Source: Oscillospiraceae bacterium
GTDB lineage: Bacteria; Bacillota; Clostridia; Oscillospirales; Oscillospiraceae
Direction: 5' to 3'
DNA length: 38,881 nucleotides
NCBI GenBank assembly: GCA_015067885.1
Contig: SVLO01000020.1
Coordinates: forward strand, 1-38,881
Below the pieces are notes generated by a model. It ran no database searches, had not been told where the DNA came from, and saw nothing but the letters and a program-made list of their open reading frames with translations. This document shows, piece by piece, positions 1 through 38,881 of the stretch. A program made the position numbers and the translations under genes. Position 1 is the stretch's first letter. Every line of letters begins with the position of its first letter.

Positions 1-455
1 GTGGTGATGTGGGTGGTGGCCTGTGCCAGCTGTCCAATCTGATTTTTTGGATGACCCTGCACACCCCGCTGACGGTGGTGGAGCGTTACCGCCACTCCCA
101 CGACGTATTTCCGGACGCAAACCGCACGCAGCCCTTTGGAAGTGGTGCTACCTGCGCCTACCCGCACCGGGATTTGATGATACGCAACGATACGGATCAG
201 CCGTTTCAGCTGTGTATACGGGTGGGTGAGAAAGATTTGGAAGGAGAGTGGCGGGCGTTCACGAAACCTGCCGCGATCTATCGTATTGTGGAGAAAGATT
301 GCAGAATGGACCAGGCGGCCTGGGGCGGATATGTGCGCCACAATGCTCTGTGGCGCGAGGTATACACCCGGGCAGGAGAATTGGAACGAGAAGAATTTCT
401 GTTTTCCAATGATGCGATCATGATGTATAATCCGCTACTTCCGCCGTGTGATTGA
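1..455 (+). CDS. VanW family protein, C-terminal part (5' end outside window)
   Basis: The reading frame is already open at base 3, so the start lies before the window and only about 150 C-terminal residues are seen. The visible part has the VanW hallmarks: GDVGGGLCQLSN near the beginning, then a TPLTVVERYRHSHD stretch, PFGSGAT, and a DLMIRNDTDQPFQL strand. VanW-type domains occur in many Gram-positive surface or envelope proteins, and in some vancomycin-resistance clusters; their biochemical role is not settled. No van resistance gene lies nearby, so resistance should not be inferred. sfsA follows after only 15 bases and is probably cotranscribed. A GTG at base 9 could be mistaken for a start, but the conserved motif begins before it. 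Confidence 0.85.
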   Translation, partial: GDVGGGLCQLSNLIFWMTLHTPLTVVERYRHSHDVFPDANRTQPFGSGATCAYPHRDLMIRNDTDQPFQLCIRVGEKDLEGEWRAFTKPAAIYRIVEKDCRMDQAAWGGYVRHNALWREVYTRAGELEREEFLFSNDAIMMYNPLLPPCD

Positions 456-470
456 GGAAGGCAGGCATAG

Positions 471-1151
471 ATGCAATATAAAAAGATTGTTTCCGGCCGA
501 TTTATCGACCGACCCAACCGCTTTATCGCCCGTGTGGAAATCCATGGGCAGGTGCAGACCGTCCACGTGAAGAACACCGGCCGCTGCCGGGAGCTGCTGG
601 TGCCGGGGGCGACGGTGTATCTGCAGCACAGCGATGACCCCAGCCGCAAGACGGCCTGGGACCTGATCGCGGTGGAAAAGGGCGAGCGACTCATCAACAT
701 GGACGCCCAGGCGCCCAACAAAGTGTTCCGGGAGTGGGCCGAGTCGGGCAGCTTTCTGCCCGACCTGACTCTGCTGAAACCGGAAACCACCTACGGCACG
801 TCCCGCTTTGATTTCTATGCAGAAGCGGGCGGGAAGCGCCATTTTATCGAGGTCAAGGGCGTTACGTTGGAGGAAGATGGAATCGTCCGGTTTCCCGACG
901 CCCCCACCGAGCGCGGGGTCAAGCATCTGGAAGAACTGATTTCCGCCCATCAGGCGGGTTACGAGTGCTGGGCCTGCTTTGTCGTGCAGATGTCCGATGT
1001 GAAGTGGCTTGAGCCCAACGACACCACCCATCCACAGTTTGGGGCGGCTCTGCGCCGGGCGGCGCGGGCGGGGGTCCGCATTTTGGCGCTGGATTGTGCG
1101 GTAACGGCAGAAACACTTGCAATCAAAGGGGAAATCCCGGTGCGGCTTTGA
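471..1151 (+). CDS. sfsA: SfsA family DNA/RNA nuclease (sugar fermentation stimulation protein homologue)
   Basis: A 226-residue protein of the usual SfsA length. The N-terminal part (about 1-80) has the OB-like segment with FIDRPNRFIARV and HVKNTGRCREL. The C-terminal part carries a PD-(D/E)xK nuclease-like core with D114 in SRFDFY and E127/K129 in FIEVKG, followed by the conserved FPDAPTERGVKHLEEL. SfsA was first described as a stimulator of maltose metabolism in E. coli and later assigned nucleic-acid nuclease activity; its physiological role here is not predictable. The ATG at 471 has a GAGGAAGG ribosome site at 454-461. It is probably cotranscribed with the VanW-family gene upstream. Confidence 0.92.
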   Translation: MQYKKIVSGRFIDRPNRFIARVEIHGQVQTVHVKNTGRCRELLVPGATVYLQHSDDPSRKTAWDLIAVEKGERLINMDAQAPNKVFREWAESGSFLPDLTLLKPETTYGTSRFDFYAEAGGKRHFIEVKGVTLEEDGIVRFPDAPTERGVKHLEELISAHQAGYECWACFVVQMSDVKWLEPNDTTHPQFGAALRRAARAGVRILALDCAVTAETLAIKGEIPVRL

Positions 1152-1180
1152 TTGACAAAGGGGAGCCGCAACATTATAAT
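1152..1180 (+). promoter_or_regulatory. Sigma-A promoter of murI
   Basis: TTGACA at 1152-1157 and TATAAT at 1175-1180 are separated by exactly 17 bases, a full consensus match. The -35 box starts one base before the end of the sfsA stop codon. It should give a short leader before the murI ribosome site GGGAGGAGG at 1197-1205. Confidence 0.9.
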
Positions 1181-1212
1181 GAGATAGTATCAAGCAGGGA
1201 GGAGGCGGCGGT

Positions 1213-2019
1213 ATGCGAGCCAACGCACCCATCGGAATACTGGACAGCGGCGTGGGCGGCTATACGGTCGCCCGGGTCCTGCAAAAACGGCTGCCCAAGG
1301 AGGATATTATCTACTACGGCGACGGCGGAAATGCCCCCTACGGCAACCGCACCGCCGAGGACATCGTCCACATCGTGGGTCAGATCTTGGATTTTATGGC
1401 GGAGCAAGGTGTAAAGGCAGTTGGCCTTGCATGCAACACCAGCTCTGCCCTCATCGACCGCTTTGCGGATAACTATGATTTCCCCATCTTCAGCATCGTG
1501 CAGGCCGGCGCGGACGAGGTGCTGCGCCGGGGCATGAGGCAGGTGGGGGTGCTGTCCACGGTGCTGACCGCCAAAACAGGCAGCTATCCCCGACTGATAC
1601 AGGCGGGTGACCCGGCGGTGGAGGTGTTCTCCCAGGGGAGTGTGAACCTGGCGGCTTTGGTGGAGTCCGGTACGGCAAGCGAGGAGGAAATCGTGGCCGA
1701 GCTGCGGGCATCCCTGGGCCAACTGGTAACGGAACAGCCCGAGCTGGACACCCTGGTGCTGGGCTGCACCCACTACCCCATCGTGCAGGACATCATCGCC
1801 CGCACCTATCCTCAGTTTACCAATATCATCGACCCGGCGCTGGGCCAGGTGGAGAATATGAAGGCCTGCTTTGCCGGAAACAACGCCCTCAATCCCGGCG
1901 GCGGCAAGCTGCAGCTCTACACCTCCGGCGACTGCGGCAAGTTCGAAGCGATGGCCCGGCAGCTTGGCCTGAAGCTGTCCGGCCCGGCGATTTATAAAAA
2001 AGTGGCACATCCGCTGTAA
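1213..2019 (+). CDS. murI: Glutamate racemase
   Basis: A 268-residue cytoplasmic enzyme that interconverts L- and D-glutamate to supply D-Glu for peptidoglycan. The N-terminus has the family signature ILDSGVGGYTV (9-19) and APYGNRT (41-47). The two catalytic cysteines are both present: C74 in ACNTSSA and C185 in LGCTHYPI, with H187 beside the second. The residue pair before APYG is GDGGN where many MurI proteins read GD..R. The ATG at 1213 is preceded by GGGAGGAGG with good spacing. The gene has its own consensus promoter and ends at a strong terminator, so it is probably monocistronic. Confidence 0.95.
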   Translation: MRANAPIGILDSGVGGYTVARVLQKRLPKEDIIYYGDGGNAPYGNRTAEDIVHIVGQILDFMAEQGVKAVGLACNTSSALIDRFADNYDFPIFSIVQAGADEVLRRGMRQVGVLSTVLTAKTGSYPRLIQAGDPAVEVFSQGSVNLAALVESGTASEEEIVAELRASLGQLVTEQPELDTLVLGCTHYPIVQDIIARTYPQFTNIIDPALGQVENMKACFAGNNALNPGGGKLQLYTSGDCGKFEAMARQLGLKLSGPAIYKKVAHPL

Positions 2020-2065
2020 AGGGAAAAACGCCACACTCATTGAGCGGTGTGCATAAAACGGTTAA

Positions 2066-2100
2066 ACCGACCTATGATTACGATCATAGGTCGGTTTTTA
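2066..2100 (+). terminator. Rho-independent terminator after murI
   Basis: A perfect 13-bp stem (ACCGACCTATGAT at 2066-2078, complement at 2083-2095) with loop TACG is followed by a T-run on the plus strand. Only a short A-run precedes it, so it may act weakly for the leftward DUF4097-type gene that ends at 2115. Confidence 0.9.
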
Positions 2101-2114
2101 TTTGCGTTATTTCG

Positions 2115-3080
2115 CTATTGCTTGATAGTTATTTTGATGTCGCCCGTGGTTGTGATAATTTCACATCTGCCGCCATTCACAGTTTTGGGAACATTGACAT
2201 TACCCGTATCGGTTTTTGTAATAAATACCTTTTCGGTGAGCAAGCTGCCTGTAACGTCACCCGTATCGATTTCGATGTAAAGTTCAGCGGCATCGGAACA
2301 GTCAAACAGTACATCACCGGTACTTCTTTTGACAGAGAACTTTCCTGCCGCAATCACATGACTCGAAGAAATATCTCCGGTAGTCCCAGTTGAGGTGAAG
2401 CTTTTGCACCGGATGTTGGACAGATATGTTTTGCCTGTTGATACACCGACCGTAATATTCCCTACGCAGCTCACGCTTGAAACGGTCACCTTGCCCGTAG
2501 AAACCGTAAGGTCAAGCGAGCCGGCAGCGATGTCTTCAACGCAAATATCGCCGGTGGTTGTCTTGATTTTTACACCTTCTATGGCAGAAGCATGGCTTTC
2601 AACATTACCGGTGTTTTCTGAAATATCAATACTTTTGAATTTGAACGCTTCGGGTATTTCAACATCACCGGTGTTTGCATTGACGGAAAGGTTGCCATAT
2701 TCACCTTGCGGAAGGTACACTGTTAGTTTCGGCGTGTCAAAATTGAACCCGATATATTCGTACCACTTCCGAGTATCGACAACCTCAATTGCAAGCGTGC
2801 CGTCCTTTACCGCAACCGAATGCTTTATGCCTTTTTGTTCGTAGCAGGAAACCGAAGTCGTTGGACTTTCGGAAGGCATAAACACAATATCGGCAGTATT
2901 GGTTATGATCGATATATTTTTATAATTTTCGCTGATCTCATGGGCGTTACGTTCATACTTGGCAGTTGATAATTTCGTAAAATCCCATTTAAGCATTGAC
3001 ATTGCACCTCCAAAAACGATACATCCAATCAACACAAGAGAAGCTGCTGTAATGAGCCATACTTTTGTTCTTGTTCTCAT
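2115..3080 (-). CDS. DUF4097-type beta-helix envelope protein
   Basis: A 321-residue protein with one N-terminal membrane segment (about residues 7-30, VWLITAASLVLIGCIVFGGA) and a long repetitive outer part. From about residue 150 it has many short beta-strand repeats with a TGD or TGN/TGK corner (NTGDVEI, NTGNVES, TTGDICV, STGKVTV, TTGDISS, STGDVLF, DTGDVTG, DTGNVNV, TTGDIKI). That spacing is typical of DUF4097/DUF4098 (LiaG-like) proteins. The start at 3080 was chosen because its ATG overlaps the stop of the upstream gene by one base and has an AGGAGG ribosome site; longer in-frame starts lie inside that gene. It is the last gene of the padR operon. Such proteins often accompany envelope-stress regulators, but the precise job is unknown. 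Confidence 0.85.
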   Translation of the reverse strand: MRTRTKVWLITAASLVLIGCIVFGGAMSMLKWDFTKLSTAKYERNAHEISENYKNISIITNTADIVFMPSESPTTSVSCYEQKGIKHSVAVKDGTLAIEVVDTRKWYEYIGFNFDTPKLTVYLPQGEYGNLSVNANTGDVEIPEAFKFKSIDISENTGNVESHASAIEGVKIKTTTGDICVEDIAAGSLDLTVSTGKVTVSSVSCVGNITVGVSTGKTYLSNIRCKSFTSTGTTGDISSSHVIAAGKFSVKRSTGDVLFDCSDAAELYIEIDTGDVTGSLLTEKVFITKTDTGNVNVPKTVNGGRCEIITTTGDIKITIKQ

Positions 3081-3679
3081 TACGCTACCTCCTTTCCGAT
3101 GAAGCGGGTTTTGATCCATGTTGCCGGTTTCTTTGTGAGGAGTAAGGTGCCATTTGTCGCTGCTTTGCATCCGTAAAACATAAAGATGGCAAGCCCCGCA
3201 CATACAATACCGGCGGCGAGCATGGCAAGTCCAGAAGCACCGCTACCGCCCGCAGCAAAGACGATACCCGCCAGCACAGTGCCAACCGAACAAGCGGCAA
3301 GGGAAACAAAGACAGACCACAAGGAGATAATGACAGCCCACAACGAAAGGTAAAGGGAAAGCATTACGGCAAACGCGGCAATTCCCAAGGAGAGCCATAC
3401 CGGAGAGCCCAGCACCAAAAGGACGATTTCACCCCCGCGCAGCCGTTGCTTGGGTTTCGTTCGTTCCTTGGCGATTTTCATAAGAGGAGTTTCAGCCACC
3501 ACTTGCGCCACAATTTCTTCAACAGAGCCGATTGCAGAAACGGCTTCTTCCTCCGAACGACCTTCTTCCATTTGATCTTCGATCATTTCGCTGTAAAAGG
3601 TCAAACGTTCCTCGATGTCATCCTGCGGCAATCCGGATAACCCTTTACGCAACTGCGCAAGAAATTCTTGCCTACACAT
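3080..3679 (-). CDS. DUF1700-type (HAAS signalling domain) membrane protein
   Basis: A 199-residue protein. Residues 1-70 form the HAAS-like domain (QEFLAQLRKGLSGLPQDDIEERLTFY, then an acidic MIEDQMEEGRSEEEAVSAIGSVEEI), found in DUF1700 proteins beside PadR regulators. The rest has about four membrane segments with Gly/Ala-rich stretches and a short basic tail. The start at 3679 is preferred over an ATG at 3685: AAGGAGG stands 9 bases before the former but only 3 before the latter. It overlaps the end of padR by 8 bases. In other Firmicutes, HAAS-domain proteins pair with PadR proteins and a DUF4097 protein, as here. Its molecular function is not known. Confidence 0.85.
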   Translation of the reverse strand: MCRQEFLAQLRKGLSGLPQDDIEERLTFYSEMIEDQMEEGRSEEEAVSAIGSVEEIVAQVVAETPLMKIAKERTKPKQRLRGGEIVLLVLGSPVWLSLGIAAFAVMLSLYLSLWAVIISLWSVFVSLAACSVGTVLAGIVFAAGGSGASGLAMLAAGIVCAGLAIFMFYGCKAATNGTLLLTKKPATWIKTRFIGKEVA

Positions 3680-3992
3680 TGGCATCGTCCTCCTTGGTTA
3701 CAAATCGATATATCGATAAGATCTCGTTCCAATCGACCTTGAAATCCTCGATGCGTTTCAGGCCATCCTCGGTAATATGGTAATACTTCCGAAGTCTGCC
3801 GCCATGTTCGGCAGTGTGAACAGTCAACATATTCGCTGTTTCCAAACGTTTCAGAATGGTATATAAGGTCGATTCGGAAAGTTCAATATACGGTTTCATA
3901 TCTTTTATGATCTTATAGCCGTATGAATCTTCGCTCTTAATGGCTGCCAAAACGCAAACATCTAACAACCCTCGCTTTAACTGAATGTCCAT
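3672..3992 (-). CDS. PadR family transcriptional regulator
   Basis: A 106-residue DNA-binding protein consisting almost wholly of the PadR winged helix: LKRGLLDVCVLAAI, SYGYKIIKDM, LSESTLYTILKRLE, then the wing GGRLRKYYHITEDG. The short C-terminal helix makes it a small subfamily-2 type PadR. It heads an operon with the DUF1700-type and DUF4097-type genes and overlaps the former. The ATG at 3992 has AGGAGG seven bases upstream. A dyad over its own -10 box suggests autorepression. The inducing signal cannot be read from sequence; PadR proteins in this context are often tied to cell-envelope or antimicrobial-peptide stress. Confidence 0.9.
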   Translation of the reverse strand: MDIQLKRGLLDVCVLAAIKSEDSYGYKIIKDMKPYIELSESTLYTILKRLETANMLTVHTAEHGGRLRKYYHITEDGLKRIEDFKVDWNEILSIYRFVTKEDDANV

Positions 3993-4008
3993 GCCATGCC
4001 TCCTTTTA

Positions 4009-4025
4009 TGATATACATCGTATCA
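4009..4025. promoter_or_regulatory. Candidate PadR operator dyad
   Basis: TGATA at 4009-4013 and TATCA at 4021-4025 form an inverted repeat with a further inner pair (ATAC/GTAT on the minus strand). It covers the -10 box of the padR promoter, where a bound repressor would block RNA polymerase. The assignment to PadR rests on position only. Confidence 0.5.
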
Positions 4026-4045
4026 CGAGGTATTTGTTTTGTCAA
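4017..4045 (-). promoter_or_regulatory. Promoter of the padR operon
   Basis: On the minus strand TTGACA (4045-4040) and TACGAT (4022-4017) are 17 bases apart. This is the only convincing promoter upstream of the three-gene operon. Confidence 0.8.
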
Positions 4046-4069
4046 TAGAGTCCATGGAAAAGCAAGAAA

Positions 4070-4101
4070 GCCGCCCGCGGGATTTTACTCCCTCGGGCGG
4101 C
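4070..4101 (-). terminator. Second hairpin downstream of asnS
   Basis: A 13-bp stem with one mismatch (4070-4082 with 4089-4101) and a 6-base loop. On the minus strand it is followed by TTTCTTGCTTTTCC, which is T-rich but interrupted. It probably backs up the hairpin at 4130-4161 to insulate asnS from the padR promoter. Confidence 0.55.
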
Positions 4102-4129
4102 AATATTCCAAGCGGCGATAGTATGAAAA

Positions 4130-4161
4130 CGCTCCCGGCAGATTATTATTTGCCGGGAGCG
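4130..4161 (-). terminator. Terminator of asnS
   Basis: A perfect 11-bp stem CGCTCCCGGCA / TGCCGGGAGCG with a 10-base AT-rich loop lies 44 bases after the asnS stop. On the minus strand it is followed by TTTTC. The plus side reads into TTGTTTTA, but no rightward gene ends here. Confidence 0.7.
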
Positions 4162-4204
4162 CAGTTGTTTTATGACGTTCCGCCATCGGGGGCGGAGGGA
4201 GGGA

Positions 4205-5599
<1,395 letters not shown>

Positions 5600-5620
5600 A
5601 TTATCCTCTCCAATTTAACA

Positions 5621-5654
5621 AATAGGACTGTCCGTGTAGGCGGACAGTCCTATT
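5621..5654 (-). terminator. Perfect 14-bp inverted repeat overlapping the asnS transcription start
   Basis: AATAGGACTGTCCG (5621-5634), loop TGTAGG, and its exact complement at 5641-5654. The outer arm shares bases with the asnS -10 box, so an asnS transcript starting near 5645 would lack much of one arm. Only read-through from the membrane-protein gene upstream would fold it. It could be that gene's terminator (TTTGTTAAATT follows on the minus strand) or a protein-binding dyad. Confidence 0.6.
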
Positions 5655-5680
5655 ATAATGCCTTTGTCCCCGTTTTACAA
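5652..5680 (-). promoter_or_regulatory. Promoter of asnS
   Basis: On the minus strand TTGTAA (5680-5675) and TATAAT (5657-5652) are 17 bases apart, 52 bases or more upstream of the asnS ATG. Confidence 0.75.
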
Positions 5681-5698
5681 GCAAAACGGAGGAAATTT

Positions 5699-6190
5699 TT
5701 AAGACATAGGGATGAAAAACGTCCATGGGGCGGTGACGATGGCCAAGGTCAGGGCAACCACGTGCCGCTGGCGGTCATTCAAAGCGGGGCAGGAACGCAG
5801 CGCCCGGCGGTCGAAGAAGTAAATGCATACACCAGAAACGGCCACGGCGAACAGTGTGACCACGAAAGCCAGCCAGCTTTTGAAGGGATTATACATCACC
5901 GGTTCCAGCAGGAAACGAAACGGCTCGGGCAGGAAGTCAAGCAGGAACATGGTAGGCAGCAGGAACGCAACCCCCACAAAGTCTGCCCCGAAACCCAGCA
6001 GCCACACCCGCCACCAGGCGTGGCGCAGGACGGCCTTTTTCTGCGTATGTTTCAGAGCCAGCAGGGTGAGGAAAACCACGGCGCAGTCAATGATGAGGTT
6101 GCCCGGCAGGACCACCAGCCAGACGGTGGGCAGCAGAAACAGCAGCCAAATGGGTAAAAGGACATTGTACAGGCGGACAGGTCGCTTCAT
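5699..6190 (-). CDS. Small integral membrane protein of unknown function
   Basis: A 163-residue, very hydrophobic protein with about four predicted membrane spans: roughly residues 8-27, 30-46, 62-88 and 103-125, and perhaps a fifth at the C-terminus (VVALTLAIVTAPWTFFI). Loops contain basic residues such as KHTQKKAVLRH, which suggests a cytoplasmic side there. I do not recognise the family. The ATG at 6190 has AAAGGAGG at good spacing and the gene has a clear sigma-A promoter. It points toward asnS but is separated from it by a hairpin and the asnS promoter, so the two are probably separate units. Confidence 0.75.
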   Translation of the reverse strand: MKRPVRLYNVLLPIWLLFLLPTVWLVVLPGNLIIDCAVVFLTLLALKHTQKKAVLRHAWWRVWLLGFGADFVGVAFLLPTMFLLDFLPEPFRFLLEPVMYNPFKSWLAFVVTLFAVAVSGVCIYFFDRRALRSCPALNDRQRHVVALTLAIVTAPWTFFIPMS

Positions 6191-6216
6191 GGCGGAGCCT
6201 CCTTTCAGATAGGTTT

Positions 6217-6245
6217 ATTATAAAAGATTTTCCCGTTTTTGTCCA
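6217..6245 (-). promoter_or_regulatory. Promoter of the 5699-6190 membrane-protein gene
   Basis: On the minus strand TGGACA (6245-6240) and TATAAT (6222-6217) are 17 bases apart, about 27 bases before the start codon. Confidence 0.75.
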
Positions 6246-6318
6246 GCATCGGTATAAGCAGGAGCGGGGCGGTCAAGACTATGGGCAGTGAGCCGAGAAT
6301 GGCTGCAAGGAGGTACGC

Positions 6319-7068
6319 ATGAAACAAAACGGCATTATGAAGAAACTGGGCGACTTTATCATGGGCAAGGGCTTTTACATAGCCCTGCTGCTATGTGTTG
6401 CCACCATTGGCGTTTCCGGTTATTATTTGTACAGCGAATTGAGCGCGGCGCCCCTGTCGGACTCCGCGGGCGGCCAGGCACAGGTGGAACTGCCCACGGG
6501 AGAGGGACAGGCCAAACCGCCGGTGGTATCTCAGACCGACCCCCGGCAGCAGGAGAAGGATGCCCCCAAGCCTCAGCCGGTGAAGGTGGAGCCTCAGCCG
6601 AAACCGGAGCCGGAACCGGAACCGGAGCAGCCGACGACGGCGCCGGTTTCCGCACCGCCGGTCTATACCTGGCCGGTGAAGGGCGAGGTGTTCAGCGACT
6701 TCAGCCTGGAGGTGCTGGCCTACGATGAAACGATGGGGGACTGGCGCACCCACTCCGGGGTGGACATCGCCGCGGCGGTGGGGACCCGGGTGCTGGCCCT
6801 GAGCAACGGTACGGTGACAAGGGTGTATGAGGATGATTTGATGGGTACCAGCGTAGTCATTGACCACGGGGATGGACTTGTCAGCACCTATCAAAACCTG
6901 TCTTCCTATCCCACCGTGGCGGAAGGGGACAGTGTGGTGACAGGAACAGTCATCGGCGCGGTGGGGGATACCGCCATTGCGGAAAGCGGCAGGCCGCCCC
7001 ACCTGCATTTGGAGGTCATGTTGGACCAGCGGTCCGTAGACCCCATCGACTATCTGCCCCAATACTGA
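6319..7068 (+). CDS. SpoIIQ-like M23 (LytM) family protein
   Basis: A 249-residue protein with a short cytoplasmic N-terminus, one membrane segment (about 17-38), a Pro/Glu/Lys-rich linker (residues 64-116, including repeated PEPEPEP), and a LytM domain from about 117. The metal-site residues of M23 endopeptidases are visible: H145 and D149 in THSGVDIA, and H228/H230 in PHLHLEV. This layout, with YDETMGDWRTHSGVD before the first motif, is that of SpoIIQ, the forespore half of the channel across the engulfing septum. B. subtilis SpoIIQ lacks a full active site while clostridial versions often keep it, as here. A generic cell-wall M23 peptidase is the alternative. AAGGAGG precedes the ATG. A possible forespore sigma site upstream is weak. 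Confidence 0.8.
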   Translation: MKQNGIMKKLGDFIMGKGFYIALLLCVATIGVSGYYLYSELSAAPLSDSAGGQAQVELPTGEGQAKPPVVSQTDPRQQEKDAPKPQPVKVEPQPKPEPEPEPEQPTTAPVSAPPVYTWPVKGEVFSDFSLEVLAYDETMGDWRTHSGVDIAAAVGTRVLALSNGTVTRVYEDDLMGTSVVIDHGDGLVSTYQNLSSYPTVAEGDSVVTGTVIGAVGDTAIAESGRPPHLHLEVMLDQRSVDPIDYLPQY

Positions 7069-7105
7069 AAAAAGTGGTATGCCCTGTGGGCATACCACTT
7101 TTTTT
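7068..7105. terminator. Bidirectional terminator between convergent genes
   Basis: An 11-bp stem GTGGTATGCCC (7074-7084) with loop TGT and its complement (7088-7098) is flanked by six A on the left and seven T on the right. It can stop the SpoIIQ-like gene rightward and the 7104-14213 operon leftward. It overlaps the stop codons of both flanking genes. Confidence 0.95.
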
Positions 7106-8165
7106 ACTTGCAGACGGTGTCCGAAATGATTTGAGAAAAAGCATCCAGCCGCTGGTCAATGCCGGGCAGACGCAAGGCCTCCCCGGGGGCGTTGGCCGTT
7201 TCCATGAGCGCGAAGTTGCCGGGCAGGTGGAAGGATTTGTTCATGTTCAGGCCGCCGATCAACTGCCGGGCCACCACGTCGCCGCCGGAGTAGCCGGACA
7301 CCACGATGGCGAACAGGGCCTTGTCGTAGAACCGGGTCTGACGGAACAGGGCGGTCAGGCGGTTGACGAAGGCGGTCAGGTTGGCGGAAATGGCGTCGTT
7401 GTAATTGGGGCAGACCATGACGATGGCGTCGGCCCGGCGGACGGCGGGGAACACCTCGTCCTGCATGACGCTGCCGTAGAAGCAGCCGCCCTGCTCCCCA
7501 AAGTGCAGGCACATGGTATAGGGACAGCCGGAGCAGTCGAACACCGTGCCGTTGCGCAGACCGATCTCGGTGATGGTACAGCGCTGCCTCAGCCGCGCGG
7601 CAACCGCGTCCCACAGGTCCAGTGTGTTGGAGATATGGTGGTTGGAGGCGTGGAGGACCAGCAACTCGGGCCGCTCCTTTTTTGCGGATGAATAGGCCAA
7701 GATCCGCTGCACCAATTCCCGGGCGGTGGCGTGATAGGCCTGCTCCGGTGTGCAGTTGAGGTTGTCCGCCTGCACCCGCAGGTTTGCCAAAGAGCCGGTC
7801 CCCTCCACCAGCGGACGGCCCACAAAGGCGCAGCCGGCCAAATTGGCAGCCAGGGTCAGCTCGGTGGCGGTGGACTTGGTGTACAGCTCACTTTCTCCGT
7901 CCACGATCAGGCCGGCGGTACAGCCGGTCAGCAGGGTGGGGTCCCGCCGAAGGGCCAGCAGCAATTGCTGATAGGCGGGATTGATACCGAATTGACCCAG
8001 GGGGACGGCGAACAGCAGCCGTTGGTCACGCAGGTCGCCAAGGGCGGCCATGTTGTTTACGATACGGTGGGGAACGTCGGCCAAGGCGTGGGTCAGCACC
8101 CCGTCCAGCCGGGGACAGCCACCCACGATTTGGGGATAAATAACAGTCAGGGACAAGGCGCTCAC
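7104..8165 (-). CDS. Two-part flavodoxin-like / NADPH-dependent FMN reductase-like protein
   Basis: A 353-residue protein. The C-terminal half (about 165-353) looks like the NADPH-dependent FMN reductase or flavodoxin-like fold: ELLVLHASNHHISNT at the first strand and phosphate loop, RRADAIVMVCPNYNDAISANLTAFVNRL at the second, and AIVVSGYSGGDVV at the third. The usual SPR.NS.T loop is replaced by SNHHISNT. Between them lie four cysteines, C211, C214, C219 and C228 (DCSGCPYTMC...GGC), as in iron-sulfur flavoproteins but with altered spacing. The N-terminal half (1-160) has alternating strands and helices and may be a second, diverged flavodoxin-like domain. It is the last gene of the three-gene operon, six bases after the dehydrogenase-like gene. 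Substrate unknown. Confidence 0.75.
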   Translation of the reverse strand: MSALSLTVIYPQIVGGCPRLDGVLTHALADVPHRIVNNMAALGDLRDQRLLFAVPLGQFGINPAYQQLLLALRRDPTLLTGCTAGLIVDGESELYTKSTATELTLAANLAGCAFVGRPLVEGTGSLANLRVQADNLNCTPEQAYHATARELVQRILAYSSAKKERPELLVLHASNHHISNTLDLWDAVAARLRQRCTITEIGLRNGTVFDCSGCPYTMCLHFGEQGGCFYGSVMQDEVFPAVRRADAIVMVCPNYNDAISANLTAFVNRLTALFRQTRFYDKALFAIVVSGYSGGDVVARQLIGGLNMNKSFHLPGNFALMETANAPGEALRLPGIDQRLDAFSQIISDTVCK

Positions 8166-8171
8166 CTGCCT

Positions 8172-9413
8172 TTACAGAATTTCTTTCAGATGCTTCGCCG
8201 CAGCCGCGATATGCGCAAAAAGCGGGTCGGGGATGTGGTCCAGCAGCTCGGTTTCCACGCCGTATGGGGTGTAACGGTTTTTGACACCCATGTAGATGCC
8301 GTCCAAAAACACCGAGCCGCAGTGCCACTGACCCCGCAGGGTCAACAGGATGGACAGCGCGCCGGAGGACAGGGCGGGGGCCACGTAGGGCTTGAACCCG
8401 ATCTCGCGCATTTTTAGGTTGGCGGTGAGGGTCAGCTCGGTCAGTTCCCGGGACAGGTCCTCGTCATAGTCGGCGATGGAGTTGGCCACCGTTAAGCCGG
8501 TTCCGTGGGGGCCGAAGGTGCGGCCCTCGGTAAGGAAGGAGGCAAACCGCTCGTCCCGCTTGGCGTAGTAGGCCGCCCGGGCGTTCATCACCCCAAGGCC
8601 GTACCCCTGCACCTGCTCGGGCAGCAGACCCTTGCCGTCCCAGTTGCCGTCCTCGTCCCGGTTGCTCTCCAAATAGGCGACCTTGGCAAGGGGGTCCACC
8701 GGGTCGGACACGGCGCACCACAGACCGCGGAAGTTGGCCTTTCGGGCCATTTTAGCGTAGTGGGCCACGATTTTGGCATTGTTCTCAAACTGGTACATCC
8801 GAACGTCCTTGATACCGGAGTCCACAGGGGGGATGCCTTTGGAGGCCACGAAGACGAACACATCGCAGTCGAACAGCCTGTCCGGGGTGATGACCTCCAC
8901 TTCAGGCATGGCATTATAGTCCCAGGGCAGGGCGATTTGCCCCAGCTCAAACTCCCACCGGGCGGTGATCTGCTCGGACAGGTCGCAGATACCGATGGAG
9001 GAGATGACGTCGCCCCCCAACAGCTTCAGACCGGTCAGCAGGGTGGAACCCACGTCGCCAATGGCCAAAACGTTGACCCGCTTTTTGCCGGGGACGGGCG
9101 GGGTCAAAGCGGATCGCCAGCCGGGGCGATCCACGTTCACCGCCGTCAGATGTCCTCGCTTCAGGGCGGCGGCAACCGGACCGTCCGGTTCCGGCCGGGG
9201 CAGGCGGGAGGCATCCAGCACCCTCAGGCTGTGAGGGTCGGCAAGCTGCCCCGGGTGGGTGACCCGGAAGCTGCCCCGGCCCAGCACACTGTCGCCGTGG
9301 ACGGCCACAAACAGCCGGCCCTCCGTGGGGGGCGGGGTGGATACGAACCCGGCCAAAGGTGTGGGGGACGCAAGGGTGGAATTGAGGTGGCAGTAGTAAT
9401 ACAAAGGGGTCAC
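8172..9413 (-). CDS. Lactate/malate dehydrogenase-like NAD-binding protein with N-terminal extension
   Basis: A 413-residue protein. Residues 1-110 are an extension I do not recognise (starts MTPLYYYCHLNSTLASPT). From 111 it resembles the LDH/MDH superfamily: a first Rossmann strand and glycine loop VNVLAIGDVGSTLLTGL (113-129), an acidic strand end ICDLSE, then VFVFVASKGIPPV, then NNAKIVAHYAKMARKANF and VSDPVDPLAKVAY (235-247). Of the catalytic residues, GPHG with H303 matches the proton-relay His region and R279 may match the substrate Arg, but the Asp that normally partners the His seems replaced (GVMNAR, 274-279). The substrate is therefore probably not ordinary lactate or malate, or the protein is not a standard enzyme. 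Middle gene of the operon, six bases from each neighbour. Confidence 0.7.
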   Translation of the reverse strand: MTPLYYYCHLNSTLASPTPLAGFVSTPPPTEGRLFVAVHGDSVLGRGSFRVTHPGQLADPHSLRVLDASRLPRPEPDGPVAAALKRGHLTAVNVDRPGWRSALTPPVPGKKRVNVLAIGDVGSTLLTGLKLLGGDVISSIGICDLSEQITARWEFELGQIALPWDYNAMPEVEVITPDRLFDCDVFVFVASKGIPPVDSGIKDVRMYQFENNAKIVAHYAKMARKANFRGLWCAVSDPVDPLAKVAYLESNRDEDGNWDGKGLLPEQVQGYGLGVMNARAAYYAKRDERFASFLTEGRTFGPHGTGLTVANSIADYDEDLSRELTELTLTANLKMREIGFKPYVAPALSSGALSILLTLRGQWHCGSVFLDGIYMGVKNRYTPYGVETELLDHIPDPLFAHIAAAAKHLKEIL

Positions 9414-9419
9414 CTCCGC

Positions 9420-12400
9420 TTAGGAATGGGCGCGCATCAGCAGCTCCAGATCGTTTTCCAAATAGACCGACGCGGCAAGGTTTGGATCATAGGACACGCA
9501 GCTGCCCTTGTCGGGGCAAAGGGGAAGCACAACCGCCTCGGGCAGGCGGCCCAGGGTCAGGTTGCGGGCGTACAGGGTGCGGTACTCCGCCTCCAGCACC
9601 TGCATGACAGCCTGGGCATTTTCCAAACAGCAGCGGGACAGATTGAAGATGGCTTTGTCCGGACACTCATCCTGGAAGTTGGGGCGCGCATAGGGCAGAA
9701 TGTGGTTGATGCCGGGCAGAAGGCCGGGGACGGGGGGCGCGGGTCGCCGGATGGTATCGCCGCCGATGAAGGGGTAGAGGGTGGACTCCACAAACCACTG
9801 GCGCATACGGGGGACAAAGTACACGCTGTCCACCGGGCGGCCACGCAGCTGCATCAGGTCCCGGCCGTAGCCGGACAACACGCCCACAAGTACGGTCTTT
9901 ACATGGACTCCCTCCTGCTGCAGGATGGGGTCCAGGGCCTTGATGCGGTTGCCGGGATGCATCAGGTCGTCCACCAAAATTACCGGGCGGTCAAAGGATT
10001 TGATGGTGCGGATCTGAGTGGGGATGGGGGAATAGTTGGGGAAGGCCTCGATGGTGTTGGAGCGCAGGTCGGGGGCAAATACCTTATCGGTGTGCAGAGT
10101 CTTGGTCACCGTGTTGGGTACCACCTTACTGCGCAGCAGCTTGCCAAAGGGTACACACATACATTCACCCAAAGTCCGGGGGACGGAGGGGGTGATGGGG
10201 ACATTGTTGATGGCGGTGATCTTCTCCAACAGCCGGTGGTGAATGACGTCGGAGGACAGGGTCAGCAGCAGACTGCCGGGGTGCAGCTCGGTCATGGCCC
10301 GCTGCAGCCGCTCGTGGCAGCGGCGCAGGGTGCGCAGCACCTTGGGGTTTTGGGACAGGGGGTGCTGAATGGTGGTTTCCAAATTTTGAATGAGAACGGT
10401 GGGGGCGTGCATATCCACCTGGTACAGGCTGCCGGCACCCTCCACCGGGCGGAAGCCCTGTCGGCGCAGCAAATCGTCGGTTTCCTCGTTGCAGTGGCCG
10501 GTGTGGGGATGGTACAGGGCGTAGGCGCAGTCCACCTCCACACAGCGGGCCAGCAGCTCGCTCAGCAGCAGTTGGGCCGGGTCCTGGGCCCGCCGCTCGG
10601 CGGCGGTGTGGATGGCGGTGATGAGCAGCACGGTGCCCGCGGACTGCAGGCGGATACGCTGGGCCAGCTCTGGGTCGTTCAGGGCGGAGAACAGTTGGGC
10701 GCAGGACAGGGTGCGATAGCTGATCCAGCCAAACAGCTTGTCGGGGTCGGCAATATCGCGCAGCAGAAGCAGCCGGTCCCCCGAGCGGGCCATGGCACGG
10801 CGCAGGGGGGCAAGGCCGGGGTGGATGGCAACGGCCCGGTCCAGCAGGGCATCCTCCGGGTGGTCGGCCCACTGGAACCGGAAGTCGCCCCGGCCCAGCA
10901 CGGGTTTGTTCTGCGTGTCCCGCAAATACAGGCCGTTCTGATAGATAAAGTCCTGAATGACGGGGTCGATATAGTTGGAGATGTCCCGGTTCAGGTCCAC
11001 GTTTTCCCGGATGCGGGAGGAACTGATGTCCTCCAGATGGGCGGGCAGCTGCAGCTGCAGAACCTGGCCGGTGATGCAGGACAGGTTGGGCTGCTTCTCG
11101 CCGGAACGGCGGAAGATGATGTGATTTCGCTGGTGGATGGAACCGGGGCAGGGATCGGCGCTGTAGGCCGAGGCGTTGGCCACCACGTCACCGCCGGCCA
11201 CGATGTAGACCTGACGCCCCTCAAACACCTGCTGCAGGCGGTCCAGATCCGCTGGGTTGGCGATGTTGACGGGGATGTGGTCGGGGAACAGGTGGACGTG
11301 GAAATCCCCGGCCACCGACATGCTGACCACCTGGCGGCGGATCAGGTGAGGCTGCGCCTTCTTGGACCAGGAGAACTCGTCCACAGCCAAATACACCTCA
11401 AAGCCCATGTCACGGATGGCCTGCACGATACCCTTGTGGGACAGGGTGAAGGGGTCAAATGTGCCGGGGAAGAAGGCCACCTTCTCCGGCGTGGAGAAGG
11501 TCATGGGGCCGCGGTCCAGCCGGTACAGGGACAGGAACCGGTAGATGTGGGACAGGGTAGAGGTGCGGTAGAAGAAGGTCAGCCGCTCCTCGTTGGGGGC
11601 AGCCTGGAGCAGGAACAGCAGCTTTTGATAGATGAGCGAGAAGGTGTGGGTCTTTTCCGCCATAGACAGATGGCTGCTTTCAAACAGGTACTTGCCGATG
11701 ACCAGCATGGCCTCCTGCCGCACGCTTTGGCGGTAGTGGGCCAGGCCCTGCAGCAGCATACCCAGCAACTCCTGCCGGCGGGCCTCGTAGACGGCCTCAT
11801 CCTCCGGGAATCGGGCGGGGTACTCGGGATAGTGCTGCAGCAGTACACCCACCGTGGACAGAGCCACGGAAACCACGCTGTCCATGGGGCTGCCCAGCAG
11901 CTTTTTCAGACCGGTGATCTGCTCATCCAGCTCCGTGGGGTGGAGGAACAGGGCGGCCTCGCCCAAGTAATCGGGGATGTACTTGGAGATCTCGTACTGG
12001 CCCATTTCCAGGCCCTTGCCCAGCTCCACCACCACCTCGTTGCGCTGCTCACGGCTGAGCAGGCCGATCAGGCGCACAAACGCCTGACCGGCGGCGTGGC
12101 GGACCACGACCCGCTCGGCCACCTTGACCAGGTTGGACAGGTGGGTGGCGATGTGCAGGATTTGGGCATGACGACCGTGTTCCACCTGATCTACCAGCAG
12201 CTCGATGTTCAGCGACTTGATGATCCAGGGGGTGGCGGTTTTCAGGTTGTTCAAAAACACCTCGCCGGTGACGTCCCGCTCGTGCAGCAGGGCGTGGTGA
12301 TGGGAGGTGTCCTCGCCGGAGGTTTCCAGCAGCTTATACTGCAGGAAGAGCATGGGCAGGTCGTTGCCCGGGTCCACGCTGCGGGCGATGTCGGCAATGC

Positions 12401-14213
12401 GGCGGCCGGCGGCGGTCTGGTCGGGCAGCGAGGAACTGAGGGTCAGCAGGAAACGCAGGGCGGCCACCCGCAGCCGCAGTTCACCCTGCAGGGCAAAGTG
12501 GGCGGCGAAATCCACCAGATGGAGGGTGGTCTGCTCGTCATACAGATGGGCGGGCAGATCGTGGAGGGCGTCCAGCAGGGTGAAGGCGGTGTCGGGCTGC
12601 ATCCGTTCCGGGTCGGCGTAGAACTTCAGCAGGGCGGATACGAAACGGTCGGTGTCCTCCTCACGACAATGCTCCAGCAGAGCGGCCACCACCAGCTTCA
12701 GGGTATAGCCGATGTGGGCGCGCTGGGGCTGAGTGGTCTTATGGTCGGGGTAAATCAGCTTGTTCAGATACTTTTCCCACAGAAGGAAGGGACGGTCCTG
12801 GGCGGGATCGGCGGGGGCATCGGCGGGCAACTGTTTGCGGTAGCCCAGGTTGAACCGGGCAATGATCTGACCCATGAGGGCGCCGGCCTGGCGGCGGATA
12901 TCACCCTCCCGATGGACCAGCAGTTCGTATAGGAAGGCAAGTGCCTGCTCCTTCTGCCGGGCGGACAGATAGGTGAAATACTCCTCGAACACGTCCAAAT
13001 AGGCCCGCAGCTGCTTCCAGTCCTTGGCGGAGCGGGCGGCCTCGATAATGTTGCCGAATTGCCGCTCGTTGCTCAGCGCGTGCATCAGGGCCAGGTTGTG
13101 GTCCACACTCATGGTGGTTATGGCGGCCACCATTTCGTCCGGGGTCATAACGGCGGGGTCCTTGGCGGCGGCGGGTGTTCCGGGGGCGCCGGTCAGGTCC
13201 ACATCGGCGCCCAGATGGCGCAGATAGTCCTCGAAGTCCGCTAATTTACCGTAGACAAACTCGTAACGGCGCAGCTTTTCCGCATCCACATTCTCCAGCT
13301 TGGTCAGAACGGCGCGGAAAGCCTGCTCCAGAGGCATAAGGGTGGTGACAAGATGACCGTGGGCGTCCGGTGCCTGCCGGGCGCGGAAGTCGGCGTAAAT
13401 CAGGCACAGGGACTCGGCGGACAGGGACTCCAGCTCCAGATCCCAGGTGGAGTGATTGGTGGCGATATGGCTGACATTCTCCAAATTGTGGGCCATGAGC
13501 CAACCGTCGGTGTAATAGTAGTGCAGATGGGGGACCCGCTCACCGGGGCGGCAGCCGAACTTGCCCAAATCGTGGCTGGCGGCAGCGGCGGATACCAGGG
13601 ACAAGTCGATGTTGACTCCGGCCCGGTGCAGCCCCTGAGCGGCGGTCATGGCAATGTAGTGTACCCCGGCGATGTGGCTGAGAGTTTCGTGCTCGGTCAG
13701 CTCCTCGCCCAGGCGCATCAGCTCATAGACATACTCCTGCCGCAGGGCGTTGAGGAAACGGTTATATTCCCGGGCGTTGTCGTAGGGGCGGAATTCCTCC
13801 TCCCGGAGAAAACGGAAATCACGGGCGCGGTCAAAGGGAAGACACTCGCCCTCATACTCAAACAGCACCTGCATGGCGCACAGCAGCAGATTGGCACCAT
13901 CGGCGTGGGCATCGGAATCGGGGGCGAAGTTGCCCGTCGGGAACATCAGGCTTTTTGCGTAGCGATAGCAGAAATCCAGCCAGCCGTCCCTGGGTTCTTC
14001 GGACAGGTGGGGCAGGATGTCGCTGCACAGCCGGACCACCGTGGCGCAGGACAAATGCTCCTTCAGGGGCAGCAGGTCGGACAGACCCACCGTCCAGGAG
14101 GGGGCGTGCAGCAGCGCCATCGCCGCCTGTTTGGTGGGGGCCATGGGCAGCCGCCGGGCGGCAAGCCGCTCGGCCGTGCGGGTGGTGAGCTGTTGGACGA
14201 GTTTTTCGTGCAT
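9420..14213 (-). CDS. Giant multidomain protein: HD + helical repeats + nucleotidylyltransferase + GNAT-like + PRTase-like
   Basis: A 1597-residue protein without signal peptide or membrane spans, so cytoplasmic. Visible parts in order: an HD phosphohydrolase-like region (about 165-290; HETLSH, then ASHDLGKFG with H214/D215, then HNLENVSHIATNHS); long alpha-helical, HEAT-like stretches (about 390-900); a cytidylyltransferase-fold domain (about 911-1100) with PGTFDPFTLSH (916-926) and ISSSRIREN (1063-1071), close to NadD/CoaD-type adenylyltransferases; a GNAT-like region (about 1110-1270; weaker); and a phosphoribosyltransferase-like domain (about 1320-1500) with the PRPP-loop motif VILVDDLMHPGNR (1411-1423). 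The first gene of a tight three-gene operon. The function is unknown; nucleotide or cofactor chemistry is an inference. The ribosome site AAAGGCGG before the ATG is modest. Confidence 0.85.
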   Translation of the reverse strand: MHEKLVQQLTTRTAERLAARRLPMAPTKQAAMALLHAPSWTVGLSDLLPLKEHLSCATVVRLCSDILPHLSEEPRDGWLDFCYRYAKSLMFPTGNFAPDSDAHADGANLLLCAMQVLFEYEGECLPFDRARDFRFLREEEFRPYDNAREYNRFLNALRQEYVYELMRLGEELTEHETLSHIAGVHYIAMTAAQGLHRAGVNIDLSLVSAAAASHDLGKFGCRPGERVPHLHYYYTDGWLMAHNLENVSHIATNHSTWDLELESLSAESLCLIYADFRARQAPDAHGHLVTTLMPLEQAFRAVLTKLENVDAEKLRRYEFVYGKLADFEDYLRHLGADVDLTGAPGTPAAAKDPAVMTPDEMVAAITTMSVDHNLALMHALSNERQFGNIIEAARSAKDWKQLRAYLDVFEEYFTYLSARQKEQALAFLYELLVHREGDIRRQAGALMGQIIARFNLGYRKQLPADAPADPAQDRPFLLWEKYLNKLIYPDHKTTQPQRAHIGYTLKLVVAALLEHCREEDTDRFVSALLKFYADPERMQPDTAFTLLDALHDLPAHLYDEQTTLHLVDFAAHFALQGELRLRVAALRFLLTLSSSLPDQTAAGRRIADIARSVDPGNDLPMLFLQYKLLETSGEDTSHHHALLHERDVTGEVFLNNLKTATPWIIKSLNIELLVDQVEHGRHAQILHIATHLSNLVKVAERVVVRHAAGQAFVRLIGLLSREQRNEVVVELGKGLEMGQYEISKYIPDYLGEAALFLHPTELDEQITGLKKLLGSPMDSVVSVALSTVGVLLQHYPEYPARFPEDEAVYEARRQELLGMLLQGLAHYRQSVRQEAMLVIGKYLFESSHLSMAEKTHTFSLIYQKLLFLLQAAPNEERLTFFYRTSTLSHIYRFLSLYRLDRGPMTFSTPEKVAFFPGTFDPFTLSHKGIVQAIRDMGFEVYLAVDEFSWSKKAQPHLIRRQVVSMSVAGDFHVHLFPDHIPVNIANPADLDRLQQVFEGRQVYIVAGGDVVANASAYSADPCPGSIHQRNHIIFRRSGEKQPNLSCITGQVLQLQLPAHLEDISSSRIRENVDLNRDISNYIDPVIQDFIYQNGLYLRDTQNKPVLGRGDFRFQWADHPEDALLDRAVAIHPGLAPLRRAMARSGDRLLLLRDIADPDKLFGWISYRTLSCAQLFSALNDPELAQRIRLQSAGTVLLITAIHTAAERRAQDPAQLLLSELLARCVEVDCAYALYHPHTGHCNEETDDLLRRQGFRPVEGAGSLYQVDMHAPTVLIQNLETTIQHPLSQNPKVLRTLRRCHERLQRAMTELHPGSLLLTLSSDVIHHRLLEKITAINNVPITPSVPRTLGECMCVPFGKLLRSKVVPNTVTKTLHTDKVFAPDLRSNTIEAFPNYSPIPTQIRTIKSFDRPVILVDDLMHPGNRIKALDPILQQEGVHVKTVLVGVLSGYGRDLMQLRGRPVDSVYFVPRMRQWFVESTLYPFIGGDTIRRPAPPVPGLLPGINHILPYARPNFQDECPDKAIFNLSRCCLENAQAVMQVLEAEYRTLYARNLTLGRLPEAVVLPLCPDKGSCVSYDPNLAASVYLENDLELLMRAHS

Positions 14214-14256
14214 AGTAACGCCGCCTTTCAGAGAAAAGCTTATAAAGTATCAAATT

Positions 14257-14285
14257 ATTTTATCACACAAACCGCCGTGTAGCAA
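14257..14285 (-). promoter_or_regulatory. Promoter of the three-gene operon
   Basis: On the minus strand TTGCTA (14285-14280) and TAAAAT (14262-14257) are 17 bases apart, with a TGA extension just before the -10 box (extended -10). It stands 44 bases before the ATG of the giant gene. Confidence 0.65.
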
Positions 14286-14319
14286 ACAAAAAGTATGCAA
14301 ATCCGTTCTCCCGGGCAGA

Positions 14320-14348
14320 TTGAAAAGCACGTGGAATTGTGTTAAAAT
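14320..14348 (+). promoter_or_regulatory. Promoter of the small membrane protein and RNA methyltransferase genes
   Basis: TTGAAA (14320-14325) and TAAAAT (14343-14348) are 17 bases apart, with TG close upstream of the -10 box. It is divergent from the promoter of the giant gene and 35 bases away from it. Confidence 0.75.
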
Positions 14349-14378
14349 AAAATGAAAACTCAAAAGGAGCGTGTCGGC

Positions 14379-14717
14379 ATGAAAAAGAATGTGATTCTCG
14401 GGGTCATCGCCATCCTGCTAACTGTGGCTGCCTGCTATGTGGCCTACTATAGGTTTTGGGCGGCGCTGGTGGGATTTGGCATTTCGGCGGTCGTGCTGCC
14501 GATCGCATTCCACAACGTAACGCGCAGATTTGCCTGGCTCAGTGTTCCCTTTGCGGCGGTGCTGGATCTGGTGCTGTACTGGCCCGATTTCAGTTACTAT
14601 GAGTCCCGGGGCCTTTTTGTGCTTGCGGCCCTGGTGCAGCTTGCGGTGATCGCGGGTGTGGTGCTGCTGTTGAAATTCGTTGACAAAAGAGAGGATACCG
14701 ATGCCCAACGTGATTGA
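14379..14717 (+). CDS. Small membrane protein of unknown function
   Basis: A 112-residue protein with about four hydrophobic segments (roughly 5-24, 27-46, 52-69 and 78-99) and a charged C-terminal tail KFVDKREDTDAQRD. I do not recognise the family. The ATG at 14379 is preferred over one at 14352, because AAAAGGAG lies about nine bases upstream and the earlier ATG sits almost on the -10 box. It overlaps the RNA methyltransferase start by 17 bases, so the two are translationally coupled and share a promoter. Confidence 0.75.
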   Translation: MKKNVILGVIAILLTVAACYVAYYRFWAALVGFGISAVVLPIAFHNVTRRFAWLSVPFAAVLDLVLYWPDFSYYESRGLFVLAALVQLAVIAGVVLLLKFVDKREDTDAQRD

Positions 14718-15531
14718 AATAACCGACTTTAACGACCCCCGGCTGGACGTATTCGCCCGGCTGACCGAGGCGCAGCTTCTCAACCGGCAGGAGCCGGCCA
14801 ACGCCATGTTCATCGCCGAAAGTCCCAAGGTCATCCACCGGGCGCTGGATCTGGGCTGCCGACCGGTGTCCATGCTCATGGAGCGCCGGCATATTGAGGG
14901 GCAGGCCGCCGACGTGGTGGAGCGCTGCCCCGGCGTACCCATCTTCACCGCGGAGTTCGACGTGCTGACCCAGTTGACCGGTTTTGCCCTGACTCGGGGC
15001 GTGCTGTGCGCCATGCTCCGTCCCGCCCAGCCCAGCGTGGAGGAAATATGCAAAAACGCCCGCCGCATCGCGGTTTTGGAGGATATTATGAACCCCACCA
15101 ACGTGGGGGCTATCTTCCGCTCCGCCGCCGCTTTAGGCGTGGACGGCGTGCTGCTGACCCCCGGCTGCAGCGACCCGCTGTACCGTCGCTCCGCCCGGGT
15201 GAGTATGGGTACGGTGTTTCAGGTACCCTGGGCGTACTTGGGGGACGAGATGTCCGACTGGCCCGGACCGGGTATGGAGCTGCTCCATAAACTCGGCTTC
15301 AAGACCGCGGCTATGGCATTGAGTGATGACTCGGTCAGCGTGGATGACCCGCGCCTTGCCGCCGAGGAGAAGCTGGCCATCGTGCTGGGTACCGAGGGGG
15401 ACGGGCTAGCCACCAAAACCATCGCCGCCTGCGACTATACCGTGCGTATCCCCATGGCCCGGGGGGTGGACTCCCTCAATGTGGCGGCGGCCAGCGCCGT
15501 GGCCTTTTGGCAATTGAACGGGCCGTGTTAA
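14701..15531 (+). CDS. TrmH/SpoU-family RNA 2'-O-methyltransferase
   Basis: A 276-residue SPOUT-class methyltransferase that would use SAM to methylate a ribose 2'-OH in rRNA or tRNA. All three SpoU motifs are present: motif 1 at 131-141 (NPTNVGAIFRSA), motif 2 at 226-235 (IVLGTEGDGL), and motif 3 at 250-263 (IPMARGVDSLNVAA). The N-terminal 110 residues form an RNA-binding domain with AMFIAESPKVIHRALD, a substrate-binding form seen in the RlmB/TsnR-like branch. The exact target nucleotide cannot be assigned from this. The ATG at 14701 has AGAGAGGA five bases upstream and lies inside the end of the membrane-protein gene. Confidence 0.9.
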   Translation: MPNVIEITDFNDPRLDVFARLTEAQLLNRQEPANAMFIAESPKVIHRALDLGCRPVSMLMERRHIEGQAADVVERCPGVPIFTAEFDVLTQLTGFALTRGVLCAMLRPAQPSVEEICKNARRIAVLEDIMNPTNVGAIFRSAAALGVDGVLLTPGCSDPLYRRSARVSMGTVFQVPWAYLGDEMSDWPGPGMELLHKLGFKTAAMALSDDSVSVDDPRLAAEEKLAIVLGTEGDGLATKTIAACDYTVRIPMARGVDSLNVAAASAVAFWQLNGPC

Positions 15532-15543
15532 TGAAAACCAAGC

Positions 15544-15667
15544 GTAGGGAGGGACGACCCCGGCCCAACCAGTCGTCGGGCCCTACGGATACAGCACCAC
15601 CTGCGGGTGCGTTGGCCCTACAGCGTGCCATTAAACCGTTTGTAGGGGGCGGCGCCCTCGACGCCCC
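15544..15667. repeat. Degenerate intergenic GTAGGG/CCCTAC repeats
   Basis: The gap after the RNA methyltransferase holds GTAGGG at 15544-15549, CCCTAC at 15581-15586 and again at 15616-15621, and GTAGGGGGCGGCG at 15642-15654. Between them are GC-rich partial inverted repeats. A related fragment in reverse orientation lies at 22062-22072. Copies with this GTAGGGGCGGC core look like small interspersed elements; I cannot define their ends from two sites. Confidence 0.5.
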
Positions 15668-15673
15668 GAAAGA

Positions 15674-15707
15674 AAGAAGTCCCCGACCGTGTGGTCGGGG
15701 ACTTCTT
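15674..15707 (-). terminator. Terminator of the polA-tsaD operon
   Basis: A perfect 15-bp stem AAGAAGTCCCCGACC (15674-15688) with loop GTGT and its complement at 15693-15707, ten bases after the tsaD stop. On the minus strand it is followed by TCTTTC, a T-rich but broken tract. Confidence 0.8.
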
Positions 15708-15716
15708 GTATGTCTG

Positions 15717-16727
15717 TCAACCCAGGGAAATATCCCGGGTGGCGTAGGCGTTCAGGTCCTGCCCGGCGGTGTGGCCGGCCAAATACTCGTAATAGCCCTG
15801 ACAGCCGATCATGGCGCCGTTGTCGCCGCACAGCTTCAGCTCCGGCATATAGAGCTTTACGCCCGCCTGTTTGCAGGCCCGCTCCAAATCCGCCCGGATG
15901 CGGCTGTTGGCGGCCACGCCGCCGGCGATGGCCAGGGTGTTGTACCCGGTCTGGGCCACCGCCGCCATGGCCCGGGGGACCAGGCTGTCGCTGATGGCCT
16001 GACCGAAGCTGGCGGCAAAGTCAGGCAAATTCAGCTCCTCACCCTTCTGCTCGGCGTTGTGCAGCAGGTTCAGCGCGGCGGTCTTCAGACCGGAGAAGGA
16101 CATATCCAGCTCCGCGCCGCTGACGTGGGCCCGGGGGAACTCGTACCGGGTGGGGTCGCCCCCCTGACCCAGGCGGTCCATGGGGGCGCCGCCGGGGTAG
16201 CCGATGTTCAGTACCCGGCCCACCTTGTCAAAGCACTCGCCCGCCGCGTCGTCCCGGGTGCCGCCCAGCACCCGCATTTCGGTGTAGGACTGCACGTCCA
16301 CGATGATGGTGTTGCCGCCGGACACGCACAGGCAGACGAAGGGCGGCTCCAGCTCCGGGTGGGTGATGTAGTTGGCGGCGATGTGGCCCCGGGTGTGGTG
16401 GACGGGGATGAGGGGCACGCCCAGGGCATAGGCCACCGCCTTGGCAAAGTTGACCCCCACCAGCACCGCGCCGATAAGGCCGGGGGCGTAGGTCACCGCC
16501 ACGGCGTCAATGTCCCGGCGGGAAAGACCGGTCTGTTCCAGGGCCCGGTCGGCAAGGGCGCTGATGGCCTCCACGTGTTTGCGGGAGGCGATCTCCGGCA
16601 CCACGCCGCCGTAAATGGCGTGCATCTCCACCTGGGAGGCGATGCAGTCGCACAGCACCTGCCGCCCGTCCCGGACGATGGCCACCGCCGTTTCGTCGCA
16701 GGAGGACTCAATGGCTAAAATGTTCAT
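15717..16727 (-). CDS. tsaD: tRNA N6-adenosine threonylcarbamoyltransferase
   Basis: A 336-residue cytoplasmic enzyme of the ASKHA fold that transfers the threonylcarbamoyl group to A37 of ANN-decoding tRNAs (t6A). It begins with ILAIESSCDETAVAIV (3-18), has the metal-binding pair H111/H115 in HTRGHIAAN, the loop CVSGGNT, and the ending typical of TsaD (GDNGAMIGCQGY). The start at 16727 was chosen because MNILAIESSCDET is the conserved N-terminus and GGAGAGAGGAG lies just upstream. It is the last gene of the polA operon, four bases after the GNAT gene. The partners tsaB and tsaE are not in this window. Confidence 0.96.
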   Translation of the reverse strand: MNILAIESSCDETAVAIVRDGRQVLCDCIASQVEMHAIYGGVVPEIASRKHVEAISALADRALEQTGLSRRDIDAVAVTYAPGLIGAVLVGVNFAKAVAYALGVPLIPVHHTRGHIAANYITHPELEPPFVCLCVSGGNTIIVDVQSYTEMRVLGGTRDDAAGECFDKVGRVLNIGYPGGAPMDRLGQGGDPTRYEFPRAHVSGAELDMSFSGLKTAALNLLHNAEQKGEELNLPDFAASFGQAISDSLVPRAMAAVAQTGYNTLAIAGGVAANSRIRADLERACKQAGVKLYMPELKLCGDNGAMIGCQGYYEYLAGHTAGQDLNAYATRDISLG

Positions 16728-16731
16728 GGAA

Positions 16732-17340
16732 TTACTCCTCTCTCCACTCCGCCGGGGGGTTGGGCTTCTCACCCGGGGCAAGGGGGATTTGGATAAAGCG
16801 GTCGTAGACCCGCTTGGGCATGTGGTTTGCGTAGATGGTGCGGTGGGCCGCCAGTAGCTCCTCCGCCGTCACGTCCTCGTCACCCCGAATCAGGGTTTCG
16901 TAGTGGACGCCGTACAGGGCGCAGTCGTAGCCGCCGTAGCGGAAGCCGTTGCGGTAATAGAAGTCCAGCCGGCGGCGCTGGAGGGCAGCCTCGTCCGGGT
17001 CGGGGGAGGTGACCCCCTCCGACTCGCCGAACACGCCCCGGTAGTCCCGGTAGCGCTGGGCCAGCAGGTCAAGGCAGGCGGTGCCAAGGCCGCCGCCCCG
17101 CTTGCCCTCCATTACACCCAGGTAGTCCAGCAGGGCGAAGGGTACCCCCGGCTCCAGCCACATGAAGGCGTAGCCCAGCAGTTCGTCCCCCTCGTAGAGG
17201 CCCAGGGGCTCGTAGCGGCCCTTGTCCCGCATATCCTCGATGGCGGACAGGGGCTTCAACTCGCAGGGCGGGAACGCCTTTGTCATCTCTTGATTGTAAA
17301 GTGTTTTCGTTTCACACTTATTCAGCAGCTTCAGTTCCAT
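16732..17340 (-). CDS. GNAT family N-acetyltransferase
   Basis: A 202-residue protein with an acetyl-CoA-binding motif GGGLGTACLDLLAQRY (residues 82-97), preceded by a beta strand FALLDYLGVMEGKRG, and followed by YYRNGFRYGGYDCALYGV, the usual last strands of the fold. This supports the GNAT fold; the substrate is unknown. The C-terminal 55 residues, from DVTAEELLAAHRTIY onward, are an extension without a recognised motif. It overlaps rimI by 23 bases and stands just before tsaD, so it is translated with them. A role in modifying a ribosomal or tRNA-related target is possible from context only. Confidence 0.8.
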   Translation of the reverse strand: MELKLLNKCETKTLYNQEMTKAFPPCELKPLSAIEDMRDKGRYEPLGLYEGDELLGYAFMWLEPGVPFALLDYLGVMEGKRGGGLGTACLDLLAQRYRDYRGVFGESEGVTSPDPDEAALQRRRLDFYYRNGFRYGGYDCALYGVHYETLIRGDEDVTAEELLAAHRTIYANHMPKRVYDRFIQIPLAPGEKPNPPAEWREE

Positions 17341-17785
17341 CCGACGTAAACTCCCGGGTCATAATGATGGCATCCTCGCGGGGATTGGTGTAGTAATTTT
17401 TCCGCAGGCCCACTTGTTCAAAGCCGTGCTTTTGGTACAGGGCGATGGCGGCGGCGTTGGAGGCGCGGACCTCCAGGGTCAGAAAGGCCAAATTGACCTC
17501 GCCAAACCGGCAGAACACGTCCAGCAGGGCGGAGGCCACGCCGTGGCGGCGGGCCGCCTCTTCCACGGCTACATTGTCGATGTAGCCCTCGTCCAAAACG
17601 GCGTGGAGGCCGGCGTAGCCCAGGATGTTGCCCTCGCCGTCCTCGGCCACGATGAAGCTGGCCTGGGGGTCAAAGAGGGCATCGGTGAGCATATTCTCCG
17701 TCCAGGGGGTGGAGAAACAGTTGCGTTCCAGCTCCGCGATTTGCCCGATGTGGCTGCGGTCCATGGGTACAATTTCGTAGTACAT
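17318..17785 (-). CDS. rimI: Ribosomal protein S18 alanine N-acetyltransferase (RimI)
   Basis: A 155-residue GNAT enzyme that acetylates the N-terminal alanine of ribosomal protein bS18. Family signatures are present: ELERNCFSTPWTENML (19-34), the acetyl-CoA loop RRHGVASALLDV (79-90), and LEVRASNAAAIALYQKHGF with the LRKNYYTNPREDAIIM ending that distinguishes RimI. Its place next to tsaD is usual in bacteria. The start at 17785 follows the previous gene by one base. Some RimI-type proteins have other protein targets; the name follows the motif pattern. Confidence 0.93.
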   Translation of the reverse strand: MYYEIVPMDRSHIGQIAELERNCFSTPWTENMLTDALFDPQASFIVAEDGEGNILGYAGLHAVLDEGYIDNVAVEEAARRHGVASALLDVFCRFGEVNLAFLTLEVRASNAAAIALYQKHGFEQVGLRKNYYTNPREDAIIMTREFTSDGTEAAE

Positions 17786-17786
17786 A

Positions 17787-18155
17787 TCAACACTCCTCGG
17801 TGGATTTCTTTCGTCTGTATCGTGCCATAGGCCACCACACCAGCCAGCCGATTGCCACGCCCGCGGCGGGGGCGATGGCGGCCAGGGCGAAAATCAGGGC
17901 GGCCAGCATATCCCAGCCGGAACCAAAGATGGCGTACCAGCCGGCCATGGCCAGCAGACCCAAAACCGGCAGCACGGGCAGCGCCCGGAGACACCCGTTT
18001 TTGGTCACCCGGCACAGCAATAGCTGGGAGCAGAAGGCGGGGATGAGGGGCAGGAAAAACGAGGGCAGGTCAAGGAAGGTCAGCCAGTTGACCACGCAGC
18101 CAACGGTGCTGACCAGCCAAAGGGCCAACAGAGCGATATTCAGTCGGTTTTTCAT
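17787..18155 (-). CDS. Small membrane protein of unknown function
   Basis: A 122-residue protein with about four hydrophobic segments (roughly 5-24, 28-48, 58-77 and 82-107), ending in a basic tail WWPMARYRRKKSTEEC that is probably cytoplasmic. I do not recognise the family. The ATG at 18155 is chosen because AAGGAGGG lies at suitable distance; the longer in-frame ORF would run into polA. It lies between polA and rimI with 14-base and 1-base gaps, so it is part of the operon. Confidence 0.75.
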   Translation of the reverse strand: MKNRLNIALLALWLVSTVGCVVNWLTFLDLPSFFLPLIPAFCSQLLLCRVTKNGCLRALPVLPVLGLLAMAGWYAIFGSGWDMLAALIFALAAIAPAAGVAIGWLVWWPMARYRRKKSTEEC

Positions 18156-18169
18156 GGAATCGCCCTCCT

Positions 18170-20827
18170 TTAGTGGGCGTCGGCCCAGCTTTTGCCCCGG
18201 TGGGTGTCGGCCAGCAGGGGGACGGCCAGCTTGGCCACGTTCTCCATCTCCTGCTGCAGCAGGGCGCAGACCTGCTCCGCCTCGCCCTCGGGACACTCCA
18301 CGATCAGCTCGTCGTGGACCTGCAGCACCAGCCGGGCCTGCAGACCGTCGGCCAGCAGACGGTCACGCACCCGGATCATGGCCAGCTTGATGATGTCGGC
18401 GGCGGTACCCTGAATGGGGGCGTTGAGGGCCACCCGCTCGCCGAAGGAGCGCAGATTGAAGTTGGAGGATTTTAGCTCCGGCACCCAGCGGCGGCGGCCG
18501 AAGAGGGTGGCCACCCAGCCCTCGGCCTTGGCCTGCTCCACCACGGCGTCCATATAGGTGCGCACGCCGGGGTAGTGGGCGAAGTAGCGGTCCATGTAGT
18601 CCTTGGCCTCGGCCACGGATACCTTGATGTCCTGGGACAGGGAGAAGGGGGAGATGCCGTATACGATGCCGAAGTTCACCGCCTTGGCGCTGCGGCGCAT
18701 ATCGGACGTTACCTCCGACTGGGCCACGCCAAAGACCTGACTGGCCGTGATGGTGTGGATGTCCTCGCCGGAGTTGAAGCCGTCGATCATAGCGGCGTCG
18801 TTTGCCATGCAGGCCAGCAGCCGCAGCTCGATCTGGGAGTAGTCCGCGTCCACCAGCACCCGGCCCGCCGGGGCAATGAACATCTTGCGCAGCTCCGCGC
18901 CCAACTCGGTGCGGACGGGGATGTTCTGTAGGTTGGGCTCGGTGGAGGAAAGACGGCCCGTGGCGGTGACGGTATTTTGAAAACTGGTGTGAATTCGGCC
19001 GTCAGGCATAATTACTTTACCAAGTCCGTCCGCGTAAGTGGATTTCAGCTTGGTCAGTTGGCGATAGTCCAAAATCTGCTCAATGATAGGGTGCTGACCC
19101 CGCAGCTTTTCCAGCACCTCGGCATTGGTAGAGTAGCCCGTCTTGGTCTTCTTCACCGGGGGCAGGCCCAGCTTGTCAAAGAGCAGGGTACCCAACTGCT
19201 GGGTGGAGTTGATGTTGAATTGCTCCCCGGCCAGGTCGTAAATGGCGGTCTGGGCGGCCTCGATGCCCCGGGCCAGCATCTCGCCAAAGGTGACCAGGGC
19301 GCCCCGGTCCACAAAGAAACCGATCTGCTCCATCTCGGCCAGCACGGCGCAAAGGGGCAGCTCAATGTCGTAGTACAGCTTGTCCATGCCCAGTTCCGCC
19401 AGCTTGTCCTTCAACAGGGGATAGAGGTGGGCGATGAGGGCGGTGTGGGCGGCCCAATGCGCTGCCGGGGCGGTGGGGTCAGCCAGGGGGCCGAAGGCCT
19501 CCTCGTCCAGGAAATCCCCCTCGGGGAGCTGCAGGTTGAAGTAGTGCATGGCCAGCTTGTCCAAGTCGTAGCTGCCGTCGGTGGGGGAGAGCAAATAGGC
19601 GGCCACGCAGGTGTCAAAGGCGAAACCCTCGGTGGACAGCCCCTCCTCCAGCAGGCGGCGCTGGATGGGCTTGACGTCGTGGGCCGCTTTGGTCACTGCG
19701 GGGGAGAAAAACCCGCGCAGGAATTCGTTGTACCGGGGCAGACGGCTTGCAAGCAGCACGGCAGCCCGGCCGCCGTCCACCACGCACAGACCGTCCAGGG
19801 TGGGCAGGGGCAGGCAGGTGACAAACTCCGCCTGCTCGTACTGACCCAGCAGCTCCATGGCCCGCCGGTCGTCGGCCACCACCTCGCAGGGGCAGGTCAG
19901 ATCCACTTCGACGGAAGCCGGAGCGGCGTCGCCTGGGGCGGTCAGGCCGTACTTGTCGATGAGCTTGGCAAATTCCAGCCGCAGGAACAGGCTGTAAAGG
20001 GCGTCGTTATCCACCGCCTTTCGCAGGTTGGCGGCGGGGTCAAAGTCCACGGGGGCGTCGGTACGGATGGTGGCAAGGTCGTAGGACAGCCGGGCCATAT
20101 CCGCCCCTTCTGCCAGCTTGTTCACCACGCCGGGCTTGGCGGGGACCCCCGATTCCATCTCCGGCGCGGGCATAGCGGCGTACAAATCGTCAATGGACCG
20201 GTAGCGCTGAATGAGCGCCATGGCGGTCTTTTCCCCCACGCCCTTTACGCCGGGAATGTTGTCCGAGGCGTCGCCCATCAGGGCCTTCAGGTCGATGATG
20301 TGGATGGGGTCAAAGCCGTACTGCTCCCGGAAGGCGTCGGGGGTCATGTCCCGGGTCTCGGTGCGGCCCATGCGGGAGGATACCAGCTTGACGGTGGTGG
20401 TGTCGGTGATGAGCTGCAGGGAGTCCTTGTCCCCGGTGACGATGGTGGTGTGCCAGCCGGCGGTGGTGTCGATGGCGGCGATGGTGCCGATGAGGTCGTC
20501 CGCCTCCCACCCGTCCAGCTCGTAGGTGGGGATGTTCATGGCGTGCAGCACGTCTTTCAGCACCGGCATCTGGGCGGCCAGCTCCTCCGGCATACCCTTG
20601 CGCTGGGCCTTGTACCCCTCGTAGGCCAGGTGGCGGAAAGTGGGGGCCTTGCGGTCAAAGGTAACGCACAGGGCGTCGGGCTTGTCCTCGTCCAGCAGCT
20701 TGTTCAGAATGTTCAAAAACCCGAAGATGGCGTTGGTGGGCAGACCGTCCCGGGTGGTCAGATTTTGGCTGACGCCGTAAAAGGCGCGGTTGACGATGGA
20801 GTTTCCGTCCAGAACCATGAGCTTCAT
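18170..20827 (-). CDS. polA: DNA polymerase I
   Basis: An 885-residue replication and repair polymerase. The 5'-3' exonuclease (about 1-290) has LDGNSIVNRAFYGV at its start, GWEADDLIGTIA, VTGDKDSLQL and LMGDASDNIPGVKGVGEKTA. The middle region (about 300-480) has the 3'-5' exonuclease fold position but I see no DxE motif (LCVVDGGRAAVLL instead), so proofreading is probably lost, as in Taq and Bst enzymes. The polymerase domain has motif A with D662 (DADYSQIELRLLA), motif B (RRSAKAVNFGIVYG) and motif C with H838-D839-E840 (LQVHDELIVE). The start at 20827 follows AAGGAGG and gives the conserved MKLMVLDGNS. It heads the five-gene operon ending at tsaD. Confidence 0.97.
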   Translation of the reverse strand: MKLMVLDGNSIVNRAFYGVSQNLTTRDGLPTNAIFGFLNILNKLLDEDKPDALCVTFDRKAPTFRHLAYEGYKAQRKGMPEELAAQMPVLKDVLHAMNIPTYELDGWEADDLIGTIAAIDTTAGWHTTIVTGDKDSLQLITDTTTVKLVSSRMGRTETRDMTPDAFREQYGFDPIHIIDLKALMGDASDNIPGVKGVGEKTAMALIQRYRSIDDLYAAMPAPEMESGVPAKPGVVNKLAEGADMARLSYDLATIRTDAPVDFDPAANLRKAVDNDALYSLFLRLEFAKLIDKYGLTAPGDAAPASVEVDLTCPCEVVADDRRAMELLGQYEQAEFVTCLPLPTLDGLCVVDGGRAAVLLASRLPRYNEFLRGFFSPAVTKAAHDVKPIQRRLLEEGLSTEGFAFDTCVAAYLLSPTDGSYDLDKLAMHYFNLQLPEGDFLDEEAFGPLADPTAPAAHWAAHTALIAHLYPLLKDKLAELGMDKLYYDIELPLCAVLAEMEQIGFFVDRGALVTFGEMLARGIEAAQTAIYDLAGEQFNINSTQQLGTLLFDKLGLPPVKKTKTGYSTNAEVLEKLRGQHPIIEQILDYRQLTKLKSTYADGLGKVIMPDGRIHTSFQNTVTATGRLSSTEPNLQNIPVRTELGAELRKMFIAPAGRVLVDADYSQIELRLLACMANDAAMIDGFNSGEDIHTITASQVFGVAQSEVTSDMRRSAKAVNFGIVYGISPFSLSQDIKVSVAEAKDYMDRYFAHYPGVRTYMDAVVEQAKAEGWVATLFGRRRWVPELKSSNFNLRSFGERVALNAPIQGTAADIIKLAMIRVRDRLLADGLQARLVLQVHDELIVECPEGEAEQVCALLQQEMENVAKLAVPLLADTHRGKSWADAH

Positions 20828-20877
20828 GGCTGTACCTCCTTGCCCGGCGGCATACGCCACCAGTTTACTAACAACAT

Positions 20878-20906
20878 ATTATACCAGTTTTTCACGGTGG
20901 GAGCAA
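20878..20906 (-). promoter_or_regulatory. Promoter of the polA operon
   Basis: On the minus strand TTGCTC (20906-20901) and TATAAT (20883-20878) are 17 bases apart, with TGG just before the -10 box (extended -10). It begins nine bases after the terminator of the lipoprotein gene. Confidence 0.75.
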
Positions 20907-20914
20907 GAAAAAAG

Positions 20915-20945
20915 AAAGGCCGCCTGTATGATACAGGCGGCCTTT
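20915..20945 (-). terminator. Terminator of the DUF4352-type lipoprotein gene
   Basis: A 12-bp stem AAAGGCCGCCTG (20915-20926) and complement (20934-20945) with loop TATGATA. On the minus strand it runs into TTTCTTTTTTCTTG, a strong T-tract. The tract ends where the polA -35 box begins. Confidence 0.9.
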
Positions 20946-20956
20946 GCGAGTGTGGC

Positions 20957-21505
20957 TCAACTATTGGTGGCGTAGAACTCGATGGTTTTGCTGGAGAAAA
21001 TGTCGGGGGTGAAGGTGATTTCAAGCTCCTGCCAATCCTTCGGCACCTCGTAGCCAATAACACCGTTCATTTTTTTGCCGGCGGCAACAGAACCGTCCAA
21101 CTGCGTTTTGTCGGTAGCCGCCAAAGCGGAAATGCTGAGAGAGGTGGAATAGTCATCCACGTAGGCTTCAAAGGACATCAGGGAACTGATGCTGATCTCG
21201 CTGTCGGAATTGTTGGCGATGTCAAACTCACAAATCACGAAGATATTTCCGGCCTCCGGCTCGAGGAATGCTGCGCCGGAACTCTCGGTAACGGAGGTCA
21301 GCGTAACCGCCACATCGTTCAAGGTTGCCTGCTCGTTGATAGTGAAGCGGGTTTTGGGTTGCTGCTCCGCGGCGGAAGAAGTGGCGGAGCCGGAAGTGTT
21401 TCCGGTGTTGGCGGTCGCGTTGCCGGTGCAACCACTGAGGAGGGCGATTGCCATAACCGCACACAGTGCGACAGTCCAACTGCGGATAAGTTTCATTTTG
21501 TTCAT
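20957..21505 (-). CDS. DUF4352-type lipoprotein
   Basis: A 182-residue protein with a lipoprotein signal peptide: basic start MNKMKLIRSW, hydrophobic TVALCAVMAIA, lipobox LLSGC with C26 as the lipid-modified residue. A Ser/Thr/Asn-rich linker (27-50) follows, then a beta-rich domain (about 52-182) with FTINEQATLNDVAVTLTSVTES, GNIFVICEFDIANNSDSEISIS and a YEVPKDWQELEITFTP ending, as in DUF4352 proteins. It would sit on the outer face of the membrane. The start at 21505 has AAAGGAGAG upstream and its own promoter. It diverges from an XRE regulator; a regulatory link is possible but not shown. Confidence 0.85.
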   Translation of the reverse strand: MNKMKLIRSWTVALCAVMAIALLSGCTGNATANTGNTSGSATSSAAEQQPKTRFTINEQATLNDVAVTLTSVTESSGAAFLEPEAGNIFVICEFDIANNSDSEISISSLMSFEAYVDDYSTSLSISALAATDKTQLDGSVAAGKKMNGVIGYEVPKDWQELEITFTPDIFSSKTIEFYATNS

Positions 21506-21551
21506 TGTTATCTCTCCTTTGTTTACGGCGCCTGACGCCGTTTCTGCCGCT

Positions 21552-21580
21552 ATCATAGCACTGTCACGACGAAAAGTCAA
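21552..21580 (-). promoter_or_regulatory. Promoter of the lipoprotein gene
   Basis: On the minus strand TTGACT (21580-21575) and TATGAT (21557-21552) are 17 bases apart. Confidence 0.8.
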
Positions 21581-21586
21581 TACATT

Positions 21587-21607
21587 GTCGTTACATAAAA
21601 CAACGAC
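21587..21607. promoter_or_regulatory. GTCGTT/AACGAC dyad in the divergent intergenic region
   Basis: GTCGTT at 21587-21592 and AACGAC at 21602-21607 form a 6-bp inverted repeat with a 9-base spacer, just upstream of the lipoprotein -35 box and before the XRE gene. It may be an operator for that regulator. The arms are short, so chance is not excluded. Confidence 0.4.
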
Positions 21608-21665
21608 CGTGCGCCGTGGTTAGTGGCTATGACATTGGATAAACTGATGACAAGGCGGTGATAAT

Positions 21666-22004
21666 GTGAGAGGAAAAAAAGAACTCAACATTCAAATTGG
21701 TGCGCGGCTGCAGACGGCCCGTGAGCGGGTAGGTTACACGCAGGAACGGCTGTCCGAACTGATCGGCGTTACACCCAATCACCTCAGCGCCATTGAACGT
21801 GGTGCGTCCGGCATCTCGTTGGAAGCGCTGGAAAAGATTTGCCCGGTTTTGGGTGTCGGCGCGGATTTTATCCTGTTTGGGGAAGAAAAGGGAGAGGACG
21901 AACTGCTTGCTATGGCGCGGCAACTGGCCCGTATTCCGGAAAACAAGCGCGGCGGGGTCAAAAAAGCGTTGTCTGCCTTGCTTGAATTGACGGTGATCGA
22001 ATAA
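21666..22004 (+). CDS. XRE family transcriptional regulator
   Basis: A 112-residue protein. Residues 8-66 are a Cro/C1-type helix-turn-helix: IGARLQTARERVGYTQERLSELIGVTPNHLSAIERG, followed by ISLEALEKICPVLGVGADFILFG. The C-terminal 40 residues form helices (LLAMARQLARIPENKRGGVKKALSALLEL) that may serve dimerisation; no ligand or metalloprotease domain is present. The start is GTG at 21666; an ATG two bases earlier is followed directly by a stop. The ribosome site (AAGGCGG) is weak. It is transcribed divergently from the lipoprotein gene and ends at a strong terminator. Confidence 0.9.
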   Translation: MRGKKELNIQIGARLQTARERVGYTQERLSELIGVTPNHLSAIERGASGISLEALEKICPVLGVGADFILFGEEKGEDELLAMARQLARIPENKRGGVKKALSALLELTVIE

Positions 22005-22034
22005 AAACGCAGCGGCATTGCCGCTGCGTTTTTT
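22003..22034 (+). terminator. Terminator of the XRE gene
   Basis: A stem of about 14 bp (AAAAACGCAGCGGC at 22003-22016, complement at 22020-22033) with loop ATT and a T-run. It overlaps the stop codon. Confidence 0.9.
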
Positions 22035-22061
22035 GCGTTCCGATGAGTCCGAAAGAGGTGT

Positions 22062-22072
22062 GCCGCCCCTAC
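22062..22072 (-). repeat. Fragment of the GTAGGGGCGGC repeat
   Basis: On the minus strand this reads GTAGGGGCGGC, which matches the core at 15642-15652 apart from one G in the run. It lies in the 239-base gap between the XRE gene and the surface-protein gene. The rest of the gap has promoter-like sites and a palindrome but no gene I can support. Confidence 0.45.
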
Positions 22073-22142
22073 GATAGACCTGCAAGTTTTTCGCAATCGT
22101 CGGCGGAACTCGTTAGACGGGAAGTTTTATAGATGGTACAAT

Positions 22143-22154
22143 GTGCTGCAGCAC
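22143..22154. promoter_or_regulatory. 12-bp perfect palindrome upstream of the surface-protein promoter
   Basis: GTGCTGCAGCAC is its own reverse complement. It lies 15 bases before the -35 box, directly after a second promoter-like TACAAT at 22134. It may be a protein-binding site; no family can be named. Confidence 0.3.
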
Positions 22155-22168
22155 CCGCAAGGGGTGGC

Positions 22169-22197
22169 TTGATTTTTGCACCGAGAGAGAGTACAAT
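22169..22197 (+). promoter_or_regulatory. Promoter of the LRR-SLH surface-protein gene
   Basis: TTGATT (22169-22174) and TACAAT (22192-22197) are 17 bases apart, 47 bases before the start codon. Confidence 0.7.
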
Positions 22198-22243
22198 GAA
22201 CGCACGCAGCTTTCCCTATGGGGTATGAGAGGAATGACGATTT

Positions 22244-23617
22244 ATGAGGAAACGAATGGTGGCCGTTCTGCTGGCGGTGGTGCTGGTGGTGGCGATAATC
22301 CCCGCGGCCCGGGCGGCTTTCTCCTGGCGGCTGACCGACGGGACCCTGGTGTTTTCCGGCGACGGAGCCATGTCGGACTCTATTATGTGGAAAAAATACC
22401 AGTTCGGCCGCGCCACCGGGGTGGAGGTGCAGGAGGGTATCACCACCGTTGTGGACAGCGCCTTTTCCGGCCTGGACAAGGTGAGCAAGGTTACCCTGGC
22501 CGATACGGTGACTAAAATCGGTCGACACGCCTTCAACGGCTGCACCGCGCTGGAGGGTATCACGCTGCCCCCGAATATGACGGAGTTGGGGGAGTACGCG
22601 TTCAAAAACTGCACCGCACTCAAGGCCCTGTCCGTCCCCGCCGGGGTGACAAGAATTCAGAACGGCACCTTTGCCGGCTGCGCGGCGCTGGAGTCCGTCG
22701 AGTTCTGCGGAAACGTGACCTATCTGGGCGCGGAAGCCTTTGAGGGCTGCACCAAGCTGAACGTGTTTGCGGTGCCCGAGGGGGTCAAGCGGCTGTATCC
22801 TCAAACCTTTGCCTATTGTGTCGGCCTGGTGCAGGTCTATTTGCCCGCCAGTGTGCAGACGGTGGATGCCGATGCCTTTGCCGCCTGCACCGGCCTGACC
22901 GACGTTTACTACGGCGGCACCCGCGCCCAGTGGGCGCAGATAGCGATGGAGGATGAAACGCTGGCCGATGCCGGGATCACCGTCCATTACAACGCCAAGG
23001 CCGCCGATTTGGACGGGTCCGTCCGGGCGGATACCCTCGTCGGCCTGCGCTTTGACGACGTGCTGCCCAACTACTGGGGCTACGACGCGGTGATGAGCAT
23101 TGCCGCCCACGGCCTGGTCACCGGCACTCGTCAGCCTGACGAAAACGGCGTGGGCAGCTTTTCGCCGGCGGGCGAGGTGACACTGGGCCAGTTTTTGGTG
23201 GTGGTGACCCGGCTGGTCTGCCCGCAGGCGCGCAAGGACACCCCCGGCCATTGGGCGCTGGGCAGCTACAACGCGGCGGTGGAGACCGGCATCATTGACC
23301 CCGAGCAGTTTTTGGGGACGGACGAGGCCCTGGACGCGCCGCTGAACCGGCAGAATATGGCGTACATTTTGGTCCGGGCGGCCCGGCTGCAGGGGGAGAG
23401 CTTTACCGTTCATCCCGATGCCCAGGCCTCCATCAAGGACTTCGGTATGATTGAAGACGACCGCAAGCAGGCGGTGCTGGAGTGCTACTCCAACGGTATC
23501 ATCTCCGGCTTCGGGGACGGCTCCTTCGGCCCGGACAGCACCATGACCCGGGGACAGATGGCGGTAGTGGTTTGCCGCCTGGCCGGCTGGCAGGACCGGG
23601 CGAAGGTGAATTTCTGA
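22244..23617 (+). CDS. Secreted BspA-like leucine-rich repeat protein with SLH domains
   Basis: A 457-residue exported protein. Residues 1-24 are a signal peptide ending in ARA. Residues about 71-231 hold seven repeats of 23 residues in the pattern GxxAFxGCTALxxIxLPxxVTxI, the LRR_5 type of BspA-like proteins. A linker (about 232-265) leads to surface-layer homology modules: LRFDDVLPNYWGYDAVMSIAAHGLVTG (268-294), a middle module with GHWALGSYNAAVETGII, and a third ending GIISGFGDGSFGPDSTMTRGQMAVVVCRLAG. SLH domains usually bind pyruvylated secondary cell-wall polymers, so it should be held on the cell surface; LRR_5 repeats often bind proteins or glycans. The ligand is unknown. GAGGAA precedes the ATG. 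Confidence 0.9.
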   Translation: MRKRMVAVLLAVVLVVAIIPAARAAFSWRLTDGTLVFSGDGAMSDSIMWKKYQFGRATGVEVQEGITTVVDSAFSGLDKVSKVTLADTVTKIGRHAFNGCTALEGITLPPNMTELGEYAFKNCTALKALSVPAGVTRIQNGTFAGCAALESVEFCGNVTYLGAEAFEGCTKLNVFAVPEGVKRLYPQTFAYCVGLVQVYLPASVQTVDADAFAACTGLTDVYYGGTRAQWAQIAMEDETLADAGITVHYNAKAADLDGSVRADTLVGLRFDDVLPNYWGYDAVMSIAAHGLVTGTRQPDENGVGSFSPAGEVTLGQFLVVVTRLVCPQARKDTPGHWALGSYNAAVETGIIDPEQFLGTDEALDAPLNRQNMAYILVRAARLQGESFTVHPDAQASIKDFGMIEDDRKQAVLECYSNGIISGFGDGSFGPDSTMTRGQMAVVVCRLAGWQDRAKVNF

Positions 23618-23618
23618 G

Positions 23619-23660
23619 TTGACAAATCCGCCCGGTGGCGTTAATCTAATACATTATAAT
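23619..23660 (+). promoter_or_regulatory. Promoter region of metY
   Basis: TTGACA (23619-23624) stands 17 bases before TAATCT (23642-23647). A perfect TATAAT lies further down at 23655-23660 but has no -35 partner at normal distance. Either may be used. The region begins one base after the stop of the surface-protein gene. Confidence 0.65.
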
Positions 23661-23688
23661 GCATTCCGCAGAAAAAGAGGTCTTGATT

Positions 23689-24972
23689 ATGGACAAGCAT
23701 CGTATCGCAACCGATTGTCTCCACGCCGGCTACCGCCCCGAAAACGGTCAGCCCCGCAACATTCCCATCATCCAGTCCACCACCTTCCGCTACGAGAGCA
23801 GCGCGGAGATGGGCAAGCTGTTTGATCTGGAGGCCAGCGGCTATTTCTACACCCGCCTGCAGAACCCCACCAACGACCACGTGGCGGCCAAGCTGTGCGC
23901 CCTGGAGGGCGGCACGGCGGCTATGCTGACCTCTTCCGGTCAGGCGGCCAACTTCTACGCCATCTTTAACATCGCCTCCTGCGGCGACCACGTTGTGGCC
24001 TCCTCTGCCATCTACGGCGGAACCTACAACCTGTTTGCCGTGACTATGAAGCGCATGGGCATTGAGTTCACCTTCGTGGAGCCTGACTGCTCCGACGCCG
24101 AGCTGGAGGCGGCTTTCCGTCCCAACACCAAGGCAGTGTTTGGCGAGACCATTGCCAACCCCGCCCTGTCCGTGCTGGACATCGAGCGGTTTGCCAACGC
24201 CGCCCACGCCCACGGTGTACCCCTCATCATCGACAATACCTTCCCCACCCCCGTCAACTGCCGTCCCTTTGAGTGGGGTGCCGACATCGTCACCCACTCC
24301 ACCACCAAGTATCTGGACGGCCACGCCAACGCCGTGGGTGGCGCCATCGTGGACAGCGGCAAGTTCGACTGGACCCGTTACCCTGACAAGTTCCCCGGCC
24401 TGTGTACGCCGGACGAGAGCTATCACGGCGTGACCTACACCGAGCGCTTCGGCCTGGAGGGGGCGTTCATTACCAAGTGTACTGCCCAGCTCATGCGTGA
24501 TTTCGGCTCCATCCCCGCACCCATGAACGCCTACCTGCTGAACGTGGGCATGGAGACTCTGCCCCTGCGTATGGCCAAGCACTGCGAGAACGGCCTGGCT
24601 GTGGCCAATTACCTGCAGAACCACCCCAAGGTGGCCTGGGTCCGCTTCCCCGGCCTGGAGGGGGACAAGGAGTACGCCCTGGCTCAGAAGTATATGCCTA
24701 ACGGCACCTGCGGCGTGGTGTCCTTCGGTGTCAAGGGCGGCCGTGCCGCGGCGGAGACCTTTATGGCCGGTCTGAAGTTGGCCTCCATCGCCACCCACGT
24801 GGCCGATGCCAAAACCTGCGTGCTGCACCCTGCCTCCGCCACCCACCGTCAGATGAACGACGCGGAGCTGGCCGCCGCCGGTATCAGCCCCGACCTGATC
24901 CGTTTCTCCGTGGGCATCGAGGACGTAAACGACCTCATTGCCGACATCGAGGGCGCCCTGGCCAACGTGTAA
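23689..24972 (+). CDS. metY: O-acetylhomoserine aminocarboxypropyltransferase (sulfhydrylase), Cys/Met PLP family
   Basis: A 427-residue PLP enzyme that makes homocysteine from O-acetylhomoserine and sulfide in methionine synthesis. The N-terminus has TDCLHAGYRPENGQ and the contact pair in YFYTRLQNPTN (52-62). SSGQAA (82-87) binds the cofactor phosphate, D182 in IIDNTF holds the pyridine ring, and K207 in STTKYLDGH is the Schiff-base lysine. The tail CVLHPASATHRQM is typical of the family. Length above 420 residues favours MetY over cystathionine gamma-synthase or methionine gamma-lyase (near 400). The ATG at 23689 has AAGAGG eight bases upstream; the in-frame ATG at 23659 overlaps the -10 region. 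Confidence 0.92.
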   Translation: MDKHRIATDCLHAGYRPENGQPRNIPIIQSTTFRYESSAEMGKLFDLEASGYFYTRLQNPTNDHVAAKLCALEGGTAAMLTSSGQAANFYAIFNIASCGDHVVASSAIYGGTYNLFAVTMKRMGIEFTFVEPDCSDAELEAAFRPNTKAVFGETIANPALSVLDIERFANAAHAHGVPLIIDNTFPTPVNCRPFEWGADIVTHSTTKYLDGHANAVGGAIVDSGKFDWTRYPDKFPGLCTPDESYHGVTYTERFGLEGAFITKCTAQLMRDFGSIPAPMNAYLLNVGMETLPLRMAKHCENGLAVANYLQNHPKVAWVRFPGLEGDKEYALAQKYMPNGTCGVVSFGVKGGRAAAETFMAGLKLASIATHVADAKTCVLHPASATHRQMNDAELAAAGISPDLIRFSVGIEDVNDLIADIEGALANV

Positions 24973-24981
24973 TTGCAGATA

Positions 24982-25019
24982 AAAATGTCCGGTTCGGAAC
25001 TCCGAACCGGACATTTTTT
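24982..25019. terminator. Bidirectional terminator after metY
   Basis: A 17-bp stem (24982-24998 with 25001-25017) flanked by A-run and T-run, so it can work in both directions. It overlaps the stop codon of the leftward gene at 25018. Confidence 0.95.
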
Positions 25020-25266
25020 AGCTTTTGCGGTCCTTTTGCGCCTGGGCCTCCACCCGGGTCTGTCGGCGCAGCTTGCGCAGTTTTCCGTCGGTGTAGCTGC
25101 CCTGGGCGATGGCGGGGAAGAAGTTATGGCTGTCGGCGGTGGGTTGGATCTCGTAGGTGCCGTAGCGGTTGACCTGCTGGATGCTGTCCGGCTCATCCCC
25201 GCAGACGGGCTGGTCCATCAGAAAGGGGACGTCCTCCCGATCCCGGGAGGTATCTTTGTTTGACAT
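25018..25266 (-). CDS. Small hydrophilic protein of unknown function
   Basis: An 82-residue charged protein (MSNKDTSRDREDVPFLMDQPV...), with a highly basic C-terminus (GKLRKLRRQTRVEAQAQKDRKS) and no membrane segment or cysteine cluster; it has one cysteine (C22). I do not recognise it. The start at 25266 has GAGGTGAG upstream, and a terminator lies exactly at its end, which supports a real gene. The basic tail could bind nucleic acid, but this is only a guess from charge. Confidence 0.6.
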   Translation of the reverse strand: MSNKDTSRDREDVPFLMDQPVCGDEPDSIQQVNRYGTYEIQPTADSHNFFPAIAQGSYTDGKLRKLRRQTRVEAQAQKDRKS

Positions 25267-25292
25267 AAGCTCACCTCATGGTCAGTATGCGC

Positions 25293-25326
25293 AAAAAAAG
25301 CCGTGTGCTTTTCCCAAGCACACGGC
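25293..25326 (-). terminator. Terminator of ireB
   Basis: An 11-bp stem GCCGTGTGCTT (25300-25310), loop TTCCC, complement at 25316-25326. On the minus strand it is followed by seven T. Confidence 0.9.
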
Positions 25327-25347
25327 CAAAAATTTGCAATTTTTTGT

Positions 25348-25596
25348 TTAGCTGAGCAGATACTGTTTCACCAAGGTGCGCAGCAGCTCGTCCCGGTCCA
25401 CCTTGCGGATAAGGGTGCGGGCGTTGTTGTGGTTGGTGATGTAGGTCGGGTCCTCGGACAGGATGTAGCCGACGATTTGGTTGATGGGGTTGTAGCCCTT
25501 TTCCTGAAGTGCCTGATACACCGTGGACAGAATGGCCTTGATTTCCAGGTCACGCTCGTCAGTCAGGCGAAATTTGCGGGTCAGATCCATTTCCAT
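25348..25596 (-). CDS. ireB: IreB family regulatory phosphoprotein (UPF0297)
   Basis: An 82-residue protein matching the UPF0297/IreB family along its length: [66 protein letters not shown]. In Enterococcus faecalis IreB is a small dimer phosphorylated on N-terminal threonines by the Ser/Thr kinase IreK and affects cephalosporin resistance. Here T6 lies in the corresponding N-terminal region (MDLTRKF). The family is widespread in Firmicutes, usually next to a RuvX-like gene, which is not seen here. AAGGAGG precedes the ATG. Confidence 0.93.
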
Positions 25597-25622
25597 ACAG
25601 ACACCTCCTTAAACTTAAGTAT

Positions 25623-25652
25623 AGTTTAACATGGGAAAGTGGAAAATGTAAA
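25623..25652 (-). promoter_or_regulatory. Possible promoter of ireB
   Basis: On the minus strand TTTACA (25652-25647) and TAAACT (25628-25623) are 18 bases apart, with TGT before the -10 box. Moderate match only. A TAACAT/ATGTTA dyad lies just upstream at 25664-25677, overlapping the end of the methyltransferase gene. Confidence 0.45.
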
Positions 25653-25674
25653 GAGAAAACATATAACATTTATG

Positions 25675-26304
25675 TTACATTTGCGTGTAGGTGGGCAAAA
25701 CGCTCAGACCGGGACGGCCCTGACGCACCGCCTCCACCAGCAGGGTGCAGGGGAAGTGGGCAGGAGAGTGGGCGACCAACTGCAGACGCTTGGGTTCCAA
25801 GTCATGCCGGCGCAGGGTACACAGCACGTCGCACAGCCGCTCCGGCCGGTGGCACAGGGCGAACCGCCCGCCGTTTTTCAAAAGTCGCCCGGCGGCGGCG
25901 CACAATTCGTCAAGGGAACAAAATTCCTCACACCGGGCGTGACCGCCGCTTTTGCCGCTGCCCACGGAAAAATAGGGCGGGTTGGCGATGACCAGGTCAA
26001 ACTGTCCGGCAGGCAGAGGGTTGCTGCGCAGGTCAACCTGGACGATGGTCCCGGCAAGCCCGTTACGGGTGAGGTTGTCCGCGGCGGCCCGGGCGGCGGT
26101 TTCATCCAGTTCCACGCCGGTCAGGGACAGGTTCCGCGCCCGCCCGGCCAGCAACAGCAGCAGCGTTCCGCCGCCGCAGCCCAGGTCACAAACCCTCTGA
26201 CCGTCCCGCACGGAGGCGAAGCGGCTCAGAGCAAGGCTGTCCCCGCCGAGGGGGAACACGCCTAGGGGCAATTCAAGGGTATAGGGGCCCAGTTGTTCGG
26301 TCAT
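25675..26304 (-). CDS. TrmN6-like tRNA1(Val) (adenine(37)-N6)-methyltransferase
   Basis: A 209-residue class I SAM-dependent methyltransferase. The SAM-binding loop is VCDLGCGGGTLLLLLAG (about 38-54), the acidic end of the second strand is TGVELDE, and the catalytic motif is IANPPYF (NPPY, typical of N6-adenine methyltransferases). The N-terminal form LELPLGVFPLGGDSLALSRFA matches the YabB/YfiC (TrmN6) family. Another N6-adenine or N5-glutamine target cannot be excluded. The ATG at 26304 has GAAAGGA at normal distance; a GTG at 26322 would add six residues but has a poorer site. It is divergent from spoVAD. Confidence 0.88.
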   Translation of the reverse strand: MTEQLGPYTLELPLGVFPLGGDSLALSRFASVRDGQRVCDLGCGGGTLLLLLAGRARNLSLTGVELDETAARAAADNLTRNGLAGTIVQVDLRSNPLPAGQFDLVIANPPYFSVGSGKSGGHARCEEFCSLDELCAAAGRLLKNGGRFALCHRPERLCDVLCTLRRHDLEPKRLQLVAHSPAHFPCTLLVEAVRQGRPGLSVLPTYTQM

Positions 26305-26368
26305 GGGAACACATCCTTTCACCTGCTTTTCTTTATCCTATCAAAAAAATCCGTGGAAGTAAAGCAAG

Positions 26369-26397
26369 GTATATTTGCCGGAAAATGGGACACAGTA
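26369..26397 (+). promoter_or_regulatory. Candidate sigma-G (forespore) promoter of spoVAD
   Basis: GTATA at 26369-26373 and CACAGTA at 26391-26397 are 17 bases apart, which resembles the sigma-G pattern (GnATA, 17-18 bases, CAnnnTA). No good sigma-A promoter is visible here. It fits the forespore expression known for spoVA operons. Confidence 0.5.
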
Positions 26398-26418
26398 GGG
26401 GGGAAAGAAGGTGTTTGC

Positions 26419-27441
26419 GTGTCGTGCGGAAAAGCGGGAAAACAAACGGTGCTGTTTGAAGGCGGGCCGATCATTTTGGGCTTTGGATGTGTGGCAGGGA
26501 AAAAAGAGGGGCAGGGACCCCTTGGCAGGCAGTTCGGGTATGTGGATACCGACGACCGCTTCGGGCAGGACAGTTGGGAAAAGGCGGAGTCCGAGATGCA
26601 GAAGCGGGCGCTGGACGCGGCCCTTGCCAAGGCCGGGGTACAGGAGGGGGAACTGGATTTCCTTTTTGCCGGGGATCTGCTTAACCAGTGTATCGGCTCC
26701 GGCTACGCCGCCCGGGGGCGGGAGGTACCCTTCTTCGGACTGTACGGAGCCTGCTCCACCATGGGGGAGGGGCTGTGCCTCGGAGCCATCACCCTTGCCG
26801 GCGGGGCGGGACAGTACGCGGCGGTGTGCGCCTCCTCCCACTTTTGCACGGCGGAGCGGCAGTACCGCAACCCTCTTGAGTACGGCGGCCAGCGCACACC
26901 CAACGCCCAGTGGACGGTGACGGGAGCGGGAGCGGCGGTGCTGGGTAAGGCTGGGCAGGGACCCCGGGTAAGTGGCTGTACCGTGGGTCGGGTGGTGGAC
27001 AAGGGCATCACCGACGCCAACAATATGGGGGCGGCCATGGCACCCGCCGCCGCCCAGACCATCTGCACCCATCTGCAGGACACGGGCCGTACCCCCGCCG
27101 ACTATGACCTGATCGTTACAGGGGATTTGGGTGTGCTGGGCAGCCAACTGCTCTGTGAGCTTGTGGGGCGGGAAGGGTACGATCTGACCGGTCGGCACAC
27201 CGACTGCGGCCTGCTGATTTACGATTTGGAGGGACAGGACGTCCACTGCGGCGGCTCCGGCTGCGGCTGCTGCGCCAGCGTGCTGGCGGCCCATCTGCTG
27301 CCCGGTATGCAGGCGGGGAAGTGGAACCGTATCTTATTCTGCCCCACCGGGGCGCTCCACTCGCCCACGGCCACCATGCAGGGGGAGTCCATCCCCGGCA
27401 TTTGCCATGCCGTGGTACTGGATATGGGAGGGAACTTGTGA
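26419..27441 (+). CDS. spoVAD: Stage V sporulation protein AD
   Basis: A 340-residue thiolase-fold protein needed for dipicolinic acid uptake into the forespore. It binds DPA and acts on the inner spore membrane with other SpoVA proteins. Family features are clear: KQTVLFEGGPIILGFG near the start, LFAGDLLNQCIGSGYAARG, the region around FGLYGACSTMGEGLCLGA, and GDLGVLGSQLL. The start is GTG at 26419, chosen by an AAGG site seven bases upstream and by family length (about 338). The stop overlaps the start of spoVAE by one base. spoVAC, usually just upstream, is absent from this place. Confidence 0.93.
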   Translation: MSCGKAGKQTVLFEGGPIILGFGCVAGKKEGQGPLGRQFGYVDTDDRFGQDSWEKAESEMQKRALDAALAKAGVQEGELDFLFAGDLLNQCIGSGYAARGREVPFFGLYGACSTMGEGLCLGAITLAGGAGQYAAVCASSHFCTAERQYRNPLEYGGQRTPNAQWTVTGAGAAVLGKAGQGPRVSGCTVGRVVDKGITDANNMGAAMAPAAAQTICTHLQDTGRTPADYDLIVTGDLGVLGSQLLCELVGREGYDLTGRHTDCGLLIYDLEGQDVHCGGSGCGCCASVLAAHLLPGMQAGKWNRILFCPTGALHSPTATMQGESIPGICHAVVLDMGGNL

Positions 27442-27797
27442 TGGAATACGTGAAGGCGTTTGTGTGCGGCGGTATCCTGTGTGTTGTGGGCCAAATTCTC
27501 ATAGACAAGACCAAGCTGACCCCCGCCCGGATCTTGGTGGGCTATGTGGTCGCCGGCGTGGTTCTTGGGGCGGTGGGGCTGTATCAGCCCTTTGCCGAGT
27601 GGGCGGGGGCCGGGGCGAACGTTCCTTTGACCGGCTTTGGCAATTTGCTGGCAAAAGGGGTAAAGCAGGCGGTGGAGGAACGGGGACTTTTGGGCGCCCT
27701 GACCGGTGGGTTCACCGCGGCGGCGGGTGGCATTGCGGCGGCCATCTTCTTCGGCGCGGTGGTGGCACTGATCTTTCGGGCAAAACCAAAGAGGTAA
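27441..27797 (+). CDS. spoVAE: Stage V sporulation protein AE (SpoVAEb type)
   Basis: A 118-residue membrane protein with about four hydrophobic segments: 5-20 (KAFVCGGILCVVGQIL), 31-48, a mid section rich in Gly/Ala (53-76) and 86-112. The N-terminal KAFVCGGILCVVGQILIDKTKLTPARILV and the GFGNLLAKGVKQAVEERGLLGALTGGFTAAAGGIAAAI stretch are typical of SpoVAE(b), part of the DPA channel of the spore membrane. Its ATG overlaps the spoVAD stop (ATGA), so the two are translationally coupled. Confidence 0.92.
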   Translation: MEYVKAFVCGGILCVVGQILIDKTKLTPARILVGYVVAGVVLGAVGLYQPFAEWAGAGANVPLTGFGNLLAKGVKQAVEERGLLGALTGGFTAAAGGIAAAIFFGAVVALIFRAKPKR

Positions 27798-27811
27798 GGT
27801 GCAGGAAACGG

Positions 27812-27839
27812 TTGAAAAAAACGAAAAATTTGTTATACT
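27812..27839 (+). promoter_or_regulatory. Promoter of the zinc-ribbon protein and thioesterase genes
   Basis: TTGAAA (27812-27817) and TATACT (27834-27839) are 16 bases apart, with TGT before the -10 box (extended -10). Confidence 0.7.
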
Positions 27840-27874
27840 GTTTTCTGTAACCAACCCGTGAAAGGATGAGTCCC

Positions 27875-28492
27875 ATGCCCGCTCAGGAACCAACGCGTAC
27901 CATCGCCTATATCTGCCCGGAATGTCGCCAGTCGGTCATTGTGGAGCGCAGCCTGTTCAGCCTTGCCGCCGCTCCCGCCAAAATTCCCTGTCCCTGCGGC
28001 AAATCTGCCCTTGGGGTGGAGTTTTTGGCGGATAGGGTGAAGCTGGACGTGCCTTGCCTGTTCTGCGGTACGCAGCATAAGGTCACCTGCTCCTCCACCG
28101 CCTTCGTGCGGGAAAAGACCCTGGCCTTTTCCTGTGCGGCCTCCGGTCTGGACTGCTGCTATGTGGGGCAGGAGGGACCTGTCTTTGCGGCCACCGCCCG
28201 GCTGGAGCAGACCGTGGACAAGCTGGAGCGGGATGCCGGGCAGGACAACGTCTTTTTGGATGAGATCGTCATGCACGAGGTGTTGTCTGAACTGAAGGAT
28301 ATTGCTGCCCGGGGTGGAGTGTCCTGCTCCTGTGGCAGCAAGCAGTGGAGTTTTCAGGTCAACTACAGCTCGGTGGACCTGATGTGCGCTCAATGCGGGG
28401 CCGAGATGCGCCTGCCTGCCGCCACCGCCGACGATATTGACGACATTTGCTGTAAAAACACCATTGTTATCCGAGGGACGAGTGAGGAGTAA
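27875..28492 (+). CDS. Cysteine-rich zinc-ribbon-like protein of unknown function
   Basis: A 205-residue soluble protein with at least five Cys pairs: C14/C17 (CPEC), C39/C41 (CPC), C61/C64 (CLFC), and near the C-terminus SCSCGS and CAQC. Such repeated pairs suggest two or more zinc ribbons, somewhat like CpXC-type proteins, but I do not claim a family. An acidic helical segment (about 112-145, LEQTVDKLERDAG...) divides the two Cys-rich parts. The start at 27875 follows AAAGGA with 8 bases; the in-frame ATG at 27866 overlaps that site. The thioesterase gene starts 4 bases after its stop. Function unknown. Confidence 0.75.
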   Translation: MPAQEPTRTIAYICPECRQSVIVERSLFSLAAAPAKIPCPCGKSALGVEFLADRVKLDVPCLFCGTQHKVTCSSTAFVREKTLAFSCAASGLDCCYVGQEGPVFAATARLEQTVDKLERDAGQDNVFLDEIVMHEVLSELKDIAARGGVSCSCGSKQWSFQVNYSSVDLMCAQCGAEMRLPAATADDIDDICCKNTIVIRGTSEE

Positions 28493-28496
28493 CGCT

Positions 28497-29236
28497 GTGA
28501 GTGTGTGGTTCGAATACAAAACGGTGATCGACACCCGGGATGTGGACGGCCGCGGTCACTGCCGGCCGTCTGCCTTGCTGGGCCACCTGCAGGAGGCGGC
28601 CACCCTGGCCGCCGAGGATATGGGCTTTGGCCGGGACCTGCTGATGGAGCGGTATGGGGCGTTTTGGATGCTGGCCCGCCTGTGGTACCGGTTGGAGCGG
28701 CCCCTGCGCTGGGGAGAGGAACTGACCATACATACCTGGCACCGGGGTGGAAAGGGTGTGTCCAGCTATCGTGATTTTGATTTGTACGTCAACGGAGAAT
28801 ACGTGGGCGAAGCGGTGTCGGTCTGGGTACTGGCCCAGATGCAGGACCGCAGGATGCTGCGTATGTCCCAGATCCCGGAGTTGGAAGGGACTCAGGGGGG
28901 CGAGCGGAGCAAGGCTCGCCTGCTGAGCAAGCTGCGCCTGCCGGAGCAGATGGAGCTTGTCGAACGGCGGCTGATGCATTACAGTGATACTGACATCAAC
29001 GACCATGTGAACAACACCCGCTATGCGGATTTTGCCTGCGATGCCATTCGCGTGGATCGCCTTCCCGGGGACGTGTTTGTGGCGGGTATGCAGCTGGGCT
29101 ATCATGCCGAGTGCCGCGCGGGAGAGTATGTGGATATGCTTGTGACCCGGAGCGAGGAAGGGTGGTTTGTCCACGGTATAGACGAAACTGGCAAAACTCG
29201 CTTTGATGCGCAGGTGTTTCTTGTTCAAGACATTTC

Positions 29237-29240
<4 letters not shown>
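28497..29240 (+). CDS. Acyl-ACP thioesterase
   Basis: A 247-residue enzyme that would release fatty acids from acyl-carrier protein. It shows two hotdog domains: the first (1-125) has HLQEAATLAAEDMGFGRDLL and FWMLARLWYRLERPLRWGEEL; the second (about 150-247) has YSDTDINDHVNNTRYADFACDAI, matching the N-x-H catalytic segment of plant-type FatA/FatB and bacterial homologues. Overall length agrees with bacterial members of the family. The start is GTG at 28497, seven bases after GAGGAG; another GTG two codons later is possible. It is cotranscribed with the zinc-ribbon gene. Chain-length specificity cannot be read. Confidence 0.88.
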
Positions 29241-30798
<1,558 letters not shown>

Positions 30799-30810
30799 TG
30801 ACACATACGA

Positions 30811-30844
30811 CGCAGGCAGGTCAACGACCTGCCTGCGTTTTTTT
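30811..30844 (+). terminator. Terminator of guaB
   Basis: A perfect 12-bp stem CGCAGGCAGGTC / GACCTGCCTGCG with loop AAC, then seven T (30838-30844). Confidence 0.95.
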
Positions 30845-30911
30845 CTTATAGCCCTTTTTTTGGGACATAAACTGTGATACACTATTGAAAAACGAAAGGG
30901 AGGGGAATGGG

Positions 30912-33900
30912 ATGCTGAAGCTGATGATCGGTCGCGCGGGTACGGGCAAGTCTACCCTGATGCTGCAGCGTATCTGCGAGCAAGCCGACGGACGGCACAT
31001 TCTGCTGGTGCCGGAACCCCAGTCCCACCAAACTGAACGGCGGCTGTGCGCCCGGGGCGGCCCGGCGGTGTGCCGCTATGCCGAGGTGCTGACCTTCAGC
31101 CGCCTGGCCAGCCGCGTTTTTCAGACCGCCGGTGGCGGAGGTCGGCAGGAGCTGGATGCCGGTGGCCGCCTGCTGCTGATGTGGCGGGCGGTACGTTCTG
31201 TGGCCGATGTGCTGCAGGTCTATGTCCGCCCCTCCCGGCGGCCGGCCTTTCTCAGCGGCCTGCTGGCCACGGCGGACGAGCTGAAAAGCTGCTGCATCAG
31301 GCCGGAGCAACTGGTGTGTGCCGGCGAGCGTATCGGGGGAAGTGACGGCGCCCGCCTGCGGGATCTGGGCTTGATCTGCGGCGCCTACGATGCCATGGCG
31401 GCTAACACGGCCCTGGACCCCCACGACCGACTGAGCCGGGCGGCGGAAAAGCTGGCCCGGTGCAATTGGGCCCAGGGGATGCAGGTTTGGCTGGATGGCT
31501 TTATTGATTTCACCCCCCAGCAGTTGGAGCTGATCCGCCTGTTGCTGCGGCAGGGGGAGAATGTCACGGTGGCCCTGACCTGCGACAAGCTGGAGGAGAC
31601 TGACGGCGGCGCCGGTATCTTTTCTCCGGCACGGCACACAGCCCGGCAATTGATTGCCATGGCCAAAGAACAGGGACAGGACTATGCGGTGGAGGTTTGC
31701 GGACAGGCGGCGCCCGCCCGGGCCGGAGCTATGGTGCAATTGGAGCAGCAACTGTTTGAACGTGCCGGCGGGACTGCAGGGTCCTGTGGGGGACAGGTGC
31801 AGTTGTTCTGCGGCGGGGACCCCCGGACCGAGGTGGAGTGGACCGCCGCCCAAATCCGAAAGCTGGTTCGTGACGGGGGCCTGCGTATGCGGGACATCGC
31901 CGTGGTAGCCCGCAGCTACGAGCGCTACGACGGCCTGATCGAGTCGGTGTTCCGCCGTTATGACATCCCTGTGTTTCGCTCTGCCATGCGCGACATTCTG
32001 CACAGGCCGGTAATGGCCCTTGTTACCGCTGCCCTGGACGTGGTGGCGGGGGGCTACACCTATGACGACGTGTTCCGCTATTTGAAAACCGACCTGACCG
32101 ACTTGACCCGGCAGGAGCGGGACGAACTGGAGAATTACGCCCTGAAATGGGACATTCATGGCAGTCGCTGGACCCAGGAAAAGCCGTGGAGCATGAATCC
32201 CTCCGGCTATGGCGGGCAGATGGACGAGGCGGCCCGCCGGCAGGTGGAGCGGCTGGATGCCCTGCGCCGCCGCGTGGTAGCTCCGCTGGAAAAATTGCGG
32301 ACAAACCGCCTGAAAACCGGGCGCGGTCAAGCGCAAGCGCTTTACAGTCTTTTGGAGGAGATCGGCCTTGACAAACGGCTGGAAGAGCGCTGCACCCTGC
32401 TGACGGAGCAGGGGGAACTGGGCCTTGCCCAGGAGTATCGCCAACTGTGGGAGATCCTGTGCGGAGCGTTGGAGCAGTGCGCGAATCTGCTGGACGATAT
32501 GAGCTTGGAGCTGGACGAATTTGCACGGCTGCTGCGGCTGGTCCTGAGCCAGTATGAGGTGGGTACCATCCCCGTTTCTCTGGACCGGGTGACGGCCGGG
32601 GAACTGGTGCGCCAAAGTGGCCATGGGGTCAAGGTACTGTTTGTGTTGGGGGCGGACAACGCCTCCATCCCCGGAGTGGGTCAGCCGGTGGGTCTGCTGT
32701 CTGACGACGACCGGGAACGGCTGGCGGGGGAAGGTGTGGAGCTTGGCCTGCGGGGCAAGGACCGCCTGTACCGCGAAATGACCGCCATCTATACCGCCTG
32801 CACCTGTCCGGACCAAAAGCTGTTTGTCACGTGGCCGGCCTGCAACGGTGGGGAGGAGCTGCAGCCCTCCTTCCTGGTGGAGCGGCTTTTGAAGATGTTT
32901 TCCGACCTGCGGGTACAGACCGAGGGTGCAGGGGAGTTTCGCCTGAGCGCCCCCTGTGCTGCGCTGGAGCAGGCCGGTCAGCGGCCGACCGTGCGCCGGG
33001 TGCTGAGTGAACTGCCCCGGTGGTCTGACGCCGTGCGGCGGTTGGAGCGGGCGGAGCAATGGCAGCGGGGCAGCCTGTCCCGACAGGCGGTGGACCGGCT
33101 GTACGGGCGCAAGGTGCCCATGTCCGCCTCCCGCATGGATAAGTACAAATCCTGCCACTTTGCCTACTTCATGCGCTACGGCCTACAGGCCGAGCCGCGC
33201 AGGCGGGCCGGCTTTGACGCCCCGGAATACGGCACCTTTGTCCACTACGTTATGGAGCGGGTGTTCCAAAGCGATGCCTGGCGTGACGGCGCAGGCGGTG
33301 TGGACCGGGATAAGCTGAAGGAGCTGACCCGGGCCACCGTGGAGGATTACGTTCAGAACGAGCTGGGCGGGCTGGAGCATCAAACCCCGCGTTTTGTCTA
33401 TCTGTTCCGCCGACTTATGGACGGCGTGGATGCGGTGGTGGACAACGTGGCCCAGGAACTGGCGGTGTCCCGTTTCGTGCCGGTGGACTTTGAGCTGGGC
33501 TTTGGCCGGGGCAAGGAGCTTGGCCCGGTGGAGATGACAGAGGGCGATGTGACCATCAGCGTCACCGGCTTTGTGGACCGGGTGGACGGCTGGCGTGACG
33601 GCGAGCAGATGTACCTGCGGGTGGTGGACTACAAGACGGGCCGGAAATCCTTTGACCTGACCGAGGTGGCCGGTGGCATGGGTCTGCAGATGCTGCTGTA
33701 CCTGTTTACCCTGTGCAGGGAGGGGGAGAAACGTTACGGCGTGCGCCCCATACCCGCTGGTGTGCTGTATATGCCGGCCCGGGACGTCATTGTACGCGGA
33801 AGCCCCGGCATGACCGAAGAGGAGCGCCGAAAAAAGGTGGACAGCGAGCTGCGCCGCCACGGCTTGGTACTTAACGAGCAGGCGGTGCTGGAGGCTATGG

Positions 33901-34259
33901 AGCAGCCGGGGGAAACCGGCCTGCGATTCCTGCCGGTGAAACAGACCAAAAGCGGTCTGTCCGGCGACAGCCTGGTCAGCCGCCGGCGGCTGGCTCGTTT
34001 GGAACAGCACGTGGAGCGGGTGCTGCGGGATATTTGCCGGGAAATTGCCGCAGGCAACATTGCCGCTGATCCCTACTGGCGGGGACAGGACCAAAATGCC
34101 TGCCGATTCTGTGATTATGCCGCCGCCTGCCACTTCGAGGAGGGGCGGGGCGGCGACTGCCGGCGCAAGCTGTACAAAGTGAGTGCCGAGGAATTTTGGG
34201 CAAAGGTCTGCCCCGGCGAGGAGGAGCCGGAACAGGAGGAAGTGCAAGATGAACAATAA
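30912..34259 (+). CDS. addB: ATP-dependent helicase/nuclease subunit B
   Basis: A 1115-residue subunit of AddAB, which processes double-strand breaks for RecA-dependent repair. A Walker A motif lies at the N-terminus (GRAGTGKST, about 7-15). The C-terminal RecB-like nuclease has VVDYKTG with D906 and K908. Four cysteines expected to hold the 4Fe-4S cluster are present: C748 (YKSCHFAYF), C1064, C1067 and C1073 (NACRFCDYAAACHF). The start at 30912 follows GGGAGGGG. Its end overlaps the next gene by 11 bases. No strong promoter is visible; a TGATACACT (extended -10 like) lies just upstream. Confidence 0.96.
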   Translation: MLKLMIGRAGTGKSTLMLQRICEQADGRHILLVPEPQSHQTERRLCARGGPAVCRYAEVLTFSRLASRVFQTAGGGGRQELDAGGRLLLMWRAVRSVADVLQVYVRPSRRPAFLSGLLATADELKSCCIRPEQLVCAGERIGGSDGARLRDLGLICGAYDAMAANTALDPHDRLSRAAEKLARCNWAQGMQVWLDGFIDFTPQQLELIRLLLRQGENVTVALTCDKLEETDGGAGIFSPARHTARQLIAMAKEQGQDYAVEVCGQAAPARAGAMVQLEQQLFERAGGTAGSCGGQVQLFCGGDPRTEVEWTAAQIRKLVRDGGLRMRDIAVVARSYERYDGLIESVFRRYDIPVFRSAMRDILHRPVMALVTAALDVVAGGYTYDDVFRYLKTDLTDLTRQERDELENYALKWDIHGSRWTQEKPWSMNPSGYGGQMDEAARRQVERLDALRRRVVAPLEKLRTNRLKTGRGQAQALYSLLEEIGLDKRLEERCTLLTEQGELGLAQEYRQLWEILCGALEQCANLLDDMSLELDEFARLLRLVLSQYEVGTIPVSLDRVTAGELVRQSGHGVKVLFVLGADNASIPGVGQPVGLLSDDDRERLAGEGVELGLRGKDRLYREMTAIYTACTCPDQKLFVTWPACNGGEELQPSFLVERLLKMFSDLRVQTEGAGEFRLSAPCAALEQAGQRPTVRRVLSELPRWSDAVRRLERAEQWQRGSLSRQAVDRLYGRKVPMSASRMDKYKSCHFAYFMRYGLQAEPRRRAGFDAPEYGTFVHYVMERVFQSDAWRDGAGGVDRDKLKELTRATVEDYVQNELGGLEHQTPRFVYLFRRLMDGVDAVVDNVAQELAVSRFVPVDFELGFGRGKELGPVEMTEGDVTISVTGFVDRVDGWRDGEQMYLRVVDYKTGRKSFDLTEVAGGMGLQMLLYLFTLCREGEKRYGVRPIPAGVLYMPARDVIVRGSPGMTEEERRKKVDSELRRHGLVLNEQAVLEAMEQPGETGLRFLPVKQTKSGLSGDSLVSRRRLARLEQHVERVLRDICREIAAGNIAADPYWRGQDQNACRFCDYAAACHFEEGRGGDCRRKLYKVSAEEFWAKVCPGEEEPEQEEVQDEQ

Positions 34260-35085
34260 CAGTAAAAACATCCTCATTATCAACGATATGCCCGGGTACA
34301 GCAAGGTGGCCATGGCCGCCATGCTGCCCATCCTGTCCCACATGGGTCACAGTGTCTACAACCTGCCCACGGCTTTGGTGTCCAACACCCTGGACTACGG
34401 CAAGTTTACCATTTTGGACACCACCGACTACATGGAAAAGACCATTGAGGTGTGGCATCAGCTTGGGTTCCAGTTTGACTGTATTACGACCGGATTTTTG
34501 GCCAGCGCCAAACAGGTGGATATCATTCGCCGGTTCATTGAAAGTCAGAAAAAAGAGGGGCTTTTGGTTATGACCGACCCCATCATGGGCGACGACGGCA
34601 GCCTGTACAACGGCGTGGGGGAGGACACGGTGGAAAATATGCGCCGACTCATCGGAGTGGCGGACGTCATCGTACCCAACCTGACCGAGGCGGAGTTTCT
34701 CACGGGCCTCTACCGTGGGCGGGCGGAGCTGACCGCGGCGCAGGCCCGGGAAGTTGTGGATGCCCTGCGGGCCTTCGGACCCCGCTCTGTGGTTGTGACC
34801 AGTGGGCAGGATGCCGATACCGGTGAACACACGGTTTGGGGATACGACCACCGGACCGACGCGTATTTTAACATTCCTTACCGCCTGATCCGGGTCCACT
34901 TTCCCGGTACGGGGGATATGTTCTCCGCTGTGCTGGTGGGTGAGCTGCTGCGGGGCAAGCCGCTGCAGACGGCGGTGAAGCGCGCCATGGACGTGCTGGA
35001 GAAGCTGGTTTTCCTGGAGCAGGATGAGCTGGAAAAAAACAAGGGCATCCGTATTGAGAAATTTTTGGATGTGTTGAACGACTGA
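34249..35085 (+). CDS. Pyridoxal/pyridoxamine kinase-like protein (PdxK/PdxY type)
   Basis: A 278-residue ribokinase-fold protein likely to phosphorylate pyridoxal or pyridoxamine in the PLP salvage pathway. Features: IINDMPGYSKVAMAAMLPIL (10-29) and LPTALVSNTLDYG, the substrate part; VMTDPIMGDDGSLY; VPNLTEAEFLTG; and the anion-hole/base loop FPGTGDMFSAVLVG with the catalytic Asp. The form fits pyridoxine/pyridoxamine kinases of Clostridia better than HMP kinase. The ATG lies inside the end of addB with AGGAGG nine bases upstream, so it is coupled to a DNA-repair operon, an unusual setting. addA follows after 25 bases. Confidence 0.88.
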   Translation: MNNNSKNILIINDMPGYSKVAMAAMLPILSHMGHSVYNLPTALVSNTLDYGKFTILDTTDYMEKTIEVWHQLGFQFDCITTGFLASAKQVDIIRRFIESQKKEGLLVMTDPIMGDDGSLYNGVGEDTVENMRRLIGVADVIVPNLTEAEFLTGLYRGRAELTAAQAREVVDALRAFGPRSVVVTSGQDADTGEHTVWGYDHRTDAYFNIPYRLIRVHFPGTGDMFSAVLVGELLRGKPLQTAVKRAMDVLEKLVFLEQDELEKNKGIRIEKFLDVLND

Positions 35086-35110
35086 TATTCCTTGGAGGGA
35101 GGCGGCTGTA

Positions 35111-38100
35111 ATGGCATTTCCCCTTACAGATGAACAACGCCGTGCCGTAGAGAACCGGGGCGGAGCATTGCTGGTCTCTGCCGCGGCCGGGTCGGGCAAG
35201 ACCCGGGTGCTGGTGGAGCGGCTGCTGGATCGGGTCAGCCGCGGTGCGGACATCGACCGCTTTTTGGTCATTACCTACACCAAGGCGGCGGCGGCGGAGC
35301 TGCGGGGCCGCATTGCCAAAGAATTAAACCAAAGGCTGGCGGAGAACCCCACCGACCGCCACCTGCGCCGACAGGCCACGTTGATCTACCGCGCCCAAAT
35401 CTCCACGGTCCACGCCTTCTGTTCCGGCCTGCTGCGGGAACACGCGGCGGCGCTGGACCTGGACCCCGACTTCCGCCTGTGTGACGAGGGTGAGGCTACG
35501 GTGCTGATGGACCAGGTGCTGAGCCGGGTCATGGACAAGCAGTATGAAGACATTGACCCGGAGGGGGATTTCGCCCGGCTGGTGGACACCATGTCTGCCG
35601 GACGGGATGACCGCCGTTTGATGCAGATCGTGCTGGATATGTTCCGGCGAATTCAAAGCCACCCGGACCCGGAGGCGTGGCTTGCCCAGCAGGAGCGGGT
35701 CTGGCGACTGGAGGGCGTGACGGACGTGGCGCAGACCCCCTGGGGGAAGGTGCTGATGGAGCGCGCCCACCGGCTGGCGCAGTACAACCTGACTCGCCTG
35801 GAGCAGGCGGCGGCGCTGACCGATTTGGACCCGGTGCTGTCTGCAAACTACGGCGACTCCATCCGTGAGAGCGCGGCCGGTGTGGGCCGCCTGCTGGCGG
35901 CGGACAGTTGGGACGCCATGTGCGCGGCCCTGCCGGTGCCGTTCCCTGCCGCGGGCCGCAAGCGTGGGGTGGAGGATGAGCTTGCCGCCGAGCGGGCCAA
36001 GGCCATCCGTGAGCGGGCCAAGGGCCAGCTGGACAAGCTGGCGGAGTGGTTCGAGCAGGACAGTGCCGGACTGCTGGCCGACCTGCGCATGGCGCAGCCC
36101 GCGGTGCGGGGTCTGATGGCCCTGGTGCGGGAGTTTGGCCGGGCCTTCGCACAGGAAAAGCGGCGGCGCGGCCTGGTGGATTTTTCCGACCTGGAGCATT
36201 TGGCGGTGCAGCTGTTGGTGGACGATGCGGGCAGCCCCACCGATGTGGCCCGCGCCTGCAGCGCCCGGTACGACGAGGTCATGGTGGATGAGTTTCAGGA
36301 CACCAACCGGGTGCAGACGGCGATTTTTGACGCCGTGTCCGATGGGGGACGCACCCTGTTCATGGTGGGCGACGTAAAGCAGTCCATCTATCGTTTTCGC
36401 CTTGCCGACCCCACCATCTTTTTGGAACGGTATCGGGACTATACCCCGGCGGACCGGGCGGCGGAGGGTGAGGGGCGCAAGCTGGTACTCAGTTGTAACT
36501 TCCGCTCTCAGCCCCAGGTGCTGGAGGGGGTCAATGACCTGTTCCGGGACATTATGAGCCGGGATTTTGGCGAGATGGACTATACCGACGACCAGGCCCT
36601 TGTGCCGGGCCGCAAGCCCGACCCCACAGGGGAGTGGGCGGTGGAGCTGGACGTGGTGCTGACCGGCAGCGAGGAGGAAACGGAGGAGCGGACCGACAAA
36701 AATCTGATGGAGGCCCGCAACGCCGCCCTGCGCATCCGGCAGTTGCTGGACGGCGGGATGCAGGTGCCGGAGGGGGAGGAAACTCGTCCCCTGAGGCCGG
36801 AGGACGTCATGCTGCTTATGCGGGCGCCCGGCCCGGTGCTGCATCACTATATCCGCGCCCTTGACGAGCAGGGCATCCCCTGGTCGGCCGACACGGGGGA
36901 GGATTTCTTCTCCTTCACTGAGGTGAACGTGGCCCTGTCCCTGCTGCGGATCGTAGACAATCCCCGGCAGGACGTGGCCCTGATCTCTGCGCTGCGTTCG
37001 CCGGTGTACGGCTTCAGCGCCGACCGGCTGGCCCAACTGCGTGCGGAGTGTAAAGCGGACTTCTACTCCGCGGTGGAGCAGGCTGCCGCCCGAGGCGAGC
37101 GGGACTGCGCCGACTTCGTTGCGGAACTGGAATACCTGCGTACCGGCGCGGCGGACCGGACCTGCAGCGAATTGATGTGGCATATCTACGAGCGGACCAA
37201 CCTGCTGGCTCTGTTCTCCGCCATGCCGGAGGGGGAGCGCCGCCGCGGACATCTTCTGAGTCTGTACGAGCTGGCCCGCCAGCAGGAGGGGGCCGGGTGC
37301 CGGACGCTGTTTGATTTCCTGCTGCGGCTGGATAGGCTGCGGGACAGCGGACAGACGGTGATCAAGGGCGGACCTGGCCAGGGCGGTGGAGTGCGTATCC
37401 TGACCATCCACCGCTCCAAGGGGCTGGAGGCGCCGCTGGTGCTGGTGTGCGGCTTGGGCCGCCAGTTCAACCGCACCGATTTGAGCAACCCTGTGCTGTT
37501 CCATCAAAAGCTGGGGGTCGGCCTGCGCTACCTGGATACCCGGCGCCGCATCGAGCTGGACACCCTGTCCCGCAACGCGGTGGGCCAGGTGCTGGACGAG
37601 GAGATGCTGGCGGAAGAGCTGCGGCTTTTGTATGTGGCCATGACCCGCGCCCGGGACAAGCTGATCCTGTCCGTGGCCGGGGATAAGATCATCAGCACCC
37701 TGACCAAACTGCGTGACGAGGCGGAAAGTCCCCTCTCACCCCAACTGCTGGCCCAGTGCCAAACCGCGGGTATGTGGGTGCTGCTTTCCGCCATGACCCG
37801 TCGCTGCGGTCAGCCCCTGCGGGAGTTGGTGGGCCTGAGTGACCCCGCGCGGCTGGATTACACTATGGATTGGGACGTGCGCCTTGTGGACGGGGAGAGC
37901 CTGACCGGTGTGCGCCATGTAACGGCGCAGACACAACGGACCGAGCAGCCGCTGGACGAGGCGGCCCTGCGGGAGAGCTTTGCCTGGCAGTATGCCCACG
38001 GCATGGCGGGGGACACCCCCTCCAAGCTGACCGCCACCCAGCTTAAAGGCCGGGCCCTGGATCGTGAGGCCAACGAGGAGAGCGAACAGCAGGAGAAAAC

Positions 38101-38659
38101 GGTGTCTTCCGCACCCCTGTACCGCCCCCGCTTCGCCGCCGAGAAGCTGGGCCTGACCCCGGCCCAGCGTGGTACGGCCACCCACCTTGTCATGCAGTAT
38201 CTTGACTTTGCCCGCTGCGGCGACGCCGGGCAGATCGCGGAGCAAATTTCCGGCCTTGTGGAGCGGGAGTTCATCACCGCCCAGGAGGGGCAGGCGGTGG
38301 AACCCGAGCGCCTTGCGGCTTTCTTCCAAACGCCCCTGGGCCGTCAGTTGAGGGAAACCCAGGTCCACCGGGAATTCAAATTCTCTCTGCTTGCGGACGC
38401 CGGGGACTACTACCCCGGTCTGGAGGGGGAGGAACTGCTGCTGCAGGGCGTGGTGGACTGCTGGTTTGAAACGGACGAGGGCATTACCGTGGTGGACTTC
38501 AAGAGCGACTGGGTCACCGAACAGACCGTAAACGAGCGGGCGCGGCAGTACAAGCCGCAGCTTGATACCTACGCCCGGGCGCTGCGGGCCATCACCGGAA
38601 GGCCCGTGACCCGACGAATTCTGTGGTTCTTTGCCCTGAACCGGGCGGAGGAAGTGTAA
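35111..38659 (+). CDS. addA: ATP-dependent helicase/nuclease subunit A
   Basis: A 1182-residue UvrD-like helicase with a C-terminal nuclease, the partner of AddB. Helicase motifs in order: Walker A SAAAGSGKTRVLVERLL (23-39, K30), motif Ia FLVITYTKAAAAELRGRI, motif II VDEFQDTN (D393/E394), motif III GDVKQSIYRFR, motif IV CNFRSQPQVL, motif V ILTIHRSKGLEAPLVLV, motif VI LYVAMTRARDKLIL. The nuclease motif is VVDFKSD with D1129 and K1131, followed by Q-rich YKPQLDTYARAL. The ATG at 35111 follows GGAGGGAGG. Length is within the usual 1150-1250. Confidence 0.97.
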   Translation: MAFPLTDEQRRAVENRGGALLVSAAAGSGKTRVLVERLLDRVSRGADIDRFLVITYTKAAAAELRGRIAKELNQRLAENPTDRHLRRQATLIYRAQISTVHAFCSGLLREHAAALDLDPDFRLCDEGEATVLMDQVLSRVMDKQYEDIDPEGDFARLVDTMSAGRDDRRLMQIVLDMFRRIQSHPDPEAWLAQQERVWRLEGVTDVAQTPWGKVLMERAHRLAQYNLTRLEQAAALTDLDPVLSANYGDSIRESAAGVGRLLAADSWDAMCAALPVPFPAAGRKRGVEDELAAERAKAIRERAKGQLDKLAEWFEQDSAGLLADLRMAQPAVRGLMALVREFGRAFAQEKRRRGLVDFSDLEHLAVQLLVDDAGSPTDVARACSARYDEVMVDEFQDTNRVQTAIFDAVSDGGRTLFMVGDVKQSIYRFRLADPTIFLERYRDYTPADRAAEGEGRKLVLSCNFRSQPQVLEGVNDLFRDIMSRDFGEMDYTDDQALVPGRKPDPTGEWAVELDVVLTGSEEETEERTDKNLMEARNAALRIRQLLDGGMQVPEGEETRPLRPEDVMLLMRAPGPVLHHYIRALDEQGIPWSADTGEDFFSFTEVNVALSLLRIVDNPRQDVALISALRSPVYGFSADRLAQLRAECKADFYSAVEQAAARGERDCADFVAELEYLRTGAADRTCSELMWHIYERTNLLALFSAMPEGERRRGHLLSLYELARQQEGAGCRTLFDFLLRLDRLRDSGQTVIKGGPGQGGGVRILTIHRSKGLEAPLVLVCGLGRQFNRTDLSNPVLFHQKLGVGLRYLDTRRRIELDTLSRNAVGQVLDEEMLAEELRLLYVAMTRARDKLILSVAGDKIISTLTKLRDEAESPLSPQLLAQCQTAGMWVLLSAMTRRCGQPLRELVGLSDPARLDYTMDWDVRLVDGESLTGVRHVTAQTQRTEQPLDEAALRESFAWQYAHGMAGDTPSKLTATQLKGRALDREANEESEQQEKTVSSAPLYRPRFAAEKLGLTPAQRGTATHLVMQYLDFARCGDAGQIAEQISGLVEREFITAQEGQAVEPERLAAFFQTPLGRQLRETQVHREFKFSLLADAGDYYPGLEGEELLLQGVVDCWFETDEGITVVDFKSDWVTEQTVNERARQYKPQLDTYARALRAITGRPVTRRILWFFALNRAEEV

Positions 38660-38694
38660 TCGCGGAAAAAAGCAAAAAAATATCAGAAAAACAC

Positions 38695-38723
38695 TTGCAA
38701 TTCAAAAGGGAGCGTGTTATACT
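38695..38723 (+). promoter_or_regulatory. Promoter of rpmE
   Basis: TTGCAA (38695-38700) and TATACT (38718-38723) are 17 bases apart, with TGT just before the -10 box. There is no clear hairpin terminator between addA and this promoter. Confidence 0.85.
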
Positions 38724-38773
38724 ATCCCATGCGCTTTCCAGAATACCTTAAAATATGAAAGAGGTGAACACAA

Positions 38774-38881
38774 ATGAAGGAAGGCATCCATCCCAACTAC
38801 GAGCAGACCACCATTCGCTGCGCCTGCGGCAATGTGATCGAGACCGGCTCTACCCAGAAGGATATCCGCGTTGAAGTTTGC
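38774..38881 (+). CDS. rpmE: Ribosomal protein bL31, N-terminal part (3' end outside window)
   Basis: The first 36 residues of large-subunit protein bL31 are visible. It starts [20 protein letters not shown], a good match to the family (usual form MKxGIHPxY...CxCGN). C16, C18 and C36 are the first three positions of the zinc-binding (C+) form of the protein, which is the Zn-rich paralogue. Regulation by zinc is common for the C- form rather than this one; I see no Zur-like box. AGAGGTG precedes the ATG. The window ends inside the gene. Confidence 0.95.

Follow-up and report, generated by a model that had tools for sequence, protein, structure and literature searches.

A linked NadD-like/HD fusion protein, LDH-fold protein and cysteine-motif flavoprotein near nitrogen genes in Clostridia

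Results

Gene layout of the locus

The window analyzed here is a stretch of 38,881 nucleotides from an Oscillospiraceae bacterium (contig SVLO01000020.1) and carries three consecutive genes on the minus strand. Gene A (9420..14213, minus strand) encodes a multidomain protein of 1597 residues. Gene B (8172..9404, minus strand) encodes 410 residues, comprising an N-terminal extension of ~104 residues and an NAD-binding protein of LDH/MDH fold with altered catalytic residues. Gene C (7104..8156, minus strand) encodes 350 residues, with an N-terminal part and a flavodoxin-like FMN_red domain carrying a Cx2Cx4Cx8C motif. The underlying open reading frames (9420-14213, 8172-9413 and 7104-8165, all on the minus strand) are intact. 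A bidirectional intrinsic terminator (7072..7100) lies between C and a convergent M23 peptidase gene and is common to both. Its near-perfect hairpin has a folding energy of -25.7 kcal/mol (z -8.5), which none of 200 shuffles equaled, and it was absent from the output of a simple scan. The original prediction of a leftward operon closed by a strong terminator is borne out by the intact frames and this hairpin. A frame of 1475 codons on the opposite strand (8505-12932, plus strand) is taken as a by-product.

One detail of the predicted layout needs a minor revision. The genes are closely spaced as claimed, but the six-base gaps were based on GTG starts that fall inside ribosome-binding-site-like sequence (GGAGGTGA and AGGTGA). 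TTG codons at 9404 (B) and 8156 (C) are the likely starts and agree with database copies of 410 and 350 residues, so that the A-B and B-C gaps are each ~15 nt. A single shared promoter was also proposed. The promoter scan yielded one candidate sigma-70 site for the operon (14257..14285, minus strand; TTGCTA-17-TAAAAT, 9/12 matches), but three sites of this kind are present in the scanned region, where chance would give 1.8, and the promoter evidence is therefore weak.

Domains of the large fusion protein

The HD phosphohydrolase domain of A covers residues 176-278 (13380..13688, minus strand). The H...HD...D metal-ligand pattern of the superfamily is present, and all six candidate ligands (H180, H214, D215, H231, H254 and D275) occur in 100/100 aligned A sequences. 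Pfam HD matches 30 of 40 A members with a best E-value of 7.8e-7, the window's own copy staying under the cut-off (E 0.003), and the predicted HD domain can be retained. A profile comparison with YqeK using hhalign gave a weak match over 105 columns (probability 4.6%, P 0.0086). Residues ~360-890 (11544..13136, minus strand) were read as helical repeats; the Pfam search of A found no repeat family above its cut-off over this region. If real, the repeats would suggest protein partners for A over small-molecule work.

The C-terminal part of A was covered by a structure model of residues 896-1597, and fold-search matches span mainly residues 13-203 and 215-374 of that model, scarcely reaching the PRTase-like part. 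A NadD-like adenylyltransferase domain at residues 908-1098 (10920..11492, minus strand) was found to have a predicted NadD fold. Aligned to canonical NadD, the site residues of the GTFDP..H motif, the Lys loop and the ISSTxxR motif (G917, D920, H926, K951 and R1069) are conserved in 100/100 A sequences. The adenylyltransferase-type part of the original prediction is supported, with every expected site residue in place. A scores only 19.8 bits against TIGR00482 (cut-off 112.45) and 25 bits against NF000840 (cut-off 150), which makes it NadD-like rather than a member of the NadD equivalogs. The Trp that stacks on the pyridine ring in canonical NadD aligns with Tyr in 98/100 A sequences, and Thr or Ser replaces the first HxGH His in the A variants listed. 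Both replacements suggest that A may act on an acceptor other than NaMN. The fold and motif could also mean that A is merely an extra NadD serving ordinary NAD synthesis. Such a role is highly improbable and largely refuted, given that the genome encodes a canonical NadD scoring 138 bits (cut-off 112) where A reaches 19.8 bits with the same model, and that co-occurrence with B and C would not be expected. A as the housekeeping NadD was ruled out on the canonical copy.

A GNAT fold was found in the predicted model at residues 1110-1270 (10404..10886, minus strand), as originally proposed, but the CoA loop is degenerate. The acetyl-CoA loop [QR]xxGx[GA] occurs in only 4/100 A sequences and is missing in 96/100. 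The PRTase-like domain at residues 1285-1500 (9714..10361, minus strand) carries a remodeled PRPP loop (DDxxHxGxR). H1419 and R1423 are invariant at this site (100/100) and both Asp residues are found in 98/100, and the canonical loop DDxx[ST][STG]Gx[ST] is found in 0/100. Pfam Pribosyltran matches weakly in 14/39 A members (best E 0.0015) and not in the window's own copy, and hhalign comparisons with three PRTases reached a probability of at most 19%. The PRTase likeness is weakly supported, and the PRTase chemistry of the original prediction finds no support in the form proposed. Without the PRPP loop, A holds no full route from base to dinucleotide.

The two partner proteins

The structure model of B predicts an LDH fold that includes a Rossmann motif of the NAD type. 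In 88/88 sequences, Asp occupies the Asn140 position and Met the Asp168 position, and Arg171-, His195- and Arg109-like residues are likewise kept in 88/88. The Asp168, Arg171 and His195 positions are presumed from motifs and LDH numbering. The Met at the Asp168 position means that B may not be a dehydrogenase. C matches Pfam FMN_red with an E-value of 1.4e-18 (67.4 bits, cut-off 24), and the four cysteines C211, C214, C219 and C228 (353-residue numbering) are present in 73/73 sequences. The description of B as an LDH-fold protein with changed catalytic residues and of C as a flavodoxin-like protein with a Cys cluster is borne out by these data, as is the assignment of the partners to an NAD-binding fold (B) and a flavin-type family (C). 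A PDB profile search with C gave no hits, and single-sequence PDB searches returned nothing useful.

These features could belong to a redox complex that acts on a glutamate-linked 2-oxo/2-hydroxy acid. In it, B would interconvert the acid with NAD(H), C would pass electrons via FMN and a cysteine-ligated cluster, and A would mainly act as scaffold and regulator. The LDH fold with its three conserved catalytic-type residues, the FMN_red domain with four invariant cysteines and the adjacency to glutamate dehydrogenase described below are consistent with such a complex. However, Asp at Asn140 and Met at Asp168 should cripple LDH-type hydride transfer, and the two full sets of site residues in A are more than a scaffold needs. 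We consider this complex unlikely.

Co-occurrence and spread

Across 341 sampled genomes of the class, A has a strong match in 29, with B in 28/29 and C in 27/29 of these. The remaining 312 genomes contain neither B nor C at E <= 1e-20 (Fisher's test, 3e-40 for A with B and 5e-38 for A with C). Weak A matches were excluded as ordinary NadD- or HD-type proteins, namely 15/44 in the class count (E 1.4e-8 or worse), 3/45 in the family sample and 3/6 in another search. Gene order was counted at the 61 of 80 named loci with at least 4 kb of sequence beyond A, the 19 with less than 4 kb being omitted. B comes next after A in 59/61 loci and the full A-B-C order is found in 54/61. Among the other seven, one (L046) has C nearby in inverted orientation and six have the missing gene or genes elsewhere in the genome. 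Searching the genomes of these six loci and of G129 recovered B elsewhere in 3/3 lacking it beside A, and C elsewhere in 7/7. A, B and C are a linked, co-occurring unit whose members are found in the same genome even where they are not neighbors. Homologs scattered and not neighboring in other genomes would have spoken against the proposed unit; linkage and co-occurrence show the opposite, with the trio kept at 61/61 loci. Across 72 loci, the pairwise identities of the three proteins rise and fall together (Spearman 0.86-0.91), as vertical descent alone would yield.

Database relatives with E <= 0.001 among scored candidates numbered 6740/7992 for A, 6042/7999 for B and 3273/7992 for C. Among the best 120 relatives listed for each protein, those of A cover 100% of its length in every case. 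A is matched in 36/37 genomes of the same genus (own genome counted) and is patchy in the family, with 42 strong hits of 300. Most carriers are gut and rumen Clostridia. Four loci (L068, L070, L072 and L075) are titled Anaerolineaceae, Flexilinea or Chloroflexi and may be mislabeled bins. None of the three proteins matched a PADLOC family (E <= 0.01), which together with the presence of A across the genus ruled out a known anti-phage defense system. The open-licence papers retrieved, judged by title and abstract opening, included none about an A-B-C operon.

Nitrogen-gene neighborhood

Glutamate dehydrogenase (GDH) lies near the trio in 11/133 loci and 7/31 lineages, the latter defined at 60% identity of A and not fully independent. 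Under a stricter filter GDH is found in six lineages, the highest of 1244 neighbor queries, followed by four and then three. The second-ranked neighbor (four lineages) is an open reading frame antisense to A itself. The survey initially covered 1090 proteins of at least 120 residues and then all 1244, with unchanged ranking. The 133 loci represent 124 distinct places and nine repeats, the latter including no locus from the 11 with GDH. By plain locus count, neighbors restricted to a single lineage are commoner than GDH (19 loci, one lineage). In two genomes from a single family, A and B are separated by the glutamate synthase genes gltB1-B2-B3 and by amtB. Five loci have a histidine kinase and a YcbB regulator (a YcbAB-like, GlnKL-like two-component system) in the interval from C to GDH. 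A PII-like gene, with a PII match under the Pfam cut-off, and DUF1538 lie immediately upstream of a relocated C in two loci. The trio adjoins ammonium/glutamate (nitrogen-assimilation) genes in several lineages.

This neighborhood raises the possibility that A is a GlnD-like regulator. The adenylyltransferase would mark a protein (PII-like, GDH, B or C) depending on nitrogen status, the HD domain would erase the mark and the repeats would hold the target. A transferase and an HD hydrolase in one chain, the neighboring GDH, glutamate synthase/AmtB, GlnKL-like and PII-like genes, and PRTase-like and GNAT-like parts that could serve as sensors without their standard loops are all compatible with this role. 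However, the transferase fold is that of the NadD-type small-molecule family, for which we know of no protein-modifying enzyme, and the PII-like gene lies beside C in only two loci. GlnD and GlnE transferases have a Pol-beta fold. The family-profile matches of A included no ACT or GlnD family, the structure model covering residues 896-1597 only. Overall, a GlnD-like role is rather unlikely.

The unit could instead repair damaged pyridine nucleotides, a role that a macrodomain gene found between B and C in 5/133 loci would fit. The HD domain would remove faulty dinucleotides, A would re-adenylate and the flavoprotein would re-oxidize aberrant NAD(P)H, sparing GDH and other dehydrogenases from poisoning. 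The NAD-type fold of B and the YqeK-NadD precedent (PMC9426524) point in the same direction. But proofreading is already covered by the housekeeping NadD-YqeK fusion, and repair leaves the patchy spread in the family unexplained. A repair role thus seems quite improbable.

Discussion

We tentatively suggest that A both produces and removes an NAD-like dinucleotide for use by B and C in glutamate/ammonium metabolism, a reading that falls somewhat short of an even chance. The NadD-type domain of A would make the dinucleotide, with a pyridine-type or other ribonucleotide as the likely adenylyl acceptor. The HD domain might hydrolyze either the dinucleotide itself or defective versions of it, in the way that YqeK serves NadD. 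The remodeled PRTase-like and GNAT-like domains could act as ligand sensors rather than catalysts, and B and C may carry or use electrons linked to the cofactor. The place of action is probably glutamate/ammonium metabolism. A more elaborate version, which we regard as doubtful, would be a nitrogen-linked redox system of gut Clostridia that is new to description. A would make and destroy a dedicated NAD-like dinucleotide, nitrogen and nucleotide ligands on the PRTase-like and GNAT-like domains would set its level, and B and C would use the cofactor to tune or drive electrons at the GDH/glutamate synthase node.

If the suggested mechanism is true, the large A family would represent an unrecognized system for a nucleotide cofactor or signal, placed where ammonium and glutamate metabolism meet, a junction that shapes amino-acid fermentation by gut and rumen Clostridia. 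Even without a mechanism, an adenylyltransferase-hydrolase that co-occurs with an altered LDH-fold protein and a Cys-motif flavoprotein offers a ready case in which to look for a new nucleotide. The trio also questions the database names "cytidyltransferase-related domain protein", "lactate dehydrogenase" and "NAD(P)H-dependent oxidoreductase".

The closest known arrangement is the NadD-YqeK fusion, of which the same genome encodes a separate copy (L139:913-2109). PMC9426524 provides a precedent for hydrolysis of faulty NaAD analogs by such a fusion (JCVISYN3A_0380). In both proteins one chain combines two catalytic kinds, adenylyltransferase of the NaMN type and HD hydrolase. The original prediction named both domains, but missed this pairing and the nitrogen neighbors. 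Unlike NadD-YqeK, A has the reversed domain order with ~630 residues between the two domains and carries GNAT-like and PRTase-like parts as extras. It also co-occurs with two redox-type partners and shares its cell with a separate NadD-YqeK. A Nudix-type counterpart is a small protein and is not known to have such redox partners. It shares make-and-break logic within one protein with A (PMC9503650), but uses Nudix instead of HD. The GlnD uridylyltransferase/uridylyl-removing enzyme resembles A in its transferase, HD hydrolase and nitrogen context, but differs in the fold of the transferase. GlnD also carries ACT domains and acts on PII protein. B differs from L-lactate and malate dehydrogenases in the N-terminal extension and the exchanges at Asn140 and Asp168. 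C resembles FMN_red proteins, and possibly iron-sulfur flavoprotein-like proteins, in its FMN_red domain and its compact Cys motif, which may bind a cluster. C is set apart from these by its extra N-terminal part, the Cx2Cx4Cx8C spacing and the co-occurring A and B.

Results

The genes for a 1597-aa multidomain protein (A), an LDH/MDH-fold protein (B) and an FMN_red protein (C) form a real unit. A class-wide sample of 341 genomes gave strong matches to A in 29 genomes from ten families, with 15 weak matches left out. At a presence cut-off of E 1e-20, B was present in 28 and C in 27 of these 29 genomes, and neither was found in the 312 genomes without a strong A. Both exceptions are draft genomes, one without B and C (G774, completeness 84%) and one without C (G833, 82%). 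Gene order was counted in the 61 of 80 named loci that extend 4 kb or more beyond A. The next gene is B in 59 of these and the full A-B-C order is found in 54, which together with the co-occurrence confirms the trio originally predicted from the window. In the remaining seven, C is nearby but inverted (L046), B and C are adjacent to each other at another genomic location (L087, L110), or only C is located elsewhere (L056, L066, L108, L114). In an additional genome, G129, both B and C lie elsewhere. Since relocated genes remain in the genomes of unlinked loci, they persist after linkage loss.

A occurs in 36/37 genomes of the genus. Its spread is uneven within the family (42 strong matches in 300 genomes), and few genomes of the order have it (3 strong matches in 295, one from outside the family). 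The trio is also seen in four loci titled Anaerolineaceae, Flexilinea or Chloroflexi (L068, L070, L072, L075); either the genes moved across phyla or the bins carry wrong labels.

In the window, all three leftward ORFs of the proposed operon are intact (7104-14213). The six-base spacing probably does not hold, as RBS-like sequences and database copies indicate likely TTG starts for B (9404, 410 aa) and C (8156, 350 aa), leaving gaps of ~15 nt. A hairpin of -25.7 kcal/mol (z -8.5) separates the operon from a convergent M23 gene, in agreement with the predicted strong terminator. One promoter-like site, with a strength near chance, lies upstream of A as a candidate for the expected single promoter. 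An open frame of 1475 aa that runs antisense to A and B (8505-12932, plus strand) is most probably a side effect of codon usage. The window also carries tsaD beside a GNAT gene, rimI-like by position (15717-17340, minus strand), an asnS-like class II tRNA synthetase gene (4205-5599) and a DNA polymerase I gene (18170-20860).

Glutamate dehydrogenase (GDH) lies inside 11/133 loci and 7/31 A lineages (60% identity groups), and was not found within the locus sequence examined at the other 122. Its arrangement varies: it immediately precedes A in the same orientation (L135, L136), immediately follows C (L201, L202), is convergent to C (L203) or lies further downstream (six loci). In five loci (L077, L079, L083, L084, L092), C and GDH are separated by genes for a histidine kinase and a YcbB-domain regulator; in L069 these two genes and GDH are all downstream on the opposite strand. 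According to PMC2743287, YcbA-YcbB (GlnK-GlnL) is the mediator of a glutamine response of B. subtilis. In a control in which every neighbour protein served as query and the lineages reached were counted under a stricter filter, GDH had the widest reach (6 lineages), followed by an ORF antisense to A itself (4) and then 3. By plain locus count, the commonest neighbours rank above GDH and are single-lineage ones (19 loci, 1 lineage).

In two genomes of a different family, A and B are separated by an ammonium transporter gene and a glutamate synthase split over three genes (L205:7243-12446, L206:7918-13236). Relocated C lies directly downstream of DUF1538 and PII-like genes at two loci (L225:5029-7243, L226:5193-7473), the PII-like match falling below Pfam's cut-off. 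An ADP-ribose-type macrodomain gene separates B and C in 5/133 loci (L048:8003-8443, L054, L060, L102, L116).

Three genomes encode an extra A without B or C nearby, adjoining a divergent APH-like kinase gene (L199, L200, L204). The HD motif is present in these copies, while a motif search found the SS[ST]xIR pattern absent in 3/3 and FFPG in 2/3. Retention of the HD site as transferase motifs decay suggests that the HD and adenylyltransferase functions are separable.

Discussion

The neighbouring genes point to glutamate/ammonium as the setting of the trio. Nitrogen genes nearby would also suit the main rival explanation, that A is a GlnD-like switch modifying a protein, as would the helical repeats originally read in A; the NadD-type fold of the transferase argues against this rival. 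We favour a putative nucleotide that A would make and then remove, and that B and C would use, based on the co-occurring trio, both catalytic residue sets and the redox-type partners.

The same genome encodes elsewhere a canonical NadD-YqeK fusion of 398 aa (L139:913-2109, contig C35), the housekeeping counterpart of A's two catalytic modules, and YqeK exceeds the family cut-off in 28/28 same-genus genomes searched. The HD domain of A matches YqeK weakly in profile comparison (probability 4.6%), thus we do not claim descent from YqeK. PMC9426524 describes a fusion of this kind from JCVI-Syn3A in which the YqeK part hydrolyses NaAD analogues that NadD can form. With modules of these two kinds in reverse order, A appears to be a second protein based on the NadD-YqeK type of make-and-break pairing.
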